Source: Maritalea porphyrae (GTDB lineage: Bacteria > Pseudomonadota > Alphaproteobacteria > Rhizobiales > Devosiaceae). Taken from it: a stretch of DNA of 64,000 bases. The notes under the pieces are model-generated. The model was not told where the DNA came from. It was given only the letters and a program-made list of their open reading frames with translations, and made no database searches. Made by a program: the position numbers and the translations under genes. The stretch is from positions 310,001-374,000 of the forward strand of contig NZ_JAPWGX010000003.1 of assembly GCF_027213965.1 (NCBI RefSeq), in the 5' to 3' direction. This document shows positions 1 through 64,000 of the stretch, piece after piece (the first letter of the stretch is position 1; the number at the start of each line of letters is the position of its first letter).

Positions 1-251
1 CAACCGCCAACAAATTCGCCTTTGACATATAGCTGAGGAATGGTTGGCCAATTTGTGTAGGCTTTGATGCCGTCGCGCAGTTCGTCGCTTTCGAGTACAT
101 TGGCAGATGCATATTCAACGCCAAGGTAGTTCAAGATTTGCACAACTTGGCCAGAAAAACCGCACTGTGGAAAATCTGGTGAGCCTTTCATGAACAAGAA
201 CACATCATTTTTCTTCACGTTGTCTTCGATGAATGCGTTGATATCGCTCAT
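1..251 (-). CDS. grxD: Monothiol glutaredoxin, Grx4/GrxD family (3' part cut by window edge)
   Basis: The 83 visible N-terminal residues run from an ATG at 251 to the window edge. They contain the monothiol CGFS active site at residues 30-33 and the glutathione-binding WPTIPQLYV segment near residues 68-76, both diagnostic of CGFS glutaredoxins. Family members bind a [2Fe-2S] cluster with glutathione, deliver clusters to apo-proteins and partner with BolA proteins in the cytoplasm. A bolA gene lies 1.7 kb upstream on the same strand, which fits, although two other genes now separate them. The C-terminus is outside the window, so full length cannot be checked. Confidence 0.95.
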
Positions 252-347
252 AATTTTGTCCTTTGGAAATCGTTAGTTTGGCCAAGCGAAAGCCACCCTT
301 CGCCTGCAAATGTGAAAGTGGTTGTCCACTATTTAGAATATCGACGC

Positions 348-1280
348 TCAATTGTCGAGAATAGTGATTTCACCTTTTGCTGATCTTGTTTGCAATTGCT
401 CAATGAAGGCGTCGATTGATTGTGGTGAATAGTCCAACAGTGTGCCAATTTTTCGTTCGCGTTTGATTGAGACGCCGGGCTCCTGCTGCGAGAGTTGTTC
501 GACAATCAGCTCAATCAATTTATGCATTCGTGGTTCTTCGCCCGGAAGATAGTAGAAAGCGGGTTCTGGCCAAGGCGTGGTTGCTGGCATGTGATCTTTT
601 GCGGCCTCATAGAAGTTTCGCGTATAGTCGTGCCAGACATACCGAACAAGCTCGCCATCGTCGACATGTTTGGCGAAAGCATCAACCGGTTCCATTTCGT
701 TGAACCAAGCGACGCGCTTTTTGCCGTCGAGCATAAGCTGAAGTTCACGACCTTCATGGGGACCAATCTCGTCGGAATATTCGATTGGCTCCGATTCCAT
801 GTCAAAGGCAGTAAGTTTAGCGCCGCCGCGAGTATCATGGGTGACCTCTTTGACCGTTTTGAAGCCAAATTGTTCGTAGAAGCCAACCGCAGGTGCGCTG
901 GAGTCAACGATCAGTTTTTCCGGCCGATTTTGCGTAATATTGGCAATTGCGCGTAAGGCTAGTTTATAACCAATGCCCCGGCCCTGGTGATCAGGATCGA
1001 CATAAAGGCCGCATACTTCATTGCCCTTGAACCCACAAAAGGCGAGGGGTTTGTCGTTTTCGTCAACAGCGATGATAAACTGCTCGCCGTTTTTTGCGCT
1101 CTTTGCGTAGCCTTCGCCAGTTAGGCCATGTGCCCAGCTTTCGCGCTGTGCCTGAGTATAGAACTCATCACTGGTTGCAAGAATTGCGCGACGGTGGAGC
1201 TCGGCCATGGCCGGGCCGTCTTCTTCATCCCACGAGCGGATAATGACGCCGTTGTCCCATGGGTTCATGATGTGCTTCAT
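348..1280 (-). CDS. GNAT-family N-acetyltransferase with a C-terminal extension
   Basis: This is a 310-residue protein. Residues about 12-165 form a GNAT domain: the acetyl-CoA pyrophosphate loop QGRGIG is at about 100-105, after a beta-strand reading GLYVDPDH, and FYEQFGF follows near 135. The last 140 residues are not GNAT; they include a segment resembling short C-terminal regions ending in a 'GxLLxYsxxxIdaFI' pattern that I cannot name. I chose the ATG at 1280 because it overlaps the stop of the upstream HAD gene as ATGA, a translational-coupling arrangement; an in-frame ATG at 1301 would add seven residues. The substrate is unknown. Together with the HAD gene it separates bolA from grxD. 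Confidence 0.8.
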   Translation of the reverse strand: MKHIMNPWDNGVIIRSWDEEDGPAMAELHRRAILATSDEFYTQAQRESWAHGLTGEGYAKSAKNGEQFIIAVDENDKPLAFCGFKGNEVCGLYVDPDHQGRGIGYKLALRAIANITQNRPEKLIVDSSAPAVGFYEQFGFKTVKEVTHDTRGGAKLTAFDMESEPIEYSDEIGPHEGRELQLMLDGKKRVAWFNEMEPVDAFAKHVDDGELVRYVWHDYTRNFYEAAKDHMPATTPWPEPAFYYLPGEEPRMHKLIELIVEQLSQQEPGVSIKRERKIGTLLDYSPQSIDAFIEQLQTRSAKGEITILDN

Positions 1281-1900
1281 TTCAGCTGCTCTTTGATCCA
1301 AGGGTGATTGAAGAAGTCATCTTCGGTCAAGAACATTGCGCCGTCCCAACCATGAATGTTAGCCGCATCGACATTCTTTTGCCCATCGTCAAAAAACAAT
1401 GGTGCTTGCGATTGGGGGCCGATTGCTTGATCAACTTGTTCAAAGAACTCTGCATCCGGCTTGGCGAATCCAAGTCTAGCTGCATAAAACATGTCGTCGA
1501 AAATATGATTCAGGCGCAGTTCTTTCCAAAGGTGGAATGCGCGCAAATGCTCTTGATTGGTGGCCAAATAGACTTTGGCTGCACCAGTGCGCTGCAAGCG
1601 TTTGATGCCGTCCAGCAGTTGCAAGTTTAGTGGCGTGTCGTTTTCAAACCAATAGGTGAGGAAATCCAGTGTATTGATTTTGGCACCGATGGTGGGCAAA
1701 AACGTGTCGAGTGCATCCACAATTGAACGGCGACCCCGGACAATTTCACCAAAATCCTTGCGGAAGAATTGATTGAAAGTGTCGCGATCAATACCGAAGT
1801 CCATTTCCATATGCGCGCTCCAATTTCGGCAACGGGCAGGATCTGGGTGAAACATCGAGTGGATGAGAACGCCATCCACATCAAATAGGACGGCACGCAC
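1277..1900 (-). CDS. HAD-superfamily hydrolase (subfamily IA-like phosphatase)
   Basis: The 207 residues carry all four HAD motifs: DVDG at 7-10 with nucleophile Asp7 and acid/base Asp9; LATNQ at 112-116 with Thr114; Lys147 in GFAKPD; and the acidic pair Asp171-Asp172 in FFDDGQKN. The segment between motifs I and II is helical, as in the subfamily IA cap. The protein is therefore expected to be an active Mg-dependent cytoplasmic phosphatase or related hydrolase; the substrate cannot be read from sequence. It starts six bases after the bolA stop and overlaps the acetyltransferase start by four bases, so the two are probably translated together. Confidence 0.85.
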   Translation of the reverse strand: MRAVLFDVDGVLIHSMFHPDPARCRNWSAHMEMDFGIDRDTFNQFFRKDFGEIVRGRRSIVDALDTFLPTIGAKINTLDFLTYWFENDTPLNLQLLDGIKRLQRTGAAKVYLATNQEHLRAFHLWKELRLNHIFDDMFYAARLGFAKPDAEFFEQVDQAIGPQSQAPLFFDDGQKNVDAANIHGWDGAMFLTEDDFFNHPWIKEQLK

Positions 1901-1906
1901 CGGAAA

Positions 1907-2137
1907 TTACTCCGGTGCGTTTGTTTTAAGGGCGAGCGCATGCAGCGAGCCATCGTCTAGGACAGACTTAAGTGCCGCATTGACCATTTGGTGTTGTTGC
2001 ACACGGGTTTTGCCTTTGAATGCTTCAGCTACCACTGTTGCTGTATAGTGGTGACCATCGTCCGTTTCTGCATGCACTTTTGCATCTGGAATTGCGGTTA
2101 GGATCAAGCGTTCGATTTCTGCGGTGCCAATAGACAT
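1907..2137 (-). CDS. bolA: BolA-family protein
   Basis: The 76-residue protein has the BolA fold signature: an N-terminal helix starting IERLIL, then a HYTATVVAEAFKGKTRVQQHQMV-type stretch (about residues 29-51) that carries the conserved FxGkxrvqqHqmV pattern and the likely cluster-ligand histidines, then ALALKT near the end. BolA proteins form [2Fe-2S]-bridged heterodimers with CGFS glutaredoxins and act in iron-sulfur trafficking or iron sensing. The location 35 bases after purL and upstream of grxD on the same strand is the usual alphaproteobacterial context. Start ATG at 2137. Confidence 0.9.
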   Translation of the reverse strand: MSIGTAEIERLILTAIPDAKVHAETDDGHHYTATVVAEAFKGKTRVQQHQMVNAALKSVLDDGSLHALALKTNAPE

Positions 2138-2172
2138 ATAAGTGCCAATTCTTTTTTGGTTGGGCGAAGCGG

Positions 2173-4380
2173 CTATTCGGCCGCTTCCGCTGCCATATAG
2201 TTAGGGAACCAGCTTTCATTCGCCGCACGCATATCAGTTACTTTCAAGCTTATCGCATCGCCAAGTTGAAGTGTTTCACCACCAACAGTACCCAGTTTGG
2301 CAATGGAAACACTTTGCTCAGACGCGCGCGCCAGAATTGAGTCGATATTAGCAGAATTTGCCGTAATGCAATAGCGGGCTTGGTCTTCTCCAAACAAGTT
2401 TTGTAGATCAGTCGCCACGCCGACTTTAGCACCAATATCACCAGCAATTGCCATTTCCGCCAGTGCAACGGCCAAGCCGCCATCTGACAGGTCATGAGAT
2501 GCAGTGAGCAATTCATCGTCGATCAAGCCGCGAACGAACGCGCCATTTTTGGCCTCTTCTTCCAAATCGACGGTTGGCGCATCGCCTTCGATGCGATCAA
2601 GGCAATCGCGCAAGAATGCGGACTGGCCCAGATGTGTGCCTTTTTTGCCAACCAAAAGAATCACATCGCCTTCGTTCTTGAAGCTTTGAGTCATCATTTT
2701 TGACCAATCAGCCATCAGACCCACGCCGCCAATAGCGGGGGTGGGCAAAATGCCAATGCCGTTGGTTTCATTGTAAAGTGACACGTTGCCAGAAACGATT
2801 GGGAAGTCGAGCGCACGACATGCATCGCCAATGCCAAGAATGGATTGGGCGAATTGTTCCATGATTTCAGGCTTCTCAGGATTGCCGAAATTAAGGTTGT
2901 CGGTGGAAGCCAAAGGTAGAGCCCCAACTGCTGATAGGTTGCGCCAGCATTCCGCAACGGCTTGCTTGCCGCCTTCGCGAGGGTTGGCTTCGCAATAGCG
3001 AGGGGTTACGTCGACTGAAAAGGCGAGGGCCTTTTTGCCGTCAGCGCCTTCAACGCGCACAACACCTGCGTCACCGCCGGGCAGTTGCACCGAATTACCT
3101 TGGATTAGTGTGTCATATTGTTCCCAAACCCAGCGACGTGACGCGCCATTTGCATTGCCGATTAGGGTCATCAATGCTTTGGTTGGGTCAAAGTCAGCAG
3201 GAATATCACCTAGCGCAGGAGGCGCAGGGTATTCAGAACGAGGGCGATCATACTCTGGCGCTTCATCGCCGAGATCCTTAATTGGCAGGTTCGCGACTTC
3301 AATGCCGTTATGAATGCAACGGAAGCGCAAGTCAGCTGTGGTCTTACCCACGATAGCGAAGTCCAATTCCCATTTCTTAAAGACCGCTTGGGCTTCTTCT
3401 TCTTTGTTTGGGTCGAGTACCATCAACATGCGCTCTTGGCTTTCTGACAGCATCATTTCGTATGGTGTCATGTGCTCTTCGCGTACTGGCACGTCATTGA
3501 GGTTCAATTCAACGCCCAAATTGCCTTGTGCGCCCATTTCAACCGCTGAACAAGTAAGACCTGCTGCGCCCATATCTTGAATGGCAATAACAGCGCCTGT
3601 GGCCATGAGTTCAAGGCAAGCTTCAAGCAAGCACTTTTCGGTGAAAGGATCTCCTACTTGAACGGTAGGGCGTTTCTCGTCGATGTCATCGCCAAACTCG
3701 GCAGATGCCATTGTTGCGCCGCCAACGCCATCACGTCCAGTTTTCGCGCCTAAATATACGATGGGCAAGCCAACACCTTTGGCTGCACACAAGAAGATCT
3801 TATCAGTATCCAACAGGCCAGCCGCAAATGCGTTTACAAGGATGTTGCCGTTGTAGCGCGCGTCGAATTCAACTTCACCGCCAACCGTTGGGACGCCAAA
3901 TGAGTTGCCGTATCCACCAACACCTTCAACAACGCCTGAAACAAGGTGACGTGTTTTTTCGTGTTCTGGTGCACCAAACCGCAAAGCATTCATTGCAGCG
4001 ATTGGTCGCGCTCCCATAGTGAAAACGTCGCGCAAAATGCCGCCAACGCCCGTCGCTGCACCTTGGTAAGGCTCGATGAAAGAAGGGTGGTTGTGGCTTT
4101 CCATTTTGAACACCACAGCTTGGCCATCACCAATGTCGACTACGCCAGCGTTTTCACCCGGCCCGTGGATCACCCGCTCGCCTTTTGTGGGCAATGTTTT
4201 AAGCCAAAGTTTGGATGACTTATACGAGCAATGCTCGTTCCACATGGCTGAGAATATGCCCAACTCAGTATAAGTTGGTTCACGGCCAATCAGTTCGAGA
4301 ATTTTGGCATATTCCTCGTCGTTAATGCCGTGCGATGCAATCAGTTCTTTGGTGATTTCGATGTCTTGGTTCTTCAACAT
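2173..4380 (-). CDS. purL: Phosphoribosylformylglycinamidine synthase, large subunit PurL (small-PurL type)
   Basis: The 735-residue protein matches the length of the small PurL that works with separate PurS and PurQ subunits. It converts FGAR to FGAM using ATP and ammonia delivered from PurQ, the fourth step of de novo purine synthesis. [10 protein letters not shown] at 47-56 contains the catalytic His50 region; a glycine-rich ATP-binding segment [20 protein letters not shown]-like lies near 94-113, and an AIR synthase C-domain signature [16 protein letters not shown] lies near the C-terminus. The start ATG directly follows the purQ stop codon, so purQ and purL are likely translated as a coupled pair. 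Confidence 0.97.
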
Positions 4381-5070
4381 TTACGCCACCGCTTTCACAA
4401 GGCTTTCAAAGATCATGCGGCCTTGGATGCCGCCGTGCGCTTTTTCGATCAGGTTTTCAGGGTGAGGCATCATGCCCAGCACGTTGCCGCGTTTGTTTAA
4501 GATGCCAGCAATATTGTCGATGGAGCCATTCGGGTTTGCGGCCAAATCAGTGTTGCCGTTTTGGTCGCAATAGCGGAATGCAATCCGGTCATTGTCTTGC
4601 AGGTCTTTAAGACCATCTGGATCGATGGTGTAATTGCCATCATGGTGGGCGATCGGGCAAGGCACAACGGGGGAGTTGGCGTATTCGCTTGTGAAGGCGC
4701 TGGTTGTGTTTTCTGCTTTAAGATGAATCGTTTTGCACAAAAACTTCAAGTCACGATTGCGCATAAGAGCGCCGGGCAAGAGCCCCGCTTCCGTGAGGAT
4801 TTGGAAGCCGTTGCACACACCCAGTGTTAGGCCGCCAGCGTCGGCATGTTTTTTAACCGCAGCAAGGGCGGGTGAGCGCGCAGCAATTGCCCCGGCGCGC
4901 AAATAATCTCCATATGAGAAACCGCCCGGAATAACAACGAGGTCAACCTTTGGTAATTCCGCATCACCATGCCAAATTGCGTGTGGTTTATGACCGGTAA
5001 TTTTCTCTAATGCGGTTAGCATATCCCGGTCACGATTTAGACCGGGGAAAAGAATCACAGCTGATTTCAT
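4381..5070 (-). CDS. purQ: Phosphoribosylformylglycinamidine synthase, glutaminase subunit PurQ
   Basis: This 229-residue class I glutamine amidotransferase supplies ammonia to PurL. The nucleophile Cys86 sits in [10 protein letters not shown], and the other triad members are His203 and Glu205 in [14 protein letters not shown] at the N-terminus and the [12 protein letters not shown] oxyanion region are typical of PurQ. Its stop abuts the purL start. Normally purS would lie directly upstream; here an acyltransferase gene and a bidirectional terminator intervene, so purQ-purL probably need a promoter in the 5071-5190 interval. Confidence 0.96.
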
Positions 5071-5189
5071 GTTCAGTCCCCATTGGGTGTTGAGTGCTGG
5101 ATCGAAGTCTTAGCGACAAGTTTGGTGGCCATCGTGTCTGGGCCACGGATATTTGCCTTTCTTTGACGGAATTTCAGCCTAAAAAGCAA

Positions 5190-5221
5190 GAGGCCCAGCG
5201 GTGTGCTGAGCCTCTTTTTTT
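5190..5221. terminator. Intrinsic terminator downstream of the acyltransferase gene
   Basis: A GAGGCCCAGC arm (5190-5199) pairs with GCTGAGCCTC (5205-5214), mostly perfectly, around a GGTGT loop. Read on the minus strand, the hairpin lies just after the stop of the acyltransferase gene and is followed by TTGCTTTTT; on the plus strand it is followed by seven Ts. It should end transcription arriving from purC/purS and the acyltransferase before purQ. Confidence 0.8.
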
Positions 5222-5246
5222 GAGTTTATGACGATTTCTTGATCGC

Positions 5247-6326
5247 TTATTCCGCTGGGGTGCCATATTTGATTGGATGGTCAGTTTTTTTGCTGTCGTT
5301 GAGCCAGGTCGCCCACGTTGGTCGAGTAAACAAAAAACGTCCAAAACCGAGCTTTTCGATCATCCAATATCCGAAAAGCGGCAGCAGAATTGCGATCAGC
5401 ATTGTTATGATGGTGAGCAAAGTTGTGTCGCTGATCAGATCAAGTTTGATCAATACGAGACGACTGAAGGTAAGCGGCAGCGCAAATGCCACATAAATCA
5501 CGAGAGATCGTTTGCCGATGAAGCGCAACCATCCCATCCAATTCACAAGTGACAGCATTCCCGCGGCAACGCACAAGGCAACAGAGCCTATAAGGGCAAG
5601 GGCAAACCGAATAGCAGGTGTTTCTGCCAAACCCATTGTGAAGTGACCTGGCTCTGCGACAAATCCAGGTGTGAACACAAGATACCCATTTAGCAATGCC
5701 CATAGAGATAGACCAGCTATTGCTGCAGTTGGGGCTGACATTGCTTTGTCAACGAGCTTAAAGATCCAAGGTGCAAAAGCATAGCCGGCATAAAAGAACA
5801 CAAAATACTCCGCAAATTGGTCAAGCGCGTAGCTGGCTGTGTGGATTTGAGCCATTGAAGCTGCGCCTGCAACTGCAAGAACCGCCCAATGTGGAACTCG
5901 CAGTTCTTTGAGCACTTTTGCTGCAACCCCGGTAAGGGCGAGCACGTAGATGAACCAAAGTACGCCGTAGGGCTGAATTACCGCCCAAGCTAGATATTCA
6001 AGCGCAGTGAGGGGATCAGCGGTAGCCAAACCTACTTTTACTACGATGTGAATAATTGCCCACAATGCGTAGAAATAGAGATAATGCACAACACGACGGT
6101 CAGTGAATTTTGCCCATGGACGATTGATAACATTGGCAAGGAAAAGGCCGGAGATCAAAAAGAACTCGGGCATTCTGAACGGTGTTGCATATCCAATAAG
6201 ATAATGCAGAGCACCCACATTGCCTGTCGCTTCGCCCGCTCCGTTGGTTGCGTAAAGCATGACCACCAACAAAATTGATAGGCCCTTTGCCATATCAACC
6301 CAATCTAGTCGTTTGATTTCATTCAT
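5247..6326 (-). CDS. Acyltransferase family 3 integral membrane protein
   Basis: The 359-residue protein is dominated by about ten hydrophobic segments and opens with KRLDWVDMAKGLSILLVV, the typical start of acyltransferase-3 proteins (OatA, NodX and OpgC relatives), which O-acylate extracellular or membrane-linked sugars. The FFLISGLFLA segment near residue 61 is also family-like. The usual catalytic histidine of the first loop (RxxxxxxVxxxH) is not obvious here: the matching region reads LLVVMLYATNG, so activity or subtype is uncertain. The ATG at 6326 was chosen because GAGGAG lies seven bases upstream; an in-frame TTG further up overlaps that site. It interrupts the purS-purQ order. Confidence 0.8.
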   Translation of the reverse strand: MNEIKRLDWVDMAKGLSILLVVMLYATNGAGEATGNVGALHYLIGYATPFRMPEFFLISGLFLANVINRPWAKFTDRRVVHYLYFYALWAIIHIVVKVGLATADPLTALEYLAWAVIQPYGVLWFIYVLALTGVAAKVLKELRVPHWAVLAVAGAASMAQIHTASYALDQFAEYFVFFYAGYAFAPWIFKLVDKAMSAPTAAIAGLSLWALLNGYLVFTPGFVAEPGHFTMGLAETPAIRFALALIGSVALCVAAGMLSLVNWMGWLRFIGKRSLVIYVAFALPLTFSRLVLIKLDLISDTTLLTIITMLIAILLPLFGYWMIEKLGFGRFLFTRPTWATWLNDSKKTDHPIKYGTPAE

Positions 6327-6484
6327 CGTCACGCTCCTCAATACACATGCGTTGCAGCGAATTTACCAGATATTAACGACGAGAGCGATCACGAGAACGA
6401 GAGGAGTGAGGATTTCGAAAGGTTTGATTAACTGTTAATATTAATGCGTAAAGTTCTATTGTTTTGGCATTCGGACTTGGCCGC

Positions 6485-6568
6485 TTAAGCGGGCAATGTG
6501 CCGTAGGCTGCAACGAACAAACCCATAGCGATAAAAAACATCAGCGACAACGAAACAGATTTTAACAT
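6485..6568 (-). CDS. Putative 27-residue single-pass membrane microprotein
   Basis: A short reading frame starts at ATG 6568 and stops at TAA 6485-6487. The predicted peptide begins MLKSVSLSL, continues with an uninterrupted hydrophobic stretch (MFFIAMGLFVAAYG) and ends in TLPA, so it could span the membrane once with its basic residue inside. A TTGGAG ribosome-binding sequence lies five bases before the start. It lies in the 320-base interval between purS and the acyltransferase gene, on the same strand as both. Its stop codon is inside a 12-bp palindrome (6481-6492), and a perfect 24-bp palindrome lies just upstream. No homology is known to me; support is the start site, the spacing and the hydrophobic pattern. 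Confidence 0.5.
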   Translation of the reverse strand: MLKSVSLSLMFFIAMGLFVAAYGTLPA

Positions 6569-6581
6569 AACAACTCCAAGA

Positions 6582-6605
6582 GGCTCAAAACATATGTTTT
6601 GAGCC
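6582..6605. repeat. Perfect 24-bp palindrome between purS and the tiny membrane ORF
   Basis: The left half reads GGCTCAAAACAT and the right half is its exact reverse complement. As RNA it would form a ten-pair stem with a four-base loop. It has no adjacent T-run in either direction, so it is a poor intrinsic terminator. It lies 14-37 bases upstream of the 27-residue ORF start and 57 bases after the purS stop. It may be an operator, a processing hairpin or a translation-controlling stem; the sequence alone does not decide. Confidence 0.75.
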
Positions 6606-6661
6606 CAAAATTCGTAAAACTAGCGGGTGAAATTTGTGGGCACATGCCCAAAACGGATCGA

Positions 6662-6904
6662 TTAGTCGTGTAACTCGATCGTGTAGTTTTCAATCACTGT
6701 ATTGGCCAACAGCTTCTCGCACATTTTGGCTATTTCAGCTTTTGCTTCTTCTTTCGAATTTGCATTGACTTTTAGATCGAATATTTTGCCCTGGCGCACG
6801 GCGTCAACGCCTTCAAAACCAAGACTACCTAATGCGCCTTCGATTGCTTTGCCTTGTGGATCAAGGACGCCGTTCTTCAATGTAACGAACACACGTGCAT
6901 TCAT
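6662..6904 (-). CDS. purS: Phosphoribosylformylglycinamidine synthase, PurS subunit
   Basis: This 80-residue protein has the PurS signature VTLKNGVLDPQGKAIEGAL at its N-terminus and a short alpha/beta sandwich ending in YTIEL. PurS bridges PurQ and PurL in the FGAM synthase complex. I chose the ATG at 6904 because PurS proteins begin a few residues before the VTLKNGV motif; an in-frame ATG at 6916 would add four residues and has no better ribosome-binding site. It follows purC by about 35 bases, so the two are likely cotranscribed. Confidence 0.93.
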   Translation of the reverse strand: MNARVFVTLKNGVLDPQGKAIEGALGSLGFEGVDAVRQGKIFDLKVNANSKEEAKAEIAKMCEKLLANTVIENYTIELHD

Positions 6905-6939
6905 AATTCTAACCATTCATTTATTGGCCGTGTGGCCGT

Positions 6940-7704
6940 TTATTTTACCAAGCGCGGGCCAGTAGTCAGCGCGTTCTCTGCTTCTACCAAAATGCCTAGA
7001 CGTTGCGCAACTTCACGATAACTATCGACCAAGCTGCCCAAATCTTGACGGAATACGTCTTTGTCTAGTTTTCTTTGGGTTTTTGCATCCCATAAGCGAC
7101 AGTTGTCCGGCGAGATTTCGTCAGCCAAGACAATGCGCATGGTGTCTTCTTGATACAGGCGGCCGCATTCGATTTTGAAATCGACCAATTGGATGCCTGC
7201 ACCCATAAAAAGACCGGAGAGGAAATCATTTATCCGCACAGCCAATGTCATGATGTCATCAAGTTCTTGAGGATTGGCCCAACCAAAAGCCGTGATGTGC
7301 TCTTCGGACACAATAGGGTCGTTCAACGCGTCATCTTTGTAATAGAACTCGATGATTGAACGGGGAAGTCGGGTGCCAGATTCAAGACCAAGACGTGGGC
7401 AAATAGAGCCTGCTGCAATGTTGCGGACAACCACCTCAATCGGGATAATCTCTACTTCACGGATCAACTGCTCGCGCATGTTCATGCGTCGCACGAAATG
7501 GGTTGGAATGCCCAATTCGTTCAATTTTGTGAAGATATATTCTGAAATTCGATTGTTCAGAACGCCTTTGCCTTCGATGACTTCATGCTTGGCGCCATTG
7601 CCCGCAGTTGCGTCGTCTTTGAAGTGTTGTACTAAAGTGCCCGGTTCTGGACCCTCATAAAGGGTTTTGGCCTTGCCTTCGTAAATTTTGCGGCGACGGT
7701 TCAT
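6940..7704 (-). CDS. purC: Phosphoribosylaminoimidazole-succinocarboxamide synthase (SAICAR synthetase)
   Basis: The 254-residue protein converts CAIR, aspartate and ATP to SAICAR in purine synthesis. It begins with the family hallmark [13 protein letters not shown] and holds the [24 protein letters not shown] and [10 protein letters not shown] motifs that bind ATP and substrate. The ATG at 7704 is preceded by GGGGA five bases upstream and gives the standard length; a longer reading frame to 7839 starts inside the intergenic region and has no family similarity. It heads the minus-strand purine run. Confidence 0.96.
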
Positions 7705-7892
7705 CTTGTTCCCCGTGATTCTGAACTGGATAAAAGCTTTCGCGGGCTTCATGCGCCTTTTTGGGCTAAAAAAGCAAGCAATTTGTGTGGTATTTGTGGC
7801 GCAAATCTCCTTTGTCCCGGAATAATTGACCCCAATCAACGCGGAAATGCCCGATTCCCGTTCTAATGTGCTTGATAATGGGCAAAGTATCG

Positions 7893-7921
7893 TTGATTTA
7901 TTCGCCCAATCACACTATCTC
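7893..7921 (+). promoter_or_regulatory. Possible sigma-70-type promoter for the ATPase zeta-inhibitor gene
   Basis: TTGATT (7893-7898) and TATCTC (7916-7921) are separated by 17 bases in the divergent interval between purC and the plus-strand DUF1476 gene. The spacing is ideal and the elements are moderate matches. No other candidate in the interval looked better. Confidence 0.4.
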
Positions 7922-7971
7922 GTTGGTGAAGAGGCCAAAGGGCTCAACCCTTTTTAAGTGGAGACGAACAT

Positions 7972-8298
7972 ATGTCCGGTTTTAAAGATCGCGAAAAGGC
8001 TGCAGAAGCGAAGTTTGTGCACGACGAAGCGACGAAATTCAAAATTGAAGCGCGCCGTAACAAGATTTTGGGTCAATGGGCCGCGGAGCAATTGGGCATC
8101 ACAGCTGCATCTGAAATTGAGACATATGTGGGTGAAGTCATCGCATCTGATTTTGAAGAAGCAGGCGATGAAGACGTTTTCCGCAAAATCCGCGCTGATT
8201 TTGACGCCAAAGGCGTAACAATTTCGGATGATGATTTGCATGGCAAAATGCGTACGCTCTATGCGGAAGTTGCGCAGACATTTGAAACAAAAGACTAA
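7972..8298 (+). CDS. DUF1476 protein, F1-ATPase zeta-subunit (inhibitor) family
   Basis: The 108 residues open with FKDREKAAEAKFVHDEATKF, the N-terminal signature of the DUF1476 family, whose Paracoccus member is the zeta subunit that inhibits the F1-ATPase in alphaproteobacteria. The rest is predicted to be an acidic four-helix bundle. The N-terminal segment is the inhibitory part in Paracoccus; in free-living Hyphomicrobiales the inhibitory strength of homologs is reported to vary, so full inhibition should not be assumed. GGAG lies eight bases before the ATG, and a strong terminator follows the stop. The position beside purC is common in this lineage. Confidence 0.9.
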   Translation: MSGFKDREKAAEAKFVHDEATKFKIEARRNKILGQWAAEQLGITAASEIETYVGEVIASDFEEAGDEDVFRKIRADFDAKGVTISDDDLHGKMRTLYAEVAQTFETKD

Positions 8299-8318
8299 GC
8301 ATCATAGTCTTGATTTTG

Positions 8319-8348
8319 AACGGCCCTGCATTTGTGGGGCCGTTTTTC
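8319..8348 (+). terminator. Intrinsic terminator after the DUF1476 gene
   Basis: AACGGCCC (8319-8326) pairs with GGGCCGTT (8337-8344) around a ten-base loop, followed by a T-run. It lies 20 bases after the DUF1476 stop and overlaps any very early start of the next gene. Confidence 0.85.
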
Positions 8349-8391
8349 TTTGCCTTTTTATATGGGCTGTGATGACATCTCCAAAAAACGA

Positions 8392-9795
8392 ATGGCAGGG
8401 CAAGTGACTAGTAAACGATCGATTTTTCAGAATGTGGCATTTCGCAAACTGTTTAGCGCGCAGTTAATCGCGTTGCTTGGCACCGGCCTGACCACTATTG
8501 CTCTGGCTTTGCTTGCCTTTCAAATTGCAGGTGATCGAGCGGGGGTGGTGCTGGGCACCGCGTTGGCAATCAAGATGATGTCCTTCATTTTTGTTGCGCC
8601 AGTGGTAGGTGGACTGATCCGGCCTAGTGGACGGAAAAGACTGCTGGTGGCGCTGGATGTTGCGCGGGCAGCATGTGTTTTGATTTTGCCGTTTGTTACC
8701 GCTGAATGGCAGATCTATTTATTGATTTTTGTGCTAAACGCATGTTCTGCTGGGTTTACGCCCACATTTCAGTCGATCATTCCACAATTGTTCGAAGATG
8801 AAGAAGACTACACGAAGGCGCTTTCAATGGCGCGGCTGGCGTATGATTTAGAGAATTTGTTGAGCCCCACAATTGCGGCCGCTTTGCTGTTGTTCGTTAG
8901 TTTTGATGTTTTCTTTGTCGCAAACTCGGCTGCCTTTTTGGTCTCCGCTGGATTGGTGCTGTCGACAAGGATGCCCGCCATTGAGGATCTGCAAGACAAA
9001 TCCCTCAGCGCAAAAGACAAAATTCTAAAAGGATTTCAAATTTACCGCAAAACGCCTCGTCTGATGGGCATGTTGGCGATGTTTTTGGTTGTATCTGCAG
9101 CTGGAGCAATGGTGATTGTGAATACTGTGGTGTTGGTTCGCGGCCAATTTGGCGGTGGAGAGAGCATGGTTGCAATCGCTATGAGTGCATTTGGTCTGGG
9201 TTCGCTTGTTGCTGCTTTAATGGTACCGCGATTGGTCAATCGACTGGGTGATCAAGCAGTGATGCGGCGTGGTGGTTGGTTACTTGGCTTAACGATGCTG
9301 TTGGCGGGATATGTTGGCCGTTTTGATTTGTTGCTAGTGGCTTGGTTTATGCTCGGTATTGGCTATTCGCTGGTGCAGACCCCTGCCGGGCGCGTGCTGC
9401 GACGGTCGGCTTCTGACGAAGACTTGCCTAAACTATTCGCGGCGCAGTTCACGCTAAGCCATCTATGTTGGTTGGCAAGTTATCCGGCAGCTGGTTGGCT
9501 GGCGAGTTCTTTTGGGTTCCAACCAGCTTTTTTGATTTTTGCACTTGTGTCTCTGGGGGCAATGATCTTGTCGCAACAGCTGTGGCAAAACGATGACCCA
9601 TCAGCGATTGAACATCAACATGATGAACTTTACCATGATCATCTGCACTATCATGGGTCGCACCACCAACATGTGCATGAAGGGTGGGAAGGGCCAGAAC
9701 CCCACAGACATCCTCACAAACATGAAGCGGTGCGCCATAGCCATAAATATGTGATTGATGGCCACCACACAGAATGGCCAACTAAAACCAACTAG
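8392..9795 (+). CDS. Major facilitator superfamily transporter with a histidine-rich C-terminal tail
   Basis: The protein (467 residues from ATG 8392) has about twelve hydrophobic segments and resembles the EntS/MFS_3 branch of exporters: it begins FRKLFSAQLIALLGTGLTTIALALLAF-like sequence and has a mid-protein GRKRLLVALDVARA loop. The last 67 residues (from about 401) are hydrophilic and contain 18 histidines, often as HxH or HH, a pattern of soluble metal-binding tails. Starts at 8332 or 8362 are in frame but overlap or abut the upstream terminator, so 8392 is preferred although its ribosome-binding site is weak. Substrate unknown; the tail suggests a link to a divalent metal or metal chelate. 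The stop overlaps the convergent hydrolase stop. Confidence 0.8.
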   Translation: MAGQVTSKRSIFQNVAFRKLFSAQLIALLGTGLTTIALALLAFQIAGDRAGVVLGTALAIKMMSFIFVAPVVGGLIRPSGRKRLLVALDVARAACVLILPFVTAEWQIYLLIFVLNACSAGFTPTFQSIIPQLFEDEEDYTKALSMARLAYDLENLLSPTIAAALLLFVSFDVFFVANSAAFLVSAGLVLSTRMPAIEDLQDKSLSAKDKILKGFQIYRKTPRLMGMLAMFLVVSAAGAMVIVNTVVLVRGQFGGGESMVAIAMSAFGLGSLVAALMVPRLVNRLGDQAVMRRGGWLLGLTMLLAGYVGRFDLLLVAWFMLGIGYSLVQTPAGRVLRRSASDEDLPKLFAAQFTLSHLCWLASYPAAGWLASSFGFQPAFLIFALVSLGAMILSQQLWQNDDPSAIEHQHDELYHDHLHYHGSHHQHVHEGWEGPEPHRHPHKHEAVRHSHKYVIDGHHTEWPTKTN

Positions 9796-10343
9796 AGTTT
9801 TTTCATGAGATTGGCGAAGGCCATAAGGCCCTCTGGCCAAGCGCCAAAGCCTGATGCTGGATTTACGTGACCCAGCTCGCCAGCATTGTTGAACGCAGAA
9901 CCCCACGCCATACCCATTTCTGCCGCCGCTTCGACACTGCAAAACGGATCGTTTGACGAGGCGATAAGTGTTGATGGGAATGGCAGTGGATCGCGGGGCA
10001 CGGGGGCAAATCCCATGATTTGCTTGGGCATGCCCTTTTTGCGATCAAGGTCCGGTGGGGCGATGAGTAACGCGCCGATAACCTTCGTGTCAGTCAATCT
10101 TTTTGCAACATGAGCAATGGTTGTAACGCCAAGCGAATGACCAATCAGCACCACCGGGCGTGTTGCCATCATTATCTCTTGCAGTACGCTACTAACCCAC
10201 TTTTCAAGATCAGGTTTATTCCAGTCTTCTTGCTCGACAATTCGAGCTGTTGGCATTTTTTGTGCCCAGCCGTGCTGCCAATGGCCTTCAGGGGAGCCTT
10301 GATAGCCGGGAATGATAAGTATGTCTGCGTCTGCTATTTTCAT
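9792..10343 (-). CDS. RBBP9/YdeN-family serine hydrolase
   Basis: The 183-residue protein is a compact alpha/beta hydrolase. It has the N-terminal ILIIPGYQGSPEGHWQ signature of the RBBP9/YdeN family, nucleophile Ser70 in GHSLG, an acid in SSNDPF and a terminal histidine in GHVNPASG. The triad therefore looks complete and the protein should be a small cytoplasmic esterase-type enzyme of unknown substrate. I chose the ATG at 10343; an upstream in-frame GTG at 10358 adds five residues. The gene converges with the transporter, sharing stop-codon bases. Confidence 0.85.
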   Translation of the reverse strand: MKIADADILIIPGYQGSPEGHWQHGWAQKMPTARIVEQEDWNKPDLEKWVSSVLQEIMMATRPVVLIGHSLGVTTIAHVAKRLTDTKVIGALLIAPPDLDRKKGMPKQIMGFAPVPRDPLPFPSTLIASSNDPFCSVEAAAEMGMAWGSAFNNAGELGHVNPASGFGAWPEGLMAFANLMKKL

Positions 10344-10403
10344 AATGTCTTGGTGCACAATTCATAAGTTAGATGCAAGTGAAAACGTCCGAAATGTGGC
10401 GCG

Positions 10404-11291
10404 CTAAATCGCTCTTTTTTTCCTAATGAATATGGCAATGCGTTCCCCAAAAACATTGAGCAAAAGGCCCAAAAAGATAACGCCGCCACCAATGATTGCC
10501 AGTGTACTCATGGTTTCGCCCAAAATTAGAACGCCTGACAGAATGCCAAATAGGGGTACAAGCAGCGAAAATGGTGCGACTAAGCTTGTAGGATATTTTT
10601 TTAGCAGTTGGTTCCAAATGGCAAAACCAATGATGGTTGCAGCGTATGCAAGATAAAAAACAGCGCCAATGCTAATTGCCGTCGGGCTGGTTAAGACGTT
10701 TACAATCGCATCTTGGTCTTCGATAAGCCAGGACAAGACAAACAGGGGAAGAGGGGGCACCAGACTTGCCCAAACAATGAAGCTGAACATATCTATCTGG
10801 CCAGCCTTTTTGATGATGATATTGGCCACACCCCAAGAAGCGCCAACTGCAATCAGCAGGAGGAAAGGGACGAATTGAGCGTCTGCCGCTTGCTCGAACC
10901 CCATGATCGCCATGCCGCTAAATGCAATTACAGCACCAATGATTTGCCAAATTTTGGGTGTTTCGCGCAAAAGCAAAAAGGCAAAACCAATTGTAAAAAA
11001 GGCCTGCATTTGCGTCACGATCGAAGCGAGTGATGCGCTAGCACCAAGTTTGATGGCGGTAAATAGCATGCCAAATTTGATGACACCCAGAATAAACCCA
11101 TATGCTGCGATGTAGCCCCAATGGGTTTTGGGTCTTTTGACGAAAAAGACGAGAGGAAGCGCAGCAGCCAAAAAGCGAAGGCCCGTGAGCAAAAGCGGGG
11201 GTACGTCGGCAACGCCGACTTTGATCACAACAAAATTGAAGCCCCAGATGGCAACAACCAGAATTGCGAGCAGAATGTCGCGAATGGACAT
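10404..11291 (-). CDS. EamA-family (drug/metabolite superfamily) exporter
   Basis: The 295-residue protein has ten predicted membrane segments arranged as two EamA repeats. It begins RDILLAILVVAIWGFNFVVIK, a start typical of EamA-type amino-acid or metabolite exporters in the inner membrane. The chosen ATG at 11291 begins exactly at that motif; a longer frame to 11339 runs into the purB terminator. The second repeat begins near residue 145 (ASWGVANIIIKKAG). The exported compound cannot be told from sequence. It is on the same strand as purB but separated from it by a terminator. Confidence 0.85.
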   Translation of the reverse strand: MSIRDILLAILVVAIWGFNFVVIKVGVADVPPLLLTGLRFLAAALPLVFFVKRPKTHWGYIAAYGFILGVIKFGMLFTAIKLGASASLASIVTQMQAFFTIGFAFLLLRETPKIWQIIGAVIAFSGMAIMGFEQAADAQFVPFLLLIAVGASWGVANIIIKKAGQIDMFSFIVWASLVPPLPLFVLSWLIEDQDAIVNVLTSPTAISIGAVFYLAYAATIIGFAIWNQLLKKYPTSLVAPFSLLVPLFGILSGVLILGETMSTLAIIGGGVIFLGLLLNVFGERIAIFIRKKRAI

Positions 11292-11304
11292 ATGTGATGG
11301 CCTA

Positions 11305-11335
11305 AAGAAAAAGGTGGGCGTTGAGGCCCACCTTT
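11305..11335 (-). terminator. Intrinsic terminator of purB
   Basis: On the minus strand AAAGGTGGGC pairs perfectly with GCCCACCTTT around a six-base loop and is followed by TTTTTCTTT. It lies about 30 bases after the purB stop. Confidence 0.85.
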
Positions 11336-11366
11336 CCAATCAATTGCAATTTGGTCAAGCTTTGAA

Positions 11367-12674
11367 TTAGGCCTCGCCAAATACCCGAGTGAAGATCGTG
11401 TCGACGTGTTTCATGTGGTACGCGTCGTCGAACATATCATCGATTTGTGCATCTGTTAGCGCGGCTGATACGTCGTCATCCGCTTTTAAGAATGCTGCGA
11501 ATTCGCCTTCACCGCGCCATACCTTCATGGCATTGCGCTGTACCGCGCTATAGCTGTCCTCACGTGACATGCCAGCTTGAGTGAGCGCCAACAAAACGCG
11601 TTGAGAATTGTGCAGGCCGCCGAGTTTGTCCATGTTGGCTTTCATGGTTTCAGGATAAACGACCAAATTTTCAATGACGTTGGTCAAGCGCATCAGGGCA
11701 AAGTCCAGCGTTACTGTTGAATCCGGACCAATCATGCGCTCAACAGATGAGTGGGAAATATCCCGTTCGTGCCAAAGTGCTACGTTTTCCATGGCGGGCG
11801 TTACGGCCATGCGCACAATCCGTGCCAAACCGGTTAGGTTTTCGGTCAGGATTGGGTTGCGTTTATGTGGCATCGCGGACGAGCCTTTTTGACCTTTAGA
11901 GAAGAATTCTTCCGCTTCCAAAACTTCTGTGCGCTGTAAGTGACGAATTTCAACAGCCAAACGCTCAATGGAAGAAGCGACCACGCCCAATGTGGCAAAA
12001 TACATAGCGTGGCGATCACGCGGGATGACCTGTGTTGAAACAGGCTCAGGAGAGAGGCCCATTTGCTCAGCAACATAGACTTCAACGCTTGGGTCGATAT
12101 TGGCAAATGTACCAATCGCGCCAGAAATCGCACAAGTTGCAATCTCTTCGCGAGCGTTGACCAAACGTTTGCGGCAGCGGTCGAACTCAGCGAAGGCAAG
12201 GGCCATCTTGATGCCAAAGGTTGTTGGTTCTGCGTGGATGCCGTGGCTGCGGCCTATGGTGATGGTCATTTTGTGCTCGAATGCGCGTTTTTTAAGCGCG
12301 GCAAGCAATTTGTCCATATCTTCCAAAAGTAAGTCTGTGGCTTTAACCAACTGCACATTGAAACATGTGTCCAAAACGTCTGAAGAGGTCATGCCTTGGT
12401 GCACGAAACGAGCTTCAGGCCCAACGATCTCTGCCAAGTGCGTTAGGAACGCGATCACATCGTGTTTTACTTCGCGTTCGATTTCGTCAATTCGCTCAAC
12501 ATCAAACTGCGCGTCTTTGCCTTTTGCCCAAATAACGTCAGCTGCTTCTTGGGGTACAACGCCCATTTTGACTTGGGCTGAAGCTGCATGTGCCTCGATG
12601 TCGAACCAGATTTTGAATTTTGATTCAGGAGACCAAATAGAGGTCATTTGTTCACGAGAATAACGAGGGATCAT
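11367..12674 (-). CDS. purB: Adenylosuccinate lyase
   Basis: The 435-residue protein is of the usual length for PurB. It performs two fumarate eliminations in purine synthesis (SAICAR to AICAR and adenylosuccinate to AMP) as a tetramer. The lyase-superfamily signature SSAMPHKRNP is at 266-275 with the catalytic serine; the TSSD motif near 96-99 and GRSHGIHAEP at 141-150 supply substrate-binding and catalytic histidine residues. Although it lies 3.6 kb from purC, it is on the same strand as the purine run but in its own transcription unit with a terminator. Confidence 0.97.
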   Translation of the reverse strand: MIPRYSREQMTSIWSPESKFKIWFDIEAHAASAQVKMGVVPQEAADVIWAKGKDAQFDVERIDEIEREVKHDVIAFLTHLAEIVGPEARFVHQGMTSSDVLDTCFNVQLVKATDLLLEDMDKLLAALKKRAFEHKMTITIGRSHGIHAEPTTFGIKMALAFAEFDRCRKRLVNAREEIATCAISGAIGTFANIDPSVEVYVAEQMGLSPEPVSTQVIPRDRHAMYFATLGVVASSIERLAVEIRHLQRTEVLEAEEFFSKGQKGSSAMPHKRNPILTENLTGLARIVRMAVTPAMENVALWHERDISHSSVERMIGPDSTVTLDFALMRLTNVIENLVVYPETMKANMDKLGGLHNSQRVLLALTQAGMSREDSYSAVQRNAMKVWRGEGEFAAFLKADDDVSAALTDAQIDDMFDDAYHMKHVDTIFTRVFGEA

Positions 12675-12716
12675 GAGCTTAGCTGTCTTTCTGAAGTTTT
12701 TGATTCAGGATAAATC

Positions 12717-13397
12717 TTAACCGCGACCGGCGAGGGCGGCGTTTCGGATAGCGTCCATTCGTGGACCGTAAGTTGATGGGTCGTTGCCTTTGTAAACGGC
12801 AGAGCCTGCAACCAAAGCATTGGCTCCGGCCGCTGCAATTTCACCTGCATTGTGTTCAGTGACACCACCATCGACTTGAATGTCGATCATGCGGTTGCCA
12901 ACAAGCGCTTTGGCTTGACGGATTTTTTCCAAAGCTTGCGGAATAAACGCCTGGCCGCCAAAGCCTGGGTTCACACTCATGATCAAAACAAGATCGAGGC
13001 GGTCTATGACATTTTCGATGACTGAAACAGGCGTGCTTGGATTTAGCGAAACGCCTGCTTTCTTGCCCAAATTGCGGATGGCCTGCAACGAGCGGTCTAA
13101 GTGTGGGCCAGCTTCGGCGTGTACGGTGATGATGTCGGAACCCGCTTTGGCAAATGCTTCAAGATAAGCATCGGCAGGTGAAATCATCAAATGCACGTCG
13201 AGTATCTTTTTTGTTACCGGGCGGATTGCTTCGACAATCATTGGCCCGATTGTGATGTTGGGCACAAAATGACCATCCATCACGTCCACATGGACCCATT
13301 CGCATCCGGCGTCGTCGATTGCTTTTACCTCTTCGCCAAGACGTGCAAAGTCGGCGGAAAGAATGGAAGGGGCGATCTTGATAGGCAAGTCGGTCAT
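12717..13397 (-). CDS. rpe: Ribulose-phosphate 3-epimerase
   Basis: The 226-residue TIM-barrel protein interconverts ribulose 5-phosphate and xylulose 5-phosphate in the pentose phosphate pathway. Motifs include [14 protein letters not shown] near the N-terminus, [12 protein letters not shown] with metal-binding His and catalytic Asp, VHLMISPAD-like [17 protein letters not shown] and IQVDGGV. The ATG at 13397 places these in standard register, with GGA seven bases upstream; a longer frame to 13463 reads into the ccdA promoter region. It is followed by purB after 42 bases on the same strand, so cotranscription is possible. Confidence 0.95.
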
Positions 13398-13599
13398 CAC
13401 GCTGTCCAATATATCAAAGGAGGTTATGGGGCGCGGGTTAGCACATGTTTTTGGCGCTGCCAATTGGCCGAAGGGAGAATGAAGCTGAATTCATGGTTTT
13501 TTGGCGATTCTCAACAAGAATCACAATCCCTTGAGTGCGACAGTGAGGTGCTTGCGCCCAACTATTTGATGGGGCATTAGAAGGGGGATTGGAGCCAAT

Positions 13600-14337
13600 A
13601 TGATTTCTTTGAGCATACCTGTGATTTTTGGTGCCGGCGTTTTGAGCTTCTTATCGCCTTGCGTTTTGCCCCTTGTGCCGCCCTATTTGAGTTATATGGG
13701 CGGGACGACGTTTGAGGAAATCCGTCGCGAGGGCAGCACAGGCAGCGCCGTATGGTGGCGAACCGTTATGACTTCGTTTTTCTTCATTCTTGGGTTTTCG
13801 ACCATTTTTGTTGGCATGGGTGCCACGGCAACCTTGTTCGGTGAGGTGCTGCGCTCATCCCTTTCCTGGCTCACATCGCTTGCGGGGATCGCAATCATTG
13901 TGATGGGGTTGCATTTCCTTGGCATTCTAAAAATTGGTTTTTTGTACCGCCAAGCAAAGTTCGATGGTCCCTCAAAAGCATCTGGTCCCTTGGGCGGGTA
14001 TTTGCTGGGACTTGCGTTCGCTCTTGGTTGGACCCCCTGTATCGGACCAATTCTCGCAGCAATATTGCCGGTCGCCGCTAGTTCAGAAACGGCATGGCAG
14101 GGCGCTGGGCTTTTGGCGGTCTATTCACTTGGGTTAGGTGTGCCGTTTTTCTTAGCTGCCTTGGCCGTTAGACCTTTTATGAGTTTCTTCTCTAAATTTA
14201 AGAAGAACCTTGGAATGGTTGAAAAAGTAATGGGTGGGTTTTTGGTGATTACCGGCATACTTTTTCTCACGGGAGATTTCACTCGCATCAGTTTTTGGTT
14301 GCTCGAGACATTTCCAGTTTTGCAGAGTTTTGGATAG
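13600..14337 (+). CDS. ccdA: CcdA-type thiol-reducing membrane protein (cytochrome c biogenesis)
   Basis: The 245-residue inner-membrane protein has six hydrophobic segments. The paired redox cysteines are in SPCVLPLVP (Cys21) and TPCIGPIL (Cys147), one in each half, as in CcdA and the DsbD membrane domain. These proteins carry electrons from cytoplasmic thioredoxin across the membrane to periplasmic apocytochrome or disulfide-isomerase partners. GGAG lies five bases before the ATG. It stands alone, without the soluble DsbD domains. Confidence 0.92.
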   Translation: MISLSIPVIFGAGVLSFLSPCVLPLVPPYLSYMGGTTFEEIRREGSTGSAVWWRTVMTSFFFILGFSTIFVGMGATATLFGEVLRSSLSWLTSLAGIAIIVMGLHFLGILKIGFLYRQAKFDGPSKASGPLGGYLLGLAFALGWTPCIGPILAAILPVAASSETAWQGAGLLAVYSLGLGVPFFLAALAVRPFMSFFSKFKKNLGMVEKVMGGFLVITGILFLTGDFTRISFWLLETFPVLQSFG

Positions 14338-14452
14338 AATTAACCCTAAAGCCAAATGATTGCCGCCAAAGCCGAGTCGTTTGCTAACTTGTGCAAAGGT
14401 TTTAAGTGTTTTGAGCGAGGATGCTCCAGTATTTATGTGGAGCTAAGTGCAG

Positions 14453-15652
14453 ATGTATTCTGACAATCAACAAGACGTTCATGAGGAACGCATTGGTGCT
14501 GTTGTTCCGGCTGGATGGAATCCGATGTTTTCGGTAAGCTCAAACTTATATGATGTTGAGCCTCAATGGCGCGCGCTTGAGGCATTTGGTTTGTCCTCGC
14601 CCGGACAATCCTTTGATTTTGTGCGTTCGTGGGTCGAAGCGACAAATGTTCCAAAGCAAGAACAGTTTTATGTGACTGCATATTTGGGCAAACAGCCGTT
14701 GATGGTTTTACCGTTGGCGATGAGCAAGAAGTTGGGTGTAACAATTCTCACATGGTTTGTGGGCGATCATGTTGCGTGCAATGGCCCTTTGATGAATCAC
14801 GATCTGTTTGAGCGCCTGAGCGAAAGTCAGCGTGAAGCGTTTTGGCAAAGTGTGGTTGCCGCGCTGCCAGTATCAGATGTTTTGTATTTGCCTGGGCTGA
14901 TTGAAGGTGCCGATACTGAGTTTGTGGCATTTGAGGGCGTGGGCAAGAGTTCTGTGTGTGATCACATTTTCAGGGTGCGCTTTGATAGTTGGGAAGAATG
15001 CGACAAATCGCGGCGCGATCGAAAACGCAGGAGACGCGACAAGCAACATCGTCAAAAGCTTGACGCCTTGGGCGCAGTTGATTTGGTTGAAATTGCACAA
15101 GTTGACCAAGCGGAACATGTGCTGCAAGTGATGTTTGAGCAAAAGCGCAAACGCTTTGAGCAACTTGGTATCGAAGATCCATTCACGAAAAAAGAAGTGC
15201 GCGACGTCTATTCTGATTTGTTCTCTAAATCGAAATCCGTCCGCCCCCTTTTGTATGCACTCCGCTTGAATGAAGAAGTTATATCAGTGCGTTACTGTGT
15301 TGCTCACCAAAACAACTTGTTCATGCTTGTCTCTTCCATGAGTGTGGACGACGACATATTGGCGGGGTCGCCAGGCAACCAGTGTGTATTGGAGATTCTG
15401 CGCCAAAAACTGGGTAAGGATAGCTTTACCATGGTCGATATTGGTGTCGGCGAATCATATGAAAAAAAGCGCTGGTGCAATGAATTGGTACCAGTGACCA
15501 GTCGTTTTTTGCCAAGAACATTTAAAGGTTGGGTGTTTTTTGCGGCAAAGGCTAGTTTGGAACGTCTCAAGATGCTGGTGAAAGGAAATAGCGTTCTGTT
15601 TGGTTACTACAAAGCAATTCGCGGCGTCTTACCACCGATTTTGCGCACATAG
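14453..15652 (+). CDS. CelD/BcsL-type GNAT acetyltransferase-like protein
   Basis: The 399-residue protein fits the family of long GNAT-fold proteins often seen in exopolysaccharide or cellulose clusters (CelD/BcsL, GNAT_6). The N-terminal half has a FDFVRSWVEA segment and a FYVTAYLGKQPLMVLPLA strand pair; residues about 170-200 form a very basic stretch (SRRDRKRRRRDKQH) and the GNAT-like part follows, with ISVRYCVAHQNNLFML near 280. A GTG at 14447 is an alternative start, four bases from GGAG; the ATG is ten bases from it. Acceptor unknown; an envelope polysaccharide or peptidoglycan precursor is inference. No polysaccharide genes are adjacent. Confidence 0.7.
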   Translation: MYSDNQQDVHEERIGAVVPAGWNPMFSVSSNLYDVEPQWRALEAFGLSSPGQSFDFVRSWVEATNVPKQEQFYVTAYLGKQPLMVLPLAMSKKLGVTILTWFVGDHVACNGPLMNHDLFERLSESQREAFWQSVVAALPVSDVLYLPGLIEGADTEFVAFEGVGKSSVCDHIFRVRFDSWEECDKSRRDRKRRRRDKQHRQKLDALGAVDLVEIAQVDQAEHVLQVMFEQKRKRFEQLGIEDPFTKKEVRDVYSDLFSKSKSVRPLLYALRLNEEVISVRYCVAHQNNLFMLVSSMSVDDDILAGSPGNQCVLEILRQKLGKDSFTMVDIGVGESYEKKRWCNELVPVTSRFLPRTFKGWVFFAAKASLERLKMLVKGNSVLFGYYKAIRGVLPPILRT

Positions 15653-15657
15653 TCGCC

Positions 15658-16389
15658 TTAGATCAGCTTCAAACCGCGCATTGAGGCGTGACCATCTTTT
15701 GCAATAATGACGTGGTCATGCAAAGTGATTCCCAAAGGCTTCGCAATTTCGTCAATCGCGCGCGTCATTTGAATGTCGGCATTCGACGGAGTGGGGTCAC
15801 CGGAAGGGTGATTGTGTAGCAAAATTAGGGCCGTAGCTGATAACTCAAGTGAACGTTTTATGACCTCACGAGGATAGACCGGAGTATGGTCTACTGTGCC
15901 AATTTGTTGCACCTCGTCAGCGATGAGTTTGTTCTTTTTGTCCAGAAAAAGTATGCGGAATTGTTCTTTGCTTTCATATGCCATTTGCGCGTGGCAATAG
16001 TCCAAAAGCTCCGACCACGAACCCAACGTTGGGCGCGCTGGAACTTTAGACTTAGAAAAGCGTTGTGCAACTGCCAGGATGACTTTCAGATCTGTTGCGG
16101 CTGAGGGACCTAGTCCGTCAATTTCTTGCAACAATGCTGGCGGGGCAGATAACACCTCAGAAAAGCTGCCAAATCGCTCCATTAGTGCTTTGGCGATGGG
16201 TTTCGTGTCGCGACGTGGCAAAAGGCGAAACAACAAAAGCTCTAACAACTCATAGTCTTGCATGCCTTCAGCGCCTGATGACTGAAAACGCGCACGCAAA
16301 CGATCGCGATGCCCGTGGAAATGAGGTTGGGGTGCCTCAGACATGCCGGACGTGTTTGGTTTGTCTGGAGTCCTTGGCTTGTCGCTCAT
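15658..16389 (-). CDS. radC: RadC-family JAB1/MPN domain protein (DUF2466)
   Basis: The 243-residue protein has an N-terminal helix-hairpin-helix-like region (residues about 25-110, including IDGLGPSAA) and a C-terminal JAMM metal site with His192, His194 and Asp205 in [14 protein letters not shown]. The catalytic-type JAMM residues are intact. The family was once tied to DNA repair, but its activity remains unclear. Its ATG overlaps the stop of the upstream map gene as TAATG, so the two are coupled. Confidence 0.9.
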
Positions 16390-17219
16390 TACCGACTTGC
16401 CTCAAGTGGGTTAAACAAGCCTTTTGCACTTTGAGTAAATATCTCGCAGCCGTGCTCAGTGATGCCGATGGAGTGTTCGCATTGTGCGGATAATGTGCGA
16501 TCACGCGTCACCGCGGTCCAGCCATCAGCCAGTACTTTTACGTGCTGACGGCCCAGGTTTAACATTGGTTCGATCGTGAAAATCATGCCCGGTTTTAGTT
16601 CAGGTCCTGAGCCTGGGGTGCCAAAATGCAAGATATTTGGTTCGTCGTGGAATAGGCGGCCAAGGCCATGGCCGACAAAATCTCGAACGACAGATGTGCG
16701 CTCAGCTTCTGCGTAAGACTGAATTGCGGCGCCAATGTCACCAGTTGTATTGCCGGGTTTGGCCACTTCAAGTGCGCGGGCAAGGCTTTCATATGTAACC
16801 TCAATCAGGCGCTCGGCTTTGCGTGAGATTGCGCCAATGGGGTACATGCGGCTTGTATCGCCGTGCCAGCCATCGACAATTAAAGTGATGTCTATGTTGA
16901 CGATGTCGCCCTCTTTGAGGGGCTTCTCGTTTGGGATGCCATGGCACACAACATGGTTGATGCTTGTGCAAATTGAATGGCGGTACCCGCGATAATTCAG
17001 TGTGGCCGGAACCGCGTTATTGTCCTTTGCGAACTCAAAGGCCAAACGATCAAGTGCCGCTGTAGTTACACCGGGTTTGGCTTGCTCATACATAAGGTCC
17101 AGCGCTTGTGCGGCGAGGGCACCTGCTTTGCGCATTCCTTCAAATCCCTCTTCACCGTGAAGAGGAATTATACCGGGGGTGCGTTTTTGATTTGGATTGG
17201 CAGATGCGTATGTGACCAT
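16389..17219 (-). CDS. map: Type I methionine aminopeptidase
   Basis: The 276-residue protein removes initiator methionine from nascent proteins. The five metal ligands are all present: Asp110 (NID), Asp121 (GDTS), His184 (FVGHG), Glu217 (TIEPM) and Glu248 (CEHS), with His93 as the catalytic histidine. The ATG at 17219 was chosen because GAGAAG lies four bases upstream and the length fits; the extended frame to 17324 overlaps sfsA. It is translationally coupled to radC. Confidence 0.95.
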
Positions 17220-17248
17220 TGTTCTTCTCAGTTTGCTTTGCGCGCAAA

Positions 17249-17959
17249 CTAACCGGTAGGCATTGAAATTGGAAGCCTTGAGGCGATGCAAATTTGTTCC
17301 AAATTGATCTGGCAATCGTAGCACAAGAATTCAACACCTGCAGTGTGAGCTTCTTTGGCTGCTGCTGCATATTTGGGGGCAAGGTCTTCGGCAAATGAAA
17401 AATGGTCACAGTCTGTGCGTTGGATCAGATAGAGATTGATCGCTCGGTGTCCGTTGGCGACCATATTTGCTAATTCTTTGAGGTGCTTAACGCCCCTATC
17501 TGTTTCGCAGTCAGGAAACTCGGCTTGCTTGCCGCCTCGGGACAGATGGACGTTTTTGACTTCCAGATAGGTTTTGCGTCCTGCATCTTGGTTTAGCAAA
17601 AAATCAATGCGGGAATTCTCACCGTATTTAACTTCAGCTCTGAAGTCATCAACTGGTGAAAGTTCTGAAATGGCGTTTCCGGATAGTGCTTCGCCGACGA
17701 TTTTGTTGGGATAGTTCGTGTTTATGCCAACTAATCCTGTAGGGAGTTCCACCAGTTCGAGCGAGTATTTCAGTCTTCTTTTCGGATTATCCGATTTGGA
17801 CACATAAACAGGCAGTCCTGGCATGTTTAAACCGAGCATTGCGCCTGGATTTGCACAATGCGCGGTGATCAACTCGCCGTTTTCCAACGTAATGTCAGCA
17901 AGGAAACGTTTGTAGCGCTGGACCAGCGTGCCGCGAATTAGCGGCGATGGAAGGTGCAA
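17249..17959 (-). CDS. sfsA: SfsA-family DNA-binding/nuclease-fold protein
   Basis: The 236-residue protein has the typical SfsA layout: N-terminal RGTLVQRYKRFLADITL OB-like part, the AHCANPGAM motif near residue 35-43, and the C-terminal catalytic-like core with SRIDFLL and YLEVKNVHL, reminiscent of PD-(D/E)XK nucleases. E. coli SfsA was described as a regulator of maltose genes; the biochemical role remains unclear. It lies 29 bases upstream of map on the same strand and diverges from the CinA-type gene. Confidence 0.93.
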   Translation of the reverse strand: MHLPSPLIRGTLVQRYKRFLADITLENGELITAHCANPGAMLGLNMPGLPVYVSKSDNPKRRLKYSLELVELPTGLVGINTNYPNKIVGEALSGNAISELSPVDDFRAEVKYGENSRIDFLLNQDAGRKTYLEVKNVHLSRGGKQAEFPDCETDRGVKHLKELANMVANGHRAINLYLIQRTDCDHFSFAEDLAPKYAAAAKEAHTAGVEFLCYDCQINLEQICIASRLPISMPTG

Positions 17960-18050
17960 TGGGATCTCCGAGAGGTTGGTGGGTGTTCACAAGAGGCTTG
18001 CAATTGTTGTTGGCGTCGGCCATTCAGTCAAGCAAAGAATAGGTGAGCTT

Positions 18051-18809
18051 ATGAGCAAGAATTCAACGAATGAACGTGTTACCGCTGGCATGCTGGTGAT
18101 CGGTGATGAAATTCTGTCGGGCCGCACAAAGGACCAAAACATCGGTACGGTGGCTGATTTCTGTGAAGACTTAAATATTGATCTGTGCGAAGTGCGGGTG
18201 ATTGCAGACGAAATTCCCGAAATTGTTGACGCTGTGAACGCATTGCGCACGAAATTCACCTATCTTTTCACCACCGGTGGCATTGGGCCAACGCATGATG
18301 ACATCACAGCCGATGGTATTGCTGCGGCGTTTGGTGTGCCCCTTAACGTGGACGATCGTGCCATCAAGATGATGCAAGATCGTTTTACGGACTATCCGAT
18401 GAACGAGGGACGGCTGCGCATGGCGCGTATCCCTGAGGGTGGTGAGCTGATTCCCAACACGGTCTCGGGTGCACCAGGGATTAAAATGGACAATGTCTAT
18501 GTGATGGCTGGGGTGCCAAAGATCATGCAAGGCATGTTGGAAGCAATTGCACCCACCCTAAAAACCGGTATTGAAGTGTTTAGCGCCTCCTGCGACTCAC
18601 AGGTTGGGGAAAGTTCGCTTTCTGAACCACTTGCGGCATTGCAAATTTCTTACCCAACGGTCAAAATTGGTTCTTACCCGCAAATGGGGTCTGATCATTA
18701 TATGACGCAGATTGTTTTGCGGTCATCAGACAAGTCCTCATTGGACGAAGCGACACAAAAGGTGCGCGAAATTATTGCTGCGGCAACGCAGAGCAAATTG
18801 AAGATTTAA
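18051..18809 (+). CDS. CinA-type molybdopterin-binding-fold protein
   Basis: The 252-residue protein corresponds to the N-terminal domain of CinA (MoaB/MoeA-like fold). It starts [20 protein letters not shown] and carries the [13 protein letters not shown] loop that binds phosphate or pyrophosphate. It lacks the C-terminal nicotinamide-nucleotide amidase domain of full CinA; in alphaproteobacteria the two are usually separate proteins. Full CinA proteins have ADP-ribose pyrophosphatase activity, which is only a guess here. The ATG at 18051 follows AGGTGA by four bases; a longer frame starts within the divergent promoter region. Confidence 0.88.
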
Positions 18810-18820
18810 AGAGGCATGCC

Positions 18821-19324
18821 ATGAGCGCACCACAGAATAAGAGTTTTCCAGTTTCTTGGGATCAGTTTCACCGCGATTCTCGCGCGTTGGCTTGGCGTTT
18901 GAACGCGGAGGGGCCATTTGACGCTATCGTTTGCATTACGCGTGGTGGTTTGGTGCCAGCAGCGATCATCGCCCGAGAATTGGGCATTAGAGTTATCGAA
19001 AGTGTTTCAGTCGCGTCATATGACAATAAGGATCAAGGTGAGCTGAAAGTTCTCAAGCCGATTGCAGCAGACATTTTAGCCCTGGATGCAAGCGCTGATA
19101 CAAAGGTGTTGATTATCGACGATTTGGTGGACACTGGGAAAACGGGTCGCGCTGTGCAGGCTATGTTGCCAAACGCGCATTTTGCAACGGTTTACGCCAA
19201 GCCATTGGCGCGCGATTTGGTGAACAGTTTTGTGACTGAGGTATCTCAAGACACATGGATTTATTTCCCATGGGATATGGACGTTTCTTATGCTCCCCCA
19301 ATCCGTGATGGCGTTGGCGACTGA
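18821..19324 (+). CDS. gpt: Xanthine(-guanine) phosphoribosyltransferase
   Basis: The 167-residue protein is a type I phosphoribosyltransferase that salvages xanthine, guanine or hypoxanthine using PRPP. The PRPP loop reads [13 protein letters not shown] (about 89-101), [13 protein letters not shown] lies at the N-terminal side, and WIYFPWDMD near the end is the purine-binding segment typical of Gpt. It starts 11 bases after the CinA-type gene and is probably cotranscribed with it. Confidence 0.93.
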
Positions 19325-19643
19325 CACAAAACTAAAAGCGCAATCGGTGTTTGGCTGATATCGCAAGTTTAGGATAATTTGAAGCTTTGAGCCAAGTCGT
19401 TGGCTCAGGGCCTCGGCCTGCAAGCTGTGCAAACGGGCTTTTTTTCCCGAATTAAATCGTGCACGTAACCGGTCTCCACAACTGGCCATTTTTGTTGCGA
19501 CGCAATGCTTGATTTAGCTCAATCTCAATTTCTGCGAAGTAAAATACTCTGCTGCATGCCGCTTGAGTTTCGATGACCTCAGAAACGGCGATCGCCTTAT
19601 GGCGTATTCTGGCCATTTGCTGTTTAAGGAAGGCGGTTTGCAG
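19325..19643. other. Intergenic region of 319 bases with two hairpins
   Basis: The interval holds a hairpin GAGCCAA/TTGGCTC (19389-19406, four-base loop) and, next to it, a second hairpin ending in seven Ts. Nothing else convincing is visible. The second half is a possible leader or promoter region for the next gene. A short transcript ending at the T-run is possible but not shown. Confidence 0.5.
19416..19445 (+). terminator. Possible intrinsic terminator downstream of gpt
   Basis: GCCTG (19416-19420) can pair with CGGGC (19434-19438), with one G-U pair, followed by seven Ts (19439-19445). A stronger hairpin lies just upstream at 19389-19406. The stem is short, so confidence is moderate. 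Confidence 0.5.
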
Positions 19644-20696
19644 ATGAACACAAGGAACCGACAACTCGAATTCTTAAGGGAAAACAGTAGTCCCACCATT
19701 CAACATTTGCTTGCGCGCCTGAATGAGGATGTAGCCGCGCCCGAATTTCAGAAAAACTATCAGGCCTTACGAAGCTTGCCTGAGCTCGCTTATTGGAAGG
19801 CCAACATACCAGTAAATATTTCCAATGAGACAATCCTTGGCAGCAGTGACGGATGCTTTGAGAATGCGTTTGGCAAGCTGCTGCAATTTGGTTTGAATTT
19901 AGATGACATTCTTACAACGGAACAGATGCAAAACTGCATTGGTTTCCTCGAAACGACCCAAAACGACGATATCTATACTTCACTGGCGCGCTACGTTGTG
20001 GCTGGGTATTTGCTCGGGGCTGGTAGCACTTCAAAGGTCGTTAGTAAAACGGTCACAGACAGAATTGATGCCCTTTATGGTTTCGTAAGCAGTTCACCAT
20101 TCAAGCACGACATATATGTGGATTCTATCGGAACGAAACTGCCTAAATCCTATCAATCCAAGAAGCTGGTCAACCCGACTTTGTATGAAAATGGCGAGCT
20201 CGTTTTGCCCTTCATTCACGATATTTTCGTTTTTGGTAACATCCAACGACACATTCCAAATGACTATCAAAACAAGATTGCGGCAATCGTTGATTACGTC
20301 TGCGACCCAAAGTATCAATCCTTCGATTATGGCTATGGTGTTGTAAGATCCAGTGGCAACAAGTTACATGCTATGGGCTGGAGTGCGCACATGCCGCTAT
20401 TCAACGAAGCGCTTTCGAGTGAGTATTTCAAAAAGGGCTTGATTTTCAGAATGGGGCTCTTCTCGCGCTTTGAAAATGCGGCGGTAAAGATTTGGCTCAA
20501 TAGCACTATGAAAAAGCTGGCAAACTTTAGAATTGACGAAGTTCGATATTGTTTTGCCGGAGCATTATTGCCAGAGACTACAAATTCCTACTTTTTGAAT
20601 GGCCGTCACACGTCGTTGAACGAGAATAGAAGGCAAAAAAACGGTAGAATCATAGAGTCTACGTTTTATGCCTATCTCTGCGATGTAGATTATTGA
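19644..20696 (+). CDS. Uncharacterised 350-residue helical protein
   Basis: I do not recognise a named function. The protein is rich in helices and contains regularly spaced segments such as TIQHLLARLNED, DYVCDPKYQSFDYGYG, HAMGWSAHMPLFNEAL, LFSRFENAAVKIWLNS and a C-terminal IESTFYAYL. This recalls large unannotated bacterial families predicted to form an alpha/alpha-toroid like that of prenyltransferases and terpene cyclases, but I see no DxDD or DDxxD catalytic motif. The ATG at 19644 is preceded by GGAAGG ten bases upstream; in-frame starts at 19563 (TTG) and 19599 are less likely. Base composition is AT-richer than neighbours. It stands alone before tRNA-Leu, so acquisition by transfer is possible. 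Confidence 0.65.
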   Translation: MNTRNRQLEFLRENSSPTIQHLLARLNEDVAAPEFQKNYQALRSLPELAYWKANIPVNISNETILGSSDGCFENAFGKLLQFGLNLDDILTTEQMQNCIGFLETTQNDDIYTSLARYVVAGYLLGAGSTSKVVSKTVTDRIDALYGFVSSSPFKHDIYVDSIGTKLPKSYQSKKLVNPTLYENGELVLPFIHDIFVFGNIQRHIPNDYQNKIAAIVDYVCDPKYQSFDYGYGVVRSSGNKLHAMGWSAHMPLFNEALSSEYFKKGLIFRMGLFSRFENAAVKIWLNSTMKKLANFRIDEVRYCFAGALLPETTNSYFLNGRHTSLNENRRQKNGRIIESTFYAYLCDVDY

Positions 20697-20780
20697 CGTC
20701 TATCTCTCTCGCGGAGAGCGAGAAAACATGCTGGTTTGTTATTTGCCAGCAGATGCATTTCAATGAGCAATTTATGTGAT

Positions 20781-20867
20781 TGGTGCGGACGACGGGACTT
20801 GAACCCGTAAGCCGATCAAGGCGAGGGATTTTAAGTCCCTTGTGTATACCAATTTCACCACGTCCGC
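20781..20867 (-). tRNA. tRNA-Leu (anticodon TAA)
   Basis: On the minus strand the 87-base gene starts GCGGACG and ends with the matching CGTCCGC, discriminator A and an encoded CCA. The anticodon arm is GGGAC-TTAAAA-TCCC-like with anticodon TAA, and the long variable arm (CTCGCCTTGATCGGCT region) marks a class II tRNA. The T arm holds GGTTCAAGTCC. It converges with the upstream orphan gene. Confidence 0.95.
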
Positions 20868-21060
20868 GAAACCAGAGTTGAATAAGTTCAGGCGTCGGTT
20901 TGTCATAAATTCGACGCTTTTTCAATGGGTAACTTGCCATGAATTGGCTATTGAGCTGGCAAATACTTGCGGAGGTGCAATTTCGCCGCCAATTCAGATT
21001 TGCATTGGTGTGAAAATGACTATATTCGGTAACCTTTGTGTTTAAAACTGGAGTTATTTC

Positions 21061-22497
21061 ATGGCGGGCGTTGATCAGCGGATTGTGCCAATTATTCTTG
21101 CCGGCGGCAAAGGCACTCGACTTTGGCCTATTTCCCGCTCGGCGCGGCCAAAACAGTTCCTAAGCCTTGCTGGTGATAATTCCCTTTTTCAACAAACGCT
21201 TACGCGTGTTTCTGATAGCGAGAAATTTGCTGCTCCAATTGTCATTACAAACAATGAGTATAGGTTCTTGGTGGCTGAACAAGCGCAAGAAGCTGGCATT
21301 GAGCTGGGTGGTATTTTGCTTGAGCCTGTTGCACGTAATACGACGGCTGCGGTTTTGGCTGCGGCGAAATACATGCAAAGCTTGGGTGGCGAAGACACAC
21401 TGATGTTCGTTTTGGCCTCTGATCATCGTATTGTTGAAGATGCGAACTATGTTACTGCGGTTGATGCGGCTGCTAAGTGCGCGCTCAATGGCAATTTGGT
21501 GACTTTCGGGATCAAGCCAACCGAGCCTGCAATTGGGTATGGATATATTGAACAGGGTGACGCAATTGAATGCGGCGGCCACAAGGTTGTGAAATTCGTT
21601 GAAAAGCCAGCACTCGCCTTGGCAGAGCAACTTGTTGCCGGTGGCAAACACCTTTGGAATTCTGGCATGTTCTTGTTTGATCGGGATGTGATCATTTCTG
21701 AGTGTGAAAAGCTTGCACCCGACGTTGCTTCTGCGGTTGCCGGTGCCGTTGACAATGCTGATAAGGATTTGGACTTTGTCCGGTTGAATGAAGATGCTTT
21801 TGCTCAGTCGCCGGACATTTCGATCGACTACGCGATTTTCGAGAAGACTGACAAAGCAGCCGTCGTTCCTTCTCCGTTTGAATGGTCGGACCTTGGAAGT
21901 TGGGATGCCGTTTGGAAAGTTGGCGCGCAGGACAACGAGGGCAATGTTTCCGTTGGCGACGTCATGCTATCTGAAACCAAAAACTCACTCGTTTATTCAG
22001 AAACAGGGCAGGTCACCGTTTCCGGTTTGGACGATGTGGCTGTTATCGTCAGTGAAGACGCCATTTTTGTTGGTGCGCTCAGTGAAGCGCAAAAAGTTGG
22101 TGAGTTGGTTAAAAAGCTGCGCAGTGACAAACGAACTGCGCCGCTAACAGAAACGCACCGAACTTGTTATCGCCCTTGGGGCGGATACTCGTCCTTGGTC
22201 GTGGGGAACCGCTTCCAGGTGAAGCGATTGTTTGTGAAGCCAGGTAAAAAACTTTCGTTGCAAAAGCACCATCACCGGTCCGAGCACTGGGTTGTTGTGA
22301 GCGGCACCGCTGAAGTCACAATTGATGACAGCGTAAAAACGCTTAGCGAAAACCAATCTGTCTATATTCCACTTGGAGCAGTGCATCGGTTGGAGAACAA
22401 AGGCAAGATTTTGCTTGAGTTGATCGAAGTGCAAACGGGTTCCTATTTGGGCGAAGATGATATTGTGCGGCTTGAGGATGAATTTGGTCGCGCCTAG
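21061..22497 (+). CDS. manC: Mannose-1-phosphate guanylyltransferase / mannose-6-phosphate isomerase (type II)
   Basis: The 478-residue bifunctional-type enzyme makes GDP-mannose for polysaccharides. The N-terminal nucleotidyltransferase domain has ILAGGKGTRLWPISRS and the FEWSDLGSWDA substrate segment; FVEKP at about 180 is the mannose-phosphate motif. The C-terminal cupin domain (from about 370) carries the PMI signature RPWGGYSSLV and the metal-binding QKHHHRSEHW. It has its own terminator and no polysaccharide neighbours; the gene pair at 48-50.7 kb and the CelD-type gene may act in the same cell-surface process. Confidence 0.95.
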   Translation: MAGVDQRIVPIILAGGKGTRLWPISRSARPKQFLSLAGDNSLFQQTLTRVSDSEKFAAPIVITNNEYRFLVAEQAQEAGIELGGILLEPVARNTTAAVLAAAKYMQSLGGEDTLMFVLASDHRIVEDANYVTAVDAAAKCALNGNLVTFGIKPTEPAIGYGYIEQGDAIECGGHKVVKFVEKPALALAEQLVAGGKHLWNSGMFLFDRDVIISECEKLAPDVASAVAGAVDNADKDLDFVRLNEDAFAQSPDISIDYAIFEKTDKAAVVPSPFEWSDLGSWDAVWKVGAQDNEGNVSVGDVMLSETKNSLVYSETGQVTVSGLDDVAVIVSEDAIFVGALSEAQKVGELVKKLRSDKRTAPLTETHRTCYRPWGGYSSLVVGNRFQVKRLFVKPGKKLSLQKHHHRSEHWVVVSGTAEVTIDDSVKTLSENQSVYIPLGAVHRLENKGKILLELIEVQTGSYLGEDDIVRLEDEFGRA

Positions 22498-22526
22498 CAG
22501 TCGTTGAATTTGCTACAGTTTTTGCA

Positions 22527-22558
22527 CCGCAGGCTTGATAAGCCTGCGGGTTTCTTTT
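22527..22558 (+). terminator. Intrinsic terminator of manC
   Basis: CCGCAGGCTT (22527-22536) pairs perfectly with AAGCCTGCGG (22540-22549) and is followed by GTTTCTTTT. It lies about 30 bases after the manC stop. Confidence 0.88.
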
Positions 22559-22665
22559 CAGATCTTAAATTGGATAAAATATACTAAATAGAACGGATCG
22601 CGCCAAAACAATCTTGATTTGTGTGTGAGAGTGATGTCGAGTGTTTCAAGAAACAGGGGACTTGC

Positions 22666-23604
22666 ATGAATATTCCGTTCATATCCATTGAAGATGTCGA
22701 ACACCAACTCACATGGTCAGAAGTCGCTGACGCTCTTGCTGAAGGTCATCGCCTGAATAAGGCAAGGCTTGGTGATTTGGCGTTGGAGCGAGGCGTTCAA
22801 TCTATGCTCAATCGCGCAGCTTGGGTTGACGGGCTTGGGTTGGCGCTTAAATCAGTAACGATCTACCCACAGAATGCACAAAGTATTCCCCCATTGCCAA
22901 CAATCCAATCTGTCGTCGTTCTATTTGACGATGAAACCGGTGCGATAAAGGCGTTGATTGATGGTCAATTGGTGACCAAATGGAAAACTGCAGGCGACAG
23001 TGTGTTGGGTGCGCGCCTGTTGGCGCGACCAGAGGCGAAGAACTTGCTCGTAGTTGGTTCAGGGACCGTTGCTAGTTCGCTGATTGATGCCTATCGAGAA
23101 GTGTTCCCAGAGCTTGAACGGATTTCAGTCTGGAGCCGAAACCCGGAAAACGCAAGCGCATTGGCACAAAGTCAAAGCTGCATTGCAGCGCCAGATTTGG
23201 CCTCGGCCGTGGGGGAGGCAGATATCATCACTTCAGCCACAATGGCGCGAAGCCCTGTGATAATGGGGAAGTGGGTGAAATCAGGCACGCATATCGATCT
23301 GATTGGTGCCTTTAGAAATGACATGCGCGAAGCTGACGATGAGCTGTTGAAAAAGGGGAGGTTGTTTGTCGATTCTCGCGAAACGACCATTCACGATATA
23401 GGCGAATTAAGCATTCCTATCGCTCAAGGCGTTATTAGTGAAAATGATGTGATCGCTGATTACTACGACCTAGCCCAAGGTGACCTTTTTGCGCGGAAAA
23501 GCCATGCAGAGGTTACCATTTTCAAGAACGGAGGCGGCGCTCATTTAGACTTAATGGTGGCAAAGCTGATCTACGACAAGTGGGCTGCTGTGCGCACCCT
23601 TTAG
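22666..23604 (+). CDS. Ornithine cyclodeaminase / mu-crystallin family dehydrogenase
   Basis: The 312-residue protein has the family's Rossmann motif VVGSGTVASSLI near the middle, a KSVTIYPQN/VVVLFDDETGAIKALIDG N-terminal dimer domain, and the LIGAFRNDMREAD segment that follows the cofactor site. Members include ornithine cyclodeaminase, alanine dehydrogenase and delta-1-pyrroline-2-carboxylate reductase; the sequence alone does not choose between them. The ATG at 22666 has GGGGA four to five bases upstream and starts at the natural MNIPFISIEDV beginning. The stop overlaps that of the convergent transporter by four bases. Confidence 0.85.
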   Translation: MNIPFISIEDVEHQLTWSEVADALAEGHRLNKARLGDLALERGVQSMLNRAAWVDGLGLALKSVTIYPQNAQSIPPLPTIQSVVVLFDDETGAIKALIDGQLVTKWKTAGDSVLGARLLARPEAKNLLVVGSGTVASSLIDAYREVFPELERISVWSRNPENASALAQSQSCIAAPDLASAVGEADIITSATMARSPVIMGKWVKSGTHIDLIGAFRNDMREADDELLKKGRLFVDSRETTIHDIGELSIPIAQGVISENDVIADYYDLAQGDLFARKSHAEVTIFKNGGGAHLDLMVAKLIYDKWAAVRTL

Positions 23605-24860
23605 TCGTTCTGGGGGCTAGGCTTTTCTTTTTTTGCCAAAAGGCCTGATCTCCAAGTTGCTTGGAAGAATATTGCTGCACCGACAACAATTGCGATACCT
23701 GCTGCAAAAAAGGCTACGCCAGGGAAATAGGCGGGGGCTTTGGGCGAAATCGTGAAGAACGCAAACAATTGTGTGGCTGCAAGTGGCCCAAGAATTGCCG
23801 TGATGGAGTTTACAGCATTCACGCCGCCTTGCAGTTCTCCCTGTGCATTATCGTCTACACGACTGGACATAAGGCCGTTGAGGCCGGGACCAACAAAGCC
23901 ACCCATGGCGCCGGGCAACAAGAAAATGTAAAGGCCAACGGCAGTGTCGATGAAGGCCATGCCGAAAAAGCCAATGGTTGCGAAGACAAGTCCCATGACA
24001 ACCGTCCAAATGTCCCCGAACATTTTGATTGCTGGGCGGATCAATGCACCTTGGACCACCGCAAACATGATCCCGAATACTGACAGTGAAATGCCGATTT
24101 GTGCAGGGGTCCATTGGAAGCGTTCTATCGTGAAGAAGCTCCAAATGCTGGGGTAGGCTTGTCCTGCCAGAGAGAAGAAAAACAATACGCCCAAGAACGA
24201 CAAAACGAATGGAAACTTTTTGAGCGACTGTATAGTGCCAATGGGGTTTGCGCGTTTGACATCAAACCGACGCCTTTTGCGCATGCCTAGGCTTTCGGGC
24301 AACACAAAGTAGCCATACACCAGATTTGCGAAAGCAACTGCAGCCGCTACAAAAAACGGCACCCGCGTGCCAAATTCACCAAGCTGCCCGCCAATTGCTG
24401 GACCAATTATGAAGCCGGCGCCAACTGCTGCGCCAATCAAACCAAAGTTTTGCGCCCTTTTTTCTTTCGGCGTGATGTCTGCGATATAAGCGGTGGCCGT
24501 ACCAATGGCTGCACCCATAATGCCTGCAACAATACGGCCGACAAACAACCAGATTATGGTTGGGGCAAAGCCCATCAACAAATAATCGAGTGTAAGTCCT
24601 AGAAGCGAAGCCAACAAAACCGGTCGTCGGCCAAACCGATCAGAAAGGTTTCCAAGAATCGGTGAAAAGACGAACTGCATTAGCGCATATGCTGATATCA
24701 AAAAACCGCCGTATGCTGCTGCACTAGAGACTTTTTCTGCTGTCAATTCTTCCAGCAGGCCCGGCAAGACAGGAACGATGATCCCCAATCCAAGAATATC
24801 TATGAAAACAGTGATCAAAATGAAGATCAGCGCTAGGCGAGGGTTTTTCACACCAGTCAT
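23601..24860 (-). CDS. TetA-like major facilitator exporter
   Basis: The 419-residue protein has twelve predicted membrane segments and follows the TetA/MFS_1 drug-proton antiporter pattern: ITVFIDILGLGIIVPVLP in TM1, the cytoplasmic loop motif GNLSDRFGRRPVLL (residues about 70-83), and GPAIGGQLGE after TM5. It is similar to chromosomal TetA-class proteins annotated as tetracycline exporters in many alphaproteobacteria, but resistance cannot be concluded from sequence. It converges with the ornithine cyclodeaminase-like gene and no repressor gene is adjacent. Confidence 0.87.
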   Translation of the reverse strand: MTGVKNPRLALIFILITVFIDILGLGIIVPVLPGLLEELTAEKVSSAAAYGGFLISAYALMQFVFSPILGNLSDRFGRRPVLLASLLGLTLDYLLMGFAPTIIWLFVGRIVAGIMGAAIGTATAYIADITPKEKRAQNFGLIGAAVGAGFIIGPAIGGQLGEFGTRVPFFVAAAVAFANLVYGYFVLPESLGMRKRRRFDVKRANPIGTIQSLKKFPFVLSFLGVLFFFSLAGQAYPSIWSFFTIERFQWTPAQIGISLSVFGIMFAVVQGALIRPAIKMFGDIWTVVMGLVFATIGFFGMAFIDTAVGLYIFLLPGAMGGFVGPGLNGLMSSRVDDNAQGELQGGVNAVNSITAILGPLAATQLFAFFTISPKAPAYFPGVAFFAAGIAIVVGAAIFFQATWRSGLLAKKEKPSPQND

Positions 24861-24968
24861 GAGAATCCATAGGCCTTGTTGAAAGAAGGGGCAATTGACA
24901 CGTCCAATATAGGAATGGCAAGGGCTTTATCAATTGGCTCGACCAACTTTCAACCCCAGAGGTCGTTT

Positions 24969-26180
24969 CTAGTTCTTAGGGGATTTTGATATCAACATGC
25001 CTTCAAACGCATCGTGTGCGTAAATCCAGTCAAGTCGCTCAAGGTGACCTTCTGCTGTTTTTCCGGCAACAACAGCGTCGCGCGCCCAACTGAGTGGCGG
25101 GGACATGTGGAACACAAAGCCATTTCTTTGTGATTGGTCTTGGACCCTATTGGCGCGGGGTTGGCGTAAATTTTGCCATTTTCCGAATGCTATCGCATTG
25201 TTAGTTTCGCTTGCCAGAATCGTCGCGAGCAAACCTGCATCTTCAATAGACATTGCTGCGCCCTGCGCCTGAAATGGAAGCATTGCATGCGCGGCATCGC
25301 CCAAAATGGCCACATTGCCTTTGAACCAAGTATCGGTTTTGACATTGAACAGCGGCCAAGCCGTCCATGGCTCAGAAATTGATTCCATGATTGAAGACAA
25401 GGTTTTGTTTTTGCTCAAAGATTTGTTCGAAATCTCTGGAGTATCTGTGTCTTCAAGGGGTAAGGCGAACTCTGTCACCAAAACAACATTGAATTGTTCA
25501 CGTTGGGGCAGCGGATAAACGACCATATGATAGTCGGTTCCCCAAAATAGAGCTGAACGATCCTTTGGCAAGATTTTACCCAGTTGCTCTAAACTAGCCA
25601 TAGCGCGCCAAGCGACATAACCTGAGTATTGTGGGCGTCTACCACCCAAGACTTCTGTTCGGGTGACAGAGCGTACTCCGTCGGCCCCAATATGGGCTCG
25701 TGCGGTGAGGGGGTAACTTGCTTTGCCTTCACGTTCGATGATTACCGAAACGCCATCACCCAAGTCTTCTACACGTGTTTGGGTAACGCCGAACAGGATT
25801 TCGATATTCGGAAACGCCTTTGTGGCCTTGTAGAGTTGTTCAGCGAGGTCAGCGCGATGCATCACAGCATAGGGTGTTCCAGCGTATCGCTCTTTTGAAA
25901 ACTGGCCAAGTGTTACCTTGGAAAGTGGCGCGGATTTGCCATGGCGATAGATATCAATTCCGGCCGGTTCAAAACTATGAGCGGCAATGACTTCATTCAA
26001 GCCAAGCTCGTTCAGCACACGGCGGGCATTTGGGCTAACTTGGAGCCCTGCGCCGAATTGTGAGATTTCTCGGCTCTGTTCCGCAATGACCACGCGAAAG
26101 CCAAGTTTTGCGAGTGCTAGAGCTAAAGTTAGACCGGCAATACCTGCCCCATTGATTGAAATCGTTTTGTCGGGGCCCAT
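24969..26180 (-). CDS. FAD-dependent monooxygenase (salicylate hydroxylase-like)
   Basis: The 403-residue flavoprotein of the PHBH class has the three expected motifs: the N-terminal dinucleotide fold NGAGIAGLTLALALAKLG, the GADGVRS motif near residue 165, and GDAAHAMLPFQAQGAAMSIE near 293 that closes the FAD site. YSGYVAWRA and the AGLQVSPNARRVL segment place it near salicylate or 3-hydroxybenzoate hydroxylases, which hydroxylate aromatic acids with NAD(P)H and oxygen. The real substrate is not known. It follows the zinc-finger gene by 14 bases, a pairing seen in other Hyphomicrobiales genomes as far as I recall. Confidence 0.88.
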   Translation of the reverse strand: MGPDKTISINGAGIAGLTLALALAKLGFRVVIAEQSREISQFGAGLQVSPNARRVLNELGLNEVIAAHSFEPAGIDIYRHGKSAPLSKVTLGQFSKERYAGTPYAVMHRADLAEQLYKATKAFPNIEILFGVTQTRVEDLGDGVSVIIEREGKASYPLTARAHIGADGVRSVTRTEVLGGRRPQYSGYVAWRAMASLEQLGKILPKDRSALFWGTDYHMVVYPLPQREQFNVVLVTEFALPLEDTDTPEISNKSLSKNKTLSSIMESISEPWTAWPLFNVKTDTWFKGNVAILGDAAHAMLPFQAQGAAMSIEDAGLLATILASETNNAIAFGKWQNLRQPRANRVQDQSQRNGFVFHMSPPLSWARDAVVAGKTAEGHLERLDWIYAHDAFEGMLISKSPKN

Positions 26181-26194
26181 ATATTCCTCGTTTG

Positions 26195-26440
26195 TTACGC
26201 CTTATGAGCGTCGTAAACGGCTTCTTTGGGAGAAGATGCTGCGGCGCCAAGGTTTCCATTGTGAATGTAATGCGTTGAGCAATAAGGGCACACAATGTCG
26301 TTGTCATCGCCCATATCCAAAAAGATATGCGGATGATCAAACGGCGGCAATGCGCCCACACATTTGAACTCTTTGGACCCAATTTCAATTTTTTGGACGC
26401 CCATTGCGTTGTGGTAATGTGGTGTTGTGCCGTGTGCCAT
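26195..26440 (-). CDS. Zinc-finger (zf-CHCC) domain protein
   Basis: The 81-residue protein has the CHCC zinc-site pattern: Cys27 in EFKCVG, a histidine in DHPHIFL (36/38), then Cys51 and Cys54 in CPYCSTHYI. This is the fold of the mitochondrial complex I accessory subunit NDUFS6, and alphaproteobacterial members are the presumed ancestors. A role in assembling NADH dehydrogenase is inferred from the family. It heads a two-gene unit with the monooxygenase and diverges from the hydrolase gene. Confidence 0.9.
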   Translation of the reverse strand: MAHGTTPHYHNAMGVQKIEIGSKEFKCVGALPPFDHPHIFLDMGDDNDIVCPYCSTHYIHNGNLGAAASSPKEAVYDAHKA

Positions 26441-26605
26441 ATTGCTCTCGTTTTTTCAAAAATGGTCTCGTGACAAGATGGGTGTAAACATAGTCAAACC
26501 CATTCGCGTTGACCAGCGTATAACTGTTGCTGAGCAAGTTGACAATTTGCCAAAACACATTTTGCTGATATTGAGCGCTGTAAATGCAACTAAATAGGGT
26601 CCAAA

Positions 26606-27364
26606 ATGCCGCACTTTCAATCTGAAGGCTATGAAATCGCCTATTCCGTATATGGCGAGGGGCCATCCATTCTGCTGGTTCATGGATTTGGGTCCAATGG
26701 CAAAGTCAATTGGGTAGACACAGATTGGGTTGATTCTCTTGTGCGTGCCGGATACCGAGTGATCACAATAGACAACCGCGGTCATGGCAAATCGCAAAAG
26801 ATCTATGATTCTGATGCCTATCCTTCCAGTGAGATGGCAAAGGATTCGATCAATCTGATCAAATACCTTGGGATCAAGAAGATTGCGATCATGGGCTATT
26901 CAATGGGCGCACGCATATCTGCTTATGCGTGTATGGCTGCTCCCGAGTTGATCAAATGCGGAATTTTTGGTGGTCTTGGGGAGCGTATGACAATCGGCAT
27001 GTCCACGTCCGGTGTAATTGTGGACGCTTTGCTTGCGCCAACGCTTGAAGAAGTAAAAGACAAAACTGGGCGCATGTTCCGCATATTTGCCGACCACACA
27101 AAAAGCGACCGTCGTGCTTTGGCTGCTTGTATGGCGTCTTCACGTCAACGCATCACAGAAGAAGACATAAGCAAAATTGATTTGCCTGTTCTCGTGGCCG
27201 TTGGCAGTGAAGATGAGGTTGGCGGTCGACCTGAACCGCTGGCCGCATTGATGAAACAAGGCGAAAGCTTTGTGATTGAAGGGCGTGATCACATGCGCGC
27301 GACAGGGGATAAACAGTTTAAACAAGCTGTGTTATCATTCCTTGGGCGGCACTATCCTTCTTAA
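26606..27364 (+). CDS. Alpha/beta-fold hydrolase
   Basis: The 252-residue protein has a standard alpha/beta-hydrolase core: LLVHGFGSN oxyanion strand (24-31), DNRGHGKS at 56-63, nucleophile Ser99 in GYSMG, an acid in VGSEDEVGG and the final histidine in GRDHMRATGDK. The triad appears complete, so it should be an active cytoplasmic esterase or related enzyme; the substrate is unknown. It is divergent from the zinc-finger/monooxygenase unit and precedes cysE by 68 bases. Confidence 0.85.
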   Translation: MPHFQSEGYEIAYSVYGEGPSILLVHGFGSNGKVNWVDTDWVDSLVRAGYRVITIDNRGHGKSQKIYDSDAYPSSEMAKDSINLIKYLGIKKIAIMGYSMGARISAYACMAAPELIKCGIFGGLGERMTIGMSTSGVIVDALLAPTLEEVKDKTGRMFRIFADHTKSDRRALAACMASSRQRITEEDISKIDLPVLVAVGSEDEVGGRPEPLAALMKQGESFVIEGRDHMRATGDKQFKQAVLSFLGRHYPS

Positions 27365-27432
27365 AGGGGCCGCTGGGTGGTAAATGTGTTGATAGCACCC
27401 ATATACACAAGAGTTGAAAACGGAGAACTTCA

Positions 27433-28269
27433 ATGGCTGAGACAAAGCTGCAATCGCAAAAACCGACAATCGTTGACCCGGTTTGGCGCTCGATTTGCAG
27501 CGATGCTGAGCAAATGATGGCCAATGAACCTGCATTTGCGGGGCTGGTTATTGCAAATGTTCTCAACCACGAGCGCGTCGAAGAGGCGATTGCCTATCGC
27601 GCATCCGAACTTCTGGACCACCGTGATATGCCTGCGGCGATTATTCGCCGGGCGTTTTTTGACGTTTTACGCGACAATCCATCAATCGCAGACAATATTC
27701 GTTCTGACCTAATGGCCACATTAGAACGTGACCCGGCATGCAACCGGGCAATTGACCCTGTTTTGTTTTTCAAAGGCTTTCAAGCAATTCAAACCTATCG
27801 ATTTTCCAACGCATTGTGGAAAGGCGGACGCAAGGACTTTGCAAGATATTTGCAGAGCCGCTCCTCACAGGTGTTTCAGGTGGACATTCATCCTGCGGCC
27901 GTGATTGGACGTGGGATAATGGTGGACCATGCCACCGGCCTGGTGATCGGTGAGACTGCGCGTGTTGGGGATGATGTTTCAATTTTGCACGCCGTAACTC
28001 TTGGCGGTACAGGCAAAGAAGACGGTGATCGGCACCCGAAAATTGGCTGTGGGGTGATGATTGGCGCTGGCGCGAAAATATTGGGAAATATTTCTATTGG
28101 TGACTGCGCGCGAATTGCTGCAGGTTCAGTAGTTTTAAAGGATGTGCCTGCTAAAACCACAGTTGCTGGCGTTCCTGCGAAGGTTGTGGGAGAGGCCGGT
28201 TGTGCCCAACCTGCATCCAGAATGGACCAGATGATTGTCGATGATAGCGGTAAAACAGATTCAAACTGA
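27433..28269 (+). CDS. cysE: Serine O-acetyltransferase
   Basis: The 278-residue enzyme makes O-acetylserine, the carbon skeleton for cysteine. An N-terminal helical domain (to about residue 150) precedes left-handed beta-helix repeats, including DIHPAAVIGRGIMVDHATG and IGETARVGDDVSILHAVTLGG, with catalytic His residues in DIHP and MVDHATG. The C-terminal AGVPAKVVG loop and tail are those that interact with cysteine synthase in CysE proteins. The next small gene overlaps its 3' end. Confidence 0.96.
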   Translation: MAETKLQSQKPTIVDPVWRSICSDAEQMMANEPAFAGLVIANVLNHERVEEAIAYRASELLDHRDMPAAIIRRAFFDVLRDNPSIADNIRSDLMATLERDPACNRAIDPVLFFKGFQAIQTYRFSNALWKGGRKDFARYLQSRSSQVFQVDIHPAAVIGRGIMVDHATGLVIGETARVGDDVSILHAVTLGGTGKEDGDRHPKIGCGVMIGAGAKILGNISIGDCARIAAGSVVLKDVPAKTTVAGVPAKVVGEAGCAQPASRMDQMIVDDSGKTDSN

Positions 28270-28621
28270 GATTTCCACGTCCAAGCAAAGCATTATCGAC
28301 CAGATTTGGCTGAGTGAAGAACAATTGGCTTTTGCCGAAATGCAATCAGCAGATCTGGCCGCCCATGTTGCTAGTGATTTTGTGAGTTTTGACGTAGATG
28401 GAAATGCGATCGCAAAGTCGGATTACATTGAGCAAATCGGGCAGGCCGCGGACGTCAATATGACCCGCTTGTGGGGTCATTTTGGATCCAAGGACAGCTG
28501 TTGCCTCGCGTATTTGCGTGAGAAAAATGATGGTGTTGTTGACATATGTATGGCGCTTTGGATTGAGCGAGATGGCAACTGGTACAAAACATTTCATCAT
28601 GAAAATTTGAAATTCGGCTAA
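28241..28621 (+). CDS. Small NTF2-like (SnoaL/DUF4440-type) protein
   Basis: The 126-residue protein resembles the cone-shaped NTF2-like fold: an N-terminal helix (IIDQIWLSEEQLAFAEMQ), then DFVSFDVDGNAIAKSDYIEQIG, then strands ending WIERDGNWYKTFHHE. That final 'rdGxWykxfhH' pattern is common in DUF4440-like proteins. No function is assigned. The ATG at 28241 lies inside the end of cysE (29-base overlap), implying coupling; a later start inside the first helix is possible. Confidence 0.6.
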   Translation: MIAVKQIQTEISTSKQSIIDQIWLSEEQLAFAEMQSADLAAHVASDFVSFDVDGNAIAKSDYIEQIGQAADVNMTRLWGHFGSKDSCCLAYLREKNDGVVDICMALWIERDGNWYKTFHHENLKFG

Positions 28622-28708
28622 AGTGGGGAAAACCAAACTAGCTGTTGAGCAAATTGGCTAACTTGCTAGTTTCGCGCTCTAACTTAAATGCCAAAAGTGG
28701 TGGTCAGA

Positions 28709-28927
28709 ATGACAAAAGAAGAAATTGCAAATCTCACGAAGTATCTACGTGGAAAATTTGGCAACCCAGCGTTTGAAGTTCGGGCACGCCCAAACAAGAA
28801 CGATTCGGCTGAGGTTTACCTTGGGGAAGAATTCATCGGCGTTATGTATTTAGACGAAGATGAGGGCGAACGCTCTTTCAACTTCCAAATGGCGATTCTT
28901 GACATTGATCTGGAAGACTATTCTTAA
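28709..28927 (+). CDS. DUF3126-family protein
   Basis: This 72-residue acidic protein matches the conserved DUF3126 pattern: an N-terminal helix EEIANLTKYLRGKF, then PNKNDSAEVYLGEEFIGV-type strands and a C-terminal FNFQMAILDIDL. The family is nearly restricted to alphaproteobacteria and is usually found near cysE, as here; its function is unknown. I prefer the ATG at 28709 by comparison with family starts; an ATG at 28688 adds seven residues. The stop overlaps the convergent gene's stop by four bases. Confidence 0.85.
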   Translation: MTKEEIANLTKYLRGKFGNPAFEVRARPNKNDSAEVYLGEEFIGVMYLDEDEGERSFNFQMAILDIDLEDYS

Positions 28928-29580
28928 TCAACGTTGAATTCGGCCATTTGCTTGTTCAGCGCCACAGAGAATTGCCGCCAATGGGGCAAAATGGCCTTTT
29001 CAAATTGAATGAGCGCGGATACGCGCTTGTTGACCAAAACAGTCGTGATGCAATTCTTTGCGCGCTCAACTACGACCTTCTCCTCTAGGCATTTGGCCAC
29101 AAAGGGTGTGGCGCTCAATGCGTCGTACCAAACGGTTTCGTCTTCAAAACCGGCTTCATTCTTTAGTTTTTTGACCACGAGCCCATACATTTGGTCCGAA
29201 CGACCGGGCGCGAAATTGTGGATGTAGAGTGAATCTAGCAAATATGCGCTTGGGGCGGCACGTGCGGCCGGCATCAACGTCAGGTTTAGCGTGAAGCTCT
29301 GACCATCTAGGTTCATTGTCAGGTGTAATTGGAGCAAATTTAGGATTGTTTGCTCGGGATTGAATTCGGAAACGATCCACGATTCTGGTGCCTGCAGTTT
29401 TGATGCCGCGATGGTGAACTCAACAGGCGTTCCCTTATCATTTGCAACTTGCGTTGCACGGCTTTCAAAAAAATCGAGACCGTAGACGATTCCCAACCCC
29501 AACATGCTAAGCACTATGCACAGAATTAGGATGTTGGTTTTTATACCGTTTTTCGCTCGAGACGATTTCATCTGCGGCAT
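28924..29580 (-). CDS. Uncharacterised membrane-anchored protein
   Basis: The 218-residue protein has one hydrophobic segment near residues 16-36 (NILILCIVLSMLGLGIVYG) after a basic N-terminus, so most of it should face the periplasm. The soluble part has no motif I recognise; two cysteines (in AKCLEEK and KNCITTV) could form a disulfide. The stop shares four bases with the DUF3126 stop. Function unknown. Confidence 0.7.
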   Translation of the reverse strand: MPQMKSSRAKNGIKTNILILCIVLSMLGLGIVYGLDFFESRATQVANDKGTPVEFTIAASKLQAPESWIVSEFNPEQTILNLLQLHLTMNLDGQSFTLNLTLMPAARAAPSAYLLDSLYIHNFAPGRSDQMYGLVVKKLKNEAGFEDETVWYDALSATPFVAKCLEEKVVVERAKNCITTVLVNKRVSALIQFEKAILPHWRQFSVALNKQMAEFNVD

Positions 29581-29695
29581 TTTCTTCCAATTCTGGCGTT
29601 AACCATTTCCCTCAGTCTTGCGTGACAATTGATAGACGCAACAATATGTTTAACAAAAGGTAAACGCGCGCGGTGTGTTTTGGCGGGAGATGGTT

Positions 29696-30019
29696 GTGGC
29701 CAACGAATTTGTGATTTCTTTATACATTGTGGCAGTTGGATTGGCTTTCGCCGGTGGCTCCACTTATCTCTATCAATTGTTTGCGAAGCAAGAGGCTGTG
29801 CTGCGGTTTGATGGCGACAATATTTTTGCGACAACGGGCCATTTGTTGATGAGCTTTGTTTGTGGACCTTTCATCATGCTGCACATGGGCTGGCGTCGCG
29901 ATAGTGCAGGCGGTGTTCATGTGAGCCAGGCACTGCTTTCTGCTTTTATCGCATTTGGTTGGAGTTTCATTGTCGGGCTTTTGTTCTTGTGGGTCTATAT
30001 CGGCATCTTGGGATTTTAG
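29696..30019 (+). CDS. Small inner-membrane protein (three helices)
   Basis: The 107-residue protein has three hydrophobic segments (about 5-25, 45-62 and 80-105), separated by a soluble loop with RFDGDNIFATTGH and WRRDSAGGVHVS. It looks like a conserved but uncharacterised Hyphomicrobiales family; I believe it is the one catalogued as DUF6949 but could not check. The GTG at 29696 is chosen because GGGAG lies six bases upstream; an ATG at 29690 lies too close to that site. The carbonic-anhydrase-like gene follows after four bases. Confidence 0.65.
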   Translation: MANEFVISLYIVAVGLAFAGGSTYLYQLFAKQEAVLRFDGDNIFATTGHLLMSFVCGPFIMLHMGWRRDSAGGVHVSQALLSAFIAFGWSFIVGLLFLWVYIGILGF

Positions 30020-30023
30020 GTCT

Positions 30024-30542
30024 ATGCAGTATTCGTTTGACGGAATTGCGCCCACCATTGCGGCAGATGCTTATGTTTCACAAAGTGCAGACCTTATTGG
30101 CAATGTCATTGCAAAGTCCAAGGCAAATATTTGGTTCGGCTCGGTCCTGCGTGGCGATATAGAACCGATTACAATCGGCGAAAATGCAAACGTTCAAGAC
30201 TTAAGTGTCATCCACACGGACGCGGGTTTTCCCGTGGAAATTGGCGCCCACTGTACGATTGGTCATCGGGCCATTTTGCATGGATGCCTTCTTGAAGAAG
30301 GCGTGCTTGTGGGCATGGGGGCAACCGTTATGAATGGTTGTGTGATCGGACGTGGGTCGATCATTGGTGCTGGAGCTGTTGTTACAGAGGGCCAGCAAAT
30401 TCCACCGTTTTCGATGGTACTTGGGATGCCTGGCAAAATAAAAAAGCAGCTCGATCCATCAACATTTGATGACCGGATCGCTCATGCGATGGGGTACGTC
30501 AATCGTGGACAGCACTATTTGAATGCTGCAAAAGTTCTTTGA
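30024..30542 (+). CDS. Gamma-class carbonic anhydrase family protein
   Basis: The 172-residue protein is built of left-handed beta-helix hexapeptide turns from VSQSADLIGNV to GAVVTEGQQIP, followed by a C-terminal helix. The zinc-ligand histidines are present: His64 in VIHTDAG, His81 in IGHRA and His86 in LHGC. Family members are trimeric; some are active carbonic anhydrases, many have unknown function. The ATG at 30024 follows the stop of the membrane gene by four bases, so the two are one unit. Confidence 0.88.
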   Translation: MQYSFDGIAPTIAADAYVSQSADLIGNVIAKSKANIWFGSVLRGDIEPITIGENANVQDLSVIHTDAGFPVEIGAHCTIGHRAILHGCLLEEGVLVGMGATVMNGCVIGRGSIIGAGAVVTEGQQIPPFSMVLGMPGKIKKQLDPSTFDDRIAHAMGYVNRGQHYLNAAKVL

Positions 30543-30567
30543 AAGCACAAGTAACTTTAAAAAAGCC

Positions 30568-30604
30568 AAAGACCAGCCTCGGGGAAAGCTGGTCTTTGTG
30601 TTTC
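30568..30604. terminator. Bidirectional intrinsic terminator
   Basis: AAAGACCAGC (30568-30577) pairs perfectly with GCTGGTCTTT (30588-30597) around a ten-base loop, between the convergent carbonic-anhydrase-like and transglutaminase-like genes. On the minus strand a TTTGGCTTTTTT tract follows, on the plus strand GTGTTTC. Confidence 0.75.
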
Positions 30605-30659
30605 GGCCGGTGTCAGGGTTGGAAGTTAGGCCGAAATTTTCTGATATCGCACGAATGGT

Positions 30660-31274
30660 CTAGTTGCTAGCGACCGTAAACGTGCGGTTATCTGCGAGTT
30701 CCATCCATCGGCCTGCATGAACTTGCGATTGGCGCTTAATGAACGTATATGGCGTTTCACTCCAGACTTTAATTAGTCCTTCTTGATTGTCTAAAATTAG
30801 GTCGCCTCGATCTGTGCGGACGGTGAGAACGGCATGTCCTTCACCAGATTTTTGCATTACGACCGTTACCAATAGGGTGCTCGGAGCCCAGCCTGCAGCA
30901 ATCAACGCTTTGCGCTTGGCCAAAACATAGTCTTCACAATCTCCGTAGCCACGTGGATAGGTCCAAAACTCTTCAGTCTGATAAAGATCGATGTCGTTAA
31001 TTGGTTTGATCTCCGCATTAAGTTGAGCATTGATGTTAAGCAGCTGTTGCCATTTGTCCTGAGTGAGTTCTTCGTAAGAAATAAGCTTTGAGTTTTGCCC
31101 GCATTCTGTTGGGCGCGTCTTGCAAAATGCCGCGTGGCCCATTGGAATGGACGTTTCTTTGATTTCGGCGACGAAAGCTGCATTTGATGAAATTGCATAA
31201 GCTGGCGTGGCAAAGATTGTGATTGCTGCCATACCAATCAAGCAATTGCGAATTAGGCGGTTGATGTTTTCCAT
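30660..31274 (-). CDS. Periplasmic transglutaminase-like cysteine peptidase (BTLCP, DUF920)
   Basis: The 204-residue protein begins with a signal peptide (about 1-27, ending AYA) and carries the papain-like triad of the bacterial transglutaminase-like cysteine proteinases: Cys113 in GYGDCEDYVLAKR, His147 in GEGHAVL and Asp162 in LDNQ. LapG is the best-studied relative, a periplasmic protease controlled by cyclic di-GMP, but this protein belongs to the shorter BTLCP family and no LapD is nearby. It is preceded by the PilZ gene on the same strand but separated from it by a terminator. Confidence 0.88.
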   Translation of the reverse strand: MENINRLIRNCLIGMAAITIFATPAYAISSNAAFVAEIKETSIPMGHAAFCKTRPTECGQNSKLISYEELTQDKWQQLLNINAQLNAEIKPINDIDLYQTEEFWTYPRGYGDCEDYVLAKRKALIAAGWAPSTLLVTVVMQKSGEGHAVLTVRTDRGDLILDNQEGLIKVWSETPYTFIKRQSQVHAGRWMELADNRTFTVASN

Positions 31275-31403
31275 TTGTAGTCTCCCTGACGAGGACCACT
31301 ATGGAGATTGGAAATTTCGGGCTTGAAAAATAAACCGGCAGACTTTTATTCAAAAACAATGGGTTAGATTCAGGTGCTGTTAAGTATAGTTGTGAGGAGG
31401 ACG

Positions 31404-31430
31404 CAAAAAAGCCCGCACAAATGGCGGGCT
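31404..31430 (-). terminator. Intrinsic terminator of the PilZ gene
   Basis: On the minus strand AGCCCGC pairs with GCGGGCT around a seven-base loop and is followed by TTTTTT. It lies 24 bases after the PilZ stop. Confidence 0.85.
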
Positions 31431-31453
31431 GCTGTTTGCTGATCTGATTAGGT

Positions 31454-32071
31454 TTATTCTGAGCGCAAGCTTGCTTGAACGACGGTGAAGATTTCTTGTA
31501 CTGAAGAAAACTCAACGGCAATGCCATCATCAAAGTGCCGTACTACGGTTGCGCGCATCCGCCCCAATGTAATGGGAGTGTTCATCGCAGGTTTCACATC
31601 AATTTCAACCGCAGCACCGGAAAGAGAAATGTCGACGATTTTACAACGGTAGTTGCGTCCGTCTTCCAAGATGATGCGCGAATGACGAATATCAGGGACC
31701 TGACGTTCGTGGCGGCGATCCTCTGGAAGATTCAGAATGTCTTTGTTTGCAAACCAAGTGAGTTGCGCTGCGAGCTTATCGCGTTTGCGCGGGGAAGCGT
31801 TTACGCTTACTTCAAACCCACCATCAGCTTCCTTTTGTATTGTACCTTCGATGCGACCCAGGTGATCGATGTAGGCAATGACCCGTTCGCCAAGCTTTCC
31901 CATCTCGGGCGCAATAATAACGGCGTCCCCGGGGGACATCTCCACAACTTGGCAAGGGAACTCGCGTCGATCAGCCAGCATATAACGGCCAAGCAAAGAT
32001 ATTTTGACACGTTGGAAGCGACCTGGTTCAACCAAATCTACGGTCTCTGTTTGTAGAGCTTGCGTGTGCAT
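31454..32071 (-). CDS. Tandem PilZ-domain protein
   Basis: The 205-residue protein has two PilZ-like halves. The second (about 115-200) keeps the cyclic di-GMP signature: RRHER at 119-123 (RxxxR) and DISLSG at 147-152 (D/NxSxxG). The first half (about 15-100) has RFQRVK in place of the first motif and EMSPGD in place of the second, so it is probably a non-binding PilZ relative. It is expected to be a cytoplasmic cyclic di-GMP receptor. Two GGDEF proteins are encoded elsewhere in this window (43.6 and 54.1 kb). Target unknown. Confidence 0.85.
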   Translation of the reverse strand: MHTQALQTETVDLVEPGRFQRVKISLLGRYMLADRREFPCQVVEMSPGDAVIIAPEMGKLGERVIAYIDHLGRIEGTIQKEADGGFEVSVNASPRKRDKLAAQLTWFANKDILNLPEDRRHERQVPDIRHSRIILEDGRNYRCKIVDISLSGAAVEIDVKPAMNTPITLGRMRATVVRHFDDGIAVEFSSVQEIFTVVQASLRSE

Positions 32072-32156
32072 AAGGCTTGTTTGCCAATGTTCTGATCAAC
32101 TTGCTCAACAATAGCATCGAGTTAGTTAACCGAGTGTAATGGCAAAGCGCTTTAAA

Positions 32157-32828
32157 CTACTGTTTTCCGCCGTCGATTACAGCCAAATGTGCATAGCGGC
32201 GAGCATTGATGCCGTAGACTTTGGAGTTTTGACCAAAATTCGAGCGGATGTCGATCACATCTTCGCGCTCTTCCAACTCAACACTTGTGCTCAGGTCTCG
32301 GCCAGAGAACTCATTGCTCTGATCGTCCGGCCAGATGAGGCGCAGACCAGAAATCCGTTGTTCCATAATGGGTTGAGTGCCAAACCACAGTGGTTCTTCA
32401 AAAGCTGTTATCGATCCGATGATGCGGTTATTCGTAGCGCCATTATGCCGAAGGGGCAGCAGTAGGGCTTCAAATGTCAATTGAGCATTATGCTGGCTAG
32501 TGGCGTTAAAGGTAACAAGTGCTGCCGCATGATCATCTGTGACCGCTTTGATGAGCGTCTCGATTGCGTCTTTGTCGCGGCGGTGCCAAAGGTCAACGAA
32601 CGAACGGTTCTTCAACTCACGACAATAGGTTGAGCAGATGTGTGAGCCGGCCAACCGGAAATTAAATGTCTCTTGGTCCGGTGAAGACTCCAGAATGAAG
32701 GTATTTGCTAGGGCATTGCGGATCTTAGTCGGATCGACATCGCGACGTTCTGGCGCGCTGCGTGTGCCACGCAATTCGTTCCAATATTTGTAGAGCCGCT
32801 GCGTGCTTTGCATCTGCATATTCGTCAT
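32157..32828 (-). CDS. PAS_5/MopJ-type PAS-domain protein
   Basis: The 223-residue protein has the alphaproteobacterial PAS_5 layout: LYKYWNELRGTRSAPERRDVDPTKIR at its N-terminus, then FILESSPDQETFNFRLAGSHIC and an IIGSITAFEEPLWFG strand. In Caulobacter the relative MopJ links PAS sensing to motility and polar signalling; the role here is inferred only by family. No output domain is visible, so it would act by protein contact. It diverges from the rhomboid gene. Confidence 0.78.
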   Translation of the reverse strand: MTNMQMQSTQRLYKYWNELRGTRSAPERRDVDPTKIRNALANTFILESSPDQETFNFRLAGSHICSTYCRELKNRSFVDLWHRRDKDAIETLIKAVTDDHAAALVTFNATSQHNAQLTFEALLLPLRHNGATNNRIIGSITAFEEPLWFGTQPIMEQRISGLRLIWPDDQSNEFSGRDLSTSVELEEREDVIDIRSNFGQNSKVYGINARRYAHLAVIDGGKQ

Positions 32829-33019
32829 ATTCCCCGCATCAAACCATCTGGTACCGATTTTGTCGGTGCTCAGTTCGGCCTTGTTCGCTATTTATTTCTT
32901 GATATCAATCTGGACCAAATTGACGAAAAAATCGCCCTTAAAGCTTTATTAAGGTTAACGCAGCGGCTGGTTGTGGAAAAGTATTCAAAGAACGGGCATA
33001 AGGGGTGTAAGGAGCTTTT

Positions 33020-33757
33020 ATGAACTTACCACCAGGTCACGGCGATACGCCTAATCCAAACGCGAACCCACCTGCCTTTAATTTGCCTTTTATTGTGGCG
33101 GCAGCAATTGGACTTCTTTTCTCCATTCATCTTGCGGCACAACTGATGCTAACGCCGGAGGCCTATGACCATTTCTTCGTTCAATTTGGCTATGTCACCT
33201 TGCGTGATCAGTTGCCTGCTGAATTTCGCGGCGGTGAGTTTGCGCGCTATTACACTTTGTTTTCACACGCTTTTTTGCATGTCGGGTGGCAGCATTTGAT
33301 CTTCAATTTGGCGTGGCTCGCGGTGTTTGGTAGCCCAGTTGCACGGCGATACGGCAACATTGGGTTCATCGCCGTGTTCTTGTTTGGGTCAGCAGTTGGG
33401 GCGCTCGCGTTTGGCGCCATTTCGGGCAGCAGTTTTGTTATATTGATTGGCGCTTCGGGCGCAGTTTCCGCCTTCATCGGCGGCGCCACCCGATTCGTCT
33501 TTCAGCCGGTAGAAATGTACACCGATGAAGCCACTGGCGAGGTGCATGTATTGGGCCGAAAACTAGCTAGTTTGACCGACATTGTTAAGAATAGACGCGC
33601 TTTGAGCTTTGCCGGGTTTTGGTTGGCGCTAAACATTTTGTTCGGCTTAGTGCCTGGCATCGTCGGTATTAGTGGGTCCGTTGCGTGGCAAGCTCATCTC
33701 GGCGGATATGTCGCTGGGTATTTCATGGTCGCGTGGTTAGAGCGTCGGCCGTTTTGA
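33020..33757 (+). CDS. Rhomboid-family intramembrane serine protease
   Basis: The 245-residue protein has six to seven membrane segments. The catalytic dyad is visible: Ser146 in GASGAVSAF and His226 in WQAHLGGYVAGY, with HVGWQHLIFN (87-96) supplying the oxyanion residue. It should cleave membrane proteins within the bilayer; the target is unknown. AGGAG lies five bases before the ATG. It converges with hisI with two bases between stops. Confidence 0.92.
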   Translation: MNLPPGHGDTPNPNANPPAFNLPFIVAAAIGLLFSIHLAAQLMLTPEAYDHFFVQFGYVTLRDQLPAEFRGGEFARYYTLFSHAFLHVGWQHLIFNLAWLAVFGSPVARRYGNIGFIAVFLFGSAVGALAFGAISGSSFVILIGASGAVSAFIGGATRFVFQPVEMYTDEATGEVHVLGRKLASLTDIVKNRRALSFAGFWLALNILFGLVPGIVGISGSVAWQAHLGGYVAGYFMVAWLERRPF

Positions 33758-33759
33758 TT

Positions 33760-34209
33760 CTAGGAGCTATATTTCTCATCAGGGTCAAAAAGTGGCGACA
33801 TACCCAGGTCCTCAAGGCTGAGGCTTCCATTTTTGGCGACCACTTTGCGGTAAAGGCAAGATTTTCTGCCAGTATGACACGCTGCACCAGTGCCTGTTTG
33901 AATGGCAAGCACCTGCAAAATGTCTTGATCACAGTCTGTGCGCATTTCGACGAATTTTTGCAGCTCGCCGGAGCTTTCACCCTTTTTCCAAAGGCTTTTG
34001 CGCGATCTTGAATAGTAATGCACAAACCCGGTCTCAAGGGTTAGTTTGACGGCCTCTTTGTTCATATAGGCGGCCATCAGCAGTTCGTTTGAATCTGCAT
34101 CACACGTGATAGCTAGAATCAGACCATTTTCATCAAATCGGGGGGCGAAAACGTTTCCCGCCTCGAGTTCTGTTTTGGTCATGCTTCCTGGGTCGATGAA
34201 ATCTGACAT
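33760..34209 (-). CDS. hisI: Phosphoribosyl-AMP cyclohydrolase
   Basis: The 149-residue enzyme hydrolyses the adenine ring of PR-AMP, the third step of histidine synthesis. TRSRKSLWKKGESSG-type sequence (YYSRSRKSLWKKGESSG here), the DCDQD metal site and the zinc cysteines in CHTGRKSC are all present. It is the monofunctional form without the HisE domain. ATG at 34209 is chosen; a GTG at 34233 would add eight residues. It follows folE on the same strand by about 40 bases. Confidence 0.95.
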   Translation of the reverse strand: MSDFIDPGSMTKTELEAGNVFAPRFDENGLILAITCDADSNELLMAAYMNKEAVKLTLETGFVHYYSRSRKSLWKKGESSGELQKFVEMRTDCDQDILQVLAIQTGTGAACHTGRKSCLYRKVVAKNGSLSLEDLGMSPLFDPDEKYSS

Positions 34210-34249
34210 GAAAAGCTCGTCATTTTGGGCCACCCTGGACGTGTTGGGT

Positions 34250-34879
34250 TTAGCCCTTATTCATATTAAGGAGTGAAAAGAAGCGTTGCTGTTCAGTTGG
34301 TTCCTCAGCAAAGACACCAGTAAACCTTTGCGTGATGGTTGACGCCCCGTGCTTTTTAATACCGCGCATCGACATGCACATATGCTCGGCCTCCAGCATA
34401 ACCGCAGCGCCACGCGGGTTTAGCGCATCATTAATAGCGTCGATGATTTGGGCGGTCAGGGTTTCTTGTGTTTGCAAGCGACGGGCAAATACATCCGTAA
34501 CGCGTGCGAGTTTTGACAAACCAACAACACCCTCGGTTGGCAAATAGGCGATATGCGCCTTGCCAACAAATGGCACCATATGATGTTCGCAATGCGAGAA
34601 AAACGGGATATCGCACACAAATACAATGTCATCATAACCGCCCACTTCATTAAAGGTGCGGTTTAAGATTTCATGGGCGTCTTGGCCGTAGCCTTCATAG
34701 AGCTCTTCGTAGGCTTTAACCACCCGTTTTGGCGTGTCGAGCAAGCCCTCACGTTCTGGGTTGTCACCAGCCCAAGCTATAAGTGTTTTGACTGCGGCCT
34801 CAGCTTCTTCGCGGGTCGGACGCTTTACGTCTTTTTCGGCCACAATAGTTGGCTTTATAGGTTTGGCGGTCGCATCCAT
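34250..34879 (-). CDS. folE: GTP cyclohydrolase I
   Basis: The 209-residue enzyme converts GTP to dihydroneopterin triphosphate, the first step of folate synthesis. The zinc-ligand motif [10 protein letters not shown], the GKAHIAYLP strand and [14 protein letters not shown] near the end are diagnostic of type IA FolE. The ATG at 34879 has AGGAG six bases upstream; a longer frame to 34915 lacks support. The C-terminal segment has the standard TRFTGVF-like QRFTGVF. Confidence 0.96.
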
Positions 34880-35050
34880 AATCATCTCCTGATGGCGTCG
34901 ACCTTTAATACTCACACAATGGCTGAACGGTTCACAATTTCGAACGCCTTATCGAAATTTCCGGGCATTGGCGTTTCTCGTAACTCGCCCTATATAAGGT
35001 AATGGTGTAACAATAAACAAGTGTGTACCCAACTTTGTGATGATGGCACG

Positions 35051-35500
35051 ATGAGTATCAACCAGATTTATAGCGACAGAATTCTTGAGCTTGCGGGCAA
35101 CTTGCCGCAAATGCATCCGCTTGAAGCGCCGGATGCAACGGCACGTCGCGTTTCACGTGTTTGTGGTTCGAGCATTGATGTTGAACTCAAGATTGAGGGC
35201 AATCGGGTCGTCGATTATGCTCACGAAGTAAATGCGTGCGCGCTGGGGCAGACATCTGCGTCGATTGTGGCACAGCAGATTATTGGCTCAACGCTGGATG
35301 AATTGCGCACTGTGCGCACTCAAATGGTGGCGATGCTGAAGGCTAATGGAGCCGCACCGTCCGGCAAATGGGAAGACTTGAAGTATCTTGAACCCGTGCG
35401 GGACTACAAACCGCGGCACGCCTCAACTTTATTGGTTTTTGACGCGGTTGTTGATGCTATTGATTCCTATGAAGTCGCTCAAAAAGAACGAGCTGGTTGA
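35051..35500 (+). CDS. IscU/NifU-like iron-sulfur scaffold-family protein, substituted ligands
   Basis: The 149-residue protein has the NifU-N fold pattern: IYSDRILELAGN at the start, RVCGSSIDVELKI, then VNACALGQTSASI and a final RHASTLLVFDAV helix. Compared with IscU, the first cysteine is kept but the following Asp of CGD is Ser (CGS), and the last HCS becomes HAS, so only two of the three cysteine ligands remain. It is therefore doubtful as a classical scaffold. The order with yidD and thrS is conserved in Hyphomicrobiales. The ATG at 35051 is preferred to a GTG at 35021. Confidence 0.82.
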   Translation: MSINQIYSDRILELAGNLPQMHPLEAPDATARRVSRVCGSSIDVELKIEGNRVVDYAHEVNACALGQTSASIVAQQIIGSTLDELRTVRTQMVAMLKANGAAPSGKWEDLKYLEPVRDYKPRHASTLLVFDAVVDAIDSYEVAQKERAG

Positions 35501-35802
35501 TGTTCCGTACTATAGGCATGATTATCGATTTCCCGTTCAAATGGACTGCTGTCGGCCTAATTTTGATCTACCGCTACAGCCTTTCGGCATTCATGGGGCG
35601 AACTTGCCGCCATGCGCCAAGCTGTTCTGAATTCACCATGGATGCGATCAAGCGCTACGGTTTTTGGTCTGGCGGGTGGATGGGGGCAGGGCGCGTTTAT
35701 AGATGTCGGCCCGGCGGTAGTGACGGATTTGACCCAGTTCCAGAAAAATTGCCTTCAAATGGCCGTTGGTATGCACCTTGGCGATTTGGGCGCTGGAAAT
35801 AA
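35500..35802 (+). CDS. yidD: YidD, membrane protein insertion efficiency factor
   Basis: The 100-residue protein has the YidD core: FMGRTCRHAPSCSEF with paired cysteines, YGFWSGGWMGAGRVYRCRP and the C-terminal GFDPVP. YidD is a peripheral inner-membrane protein thought to help YidC insert proteins. The ATG at 35500 overlaps the upstream stop as TGATG, so it is translationally coupled to the IscU-like gene. In most bacteria yidD sits with rnpA and yidC; this IscU-like context is the alphaproteobacterial arrangement. Confidence 0.93.
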   Translation: MFRTIGMIIDFPFKWTAVGLILIYRYSLSAFMGRTCRHAPSCSEFTMDAIKRYGFWSGGWMGAGRVYRCRPGGSDGFDPVPEKLPSNGRWYAPWRFGRWK

Positions 35803-35889
35803 TTCCAAAACATGTTAAAGCAACTTTTCTGACCGATCGTGGCGCAATAGTGCTGCCGCGGCGATTTTTATATGAAATGGAGAAAGATC

Positions 35890-37848
35890 ATGGTCAATGT
35901 GTCGTTTCCTGATGGTGCTGTTCGAGAATATCCTCGGGGTACCACCGGCACCACCATCGTAAACTCCATTTCCAAATCACTGGCGAAAAAAACAGTCGCC
36001 ATGCGAGTGGATGGAGAAATTGTTGATCTTGCTCAAGCCTTTGAGCAAGACGGTGCAATTGAATTTGTGCTGCGCGATGATGATGATGCGCTTGAGCTGA
36101 TCCGTCACGACTGTGCGCACGTTTTGGCTGAAGCCGTGCAAGAGCTATGGCCAGATACTCAAGTCACCATTGGCCCTTCAATCGAAAATGGCTTTTATTA
36201 CGATTTTGCGCGCGACCAGCATTTTACCGAGCAAGACTTTGTCGCCATTGAGAAAAAGATGGCAGAAATCATCGCGCGCGGTGCGGAGTTCACGAGAGAA
36301 GTTTGGGACCGCGAGGAAGCTAAGCGTGTATTTAAAGCCAAGGGCGAAGAGTACAAGGTTGAGCTGATTGACGCGATTGCTGCTGATGAAGATGTGAAAA
36401 TCTACAAGCAGGGCCAGTGGATGGATGTTTGTCGTGGGCCACATATGCGCACCACAAAAGACATTGGCACTGCGTTTAAGCTAACAAAGGTTGCGGGTGC
36501 CTATTGGCGCGGTGACAGCAACAACAAAATGTTGTCACGCATTTATGGCACTGCTTGGGCCAACCAAAAGCAGCTTGACGCCTATCTTCACATGATTGAA
36601 GAAGCAGAAAAGCGTGACCACCGGAAGCTTGGCAAAGAGCTGGACTTATTCCACTTACAAGAAGAAGCGCAGGGTTCTGTTTTTTGGCATCCAAAAGGCT
36701 ACACCATCTATAATCAGATGGAACAATATATCCGCCGCAAAGTGAACAATGCTGGTTATGGTGAGGTGAAAACCCCACAATTGATGGACAGCAAGCTTTG
36801 GGAACAATCTGGCCACTGGTCAAAGTTCCGCGAAGACATGTTTGTTGTGCCAGATATTGAGTTTTCTTCCGATTCTGAGCATTTGGAAATTGAGCAAGAC
36901 GCAAAACTGCTGGCCCTAAAACCAATGAATTGCCCTGCGCATATTCAAATTTTCAACCAAGGCATCAAGTCTTACCGCGATTTGCCACTGCGTTTGGCGG
37001 AATTTGGTTGTTGTCATCGGAACGAAGCACATGGCGCTTTGCACGGGCTAATGCGTGTGCGCCAAATGACTCAGGACGATGGCCATATTTTCTGTCGTGA
37101 AGATCAGGTGACGTCCGAAACTGAAGCGTTCTGTGCACTGCTTGATTCAGTGTACGAGGATATGGGCTTTACCGAAGTCAAAATCTTGTTGGCAACACGC
37201 CCTGAAATGCGGGCGGGATCTGACGAGGTTTGGGATCAAGCTGAAAAAGGCTTGGGCGATGCTTTGCGGGCAACGGGCCGTGATTTTGAAATTGCTGAAG
37301 GCGATGGCGCGTTTTACGGGCCAAAACTCGAATTCCACTTGAAGGATGCGATTGGCCGTTCATGGCAATGTGGTACTTTGCAGCTAGATTTCGTTCTTCC
37401 CGAACGATTGGGTGCTTCTTACATTGCTGAAGACAGTTCTCGCCAAATTCCAGTGATGTTGCACAGGGCTGTGCTTGGAACACTCGAGCGCTTTATCGGC
37501 ATTCTGATCGAGAACCATGCAGGTCGTATGCCTGTTTGGTTGGCACCAACTCAAGCTGTTGTTGCAACGATTGTGTCAAGCGTTGATCCGGCAGCATTGG
37601 CGGTGGTTGAAAAGCTTAAAGCTGCGGGCATTCGGGTTGAAACTGATTTCCGCAACGAAAAGATCAACTATAAAGTGCGTGAGCATTCCACAAACAAAGT
37701 GCCGGCGATTCTTGTCCTCGGCGAGCGTGAGGCGAACGAAGGAACCGTTTCCGTTCGCCGCTTGGGGGAACAAGGCCAAAAGGTCATGCCCGTCGAGGAC
37801 GCAATTGCTATGTTGGTCGCCGAGGGAACCCCTCCGGACCTTCGCTAG
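35890..37848 (+). CDS. thrS: Threonyl-tRNA synthetase
   Basis: The 652-residue class II synthetase has all usual domains: TGS domain ([12 protein letters not shown]), the editing domain with [16 protein letters not shown] near 75-90, and the catalytic core with [24 protein letters not shown] (motif with the zinc cysteine), [21 protein letters not shown] (motif 2) and [13 protein letters not shown] (motif 3), followed by an anticodon-binding domain. GGAG lies seven bases before the ATG at 35890. Length matches the family. Confidence 0.97.
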
Positions 37849-37864
37849 CAATAGATTGATTTGA

Positions 37865-38374
37865 TTATAGAGCGGCGCTTATCTTCTTTGCTTTGTCCTT
37901 GGAGAAAGCGCCGCTTACATTTGCGAGCACCTTGCCATTTCGATCGATCACGATTGCATGGATGGAGCGTTTGCCACTTACACCTACTTCGCGATTGAAT
38001 TTGGACACATTTGTGTAGAGTGTGATGGTTTTAGCGCGGGTTGATTTGCTTGTGATGCCCGAACGCATTCCATTATCAATGAAGCCACGCATCAAACTGT
38101 AGCCCGATGAAATCACAGGTACTTCATAGTATTTCACGCCGGATTTTTTTGATGCTTGGTCGAGGAAAGGCAACCAAGTGTTCACGTCATCTTGCTGCCC
38201 TTGAGTATAAGCAATCATGACAATTGATCGTCGCGCGCCAAAATCCTGAGGCAAATTCATCTCAACCTTATTGAGGTTTTGTGCCTTAATGGTAGGAAAT
38301 TGGCCAGCGATGGCGCTGGACGTGATCGATAGCACGCCAATGAGCGCTGCCGACATTAGATTGAGTTTAGCCAT
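37865..38374 (-). CDS. Exported thioredoxin-fold-like protein of unknown function
   Basis: The 169-residue protein begins with a signal peptide (AKLNLMSAALIGVLSITSSAIAG). The mature part follows a thioredoxin-like course: RRSIVMIAYTQGQQDDVNTW where a CxxC active site would be, YYEVPVISSGYS, and HAIVIDRNGKVLANVSGAFS near the end. It has no cysteines at all, so it cannot be a classical oxidoreductase; the layout recalls the ATP10-like branch. The ATG at 38374 is set by GGGAG six bases upstream. It follows the next gene by 52 bases and is probably cotranscribed with it. Confidence 0.7.
   Translation of the reverse strand: MAKLNLMSAALIGVLSITSSAIAGQFPTIKAQNLNKVEMNLPQDFGARRSIVMIAYTQGQQDDVNTWLPFLDQASKKSGVKYYEVPVISSGYSLMRGFIDNGMRSGITSKSTRAKTITLYTNVSKFNREVGVSGKRSIHAIVIDRNGKVLANVSGAFSKDKAKKISAAL
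37871..37925. repeat. Inverted repeat at the thrS / exported-protein junction
   Basis: AGCGGCGCTT (37871-37880) and its exact reverse complement (37916-37925) flank a 35-base spacer, inside the 3' end of the minus-strand gene just after thrS. There is no T-run, so terminator function is doubtful. Confidence 0.4.
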
Positions 38375-38426
38375 ATTTTGCTCCCGCATATTGTTGTGGG
38401 AGTTACGCACCAACTTTGCTATCGGA

Positions 38427-39407
38427 TCAGTTAGCGTCTGCCAAAAGCTCAATTTCACGCGGTAAGCCCGGCACAATTTCAAATTCGCGGTTGAATACAC
38501 GGCTACCCAGCTTGCCAATCAATATGTATTCACCTTGTTCCAGCACAGTTTGCGGAAAAGCACTTTTTTCTTGGTAGACGGTTTGCCCATCAGGCGTTTT
38601 GATGATCCAAGACGTGTCCGCAATCGCTTCGCCACCGGGTTCTGAAACAAGTTTGAATGTGACCTGAGCCGCCTTGTGGTATAGCGTGGCTGAAGTCAGT
38701 TGGCCCGGCTCAACCCGAAGATCTGCCTTTGCGGTTGCATTGACTTCTCCGAAATGTGAAACGACGCTATAGGTGCCAGAGTTTAGATAAAGAAGTTTGC
38801 CTGGAGATACCGATTGCGCGATAATTTTTTTGCCACCGTTGGTAGGGTTGTCGGCATAAACCGTAAAGCTTAACCAGCGCCGCGGGATGGGAATATCGCC
38901 GGTTACCGCTGCATTGAGCTCAAGGCCGCCCGCGTCGAGAATGATTTCGATCTGGTTGGGGCCTTCTTGCACAGAGATTGTGTCAGAAGCTTGCGCGCGT
39001 CCATAAGCAACATGCGCAATATATTGTCCGGCGGCTAAGCTAAAATTGGCGGCAGAATCAGAAGAGCGGGCAACTAGATCCAACTCGCCTTTATCATTAG
39101 GCGTAATAGAGTATATCCGCCACTCCAGTCCGTTAGGAATGAATGGCCCATCTTCGGTCACTCGTGCGCCTATACTGACTGGCTGCGGTGGTCCACCACT
39201 TTTGGGCACGACGATCGTTTCTTGGTCCGTCATCGTCTCTATTTGCGTTTCGGCGTTCAGGTCTTGATTCTCGTTGGTTTCGGAAGGTGTTGTAATATTG
39301 AGGTTTTCTGGACGAACGGGTGGGACAGGTGCAACCTCTTGCGCAAATGAGGGTGCGGCCAACATCAGCCCGATTAAACCAGCATATGTCCATTTTTGTT
39401 TCATCAT
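38427..39407 (-). CDS. Exported protein of unknown function with repeated beta-rich segments
   Basis: The protein (326 residues from the ATG at 39407) begins with a signal peptide ending PSFAQE and a proline-rich linker (VAPVPPVRPENL). The rest looks like a series of beta-sandwich domains: GLEWRIYSI, GQYIAHVAYGRA, SPGKLLYLNSGTYSVVSHFG and EQGEYILIGKLGSR repeat a 'G-x-Y-x-v-x-x' strand pattern typical of surface or carboxypeptidase-regulatory-like folds. No enzyme motif is visible. An in-frame ATG at 39425 is a possible earlier start. It is encoded just before the thioredoxin-like exported protein. Confidence 0.65.
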   Translation of the reverse strand: MMKQKWTYAGLIGLMLAAPSFAQEVAPVPPVRPENLNITTPSETNENQDLNAETQIETMTDQETIVVPKSGGPPQPVSIGARVTEDGPFIPNGLEWRIYSITPNDKGELDLVARSSDSAANFSLAAGQYIAHVAYGRAQASDTISVQEGPNQIEIILDAGGLELNAAVTGDIPIPRRWLSFTVYADNPTNGGKKIIAQSVSPGKLLYLNSGTYSVVSHFGEVNATAKADLRVEPGQLTSATLYHKAAQVTFKLVSEPGGEAIADTSWIIKTPDGQTVYQEKSAFPQTVLEQGEYILIGKLGSRVFNREFEIVPGLPREIELLADAN

Positions 39408-39555
39408 ACGTGCCGCAATTGCCATTCCATTTTTTGGTGGTTGGATGATAAGTCTTGCCACCAAACAAACTATAAAGCTTTTGGATTAAGTTTGCGGCCA
39501 AGCTATGGCATAAACAACTCAAATTTTCAAAACGGACTGGGGACATGGGGACAAA

Positions 39556-40134
39556 ATGAGCAAAAATGTTGAGATGGTTGAGTATTTGAAGTCGCGGCGA
39601 TCTGTGACCCTACCGTTTTTGGCAGAACCTGGCCCATCTGAATTGGAGCTAGCCGAGCTTTTGGAAATTGCATCCCGTGTGCCTGATCATGGCAAATTGG
39701 CGCCTTGGAGGTTGGTTGTTGTTGCTGGAGATCAACGTGGTATGGCTGGTGATCGATTAGCTGAGCTAGCAAAACAACGAGATCCTGAGATCTCTGAAGA
39801 GATGCTTGATGTCGAGCGCAATAGGTTTTTGCCCGCGCCTTTGACCATTGGCGTGATTTCCGCTGTTCAAGCGCATCCAAAAGTTCCGGCAATTGAGCAA
39901 CAGCTTTCGGCGGGTTGCGTTTGTTTCAATCTGGTGCATGGGGCAAATGCGCTGGGATTTGCGGCGCAATGGGTAACGCGCTGGTTTGCTTTTGACGATG
40001 AAGCTGCAGCCATTTTTGGCGCAAAGGATAATGAGTTTTTTGCCGGTTTTGTTCATATCGGCACGCCAAGCGTGGTACCTCAAGAGCGTCCGCGTCCAGA
40101 TGTTGCAGAAGTTGTGGAATATTGGCGTGGTTAA
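39556..40134 (+). CDS. Nitroreductase-family flavoprotein (YdjA-like)
   Basis: The 192-residue protein belongs to the small FMN-dependent nitroreductases. It begins with the characteristic YLKSRRSV, then ASRVPDHGKLAPWRLVVV (the APWR segment binds FMN), and AGCVCFNLVHGANALGFAAQW-type helix near 125. Members reduce nitro groups or quinones with NAD(P)H; the physiological substrate is unknown. The gene is divergent from the exported-protein pair and precedes the lytic transglycosylase gene. Confidence 0.88.
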   Translation: MSKNVEMVEYLKSRRSVTLPFLAEPGPSELELAELLEIASRVPDHGKLAPWRLVVVAGDQRGMAGDRLAELAKQRDPEISEEMLDVERNRFLPAPLTIGVISAVQAHPKVPAIEQQLSAGCVCFNLVHGANALGFAAQWVTRWFAFDDEAAAIFGAKDNEFFAGFVHIGTPSVVPQERPRPDVAEVVEYWRG

Positions 40135-40195
40135 TGGTTGCTTAACAGCATTTATGTTTTGTTAAGGTGTTGAAAACTGTGAGCGTAATTTTGCT

Positions 40196-41068
40196 ATGCC
40201 CAGCGTAAAGCCGGTTCAGGTGCCAGCCCAGCTCGCCCAAGCCCTCACAAGGGCAGGGGACAAGAATGGTGTGGACTTTGACTACTTATTGCAAACCGCA
40301 ATGCGTGAAAGCTCGCTTGATCCAGAAGCTAAGGCAAAAACATCAAGTGCGGTTGGGCTGTTTCAATTCATTGAAGGCACTTGGCTTGAAGTCTTGAAAG
40401 AAGAAGGCCCCAAATTGGGCTATGGCTCCATTTCTGACAAGATTGAGCGCACGGCCGATGGGTATGAAGTTCGTGATCCAAAGATGAAATCTGCTGTGCT
40501 GGCGTTACGAGAGAACCCTGAAATGTCAGCGGATCTGGCGGCCGCATTTACCCGACGAAATGGTGCGTATTTGCAGGAACAGTTTGGACGCATGCCTTCA
40601 CCAGGGGAGCTGTACATTGCTCATTTTATGGGAGCGCGCGGCGCTGAGAAGTTTTTCAACCTAGGCCTTTCTAGTCCGAACGCTAGCGCTGCGATGCATT
40701 TTCCGTCTCAAGCGCGTGCAAACGAGAGTATCTTTTTTGACAGTGGCAAGCCGCGCTCGATTAAGGAAGTATATCAAGTGCTTGTGGCGAAGCATCGATC
40801 ACTTGAGGTGGATGCGTCGGTGAGCCAAACCGCAGCCTTTGCCGCTCAACAAATGGCCACTTCCAATCAGGGCCCATTTTCAGTGGCTCAGGCGCAGGAC
40901 CCTGTTTCACCCTTTGCCGCGCTTTATCGTTCAGCGCCCACGGCCAATTTGCCCGGGCGTTTTGCCGTTGAAAGTCAGCCTGAGTTGCAAGAAAATCAGG
41001 GCACCCAATCTGACGTGGAAAATGACGAACGGCGTCAGAGCTTTTTTGCCCGGTTCTATACCAAATAG
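40196..41068 (+). CDS. Lytic transglycosylase domain protein
   Basis: The 290-residue protein has a soluble lytic transglycosylase domain (about 15-190): the catalytic Glu38 is in MRESSLDP, followed by SSAVGLFQFIEGTWLEVL and a PSPGELYIAHFMGARGA helix near 140. It cuts peptidoglycan glycan strands. No clear signal peptide is present, so it may be exported by another route or act in a secretion/flagellar context. The C-terminal 90 residues are low complexity, rich in Ala, Gln and Ser, without a known domain. Confidence 0.85.
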   Translation: MPSVKPVQVPAQLAQALTRAGDKNGVDFDYLLQTAMRESSLDPEAKAKTSSAVGLFQFIEGTWLEVLKEEGPKLGYGSISDKIERTADGYEVRDPKMKSAVLALRENPEMSADLAAAFTRRNGAYLQEQFGRMPSPGELYIAHFMGARGAEKFFNLGLSSPNASAAMHFPSQARANESIFFDSGKPRSIKEVYQVLVAKHRSLEVDASVSQTAAFAAQQMATSNQGPFSVAQAQDPVSPFAALYRSAPTANLPGRFAVESQPELQENQGTQSDVENDERRQSFFARFYTK

Positions 41069-41134
41069 CCGTACCAATTATTATGGTGAACGCTTCATTA
41101 AGCCTTCAAGCGTAGTCTTCAGTCTAACCGCTTG

Positions 41135-42370
41135 ATGGGTAAGTTGTTTAAGGGCGTTTGCGTGCTTGGTTTTAATGAATATCACACATTGTCACAGTCC
41201 GCTCACAGTGAGCAGCGTGGGCAGGCTGCCCGGATTGCGGCGCGTGCGTTTTTAGAACATAGTGGACCCGCCGACGAGCAAGCAGCCCTTTATGCCGCCG
41301 TTCTGAGTTTTTTGGATGACAGTTCGGTGAAAGTGCGCGCTGCGCTTGCCTACGAACTTCTGCGCTCTCCCAATGCGCCACGTCCTGTTATGTTTGCCTT
41401 GGCACAGGACGAATCTATTATTGCTGCCGCTGTTGTGCAGTTTTCGCCGGTTTTGTTGGACAGTGACTTAGTGGCCTTGTCGCGCAAGGGCAGTAAAAAA
41501 ATCGCTGAAGCGATTTTGTCGCGCCCGCAAGTGGGCGTCAACGTCTGCAAAGTCTTAGCGCAAGAGCATTCTAAATCAATTGATCGAGTGCTTTTGGACC
41601 GGCATGATTTGGTTTTGCCGTCTGATTTGCTAATCGAACTGGCTGATCGCTGGTGTGATGATGCACCCATGCGGGGCACATTGCTTCAGCGCCCTGATTT
41701 GCCAATTGCTGCACGGTTTTTGCTGACCGAACGGATCGCAGATGCCTTGCTGGGCGCGCGCATTGTCAATGGAAGCATTCAACCACAGCGTTTGAATCGC
41801 CTTGTGCGGGACCAATTGGATAAGGCGACAACGGGTTTGGTTGAAGGTGAGCCAACTGCGGAGCACTACAGCTATTTAGATGCACTTTTTCAATCAGATC
41901 GTTTGACGCCGCGCTTGTTGATCAATTCGGTCGTAAATGGTCGCCTGCAATTCTTTGTTACTGCATTGGCAGTGCTCGCAGATTTGCCTACTCGCAAGAC
42001 TGAAGGAATTTTGCGATCTGGCACGCGCCGTGCGTTACATGCGCTTTATACGCGTTGTGGCTTCGAGCCATCTTTGCGTAATCTGATGGCGCGGCTAACG
42101 GTTTTGGCGCGCGAGGCTCATTTGGAGACTGATGTGGCCGCACGCCACTTTGTGGTGTCCCAACTTATCTCGGCATTGATTGACGATCATGAAGGCGATA
42201 TTCCGGACAGTCTGGACAGCGTCTTTGCATATTTGAACGAGCAGAACGTCAGTCTTGCCCGCGAAGCTGCGCGCGGGGTCATGGCAAGCTTTTGTGAAGA
42301 AGCCAGCCCAGACGCGGCCATCAACATTTCGCATTTGCGCGACGAGCAGTTGGCGCTACCAGCCGCCTAA
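41135..42370 (+). CDS. DUF2336 helical-repeat protein
   Basis: The 411-residue protein is almost all helical, with HEAT-like repeats early on ([30 protein letters not shown]) and the DUF2336 pattern [23 protein letters not shown] mid-protein. The family is common in alphaproteobacteria and uncharacterised. The start is uncertain: ATG 41135 lacks a ribosome-binding site, whereas the GTG at 41162 has AAGGG seven bases upstream. It lies in the same direction as the transglycosylase gene; its stop overlaps that of nadK by four bases. Confidence 0.8.
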
Positions 42371-43143
42371 TAATCGAATTGTTCGTTGAGCACGCGCTCA
42401 TCAAGACTATGGCCTGGATCGAACAATAGCGTCACCGAGTGAGTTCGCGACTCGCTAACTTTTACCTCGGCTACATCTGCAATCTCTTTGCTGTCTGCTA
42501 CCGCGTTTACAGGGCGCTTGTCGATCTCGCGAATGCGGAAGGTTACCTCTGCGCGATTTGAAAGGATTGCGCCGCGCCATCGTCTTGGTCGAAAAGGAGA
42601 GATGGGGGTGAGCGCCAGCAGTGGAGCTTCGATGGGCAAGATTGGCCCATGTGCCGACAGGTTGTAAGCAGTTGACCCAGCAGGCGTGGCCACTAATACC
42701 CCATCACACACCAATTCTTCTAGTCGCGGCTTTCCATCGATCAGAATTTCAATCTTGGCCGCTTGATAGGACGTCCGCAGCAACGACACTTCATTGAGCG
42801 CTAGGGCTGAGTGTTCATTGCCGTTTTTATCGGTTGCGGTCATTCGCAGTGGATGAATAACTGTCGGTTCTGCTGTTTCAAGTCGTTCAATTAGCTTGTC
42901 TGCCCCATAGTCATTCATCAAGAACCCGATTGACCCAAAATTCATGCCATAAACAGGGATCTCTTTGTCCATGACTTTGTGCAGGGTTTCGAGCATAAGT
43001 CCGTCGCCACCCAGGGCAACAATTACCTCTGCTTGATCCAAAGAGCAGGTGCCATATTCGGCGCACAGGACATCGCGTGCTTTTTCGGACTCTGGTGAAC
43101 CCGAAGATACAAACATGATTCTATCGCTCGAAAAAGCTGGCAC
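42367..43143 (-). CDS. nadK: NAD kinase
   Basis: The 258-residue enzyme phosphorylates NAD to NADP. The GGDG motif (45-48, catalytic Asp47), the [10 protein letters not shown] segment, NEVSLLR and [10 protein letters not shown] are all present. I set the start at GTG 43143: GGAG lies seven bases upstream and it places the first strand ([12 protein letters not shown]) in family register. A longer frame to 43197 includes a cysteine-rich stretch unlike NAD kinases. It converges with DUF2336. Confidence 0.93.
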
Positions 43144-43287
43144 GTGCGTGCTCCAAATTGGTGCGAGACAAGGACGAATATGCAACGTGCCACACACAAC
43201 CCTGAATCGGAAAGCCCCAATATTGACAATTGGTTCTAAGATTTTTCGACGTTGTGAAATTTTCTCTCATTTTTTTACAATTGGAGC

Positions 43288-43316
43288 TTGCACAGCATAG
43301 GAGGATTATGTATCTA
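43288..43316 (+). promoter_or_regulatory. Sigma-70-type promoter of tRNA-Thr
   Basis: TTGCAC (43288-43293) and TATCTA (43311-43316) are separated by exactly 17 bases, and the tRNA begins nine bases after the -10 element. The fit of spacing and position makes this the clearest promoter in the window. Confidence 0.75.
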
Positions 43317-43325
43317 ACGCGCGTT

Positions 43326-43401
43326 GCCGGTTTAGCTCAGTTGGTAGAGCATCTGATTTGTAATCAGAGGGTCGGGAGTTCAAGTCTCTCAACCGGCACC
43401 A
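43326..43401 (+). tRNA. tRNA-Thr (anticodon TGT)
   Basis: A 76-base gene including CCA. The acceptor arm is GCCGGTT/AACCGGC with discriminator A, the D arm contains AGCTCAGTTGGTAGAGC, the anticodon loop TTTGTAA gives anticodon TGT, and the T arm reads GGGAGTTCAAGTCTCTC. The stretch from 43402 to the next gene at 43555 has no other recognisable feature. Confidence 0.97.
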
Positions 43402-43554
43402 TTCCCTCCCAGCACATCGCTCAAAGCACAATCGATTTCGTCATGTGACTTGCAGCACGTCGAGACACCGTTTGCATCAAAGTTTTGGCACGGCGTTTGG
43501 CTCTAATTAACGAGTAGCATTGTATTCTTGAGTTAATTAGGAGTGCTTGACCCT

Positions 43555-45486
43555 GTGGATATGGTCATTGTCGTTCAGTTTCTTGTGTTGTTACTCGGCT
43601 GCCTTTTAGGTGGCGGAGTGGTTTATTATGCGCGCCGGAATCGCGAAGCACGTGTAAACTATGGCAAGAAACTAAAGAACGTGAATCAGAAACTGCATGA
43701 GTTGCGGGCCGAGAATGCGGTCATGGCTCTCATTTTAGAGAATGCAAATGACGGCATTCTTATCCAAGATCTTGAGGGGCACATCGAATGGTCGAATCCT
43801 GCCTATTCGAAGATGACAGGCTTTTCGGCCGAGGAGATTTTGGGCAGAAAACCACAAGAATTTGTCATTCCACCAGACATTCGACCCAGCCAAGCAGAAA
43901 TTGACGAGTTCCATTATGATGTGACGTCAGGCGTTTTGGAAGATTTCGAATGCATACTGAACATTCGCAAAAATGGCGAGCATTTTTGGAATCAGCTGAG
44001 TTTTGCTGTTGCCAAATTCAATGACGATGAAGATCCAAAAGTCATTATTATTGCGCGTGAAATAACACAGCAACGCAACAACGAAGAAGAACTGCGGCGT
44101 TCTGAGTTGCTGAACAAAGAACTTGCAGAATATGATTCTCTTACAGGGCTGCCAAACCGGATGAAATTGTCCAAGCATTTGGACGAAGTTGTAAAATACG
44201 CCATGCGCAACAATAAGACTGCCGGCGTGTTGCACATCGATTTGGATCAATTCAAATCTATCAACGACACTTTAGGGCACGCTGTTGGTGACCAGGTGTT
44301 GATTCATGCAGCGACTGAAATGACCCGAATTGTTGGTGATATGGGTATGGTAGGCCGTTTTGGTGGTGATGAATTCCTGATGGTTTTTGAAGAGACACTT
44401 GGATTTGAACCCCTAAAAGGAATTGCGGAAAAAATATTGGCTGCCCTTGAGCGACCATTTCATTCTGGTGATCATGTGGTGCAGTTTGGGTGCAGTATTG
44501 GCATTGCGATTTCTGGCGAGCATGCAACAAATGAAAATGATCTCATCAAGCACGCAGATGTTGCCCTTTATGAAGTCAAGCGTAATGGGCGGCACGGAAT
44601 ATCGTGCTTTAATCGGGATTTGGGCACCGTTTATGAACGCCGCATGGAGCTTTCCTCACAATTAGGTCCGGCCATCGACGAAGGTCAGTTGGCCGTCGAA
44701 CTGCAGCCGCAGTATAATCTTGAACTTGGTGCGGTGCATGGGTTTGAGGCTTTGATCCGATGGTACCACCCAGTTTACGGCAAATTGCCCCCACAAGAGT
44801 TCCTAACCATTGCAGAGCAGAACGGCATGATGGCGCGTGTCGATCATGTGGCGATGTGCGGCGCTTTAGATGCTTTGCAATTTATGCATGCTGAGGGTCA
44901 CACCCACTTGCGTATTTCGATGAACGTTTCAACTGCCACGCTGAATAAGCCAACCTTTATCCGCGAGTTGGTTTCCGCAGTTGAACTACGTGGTTTGAAA
45001 AACGAAAGCGTTACGATTGAGGTGTTGGAGACAAACCTTTTGGAAGGCATGAATGGTTCAAATTTGGAAACAATCCGTGAGGCGTGCAATGAAGGTTTTC
45101 TAGTTGAATTAGACGATTTTGGAATGGGGTACGCGGGGTTGGCGCATTTGACTCGGATCGCTACACATGGGGTCAAGATTGACCGCGCTATGGTACGCAA
45201 TATGCTTTTAGATCCGGCAACACTTACAATCGTGCGCACCATCATTGCGCTTTGCAGTGAACTGGGGATGAGTGTTGTTGCTGAGGGCATTGAAGAGATA
45301 GAGCAAGCAGAAGAATTGCAAGCGGCTGGATGCACAGTTATTCAAGGGTTTGGCGTTGGCCACCCGATGCCATTGGAACAGGCGCTCAGGTGGTTACAAC
45401 GTTCTGAAGTATCGCCGATTATCTCCAATATATCACCGACATATCGCCAGTTTGACGAGTTGCGTGAATATTTGAAATCGAGCTAA
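43555..45486 (+). CDS. PAS-GGDEF-EAL cyclic di-GMP turnover protein
   Basis: The 643-residue protein has one N-terminal membrane segment (about 3-25), a PAS domain (about 55-165), GGDEF (about 190-345) and EAL (about 370-620). The cyclase signature GGDEF is intact but has no upstream RxxD inhibitory site. The EAL half keeps FEALIRW, SMNVS, EVLETN, LDDFGMG, KIDRAMV, AEGIE and QGFGVG, so all metal and catalytic residues are present. Both synthesis and breakdown of cyclic di-GMP are possible, with PAS input setting the balance. Start: GTG 43555 lies 11 bases from AGGAG; an ATG at 43561 is the alternative. It overlaps the convergent hydrolase stop. Confidence 0.9.
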   Translation: MDMVIVVQFLVLLLGCLLGGGVVYYARRNREARVNYGKKLKNVNQKLHELRAENAVMALILENANDGILIQDLEGHIEWSNPAYSKMTGFSAEEILGRKPQEFVIPPDIRPSQAEIDEFHYDVTSGVLEDFECILNIRKNGEHFWNQLSFAVAKFNDDEDPKVIIIAREITQQRNNEEELRRSELLNKELAEYDSLTGLPNRMKLSKHLDEVVKYAMRNNKTAGVLHIDLDQFKSINDTLGHAVGDQVLIHAATEMTRIVGDMGMVGRFGGDEFLMVFEETLGFEPLKGIAEKILAALERPFHSGDHVVQFGCSIGIAISGEHATNENDLIKHADVALYEVKRNGRHGISCFNRDLGTVYERRMELSSQLGPAIDEGQLAVELQPQYNLELGAVHGFEALIRWYHPVYGKLPPQEFLTIAEQNGMMARVDHVAMCGALDALQFMHAEGHTHLRISMNVSTATLNKPTFIRELVSAVELRGLKNESVTIEVLETNLLEGMNGSNLETIREACNEGFLVELDDFGMGYAGLAHLTRIATHGVKIDRAMVRNMLLDPATLTIVRTIIALCSELGMSVVAEGIEEIEQAEELQAAGCTVIQGFGVGHPMPLEQALRWLQRSEVSPIISNISPTYRQFDELREYLKSS

Positions 45487-46538
45487 AACAGCTTCTGCGC
45501 GGCAGTGTCCAAAAATGGATTTTCCTCGTCGGGGTTTCCGTTCATCAAGACCACCATCACAGCGTTTAGGTCAGGGTAGAACCGAACATCAGCCTCAAAA
45601 CCACCGTATGAGCCCGCATGACCATACCATTGTCCCCATTCATCTTCATCAACGCCCATGCCTAGGCCATAGCCCTCATCGTGTTGCGAACCCGTCAGCA
45701 TTTGGTCGAGCAGGTTCTGGCCGAGTAGTGTTCGACTGTCAAACAGGGCTTGCATAAACTTGGCGACGTCTTGAGCGGTTGAAACGACAGGGCCATCGCC
45801 CAGAATGCTTGCCCAAGCCTGCTCGCTCGCATCATTACCATCTTCGTCAAAACCATGAGCCAAATGGGGGGCTGATGACTGGGCACCAACACTGGCCGTG
45901 TTCATGCCAGCCTTATTAAAGACTCTGTTTTCTAGGGCCTTTTCTATTGTCCCATCAATCTGCCCTAAAATGTAGCCCAAGAGGACATAGTTTGTGTTCG
46001 TGTACTCAAATGATTTGCCAGGTGAGAAAACCGGTTCTGCGTCATACGCAAAGCTTAGGGCTTCTTCCGGTGTCCAACGTTTTGCTGGCTCACGCTGACT
46101 TGCGTCGTCGAACTCTTCGTTAAGATATTCAGCAAGTCCTGAGGTGTGGTTGAGAATTTGGCGCAGTGTCACCACGTCAGCGTTTTTTAGGCGCTCTATA
46201 TCACCAATGGATTCTATCAATGGCCAAATTGGTTCATCGAGTTGCAAATTGCCATCTTCAACCATCGAAAGAATTGCCGCGGCGACCATCATCTTGCCAG
46301 TTGAGGCGATGTAGAAGCGCGTTCCCACAGCGGTTTCTTCTTGTTGGGCGGGATCTATTGTACCTGCAACAACCTCAATGACTTTGCCGTCAATGCTTGC
46401 AAAGAAACTTGCTCCGTCGATATTTTGTTCATCATTGTAGCGTTCTAGCTGCGATGTGATTTCGTTCGCTTGTGCAAAAAGGGTGCCCAATAGGGCAAAG
46501 AGTAATGAAATCGCTAGTCGGGAAAAGTTTTTGATCAT
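45483..46538 (-). CDS. Exported serine beta-lactamase-fold hydrolase (PBP-like, family S12)
   Basis: The 351-residue protein begins with a signal peptide (IKNFSRLAISLLFALLGTLFA, shown as 21 residues in segments: IKNFSRLAIS and LLFALLGTLFA). The mature part has the three penicillin-binding motifs: S-x-x-K as STGK in IASTGKMM, Y-x-N in YTNTNY, and H-x-G as HAGSYGG. It resembles class C beta-lactamase-related esterases and D-alanyl-D-alanine peptidases; substrate unknown, resistance not implied. ATG at 46538 was chosen over an extension to 46610 because it begins the signal peptide. Confidence 0.85.
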   Translation of the reverse strand: MIKNFSRLAISLLFALLGTLFAQANEITSQLERYNDEQNIDGASFFASIDGKVIEVVAGTIDPAQQEETAVGTRFYIASTGKMMVAAAILSMVEDGNLQLDEPIWPLIESIGDIERLKNADVVTLRQILNHTSGLAEYLNEEFDDASQREPAKRWTPEEALSFAYDAEPVFSPGKSFEYTNTNYVLLGYILGQIDGTIEKALENRVFNKAGMNTASVGAQSSAPHLAHGFDEDGNDASEQAWASILGDGPVVSTAQDVAKFMQALFDSRTLLGQNLLDQMLTGSQHDEGYGLGMGVDEDEWGQWYGHAGSYGGFEADVRFYPDLNAVMVVLMNGNPDEENPFLDTAAQKLF

Positions 46539-46626
46539 GTGATGGTTTCGCTTTAAGTCTTGGCGTTTGAATAATATGCGTTGATGATATTTTTGTTCAA
46601 GGAATATCAACCATGAGGGCGAACGT

Positions 46627-47760
46627 CTAGGAAATTAGATTGTGGGTACCCACGTCATTTATGTCGCGTTCACCGCAAAGGGCTATGGTGGTGTCGAGCT
46701 CACTGGCGAGTATTTCTAGTGTTTTCGTCACGCCTGCTTTGCCCATGGCACCCAGTCCATATAGATATGGGCGACCAATATATACGCCTTGAGCGCCCAA
46801 AGCCTTGGCGCGCAAAACATCAACGCCAGTGCGTACTCCACCGTCCATATGCACTTCGATATCACCTTGCACCGCATCAACAATTGGCGATAGCATAGAA
46901 ATTGAGGAAGGCGCCCCGTCCAGCTGTCGTCCCCCGTGATTGGAAACAATAATGGCGTCAGCGCCTGTTCGGGTGGCGATCTGGGCGTCTTCTGGGTCAA
47001 GAATGCCTTTTAGTATCAACTTGCCTCCCCATTGCTCCTTGATCCATTCAATGTCTTGCCAGCTTAGTGTTTCGTCGAATTGCTTGGCAGACCATTCGTG
47101 GAGCGACGCGAGATCGGTGACGTCTTTGATGTGTCCGTAAATGTTGCCGAATTGGTGCTGCTTGGTCTGCAGCATTTGCATACACCAACGAGGTCGCGTG
47201 GCGAACTGCCAGAATGTCGAGAAGTTGATCTCTGGCGGAGCTTTTAGTCCATTGCGAAGATCTTTGTGGCGTTGCGCCAAAATCTGCAGATCAAGGGTCA
47301 GCACAAGCGCGGAGCATCCAGCTGCTTTTGCCCGTTCAATCAAGCGTTTATTGAAGTCGCGATCCTTCATCACATATAGCTGAAACCACAAAGGCTTTTT
47401 TGTGGCCGCGGCCACATCTTCAAGCGAGCAAATGCTCATGGTTGAAAGAGTGTAGGGAACACCAAATTCTTCCGCTGCTTGGGCGGCCAGAATTTCGCCG
47501 TCTGCGTGTTGCATGCCCGTTGATCCAGTTGGAGCGATGGCGACTGGCATAGAGAAATCTTGGCCGATCATCTTGGTCTTAAGCGTGCGATTGCTCATAT
47601 TGACAGCGACACGCTGGCGCAATTTGATGTTGCCAAAGTCTGCCTCGTTTGCAGCGTATGTGCTTTGCGTGAAAGAACCGCTGTCCGCATAATCAAAGAA
47701 CATTTTTGGCACACGCCGCTGAGCGAGTTTTTTTAGATCATTGACTTCAAGAATTTTCAT
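46627..47760 (-). CDS. lldD: FMN-dependent L-lactate dehydrogenase (alpha-hydroxy acid dehydrogenase family)
   Basis: The 377-residue flavoprotein has the family's MFFDYADSGSFTQ start, APTGSTGMQH, the LWFQLYVMKD segment and the active-site signature SNHGGRQLDGAPS with the proton-abstracting histidine. The LHMDGGVR-like EVHMDGGVRTGVDV strand binds FMN phosphate. LldD oxidises L-lactate to pyruvate and passes electrons to quinone at the inner membrane. Related alpha-hydroxy acid oxidases cannot be fully excluded. No permease or regulator is adjacent. Confidence 0.88.
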   Translation of the reverse strand: MKILEVNDLKKLAQRRVPKMFFDYADSGSFTQSTYAANEADFGNIKLRQRVAVNMSNRTLKTKMIGQDFSMPVAIAPTGSTGMQHADGEILAAQAAEEFGVPYTLSTMSICSLEDVAAATKKPLWFQLYVMKDRDFNKRLIERAKAAGCSALVLTLDLQILAQRHKDLRNGLKAPPEINFSTFWQFATRPRWCMQMLQTKQHQFGNIYGHIKDVTDLASLHEWSAKQFDETLSWQDIEWIKEQWGGKLILKGILDPEDAQIATRTGADAIIVSNHGGRQLDGAPSSISMLSPIVDAVQGDIEVHMDGGVRTGVDVLRAKALGAQGVYIGRPYLYGLGAMGKAGVTKTLEILASELDTTIALCGERDINDVGTHNLIS

Positions 47761-48034
47761 TCACCAAACTCCAAGTGTTAGAGTTGAGCCTATAAAGCTT
47801 AATATCAGAGGGCAAGCAGACCAAACGTGTTTGTGCGTTCCCGTCCAAAGAAAAGTCGTCGGTGTCGAAAGGTTAAAGCCGAATAAATTGATTTCAGCAT
47901 TCTGTTAACCTCAAATCTTTTTAGTTGTTCAAAACAACCAAATGTAACCATTGGTAAATTCGTTATCTCGCATTGTAAGTTTGAATAATTGTAACGCTAA
48001 AGATGTTTTGGCGGTCAAGTTGTGTGGAGACGGC

Positions 48035-49366
48035 GTGCAGTCAGCACTTGAAATAAGCAAGACCAAATCTCAGACCAAGATACTGTTGGTTGGGGACGAC
48101 ATGCGCTCATTTTTGGCTTGCGCCCGTTCGTACGGTCGCCAAGGTTTTGAAGTTCACGCAGCGCCGTTCAATTGGGCCGCACCTGCGCTTTTTTCAAAAT
48201 ATGTACAACAGGTTCACAAATTGCCAAGGCAAGGATTGGACGTGAATTTGTGGGTTACTGCAGTTCGTGATTTGCAGGCCGTTGAACATTTTGACCTTAT
48301 TGTACCATGTGATGAACGCGCGCTCTTGCCTTTATGCGCCGTGCCAACAAATCAACGTAACTTCAGGTTGGCTGATCCTGGCCCCCGCGCACTCGAAATG
48401 CTGTTTGACAAAGCCCGCACCAGAGAGCTGGCACATCAACTAGGCGTTCCAATTGCTAAAGGCGAAACTATTGATCAAAACAGCGACGCGAAGGCTTTAG
48501 TTGAGAAATACGGGCTGCCGTTGATGTTGAAGGCTCGCAGTTCTTATTCAATTGAGGAACTTGAAACGCGCGGACAGGTTTATGTGGTCCCAAGTCAGGA
48601 TGAGCTTGCTTTTCGTTTGGATTGTTTGCCCAGTGCGGGCCAGTATTTGCTTGAAAGTTTTTTTCCTGCGGCCGGTGCTGCTGATGGCGTGGGCTTATCT
48701 GTTGCCGCTCGGAAAGGCAAAATACTGAGTGCATTTCAACATCGTCGGTTGGTGGAAAAACCAGGTGGGGGCAGCAGCTCGGTACGTATCAGCGAGCCGA
48801 TTGATGCTGGCATGTATGATGCTGTTGAAAAAATGTGCGCGGCGACCAAATTAAACGGTATCGCGATGTTTGAATTTCGACAGTCCGTGACCACAGGTGA
48901 ATGGGTCTTGCTTGAGGTAAATGCTCGCCCTTGGGGGTCTATGCCCTTGCCATTGGCGCTCGGGATTGATTTTCCGATGATGTTCGCAGACATCCATTTG
49001 GATGTTAAGCGGGCATACGCTACCGATTACAAATCTGGCGTTGTTGGGAAAAACTTAGTTTTGACTTTGTTGCATAAGCTTCAGGGGCGGGGACGTGCAA
49101 ATGTTGGCGTTATCGTCTCCGCTTTGAACGAAACGATAATTCACTCTGTGAATTGCATCCGGGCAAAGGAAGTATCGGATAGTTTTGTTTTCGACGATCT
49201 GAAACCGGCAATATTTGAGTTTTCGGCTTTGTTGCGGCGTGGTTTCGATCGGATTTTGTGGCAAAGGAAAGGCCGTCCTGAACACCGACATGGTGTCGTT
49301 GTGCCTCAGACAATGGCACAAAGCTCCTCAGTTGATATTCCTAAAGACAGGAAACAGGCTAGCTAG
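48035..49366 (+). CDS. ATP-grasp family carboxylate-amine ligase-like protein
   Basis: The 443-residue protein has the ATP-grasp layout: a Rossmann-like N-terminus (TKILLVGDDMRSFLACARSYG), LPLMLKARSSYS (lysine of the ATP site), YLLESFFPAAGAADGVGLSV and the metal-binding FEFRQSVTTGEWVLLEVNARPWGS, with Glu and Asn of ExN. Proteins like this often accompany polysaccharide or cell-surface assembly and attach amino acids or similar groups; the substrate is not known. I set the start at GTG 48035, five bases from GGAG; the longer frame starts with TTG in a region without coding character. The flippase follows after 25 bases. Confidence 0.8.
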   Translation: MQSALEISKTKSQTKILLVGDDMRSFLACARSYGRQGFEVHAAPFNWAAPALFSKYVQQVHKLPRQGLDVNLWVTAVRDLQAVEHFDLIVPCDERALLPLCAVPTNQRNFRLADPGPRALEMLFDKARTRELAHQLGVPIAKGETIDQNSDAKALVEKYGLPLMLKARSSYSIEELETRGQVYVVPSQDELAFRLDCLPSAGQYLLESFFPAAGAADGVGLSVAARKGKILSAFQHRRLVEKPGGGSSSVRISEPIDAGMYDAVEKMCAATKLNGIAMFEFRQSVTTGEWVLLEVNARPWGSMPLPLALGIDFPMMFADIHLDVKRAYATDYKSGVVGKNLVLTLLHKLQGRGRANVGVIVSALNETIIHSVNCIRAKEVSDSFVFDDLKPAIFEFSALLRRGFDRILWQRKGRPEHRHGVVVPQTMAQSSSVDIPKDRKQAS

Positions 49367-49391
49367 CCTAGTTTAAGGTTGGGCGATTAGC

Positions 49392-50720
49392 GTGAGCGTT
49401 ATTTCCAAATTGCGGCAAAAACTTACAGGCAATACCTCTACTGGGTTAGCAACATTGTTTGTGCGCGTGTTTGGTGCAGGGATCGGATTTCTTTCTCACT
49501 TGTTGTTGGCGCGACTTCTCGAACCAACAGAGTATGGTGTCTATGTTTTTGCTTGGACCATTGTTGTCCTGTTGGGCACATTCTCAGGTATAGGTTTGCC
49601 AGTTGCGGCGACGAAATTTGTCGCAACCTATGTTGATCAAAACAAAACCGCTGAGTTGGGCCGGTTTTCACGGTTCAGTGTTTTTGTTGCGGTTTTTGTG
49701 ACTGGTCTGGCGGTCGCCGGTATTTTGCTGTCTTTGCAGATCTTGCCCAATACACTTGTTGAGGCAATATATCGGCCTGCATTGTTTGTGGGCGCGTTTT
49801 GTGTGCCCTTGTTCACCCTCACAGAAATTGGCAAGGGCTTGGCCCGTGGGTTAGGGCGCAATGTTATCGCATATGCACCTGGCTTCTTGTGGCGCCCGAT
49901 CTTACTGGGCACTGGGGTTGTGGCATTGTATGTTTTTGGCGTTGATCTGTCTTCGGGCAGCGTCATGCTTATTTGCTTGATTGTTCTGCTGCTTGCTTTG
50001 ATTTGGCAGTTTTGGTACTTGCGCGGGCTTTTTGTAGGCAAATCACAAGGCAAGTCGACCCCAGGCATACGTCGCGAGTGGTTGTACACGGCGATACCGC
50101 TGACCACCATGGAAGCCTATAATATCCTGCTCGCCAATACAGACATTCTCGTTTTGAAGTTTTTTGTCACGCCCGATCAGTTGGCTTTTTACTTCGTAGC
50201 CACAAAAATTGCTGCGCTTTTGAGTTTCATAACGTTTGCAGTCAGTGCAACCGCGGGCAAACCTATCGCAGCGGCTTACGCCAAGGGCGACAACGCAGAA
50301 GTGCAACGCCTGATGCGCCAGTTCACGGCATTGGCGTTTTGGCCGACACTAATTGGTTTTGTTGGTTTGATGTTTGTTGGTGCGTATTTGTTGGTGCTAT
50401 TTGGCGATGTTTATGCAGTCGCATATCAACCGCTGCTGATCTTGACCTTTGGCCTTTTAGCTCAAAGCTATACGGCGGTGACCAAATTTGGCTTGGCCAT
50501 GACCGGTGGGCAACGTGGGTTGTCGATTGTGTTGATTGTTTCTCTGGTGTGCAACGTCTTGTTTAACCTTGCGCTTGTACCAATTTATGGCATCTATGGC
50601 GCAGCTTTCGCGACGCTGGCGACCACATTGTTTTCTGTGATCGGTCTGTTGGTGCTAACGAAGAGACGTTTAGGCTTTTGGGCCGTCGCGGGACGACCCA
50701 CACTCAATTTGGCTTCCTAA
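49392..50720 (+). CDS. Oligosaccharide flippase (Wzx/MATE-like)
   Basis: The 442-residue membrane protein has about twelve to fourteen hydrophobic segments and a polysaccharide_synt-type start (GLATLFVRVFGAGIGFLSHLLLARLL-like, beginning at residue 18). The LEPTEYGVYVFAWTIVVL segment and the VVSLVCNVLFNLALVPIYG segment are characteristic of lipid-linked oligosaccharide flippases. It would move an undecaprenyl- or lipid-linked glycan across the inner membrane. It begins with GTG and follows the ATP-grasp gene; no polymerase or glycosyltransferase is nearby, so its pathway partners lie elsewhere. Confidence 0.85.
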   Translation: MSVISKLRQKLTGNTSTGLATLFVRVFGAGIGFLSHLLLARLLEPTEYGVYVFAWTIVVLLGTFSGIGLPVAATKFVATYVDQNKTAELGRFSRFSVFVAVFVTGLAVAGILLSLQILPNTLVEAIYRPALFVGAFCVPLFTLTEIGKGLARGLGRNVIAYAPGFLWRPILLGTGVVALYVFGVDLSSGSVMLICLIVLLLALIWQFWYLRGLFVGKSQGKSTPGIRREWLYTAIPLTTMEAYNILLANTDILVLKFFVTPDQLAFYFVATKIAALLSFITFAVSATAGKPIAAAYAKGDNAEVQRLMRQFTALAFWPTLIGFVGLMFVGAYLLVLFGDVYAVAYQPLLILTFGLLAQSYTAVTKFGLAMTGGQRGLSIVLIVSLVCNVLFNLALVPIYGIYGAAFATLATTLFSVIGLLVLTKRRLGFWAVAGRPTLNLAS

Positions 50721-50728
50721 TTCGGCGA

Positions 50729-51487
50729 TTAGCGCCGTGTTGCCGCAAACAAGGCGATTGCGGCCGCATTGGAGACGTTGAGGGACTTGATAGGCCCCGG
50801 CATATCCAAGCGCACCATCTTGTCGCATAATTCGCGTGTGCGTTGCCGCAAGCCCTTTCCTTCAGCACCCAGCACAATGGCCAGCTTGTCGGCATTGCCG
50901 CCCGCTTGCAGCTCTTCAGGGGCTTCTGAATCAAATCCAAGGCAGGTGAAGCCCATGTTTTTGAGCTCTTGAATGGCGTTGCCTAAGTTTTTCACCTCAA
51001 TCATGGGCGTCCAATCAAGTGCGCCAGAGGCGGATTTAGCCAATACACCTGATTCTTGTGGGCTAAAGCGGGCAGGGGTGACCACCGCATCTGCGCCGAA
51101 TGCACAAGCGGAGCGCAAAATCGCGCCTACATTGTGTGGATCGGTGATTTGGTCCAGCACAAGCAATAGCTTTGCATCTTCCAAGCCAGAAAACGACTGG
51201 CGATCGATCGGCTTGCAATGCAATGCAGCGCCTTGGTGCACCGCGTCTTTGCCCAGCATTTCATCAAGGCGTTTCGGCGTTGTATCCTTCACCTTTACAT
51301 TGATGATTGCGCCTTCTTCTTCAAGGCGGCGGATCGCGTTTGGCGTGGCGTAAAGGGTGTGCTTTTCGCGCGCATCATTGGCCAGCGCAGCTTGAACGGG
51401 GTGCAGTCCATAAACATAGAACTGACCTGCTTCAATTGCATTGAGCTTTGGTTTTCGGCGCGGCTGAAATCTCGATTTATCTTTCAT
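50729..51487 (-). CDS. rlmB: 23S rRNA 2'-O-methyltransferase RlmB-like (TrmH/SPOUT family)
   Basis: The 252-residue protein has the N-terminal RNA-binding part (YVYGLHPVQAALAN) and the SPOUT methyltransferase core: LDQITDPHNVGAILRSA (motif 1), IVLGAEGKGLRQRTRELCD (motif 2) and MPGPIKSLNVSNAAAIALF (motif 3) forming the trefoil SAM site. RlmB methylates guanosine 2251 in 23S rRNA. The divergent position beside tRNA-Tyr and tRNA-Gly is the standard alphaproteobacterial context. Confidence 0.92.
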   Translation of the reverse strand: MKDKSRFQPRRKPKLNAIEAGQFYVYGLHPVQAALANDAREKHTLYATPNAIRRLEEEGAIINVKVKDTTPKRLDEMLGKDAVHQGAALHCKPIDRQSFSGLEDAKLLLVLDQITDPHNVGAILRSACAFGADAVVTPARFSPQESGVLAKSASGALDWTPMIEVKNLGNAIQELKNMGFTCLGFDSEAPEELQAGGNADKLAIVLGAEGKGLRQRTRELCDKMVRLDMPGPIKSLNVSNAAAIALFAATRR

Positions 51488-51608
51488 AATGTGCTCGGTA
51501 GCGTGAAAGTGGGGACAGGTCCAGCATATTTAGATATTTCGTTCATGGCCAAAAGCGCCAGAAACTGGGGCGAACAAGAAAAGGTTCATCAAAACAACAT
51601 ATTTGGTG

Positions 51609-51637
51609 TTGACAGATTGCGTCATGGTGACCATAAA
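51609..51637 (+). promoter_or_regulatory. Possible promoter of the tRNA-Tyr/tRNA-Gly unit
   Basis: TTGACA (51609-51614) and CATAAA (51632-51637) are separated by 17 bases, in the divergent interval upstream of tRNA-Tyr. The distance to the tRNA implies a leader of about 65 bases. A short perfect hairpin, ACTCGG/CCGAGT around a two-base loop, lies in that leader (51680-51693). Confidence 0.5.
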
Positions 51638-51709
51638 CCGCGCGTTGGTTGCTTTCATTTCATGAAGGAAACTGACAAGACTCGGTCCCGAGTTGCATTG
51701 AATAAATGT

Positions 51710-51794
51710 GGAGGGGTGGGTGAGTGGTTAATACCACCAGACTGTAAATCTGGCGCCTTAGGCTACACTGGTTCGAATCCAGTCCCCTCCACCA
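51710..51794 (+). tRNA. tRNA-Tyr (anticodon GTA)
   Basis: An 85-base class II tRNA including CCA. The acceptor arm is GGAGGGG/CCCCTCC with discriminator A; the anticodon loop CTGTAAA gives GTA; the long variable arm (GCGCCTTAGGCTAC region) and the T loop GGTTCGAATCC are present. Confidence 0.97.
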
Positions 51795-51824
51795 TTCATG
51801 TAACATTGGTCGACCGAACCGGAT

Positions 51825-51898
51825 GCGGGTATAGCACAATGGTAGTGCAGCAGCCTTCCAAGCTGAATATGCGAGTTCGATTCTCGCTACCCGCTCCA
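51825..51898 (+). tRNA. tRNA-Gly (anticodon TCC)
   Basis: A 74-base gene including CCA. The acceptor arm is GCGGGTA/TACCCGC with discriminator T; the anticodon loop CTTCCAA gives TCC; the T loop has AGTTCGATTCT. It lies 30 bases after tRNA-Tyr and is probably cotranscribed with it. Confidence 0.97.
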
Positions 51899-52101
51899 TT
51901 TACCTTTTTCAATATGTTTAAATTTCACAAGTGATCGCCTAGATTTCGTACAGTTTTCTTTGGCGGCTGGTGTGCGTTTGACCCTTTCATTCATTTGTGA
52001 ACTAATGACTTTTGCGCCAATTGCTGGTGCAAGGCTGTGATTTGCTTCGCATTTTGGAAGTAGAAACGCGTTACTTGTGTGTTTTTGGGAGCGTACTTTA
52101 A

Positions 52102-53502
52102 GTGTTGGAACATGATCGTCACGCAGCCCTTGAAGTTATGGACCGTATTCTGTCCATTTCCACAAAACTCACTAAATCTGAACGGCTGGCACTTGTTAGC
52201 CATCCGAGTGCTACTGAGAATTGCGAAGAAGAAGTGGGGCTGCATTTGCGGAACGATGGAACTTTTAGCCAAGCGGCTTCGGCGCAAGGCAAATATGGGG
52301 AGAATTTTGTTTCAGACTATGCAATTGCCGCATGTTTTTTTGCGCGATTTGACGAATCCATCACGCCCGCAGAACTTGATTTGTTGAAAAACCTGTTGTG
52401 TGGCGCCAGTTTGCGTCGAGCAAGCCAAGACGACGGTCGATCCTATCAAACGAAACGCAACCAATTGGCCGCTTTGCGCTCGAAAGCGCAAGTTAGTTCA
52501 CAGGCCGAGCTTTTGCAGATTGTTTCTGTCTTGCTGACGAGTTTGGTGAATTCAGGACAAGACAGCGCTGAAGATCCTGTGTCGCGTCTCAAGTCACTGC
52601 TTGATCAATATTATCAACCCCACGCCCGATTGCACCGTACAACATTCGAAAGCGGGCGAGAGCTATTGGTTGCGGACTTAGGACCGCTGGATGGGCTGCC
52701 TTGTTTTTTGATGCACCCAAGTGTCGAGCCTCTGGTGCCATTGCCCAATCGGGCGGATTTCTTAGAAAGTGCGAACATTCGTGTACTCATCCCACTACGT
52801 CCAGGTTTTTTTGGCCGACCATTGGATAAGACACATCCAGAGATGTCGTTAAGCGATTTTGTGGATGATTGTTTTATGTTTTTGACCTCTTTTGGTCTAA
52901 CAAGTTTGCCTATTGTCTCGATTACAGCTGGTGGAATGTCAGCGATGTTGTTGGCCGACCGGCTAGGTGAAAGCTGCGAGCAGCTTTTAATGTGCTCTCC
53001 GCAATATTTTGCGCGTTCACCTCGACCCGCAAAATCATCATATTCCGGGCATTGGGCGCAGTTGATTGGCCGCTTTCAGTGGCTTTTGTTTCCTGTATTT
53101 AACACGCTTGCTCCGCTGTTGTTAAATGAGGAATTCGCGCGAAAAATTTGGTTGAAGACTTATGAGAACAGTCCGGACGACATCAAGCATGTATTGTCGA
53201 TTGTTAGGTCAGATTGGGCACCAGACTTTGCACGTGCAATGATCGATTGCAATTTAGGCGGCGTGGAAGCCGATTTGCTTGTGATGGCAGGCGATTGGGT
53301 GGACAGCCTTGGGGCGCTGAAGTGTCGGACAATGGTGTATTATGGAGAGACTGACCCATTCTCTGACCATGAATACACAAAAGGCCGCCTTGAAGCTGTA
53401 GGTGTTGAGGTTAGAATTGTGCCAGGATTTGGCCAAAATTCATTTCTCAACCGACCCGATGTCTTGTTCGACCACTTGGCGGGTCATTCGCCAATTGTTT
53501 AG
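52102..53502 (+). CDS. HTH-type regulator fused to an inactive-looking alpha/beta-hydrolase domain
   Basis: The 466-residue protein has a LuxR-like helix-turn-helix at about 91-144: ELDLLKNLLCGASLRRASQ followed by QLAALRSKAQVSSQAELLQIV matches the 'G-x-S-x-x-e-I-A ... K-x-x-v-x-s-q-x-e-L' pattern. Residues about 180-466 are an alpha/beta-hydrolase fold (CFLMHPSVEPLVPL strand, VLIPLRPGFFGRP, VYYGETDPFSD). The nucleophile position is Thr275 in SITAGG instead of Ser in GxSxGG, and the position of the catalytic histidine is Gln445 in PGFGQN; only Asp418 remains. Family knowledge suggests such domains can bind ligands without hydrolysis. A sensor-regulator role is inference. GTG start at 52102, ten bases after GGAG. 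Confidence 0.72.
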   Translation: MLEHDRHAALEVMDRILSISTKLTKSERLALVSHPSATENCEEEVGLHLRNDGTFSQAASAQGKYGENFVSDYAIAACFFARFDESITPAELDLLKNLLCGASLRRASQDDGRSYQTKRNQLAALRSKAQVSSQAELLQIVSVLLTSLVNSGQDSAEDPVSRLKSLLDQYYQPHARLHRTTFESGRELLVADLGPLDGLPCFLMHPSVEPLVPLPNRADFLESANIRVLIPLRPGFFGRPLDKTHPEMSLSDFVDDCFMFLTSFGLTSLPIVSITAGGMSAMLLADRLGESCEQLLMCSPQYFARSPRPAKSSYSGHWAQLIGRFQWLLFPVFNTLAPLLLNEEFARKIWLKTYENSPDDIKHVLSIVRSDWAPDFARAMIDCNLGGVEADLLVMAGDWVDSLGALKCRTMVYYGETDPFSDHEYTKGRLEAVGVEVRIVPGFGQNSFLNRPDVLFDHLAGHSPIV

Positions 53503-53530
53503 TCAATACAGTTGGCCCGGATCGAGTAAT

Positions 53531-53566
53531 TGGTGGGGAAGGCAAATGCCACCCCGCACCAGTTTT
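53531..53566. terminator. Possible terminator between convergent genes
   Basis: TGGTGGGG (53531-53538) can pair, with a small bulge, with CCCCGCACCA (53552-53561), enclosing an inner GGCA/TGCC pair, followed by GTTTTC on the plus strand. It lies between the HTH-hydrolase gene and the convergent cysteine-rich gene. Confidence 0.45.
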
Positions 53567-53580
53567 CATATGAATTGCGA

Positions 53581-53907
53581 TTAGCGTTTGAATGTTAAAA
53601 CGGTGTTGGAGCCGAATTTGGTTTTGGCGAACCCTTTGCTACGTTTCGCATTCTCTTCAGTTGAACAGGGGGCGTCTTTGTCTACTGGCTTTTTGTCACA
53701 AGTGGTTGTCGTGCCTCCATGTGAACAGCTGTAGGTCTTTTTCCCATTTTTGGTTTTACCTCCGTCCAACATGCAGTTTTCGAACAATTGACCGTTATCA
53801 AAGGTGATTTCTGGTGGTTCGTTGTCCGCTGCCTGCGCAATTGAGCCTGCAGACATAGAAAGTGCGAAGCCTAAAACGATGGCTAAGAGTGTGTTTTTGA
53901 TGTTCAT
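53581..53907 (-). CDS. Small cysteine-rich exported protein
   Basis: The 108-residue protein has a signal peptide (about 1-27, ending AQAAD) and a mature part with four cysteines (FENCML, YSCSH, TTCDK, APCSTE), spaced so that two disulfides are likely. No domain is recognised. It is expected in the periplasm. The upstream interval 53908-54124 has no other gene that I can support. Confidence 0.65.
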   Translation of the reverse strand: MNIKNTLLAIVLGFALSMSAGSIAQAADNEPPEITFDNGQLFENCMLDGGKTKNGKKTYSCSHGGTTTTCDKKPVDKDAPCSTEENAKRSKGFAKTKFGSNTVLTFKR

Positions 53908-54124
53908 GATAAATCCCCAATATGGTGTGTGGTTGTTGATGTGAACAACTCTAGCGCCGCGGTTGTGACTGGTTCTCGAACGGGCTGTTCATGTTGAGTT
54001 CATTGGGGGCAAGGGGATGTTTTGAAAGCGTTGCCCACTCTTAACCTATTAAAAACCATGCCAATTAGCGCCGCATTCAACTCTGCTTGCTACTTTGGAG
54101 GTCTGTAGTTCGGGGAACTTTTGT

Positions 54125-55609
54125 ATGGCTGCTCCACAGCGCGGTTTCAAATTCAATCTAGCCATAGGCATCTATGTGCTTTGTGCCGCCATTGTGGTTG
54201 GGTTTGCTGGTTCTAATTTTTACGTTTTGAATGCCGCAGGTGATGTCGCCAATCAAGTTCAGTTCAATGCTGAAGCCAATCTTGTTTCAAAAGAAGTGAA
54301 GCTTCAGCTGCAAGGGTTGGCGAGCGATCAAGCAGAGATTTCTTTTTTGGACGAAACTGTGTTCGAGCTTTATCGGCGCGAAATTGACCTTGAGTATGTG
54401 CAAGAAGAAATAGCTGAGGACAGTTGGCTTGAGCATGAGTTTGAGCACGTCATCATCGTTGACGAGCAAGGCAATCCACAAATAACGATTTTTAGGGACC
54501 AGTTGATGGAGCCCAGAGATGGCCTAGAGAATATCGTTGCAAATTTTGATTTGATTCAACGCGCGCGTACAAAATATTTTGCAAATCGCAAAGTGCGCGG
54601 AAAAGGATTTGTGCCGATTGGTGACCCGGTTTGGTCAAATAATGCGATTTATGCTGCCGATTATCGCATGGTTGAAGGGCAGCTTGGCATGGCCGTTGCT
54701 CAGGCAATCGTGCCTGACATTTTGGAGGTTTTACCAGATGGGAACCCCAAGATTCTTTTCATTTTCCGCCCGCTAAACAAATTCGCATTTGGCCAGGTTA
54801 GAGAGCAATTGGGGCTTTCACGTTTTTCCATTGTGGCGCAAAAAGATGCAAACCCTGAATTAGATCAGATGGTTATTGGCGGTGTCGGAAGTGCAAAAAT
54901 CGCTGCGGTCTGGGAGGCTACTAAACCTTCCGCTCACATTTGGGAGAAAGCCTTGCCGTTTCTGGCTGGCCTGTTGGCTCTAATCACGGTTGGGCTTGGG
55001 TTCATTGGGTACCGCTATAGCAAGATCGTCACTCGCATTCAGGTCAGCGAAGAGCGCAATCGCTTCATGGCTGAACATGATGCTCTTACTGGTTTGCCAA
55101 ACCGTCTGCAGTTTGACAATGAGTTGGACAATATCATCGCTAAAGCCGAATTGAACCGATGTGCAATCATCTGCACGGATTTGGACAAATTCAAAGACGT
55201 CAATGACACTTATGGTCACCAAGCAGGTGACGCTGTTATCAAAACGGTTGCTCAGCGCATCGCAAACGTTGTCGGCGATAAAGGAATGGCAGCACGGGTT
55301 GGTGGCGATGAGTTCATCATCTTGCTGCGCGATGGGTTGGATGAAGAAAGCGTCATGATGTTGTGCGACAACATCATCGAGACGGTGTGCGAAGAAGTGG
55401 TGTTTGACAACGGTTCAGCAGAAGTTGGCGCGAGTATTGGTGTGGCCTGGTGGCCTGACGATGCGCTTACAGCGAAGTCTGTGATCCGCAGTGCTGATCA
55501 GGCGCTTTATCGTGCTAAAGAGCTTGGGCGCGGCCAAACGGTGCGGGCGCTGGCGCCCAATGAGACGCCCGAGCGTCGCCACAACACCGATCGTCGTAAG
55601 TCTATCTAA
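54125..55609 (+). CDS. Diguanylate cyclase with periplasmic (CHASE4-like) sensor
   Basis: The 494-residue protein has a membrane segment at about 11-33, a periplasmic domain of about 230 residues that fits the CHASE4 pattern (EHVIIVDEQGNPQ, NNAIYAADYRMVEGQLGMAVAQAI), a second membrane segment (about 280-300) and a GGDEF domain from about 330. The motif GGDEF in ARVGGDEFI is intact, with ALTGLPNRLQFDNEL and TDLDKFKDVNDTYGHQAGD upstream; no RxxD inhibitory site is present. It should make cyclic di-GMP in response to an external signal. GGGGA lies eight to nine bases before the ATG at 54125. The stop overlaps that of hpaI. Confidence 0.88.
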   Translation: MAAPQRGFKFNLAIGIYVLCAAIVVGFAGSNFYVLNAAGDVANQVQFNAEANLVSKEVKLQLQGLASDQAEISFLDETVFELYRREIDLEYVQEEIAEDSWLEHEFEHVIIVDEQGNPQITIFRDQLMEPRDGLENIVANFDLIQRARTKYFANRKVRGKGFVPIGDPVWSNNAIYAADYRMVEGQLGMAVAQAIVPDILEVLPDGNPKILFIFRPLNKFAFGQVREQLGLSRFSIVAQKDANPELDQMVIGGVGSAKIAAVWEATKPSAHIWEKALPFLAGLLALITVGLGFIGYRYSKIVTRIQVSEERNRFMAEHDALTGLPNRLQFDNELDNIIAKAELNRCAIICTDLDKFKDVNDTYGHQAGDAVIKTVAQRIANVVGDKGMAARVGGDEFIILLRDGLDEESVMMLCDNIIETVCEEVVFDNGSAEVGASIGVAWWPDDALTAKSVIRSADQALYRAKELGRGQTVRALAPNETPERRHNTDRRKSI

Positions 55610-56373
55610 GGTTTGAACCGATTGGCGATGCCACGCATTGCGTTTGCATATGCGGTGACATCAATGCCCACAGCAACAAATGATGCACCTAAGTCCAAAC
55701 ATTTATTGGCAAATACCTCGTCGAGCGTCAATATGCCAGCAGCCTTGTTAGACGCTGCGATTTTGGAAATGGCATCCGTAATTGCTCTAACGACGACATC
55801 TTCCTTGGGTTTGCCCAAATAACCCATGTCTGCTGCCAAATCTGCGGGGCCGATAAAGACACCATCGATACCATCGACCTCAAGAATTTTGTCAAGTGAA
55901 TCAAGTCCAGCCTGGCTTTCTATTTGAATTAAAAGGCAAATTTCTTCACCTGCTGTGGTAAGGTAGTCTGGAATGCCGCCAAAATTTGAAGCGCGGGCGA
56001 GGGATGCGCCGACGCCGCGCACGCCTTTTGGGGGATAGTGGCAGGCGGCAACCAGCTCTTTTGCTTGCTTTGCGCTTTCAACCATGGGGATAAGAATTGT
56101 CTGCGCTCCAGCGTCTAAATATTGTTTGATCATCCATGTTTCGCCGATTGGCAATCTGACGGCTGGGGACGAATTGGATTTTTCGATCACCTGCACTTGT
56201 TTAAGGATGGATCGTAGGTCGTTGGGCGCGTGTTCTCCATCGACTAAAAGCCAATCAAATCCGGCACTTGCGGCGATTTCCGCGCAATATGAATCGGCAA
56301 GCCCGAGCCAGCAGCCAATTTGTTTGTCCCCGTTTTTGAGGGCTTGTTTGAACTTGTTTTTTGGAGCTGGCAT
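55606..56373 (-). CDS. hpaI: 4-hydroxy-2-oxoheptane-1,7-dioate aldolase
   Basis: The 255-residue class II (metal-dependent) aldolase splits 4-hydroxy-2-oxoheptanedioate into pyruvate and succinate semialdehyde, the last step of homoprotocatechuate breakdown. GFDWLLVDGEHAPNDLRS contains the catalytic histidine; IPMVESAKQA, QIESQAGL (metal-binding Glu) and VFIGPADLAADMG (metal-binding Asp) follow. It is the last gene of the operon, 17 bases after hpaH. Confidence 0.93.
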   Translation of the reverse strand: MPAPKNKFKQALKNGDKQIGCWLGLADSYCAEIAASAGFDWLLVDGEHAPNDLRSILKQVQVIEKSNSSPAVRLPIGETWMIKQYLDAGAQTILIPMVESAKQAKELVAACHYPPKGVRGVGASLARASNFGGIPDYLTTAGEEICLLIQIESQAGLDSLDKILEVDGIDGVFIGPADLAADMGYLGKPKEDVVVRAITDAISKIAASNKAAGILTLDEVFANKCLDLGASFVAVGIDVTAYANAMRGIANRFKP

Positions 56374-56390
56374 AGGTTTGATCCTGAAAG

Positions 56391-57188
56391 TTAGAAGGTG
56401 CAGCTGACGTGTCCAAAGGGGCCGAAATCGGCATATATATGGTCGCCAAACTCGGTTTCCACCGGGCGAATAAATGAGCCGGAAAGGACCACGTCACCCG
56501 CGCTAATCGATTGATTATACTGGGCTAAACGATTGGCGAGCCATACGATCCCCATGACTGGATCATTAAGAACGCCCGCGCCTAGGCCTGTTTCTTCAAC
56601 CTCGTCGTTGTTGGTGACGATTGCCCCAACCCAACGTAAGTCAAAGGCGTTTATTTGATGTTTTTGGGTGCCCAAGACTATCCCCGCGTTGGCGGCATTG
56701 TCGGCGATGGTGTCAAAGATTTTGCGGCTTATCCCCGTTTTGGCATCCTGACGAACGATACGTGTGTCCAGGATTTCCAGCGATGGGCAGACATAGTCTG
56801 TGGCCGCAATCACCTGCTCGCGGGTGATGTTTGGCCCGGAAACCGGGGCTTTCATCACAAAGGCAATCTCTGCTTCGATTCGTGGTTGAATGAAGCGGTC
56901 GCGCGGAATTTGGCTGCCGTTTTCAAAAAACATATCCTCAAACAATATGCCGCTATCTGGAATGTCGATGCCCAATGCGGATTGCATGGCTTTTGAGGTG
57001 AGGCCAATTTTCCAACCATGCTGTTTGCCGCCATTTTTACGCTTTTTATCCACGTATGCAGATTGGATCGCGTAGGCGTCGTCCATGGTCATTTGTGGAT
57101 TGGCCAGTGAAATCAATTCCATTTGCTGGCGGGATTTTTCCGCTTCAAACAAGGCATTAGCTGCAATTTGGATTTGATCGGGGGTCAT
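56391..57188 (-). CDS. hpaH: 2-oxo-hept-3-ene-1,7-dioate hydratase
   Basis: The 265-residue protein belongs to the fumarylacetoacetase-like hydratase branch (MhpD, HpaH). It hydrates 2-oxohept-3-enedioate to the aldolase substrate. KIGLTSKAMQSALGIDIPDSG is the N-terminal signature, and EAEIAFVM holds the metal-binding glutamates. Its start overlaps the stop of the FAH-family gene as ATGA, so they are coupled. Confidence 0.92.
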   Translation of the reverse strand: MTPDQIQIAANALFEAEKSRQQMELISLANPQMTMDDAYAIQSAYVDKKRKNGGKQHGWKIGLTSKAMQSALGIDIPDSGILFEDMFFENGSQIPRDRFIQPRIEAEIAFVMKAPVSGPNITREQVIAATDYVCPSLEILDTRIVRQDAKTGISRKIFDTIADNAANAGIVLGTQKHQINAFDLRWVGAIVTNNDEVEETGLGAGVLNDPVMGIVWLANRLAQYNQSISAGDVVLSGSFIRPVETEFGDHIYADFGPFGHVSCTF

Positions 57189-58048
57189 TGCTCGTCCTCA
57201 ATGCCATTGATCAGGGTGCCAATGCCAGACACTTCAACCTCCACTTTGTCCCCGGGCTGCAAGAACTGTGGCGGATCGAGCCGCGCGCCTGCACCTGTGG
57301 GGGTGCCGGTGACAATGATATCCCCGGGTTCAAGGGTGGTGAATGTGGAGATATATTCGATCTGTTTGCGGATCGGGAACAACATGCGTGATGTGTTGTC
57401 TTTTTGGCGGACTTCGTCATTTACGCGGGTGACAATGTCTGCGTTTTCAATCTGTTGCGGATCGCTATAGGGCACAAGCCATGGTCCCATCGCGCCTGAA
57501 TTGTCAAAGTTCTTGCCTTGGGTCACATTGAATTTTGCGTGGCGCACCCAGTCCCGAATTGTGCCTTCGTTACAAATAGTTAGGGCTGCGATGTGATCTA
57601 ACGATTCCGCTTGGCTGATGTGCCGACCGCCCTTGCCAATGACAATGGCAATCTCACCCTCATAGTCGAGTTGATGGGAGGCTTTGGGGCGGATCAGGGG
57701 CGAGTTATGCCCGGTAAATGAGCTTGGGAATCGCACAAACAGGGACATATTAGGCGGGGCATCTTGGCCATCCTTATATTCTTCGTTGCGGGCCGGAAAG
57801 TTGACGCCAACGCAAATAATTTTGCCCGGATTTGGCAGTGGAATGTCCAGTTTTGCGTCGGCAATGTCCCGCGAGTGTCCCAGTTTTTGTGCCAGCTCAA
57901 GTGCCTGATTTTGGGCGTTTGCGTGGAACACGTCTCGCAATGTCCCAAACTGTGTCATTTGAGGGGATAAATCTGTGATGTTTTGTCCATCTGTTGCACC
58001 CCACATGGGGGTGCCATTGATGGTGTAGGAGACAAATCTATTCATCAT
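57185..58048 (-). CDS. hpaG: Fumarylacetoacetate-hydrolase-family protein (HpaG-like decarboxylase/isomerase)
   Basis: The 287-residue protein has one FAH domain: ICVGVNFPARNEE, DYEGEIAIVIGKGG (metal ligands Glu), NFDNSGAMGPWLVP and the GDIIVTGTPTGAG loop. In this operon the place fits HpaG, which decarboxylates 5-oxopent-3-ene-1,2,5-tricarboxylate and isomerises the product. E. coli HpaG has two FAH domains in one chain (about 430 residues); here there is only one, so a part of the reaction sequence may be done by this protein alone or elsewhere. ATGA overlaps exist with both neighbours. Confidence 0.8.
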   Translation of the reverse strand: MMNRFVSYTINGTPMWGATDGQNITDLSPQMTQFGTLRDVFHANAQNQALELAQKLGHSRDIADAKLDIPLPNPGKIICVGVNFPARNEEYKDGQDAPPNMSLFVRFPSSFTGHNSPLIRPKASHQLDYEGEIAIVIGKGGRHISQAESLDHIAALTICNEGTIRDWVRHAKFNVTQGKNFDNSGAMGPWLVPYSDPQQIENADIVTRVNDEVRQKDNTSRMLFPIRKQIEYISTFTTLEPGDIIVTGTPTGAGARLDPPQFLQPGDKVEVEVSGIGTLINGIEDEQ

Positions 58049-59454
58049 AATTGCGCTGCCATTTGAGTGATCACATCATAGGCGAAATCAGCATCTGCCT
58101 GTTCCATATCGAATGAACCACATTGGAAGCGAATGACGAATTTTCCATCGATCTTTGTTTGGGTGAGGTAGATGCGTCCATCATTATTGATGTTGGTGAG
58201 AAGGCGCAGATTGAGCTCGTCCAAATCGTTGACGCCTTTAGGTGCATAGCGAAAGCTAAACAGCGACAACATGGGTTCGGTGACAATTTCAAAGTCCGGT
58301 GCCTGCGATAGTTTGTTGTATAGCCCTTCAGACCATGCAACGTGATTGCGGATCATTTGGCGCAAGCCTTCAAGGCCATGAGCGCGCAGTAAGAACCAGA
58401 TTTTTAAAGCGCGAAAGCGTCGGCCCAAAGGCACTGACCATTCAGAATAATTTATGATGCCATCGGTGCCGTGGGTTTTTAGGTATTCTGGTTTGATTGC
58501 TAATGTGCTGACCAATGCGTCTGGGTCTGCAATGAAATGTGCCGAGCAATCAAATTGCGCGCCAAGCCATTTATGTGGGTTGAACACGATGCTGTCTGCG
58601 CCTTCAACGCCTGTCCAGAAATGGCGAAACTCGGGGCAGATCATTGCTGCGCCAGCCCAAGCCGCATCGATGTGCGAATAAAGGTTTTCCGCTTTGGAAA
58701 CCGCAACAACTTCGGCAATATTGTCAGTAGAGCCAACCGACGTGCCGCCCACACTAGCTATGATGCCAGCGGGGATGAACCCGGCTTCGCGATCAGCCTT
58801 GATGGTTTTTTTAAGTGCTTCAATATCCATGCCGCGCAGTTTGCCCTTGTGCGGAATGCGCACCAAGTTTTCTTCACCAATGCCCGCAACCCAAATGGCG
58901 CGATCGATCGAAGTGTGGACTTGATCCGAACAGTAAATGCGCAACTGCTTGTGGGCGGCAAGACCGTCCACGTTGCCACGCCAATTTAATGCCCGTTCGC
59001 GCATGGTCAAAACTGCAGCCAAGGTGGCTGACGACGCGCTGTCTTGTATAACGCCAGTGAAGCCATCAGGTAGGCCGATGGCTTGGCGTAGCCAATCCAA
59101 AACCTTGGTTTCTAGTTCGGTCGCCGCAGGTGAGGTTTGCCACAACATACATTGGGCCGCGATCGAATTGACCAACATTTCAGCCAGAACAGAGGCAGGA
59201 GCGGCATTCGCTGGAAAATAGGCAAAGAAGCGCGGGTGCTGCCAATGGGTGATGCCGGGCATCAGTTTGGCTTCAAAATCAGCGAAAATGGCTTCCATAT
59301 CTTCGCCCATTTCAGGCGGTGTGTCGGGCAGTTGGGCGATGATTTCGCCCGGTTTGGTTTGAGCGCGCACGGGGCGGTCGCGCAAGTTCTCACGATAATC
59401 TGCGCCCCAGTCCACAAATCGTTTGCCCCAATGGCGAAAATTCTTCCAGTCCAT
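58045..59454 (-). CDS. Pyridoxal-phosphate aromatic L-amino acid decarboxylase
   Basis: The 469-residue protein is a group II decarboxylase. DSASSATLAAVL binds the cofactor phosphate, CSDQVHTSIDRA has the stacking histidine, HIDAAWAGAAM has the aspartate, and the PLP lysine is in NPHKWLGAQFD. THWQHPRFFAYFP near residue 70 is the aromatic-substrate motif of DOPA/tyrosine/tryptophan decarboxylases. Its place inside the hpa operon, overlapping the FAH gene by four bases, suggests decarboxylation of DOPA or tyrosine so that the amine can be turned to homoprotocatechuate; this is inference. Confidence 0.88.
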   Translation of the reverse strand: MDWKNFRHWGKRFVDWGADYRENLRDRPVRAQTKPGEIIAQLPDTPPEMGEDMEAIFADFEAKLMPGITHWQHPRFFAYFPANAAPASVLAEMLVNSIAAQCMLWQTSPAATELETKVLDWLRQAIGLPDGFTGVIQDSASSATLAAVLTMRERALNWRGNVDGLAAHKQLRIYCSDQVHTSIDRAIWVAGIGEENLVRIPHKGKLRGMDIEALKKTIKADREAGFIPAGIIASVGGTSVGSTDNIAEVVAVSKAENLYSHIDAAWAGAAMICPEFRHFWTGVEGADSIVFNPHKWLGAQFDCSAHFIADPDALVSTLAIKPEYLKTHGTDGIINYSEWSVPLGRRFRALKIWFLLRAHGLEGLRQMIRNHVAWSEGLYNKLSQAPDFEIVTEPMLSLFSFRYAPKGVNDLDELNLRLLTNINNDGRIYLTQTKIDGKFVIRFQCGSFDMEQADADFAYDVITQMAAQL

Positions 59455-59462
59455 AAATGCCC

Positions 59463-60443
59463 CTATGGTGCAATGATTGGTGATGCTGCAAGATCTGACA
59501 TGGTCGGTTCCACATTTTCAAAAGTGCTGCCATGTTCAAACCAGCTGCGTGGTGCAGGTGCACCCCAAAGTGTTTGGCGTTGCGGGTCTTTTAGGTCCCA
59601 TTTGATGGGTTCAAGATCTGGATCAACCGTTTGATAGTCTGAACAATAGATCTCGATCCGGTGACCGTCGGGATCCAAAATGTACAAGAAGAATGCATTG
59701 GAAATGCCGTGGCGACCCGGACCGCGTTCAATGTTGGCCACATAGCCAGTGGTGGACATTAAATCCAAGAGATCAATGATATTGAGCGGATTTGGCACCC
59801 AAAATGCGGTGTGGTGAAGGCGAGGACCAAGGCCGTTGGTGAATGCCATATCATGCACGCCGCCTTTGCGGTGCATCCATGCGGCCCAAAGGCGTTTGCT
59901 CTCATCGTCTTCAGTATATTCGGTGGTGCGGAAACCAAAGTCTGCATAAAAGGCGACGCTTTCATCAACGTCTTGGGAGAAGACATTGAAATGGTCAATG
60001 CGCAGCGGTTTGACGCCATTGTAGAGCTTATATTTCTGGTGGATGGGCTCAAGACGATCCATTTTGAAATAGAACTCAAGTGGAATGCCGTGGCAGTCTG
60101 ATGTGCGCAGGGTGCGGCCTTGGTAGGGGCGTTCTATCCATGCTGTCGGGCGGCCCTTTGATTGGAAATAAGCTTCGGCCTTATCCAATTCAGGTTCATC
60201 ATAAACCTTGAAGCCCAAAACGTTGGCCTGTGCTTTTTCGCCTTTTTTCAGGATGATGCAATGGTGGCCGCGTTCTTCCATGGCGCGAAGATAGATTTCG
60301 TTATCATCTTCGTGGGTGATTTGCAGGCCCAGTGTATCCACATAAAAGGCGCGGCTGGCGACCAAATTGGTGACCACAAACTCAACATGGCTAAGGCGCA
60401 GTACGTTAAATGGCGGGTACAGATTATGCTCTGGTAATGGCAT
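59463..60443 (-). CDS. hpaD: 3,4-dihydroxyphenylacetate 2,3-dioxygenase (extradiol)
   Basis: The 326-residue type I extradiol dioxygenase has two vicinal-oxygen-chelate domains. The metal site is visible: His in RIDHFNVFS, His in PRLHHTAFWV and Glu in GHRIEIYCSD. The start (LRLSHVEFVVTNL) and length agree with bacterial homoprotocatechuate 2,3-dioxygenases of the Fe/Mn type. It cleaves the ring of 3,4-dihydroxyphenylacetate to the semialdehyde for HpaE. GAGGAAAT lies before the ATG. Confidence 0.95.
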   Translation of the reverse strand: MPLPEHNLYPPFNVLRLSHVEFVVTNLVASRAFYVDTLGLQITHEDDNEIYLRAMEERGHHCIILKKGEKAQANVLGFKVYDEPELDKAEAYFQSKGRPTAWIERPYQGRTLRTSDCHGIPLEFYFKMDRLEPIHQKYKLYNGVKPLRIDHFNVFSQDVDESVAFYADFGFRTTEYTEDDESKRLWAAWMHRKGGVHDMAFTNGLGPRLHHTAFWVPNPLNIIDLLDLMSTTGYVANIERGPGRHGISNAFFLYILDPDGHRIEIYCSDYQTVDPDLEPIKWDLKDPQRQTLWGAPAPRSWFEHGSTFENVEPTMSDLAASPIIAP

Positions 60444-60502
60444 GATATTTCCTCAAGTGTTCGCGCGCATGTCTGATCTCATGCTCGCAGAATTAAACGC
60501 GA

Positions 60503-62020
60503 TCATCCACCTAGTTTTGGGATTTTATGTTCAGTTGTCGCAAAGGCGATGTTTTTGGTTTCCATATAGAAGTCAAATGACCAATCGCCGCCATCGCGGC
60601 CAATGCCCGATGATTTGACGCCACCAAAAGGCGAGGGCAAATGGCGTGAGTTCTCTGAATTAACCCAAACCATGCCTGCTTGTAATTGATCGGAAACACG
60701 GAAGGCGCGGTTGACATCATTTGTCCAAACATATCCGGCAAGGCCGTAGTCGATATCGTTGGCAATTTCTAAGGCATCTGCTTCATCAGCAAAGGGAATG
60801 GCGGTGAGCACAGGGCCAAAAATCTCTTCTTGAGCAATCCGCATCTTATTGTTGGCATTGGTGAAAAGGGTTGGCTTGACATAGCAACCGCCGCCCGGAC
60901 CAGCAAATTTTTCGCCGCCCAACGCAATTGTTGCGCCATCTTGCTTGGCGATTTGAAAATATTCGAGCACTTTCTTTTCATGCACAGGGTGGATCAGGGG
61001 GCCAACGGTGGTTTCTGGGTCTAGTGGGTGGCCTACTTTGATCTGACTCGCCTTCTTAGCGATTTTGGCCGTGAACTCATTGTAGATCGATTGTTCAACC
61101 AAAAGCCTAGAAGAAGATGTGCAGCGTTCGCCATTGAGCGAATAGATCATGAAAACTGCAGCTTCTGCTGCACGGTCCAAATCCGCGTCGGCGAAAACAA
61201 TCACTGGGTTTTTGCCGCCAAGTTCAAAGTGGACCCGTTTTAGGGTTGGTGCCCCCTGAGCCATAATCATAGAACCAGTGCGGCTTTCGCCAACAAATCC
61301 AATGGCTTTGATCAATTTGTGTTCGGTCAGGGCTTTGCCAGCGTCTTCGCCCAATCCGTTGACAAGATTCCAAACGCCTTTGGGTAAGCCCGCTTCTTCA
61401 GCGATCTCCACAAGCAAACGTGCGGTTAGCGGCGAAAACTCGGCGGGTTTGTGCACAATAGTACAACCGGCGGCGAGGGCGGGAGCAATTTTCCATGTGG
61501 ACAACATGAAAGGTGTGTTCCACGGGGTGATGACCCCAACCGGACCGATGGCATGGCGCGTGGTCATATTGACCTGACCCGCATTGCGCAGAGACTGTCC
61601 GTCCTGCGCTGTGGGCGCGCGATCAGCGAAAAAGCGGAAATTATCGGCACCGCGTAATGCCGCTTTGGACATGAAACGCATGGATTGGCCTGTGTCCATA
61701 CTTTCGATCAGCGCTATTTCTTCGGCACGGGCTACAATGCCGTCAGCTATGGCGTGTAGAATGGTTCTGCGCTGCGTGCCGGGCATGGTGGACCAGCTTT
61801 TAAAAGCTGCGTGTGCGGCCTTTGCGGCACGGTCAATATCTTCAGATTTGCCGTGAGCTACGTCACATAGTTTTGAAAGATCAACAGGGGTGATGCTTTC
61901 AAACGTTGTGCCATCGGCTGCGGGGACGGCTTCACCATTGATATAATTGGTTACGCCGTCTCGCCGGAACCGTTCTAGATAGCTATTTGCTTTTTCAACA
62001 TTGGATTGAAAACTGGCCAT
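60503..62020 (-). CDS. hpaE: 5-carboxymethyl-2-hydroxymuconate semialdehyde dehydrogenase
   Basis: The 505-residue aldehyde dehydrogenase has the family motifs: GVITPWNTPFMLSTWK, FELGGKNPVIVFADAD with the general-base glutamate, and NGERCTSSSRLL with the catalytic cysteine. The position between hpaF and hpaD and the sequence KLCDVAHGKSEDIDRA point to HpaE, which oxidises the ring-cleavage semialdehyde with NAD. Confidence 0.94.
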   Translation of the reverse strand: MASFQSNVEKANSYLERFRRDGVTNYINGEAVPAADGTTFESITPVDLSKLCDVAHGKSEDIDRAAKAAHAAFKSWSTMPGTQRRTILHAIADGIVARAEEIALIESMDTGQSMRFMSKAALRGADNFRFFADRAPTAQDGQSLRNAGQVNMTTRHAIGPVGVITPWNTPFMLSTWKIAPALAAGCTIVHKPAEFSPLTARLLVEIAEEAGLPKGVWNLVNGLGEDAGKALTEHKLIKAIGFVGESRTGSMIMAQGAPTLKRVHFELGGKNPVIVFADADLDRAAEAAVFMIYSLNGERCTSSSRLLVEQSIYNEFTAKIAKKASQIKVGHPLDPETTVGPLIHPVHEKKVLEYFQIAKQDGATIALGGEKFAGPGGGCYVKPTLFTNANNKMRIAQEEIFGPVLTAIPFADEADALEIANDIDYGLAGYVWTNDVNRAFRVSDQLQAGMVWVNSENSRHLPSPFGGVKSSGIGRDGGDWSFDFYMETKNIAFATTEHKIPKLGG

Positions 62021-62036
62021 AGTTGGGGTCCTAATT

Positions 62037-62426
62037 CTAGCTGTTCGACTTGAGGCGAGGATGGATGGTGTTCACTTTCCAGCTCAGGTCTGGATCAATT
62101 TCGATGATTTCGAGGGACAATGCGAAATGTGGTTCAGCCAACAGGTCTTGGCAGATTTCGCTGACTTGATCGATCAGGGCTTGGCCGAAGTTGCGTTTTT
62201 GGTCTTGAGTCCGACCTGCGCCAATGCGTAAGACCAAATCGATGAATGCGTTTTGTGGGTGTTGGTCTGCAATAGAGTATGCAGCCGCCGGATATGCGCG
62301 CACCCGCACACCGCCTTTAGGGAACATGTCAGAAGCGCAGATTGTATCGCCCAACTGATCGCACAGTTGTTTCATATCAATGCGGGGCTCGATATTCTCT
62401 GAATATTGGATCACTAGATGTGGCAT
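62037..62426 (-). CDS. hpaF: 5-carboxymethyl-2-hydroxymuconate delta-isomerase
   Basis: The 129-residue protein is a tautomerase-fold isomerase that starts MPHLVIQYSENI, with the catalytic Pro directly after the initiator Met, as in HpaF/CHMI. RVRAYPAAAYSIAD and FIDLVLRIGAGRT are family segments. The ATG at 62426 has AGGAG five bases upstream; it is the first gene of the operon, divergent from hpaR. Confidence 0.94.
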   Translation of the reverse strand: MPHLVIQYSENIEPRIDMKQLCDQLGDTICASDMFPKGGVRVRAYPAAAYSIADQHPQNAFIDLVLRIGAGRTQDQKRNFGQALIDQVSEICQDLLAEPHFALSLEIIEIDPDLSWKVNTIHPRLKSNS

Positions 62427-62441
62427 ATTCGCTCCTAACAA

Positions 62442-62453
62442 TTAACATGTTAA
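62442..62453. promoter_or_regulatory. Candidate HpaR operator
   Basis: TTAACATGTTAA is a perfect 12-bp palindrome lying 16 bases upstream of hpaF in the divergent hpaF-hpaR interval. MarR-type regulators bind short AT-rich palindromes of this kind, and HpaR of E. coli represses its own divergent operon. The assignment is by position and symmetry only. Confidence 0.5.
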
Positions 62454-62553
62454 GTAATATGCCTAGTATTGTCAATATGCGCTGAAGGTATGTTTTCTTG
62501 CATTTTTGGCGGTTTTGGGCGAATTCTAAAAAATGAACGGTGAGAATCAAAAC

Positions 62554-63006
62554 ATGACTGCTGAGCAACTATTGGAAAAAACCAACCGGTCACTCCCCAT
62601 TGTTTTGTTGCGAGCCCGAGAGTCGGTTATGGCGCATTTTCGGCCCATGTTGGCGGCGCACGGGTTAACGGAGCAGCAATGGCGCGTGTTACGTGTTTTG
62701 AGTGAAGCGGGCGAATTGGATGCCAGCCATTTGGCACATCACGCCTGTATTCTGCCGCCAAGTTTAACGAGGATGCTCAAAACGCTTGAAGGAAATGGGT
62801 GGATTGTGGGTCGTCGTGACAAGAACGACGGTCGACGGATGCTGTTTAGTGCTACCGAAGAAGGTTTGCGCTTCATTGCAACAGTGTCGCCAAAAGGCGC
62901 TGCTATTTACGAAGAAATTGTGGATGCATTCGGCGAAGACAAATTGCGTCAGTTGGTTGATCTGCTCGATGAGTTGCAAACCAAAGTAAATGGCGCCGCA
63001 AAGTAG
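62554..63006 (+). CDS. hpaR: HpaR-type MarR-family transcriptional regulator
   Basis: The 150-residue protein has the HpaR signature SLPIVLLRARESVMAHFRP followed by GLTEQQWRVLRVLSEAGE and the winged helix-turn-helix ILPPSLTRMLKTLEGNGWI and RRDKNDGRRMLFSATEEG. In E. coli HpaR represses the meta-cleavage operon until an aromatic acid such as 4-hydroxyphenylacetate binds. Its divergent position beside hpaF supports the same role here. The ATG at 62554 has GGTGAG nine bases upstream; an ATG at 62533 adds seven residues. Confidence 0.92.
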   Translation: MTAEQLLEKTNRSLPIVLLRARESVMAHFRPMLAAHGLTEQQWRVLRVLSEAGELDASHLAHHACILPPSLTRMLKTLEGNGWIVGRRDKNDGRRMLFSATEEGLRFIATVSPKGAAIYEEIVDAFGEDKLRQLVDLLDELQTKVNGAAK

Positions 63007-63020
63007 CGACGCTTTTGTTT

Positions 63021-64000
63021 TTACGCGTTTGCAGCGGCGGTTAGGCCTTTGTCCAATGCACTCATCATTCTTGTGACATCGTTGGACGTGATGATCAGGG
63101 GGGGTGACAGAATGATATTGTTGCCAGAAACCCGAATAGTGACCCCGTCAGCATAAGCTCCTTCAAATGCGGCTGCCATGGCGGCTTTTGAAGCTGGGAC
63201 TTTCGTTTCTCGGTCCGCTACCAATTCAATTGCGGCCATCAGCCCTATGCCACGGGTGTCACCAGCGATAGGATGCTTTTCTTTGAGTTGGGCAAGCCCC
63301 GCTTGTAGTTCTACGCCGCGCTCTTTAGCATTTCCCCAAACACGTGCCTTTTTGGTTTCTGCCAACGTCGCCAACGCAGCCGCACAACCTACCGGATGGG
63401 CTGAATAGGTGTAGCCGTGGCCAATATTGCCGGTTGCGTCTTTGTTGGCTTCAAAAGCTTCTGCGACTTTTTCGCCGATCATGGCGGCACCGAAAGGGAA
63501 ATATGAGTTGGTGACCGCCTTGGCGGTACACATCATATCCGGAGCAACTCCCCAAAGGCGTGAGCCGTGCATGGCGCCGGTGCGTCCAAAGGCTGTGATT
63601 ACCTCGTCAGCGATTAGCAAGATGCCATGTTTGTCGCACACTTCGCGCACCATCGGCATGAATGTTTCGTGTGGTACGATAACACCGCCAGCGCCCAGAA
63701 CTGGTTCCATGATCATTGCAGCGATTGTGTTTGCGCCCTGAAAGGCAATTTCTTCTTCGAACAGGGCAATGATGCGATTGGCAATTTTTTGCGGGTTAGC
63801 GGTGTTGAACGGGTTGCGATATGTCCAGGGGGCTGGCAGTTGGAAGCAGCCGGGCAATAATGGTTCGTAGTTACGGCGGAAATTGGCGTTGCCATTGACC
63901 GACGCGCCACCAAAATGAGTGCCGTGATAGCCTTTTTTGAGGCTGATGAATTTTGTACGTTCGCCTTCGCCGCGAACTTTGTGATATTGGCGGGCTAGAC
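63021..64000 (-). CDS. Class III PLP aminotransferase (5' part beyond the window)
   Basis: The reading frame is open from the stop at 63021 to the window edge (326 residues visible). It shows GYHGTHFGGASVNG and a YRNPFN segment, EPVLGAGGVIVP, LIADEVITAFGRTG (cofactor Asp) and the PLP lysine in CTAKAVTNSYFPFGA, the pattern of omega-amino-acid:pyruvate aminotransferases and related amine transaminases. It converges with hpaR. Next to the decarboxylase operon, a role in converting an aromatic amine to the aldehyde is possible but unproven. The N-terminus is not visible. Confidence 0.9.
   Translation of the reverse strand, partial: LARQYHKVRGEGERTKFISLKKGYHGTHFGGASVNGNANFRRNYEPLLPGCFQLPAPWTYRNPFNTANPQKIANRIIALFEEEIAFQGANTIAAMIMEPVLGAGGVIVPHETFMPMVREVCDKHGILLIADEVITAFGRTGAMHGSRLWGVAPDMMCTAKAVTNSYFPFGAAMIGEKVAEAFEANKDATGNIGHGYTYSAHPVGCAAALATLAETKKARVWGNAKERGVELQAGLAQLKEKHPIAGDTRGIGLMAAIELVADRETKVPASKAAMAAAFEGAYADGVTIRVSGNNIILSPPLIITSNDVTRMMSALDKGLTAAANA

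Follow-up and report, generated by a model that had tools for sequence, protein, structure and literature searches.

A LuxR-type helix-turn-helix joined to a substituted alpha/beta-hydrolase fold in Maritalea porphyrae: a candidate one-component regulator and its alphaproteobacterial relatives

What role can be assigned to a bacterial protein in which a putative DNA-binding segment is joined to a hydrolase fold with two of its three catalytic residues replaced? This question is raised by a 466-residue reading frame in a 64,000-nucleotide stretch of a Maritalea porphyrae contig, the whole of which is referred to here as the window. A first-pass annotation had described a LuxR-like helix-turn-helix (HTH) followed by a hydrolase domain whose triad positions are held by Thr275, Asp418 and Gln445, and had suggested that the protein may be a regulator using a pseudoenzyme domain to sense a small molecule. 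Our analysis of the gene, its homologs and their surroundings leads us to regard the protein as probably a one-component regulator that senses through an alpha/beta-hydrolase fold devoid of catalysis, somewhat like the plant receptor GID1.

Domain layout and triad positions of the window protein

The frame of the HTH-hydrolase gene is intact, and GC content around it lies between 46 and 53% with no step at the gene (Table 1). AlphaFold run on the single 466-residue sequence gave an unusable model (pLDDT 38.4, pTM 0.23). A Pfam scan of the window protein alone listed no HTH family, GerE included, found no autoinducer-binding domain (PF03472), and returned no family at its gathering score; Abhydrolase_6 reached 22.8 bits in comparison to a gathering cut-off of 26.3.

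Table 1. Features of the HTH-hydrolase locus, in window positions
Feature	Position	Strand	Basis or remark
tRNA-Gly(TCC), left neighbour of the gene	51825..51898	+	context
CDS, 466 aa, HTH and substituted alpha/beta hydrolase	52102..53502	+	GTG start; TAG stop 53500-53502; ORF calls and family searches
Predicted LuxR/NarL-type HTH, residues ~84-146	52351..52539	+	20-segment profile vs RcsB/VraR/GerE/NarL DNA-binding domains
Predicted alpha/beta-hydrolase domain, residues ~170-466, edges approximate	52609..53499	+	profiles; Pfam score below cut-off
His205 codon, His-Pro here	52714..52716	+	invariant in 8/8 clade members; presumably the His-Gly position of the oxyanion loop
Thr275 codon ACA, nucleophile position	52924..52926	+	family and profile alignments
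Asp418 codon GAC, acid position	53353..53355	+	D in 49/62 members
Gln445 codon CAA, catalytic-His position	53434..53436	+	Q in 29/62 members; invariant in 8/8 clade members
108-aa ORF	53581-53907	-

A profile built from 20 HTH segments of the family, with that of the window protein placed first, matched 41 different solved sequences of the PDB at E<=0.001. Almost all of them are LuxR-type DNA-binding domains, and they include RcsB (6e-9), VraR, GerE, NarL and FixJ. The top row of this search was a designed repeat protein, which we read as summed short matches and set aside. Among family members, Pfam GerE was found in 5 of the 17 scanned and in none of the 8 members of the window's clade at E<=0.01, indicating that the HTH of this clade has diverged. 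Glu91 and Thr117 are invariant in 17/17 sequences of the family alignment. The prediction of a GerE-type HTH in the window protein is well supported by these profile matches, and the LuxR-like segment first proposed at residues 91-144 was recovered as an HTH of the LuxR type.

For the C-terminal part, a 17-member hydrolase profile matched 340 solved sequences at E<=0.001, the best 60 of which were all of the alpha/beta-hydrolase type by name or family, and a profile of eight clade members matched 42 solved sequences. In the three alignments printed for the eight-sequence profile against solved hydrolases, the column of Thr275 meets the elbow serine and the column of Gln445 meets the histidine of a Gly-His pair; the 17-sequence profile likewise places Ser and His at these two columns, and the triad was assigned in the same way from the family alignment (n=17). 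A profile of six relatives with an intact Ser-Asp-His triad placed its serine on Thr275, in an alignment that stops before position 445. The elbow, acid and histidine positions of an alpha/beta-hydrolase fold thus occur in order by profile, with the single-sequence Pfam score below its cut-off.

The window protein retains the acid residue of serine hydrolases (Asp418), carries Thr275 where a catalytic Ser, Cys or Asp would stand at the elbow, and has Gln445 at the position of the catalytic His. A scan for the pattern small-x-Ser-x-small found Ser56 only, which lies outside the hydrolase domain, and allowing Cys or Asp at the central position added Asp375 alone within the domain. Loss of the canonical triad is therefore well supported at the level of sequence: the codons and several alignments agree with the first-pass placement of the three residues, and the hydrolase domain holds no other serine elbow around which an intact triad could be built.

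Triad states across the family and conservation of Gln445

Genome and plasmid searches gathered 62 HTH-hydrolase proteins, consisting of 8 plasmid-record proteins, all from Alphaproteobacteria, and 54 from genomes of the window's class, which substantiates the earlier statement that such fusions exist in alphaproteobacteria. Duplicates, hydrolases that lack an HTH and partial or frameshifted members (such as the G183 and G032 proteins and one from the pair on G229:C152) were left out of this set, the near-identical rows L045/L046/L047, L093/L094 and L106/L112 were kept uncollapsed, and few candidates were scored per genome, so that the family counts represent a sample.

Alignment of the triad positions across these 62 homologs, a check suggested at first reading, showed that a broken triad is the commonest state of the family and that Gln is the commonest replacement of the catalytic His. 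The His column contained Q in 29 members, H in 22, E in 4, Y in 2 and F, L, D, S and R once each, and the acid column contained D in 49, S in 7, N in 4, C in 1 and H in 1. The nucleophile column was the most mixed, with S in 13, G in 12, D in 10, M in 7, three each of F, V, T and A, two each of L and N, and single occurrences of Y, I, Q and R. Ser was kept in only 1 of the 29 Gln members, in which this position held M (7), G (5), F (3), V (3), T (3), L (2) or A (2), the remaining four having Y, S, I and R. Where His is retained (22 members), the nucleophile position holds Ser in 7 and Asp in 10. An intact Ser-Asp-His triad was present in 7 of 62, and the family domain is thus not always dead.

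Several further features of the family were observed. The ten proteins (10/62) that combine an Asp nucleophile with a retained His (L041, L062, L063, L064, L067, L045-L047, L089 and L108) have Ser (6), Asp (3) or Asn (1) as the acid residue; Asp nucleophiles occur in dehalogenases and epoxide hydrolases. A small subgroup (L068, L093, L094 and L110) combines a retained Ser with replacement of His by Glu or Asp. Tandem pairs of family members occur at G229:C152, G229:C258, G543:C16, G122:C44 and G314:C42, and perhaps reflect receptor duplication. Two plasmid members have transposase neighbours that hint at mobility, as the Pseudosulfitobacter protein (L110 4783-7429) adjoins Mu-type transposase and TniB genes and the Martelella protein (L112 2568-5531) adjoins a Tn3 transposase.

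The closest homologs found were L002 (36% identity, genome G047), with T/D/Q at the triad positions, and L105 (34% identity over 96%), with G/D/Q. The latter is the Maritalea myrionectae plasmid protein WP_117397135.1, which has the same size as the window protein and the same Asp and Gln, differs by its Gly at the nucleophile position, and is annotated as an alpha/beta hydrolase. The window protein, L002 and L105 form one clade with a support of 1.000 (FastTree). A wider group of nine members, all with Gln, was recovered at a node support of 0.589, and the node joining these nine to six of the seven intact members had a support of 0.938. Locus-level searches of genome contigs (by protein and by two-sequence alignment) and of viral contigs confirmed no relative.

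Gln occupies the His position in 3/3 of the closest proteins, 8/8 of the clade alignment and 9/9 of the wider group. When eight of the nine were aligned, 24 of the 569 columns were invariant; these include Gln445 as well as His205 and Gly277 of the former active site. The nucleophile position in the three closest proteins is T, T and G, so that no role is demonstrated for Thr as such. As judged from these alignments, the residue under constraint is Gln445 and not Thr275. Conservation of Gln445 together with a variable nucleophile argues against decay of the domain and against a simple covalent mechanism shared by its members.

Two other functions can be weighed on this evidence. The hydrolase fold could be a protein-protein module for dimerisation or partner binding instead of a small-molecule receptor, as a loss of catalysis requires only that the fold be retained, and the presence of an HTH-only paralog in the same genome (described below) indicates that the HTH may be able to act on its own. 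The invariance of Gln445, His205 and Gly277 at the former active site is, however, more than a surface role would call for, and we consider this function unlikely. Alternatively, the domain may still be an enzyme of altered chemistry, in which Thr275 or another group would act with Gln445 and Asp418, either in a non-standard reaction or in slow turnover of a ligand, and the HTH would couple the reaction to transcription. The conservation of Asp418 and Gln445 is what would be expected of a working site, and the members with a full triad or with an Asp nucleophile and His suggest that enzymatic relatives may exist; against this, the His is missing from the triad position of the window protein and the nucleophile varies among the 29 Gln members in a way that misfits a shared covalent mechanism, which makes retained catalysis quite improbable here.

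Genomic locus and neighbouring genes

The gene is located between tRNA-Tyr and tRNA-Gly genes on one side and, on the other, the 108-residue ORF on the opposite strand, followed by a gene for a GGDEF protein with a weak CHASE4 match. Methylase, tRNA-Tyr, tRNA-Gly and GGDEF genes occur together in G001, G002, G003 and G005 without the HTH-hydrolase gene. Other small ORFs take its place in G005, while G003, with a methylase 92% identical, has about 1.6 kb less between the methylase and GGDEF genes. In G004, which is 83% complete, these two genes are on separate contigs. No close homolog of the window gene was found in the five congeneric genomes searched, of which G002 and G005 possess HTH-hydrolase members of other clades. 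This distribution is more simply read as a gain of the gene by this lineage.

In comparison to G003, the window (51825-53580) has approximately 1.6 kb present just after tRNA-Gly, with no visible repeats. A search for att-like repeats around the gene found none, the one 17-nt pair having both copies inside the gene. The 108-residue ORF is secreted-looking, contains cysteines and has no Pfam match, and its region is kept at the same place in G003. A promoter scan gave 1 site against 1.9 expected and terminator-like sites numbered 6 against 3.0 expected, both uninformative counts, and PADLOC returned no match.

A decaying, recently acquired gene, losing residues neutrally as it turns into a pseudogene, would agree with the lack of a close homolog in the five congeneric genomes (G004 being 83% complete), with an accessory position beside tRNA-Gly and with homologs as distant as 34-36%, but the frame is intact and the change of His to Gln is common to those homologs and to the wider group, and we rejected this very improbable reading on conservation.

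Neighbours were surveyed across the family from crude ORF calls, taken as the longest non-overlapping ORFs. ORFs of at least 800 residues accounted for 10 of 96 adjacent and 5 of 152 more distant ORFs, a contrast that is weak by itself. In a Pfam scan of adjacent genes the autotransporter beta-domain was the most frequent family (7/70), and the TbpB beta-barrel was found in 2/70. Among 107 genes three or four places off, autotransporters were not among the 25 families listed with at least two members, whereas RTX repeats occurred in 4. The 70 genes scanned were 69 of the 96 adjacent ORFs plus an annotated Maritalea gene replacing a spurious ORF; the 27 adjacent ORFs omitted were 19 of fewer than 200 residues (the spurious one included), the window's own two neighbours and 6 longer ones (212-587 residues) dropped for no sound reason, which leaves the 70 short of a clean sample. 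The control scan covered 107 of the 152 ORFs, all of at least 203 residues. The annotated Maritalea gene showed no PF03797 in the Pfam scan, its domain being found by genome search, and it stands outside the seven. Recounted by position over the genomes covered by the PF03797 search, the domain occurred in 7 of 80 adjacent ORFs (5 loci) in comparison to 0 of 99 control ORFs; a Fisher value of 0.007 applies to 7/70 versus 1/107.

Measured by distance, for 60 members (partial members and that of G183 included) in 45 genomes or records, 9 of 122 autotransporter matches (7 loci) lay at most 5 kb from a member where 0.77 would be expected, as did 4 of 12 SlipAM matches where 0.09 would be expected. 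Relatedness among the genomes is ignored in these counts, one genus supplies two of the four SlipAM loci, and the contrast is with an expectation from position or distance and not with ordinary LuxR regulators. Removal of the plasmid records left 6 autotransporter loci against 0.44 expected and 3 SlipAM matches against 0.09. Overall, an autotransporter or Slam (SlipAM) gene was present within 5 kb at 11 of 60 loci and neither was present at 49, the window locus included.

The Maritalea myrionectae homolog adjoins an autotransporter gene and a gene for an autoinducer-binding regulator. No surface gene adjoins the window gene, and a search of its genome gave no PF03797 match. One SlipAM gene was found in this genome, on contig C22, where it clusters with a TbpB-like gene and a 143-residue HTH-only ORF (L073 9011-9442; G000 contig C22, ~199010). 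This HTH-only paralog shares 41% identity with the window protein across 111 residues and lies about 1 kb downstream of the SlipAM gene and 2.4 kb downstream of the TbpB-like one. Two genes for autoinducer-binding LuxR-type proteins are located farther up, and a tRNA-Ser gene follows the paralog some 0.2 kb downstream. The recognition-helix regions of the paralog (SYETRRNQL) and of the window protein (SYQTKRNQL) are similar. Family context, as opposed to the window locus, suggests that surface-display genes (autotransporters and Slam/TbpB-like lipoproteins) may be among the targets of these proteins, and the C22 Slam/TbpB-like cluster is a possible target in this genome.

Proposed mechanism and comparison with known systems

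For the one-component regulator that we favour, the N-terminal LuxR/NarL-type HTH would be combined with a C-terminal hydrolase fold that has presumably lost serine-hydrolase chemistry through replacement of Ser by Thr275 and of His by Gln445. The former active site would bind a small hydrolase-type ligand (an ester, lactone or acyl compound) without turnover, held by Gln445 and Asp418 among other contacts, and ligand binding would alter dimerisation or DNA binding. The type of HTH, the hydrolase fold, the replaced triad, the retention of Gln and the breadth of the family are read from sequence. Of these, the consistent Gln at the His position strengthens the pseudoenzyme part of the first-pass proposal, for which we infer small-molecule sensing, DNA binding, the absence of hydrolysis and any direction of regulation. 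That proposal thus receives partial support and is extended here from one protein to a family.

One-component regulators and pseudoenzyme receptors are both known kinds of protein, and plants possess a non-catalytic receptor of the alpha/beta-hydrolase type in GID1. The window protein resembles LuxR/NarL regulators with a GerE-type HTH by its profile matches to RcsB, VraR, GerE and NarL, but it has no autoinducer-binding, receiver or PAS match in Pfam, its HTH is N-terminal to the sensor, and that sensor is a hydrolase fold. It shares this fold by profile with pimeloyl-ACP esterase, arylesterase and related hydrolases (9wlv, 3t4u, 5h3h), with which the elbow and His positions align, and it differs from them by the changes of Ser to Thr and of His to Gln and by its fusion to an HTH. 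According to the available parts of the source, the gibberellin receptor GID1 has likewise lost the catalytic His and kept the fold, a functional comparison that implies no membership; unlike the window protein, it is described there as a plant protein that keeps Ser and Asp in contact with the hormone, signals via DELLA proteins and has no DNA-binding domain of its own (PMC3531792). RcgR of rhizobial plasmids is an alphaproteobacterial alpha/beta-hydrolase protein in plasmid-transfer control, but the accessible text reports a hydrolase domain only and no HTH, and this description sets it apart from the window protein (PMC9601222).

In the accessible portions of the open-access literature we found no account of a protein from these bacteria that joins a LuxR-type HTH to an alpha/beta hydrolase, which is weak evidence of novelty; the parts available of PMC4992315, PMC2447327, PMC9601222, PMC13136126, PMC3531792, PMC3466318 and PMC4338825 describe no such fusion. 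In plasmid records the proteins are annotated plainly as "alpha/beta hydrolase" in 3 of 5 of one match set and in most of the 31 of another (26 of the 31 being one species), an annotation that would hide a regulator.

In summary, we put forward tentatively, as a doubtful proposal, that these proteins constitute a broad and apparently undescribed alphaproteobacterial family of one-component receptors. An alpha/beta-hydrolase fold that is mostly a pseudoenzyme, with replacement of His by Gln as its most frequent outcome, would drive the LuxR-type HTH, and part of the family would control surface display in response to hydrolase-type ligands, as a bacterial counterpart of the route from enzyme to receptor taken by GID1. 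The linkage to autotransporter and Slam genes provides a testable guess on the targets of part of the family. If the proposal is true, the family would offer a tractable enzyme-to-receptor series, some members of which possess the full triad, and may be a source of ligand-responsive switches.
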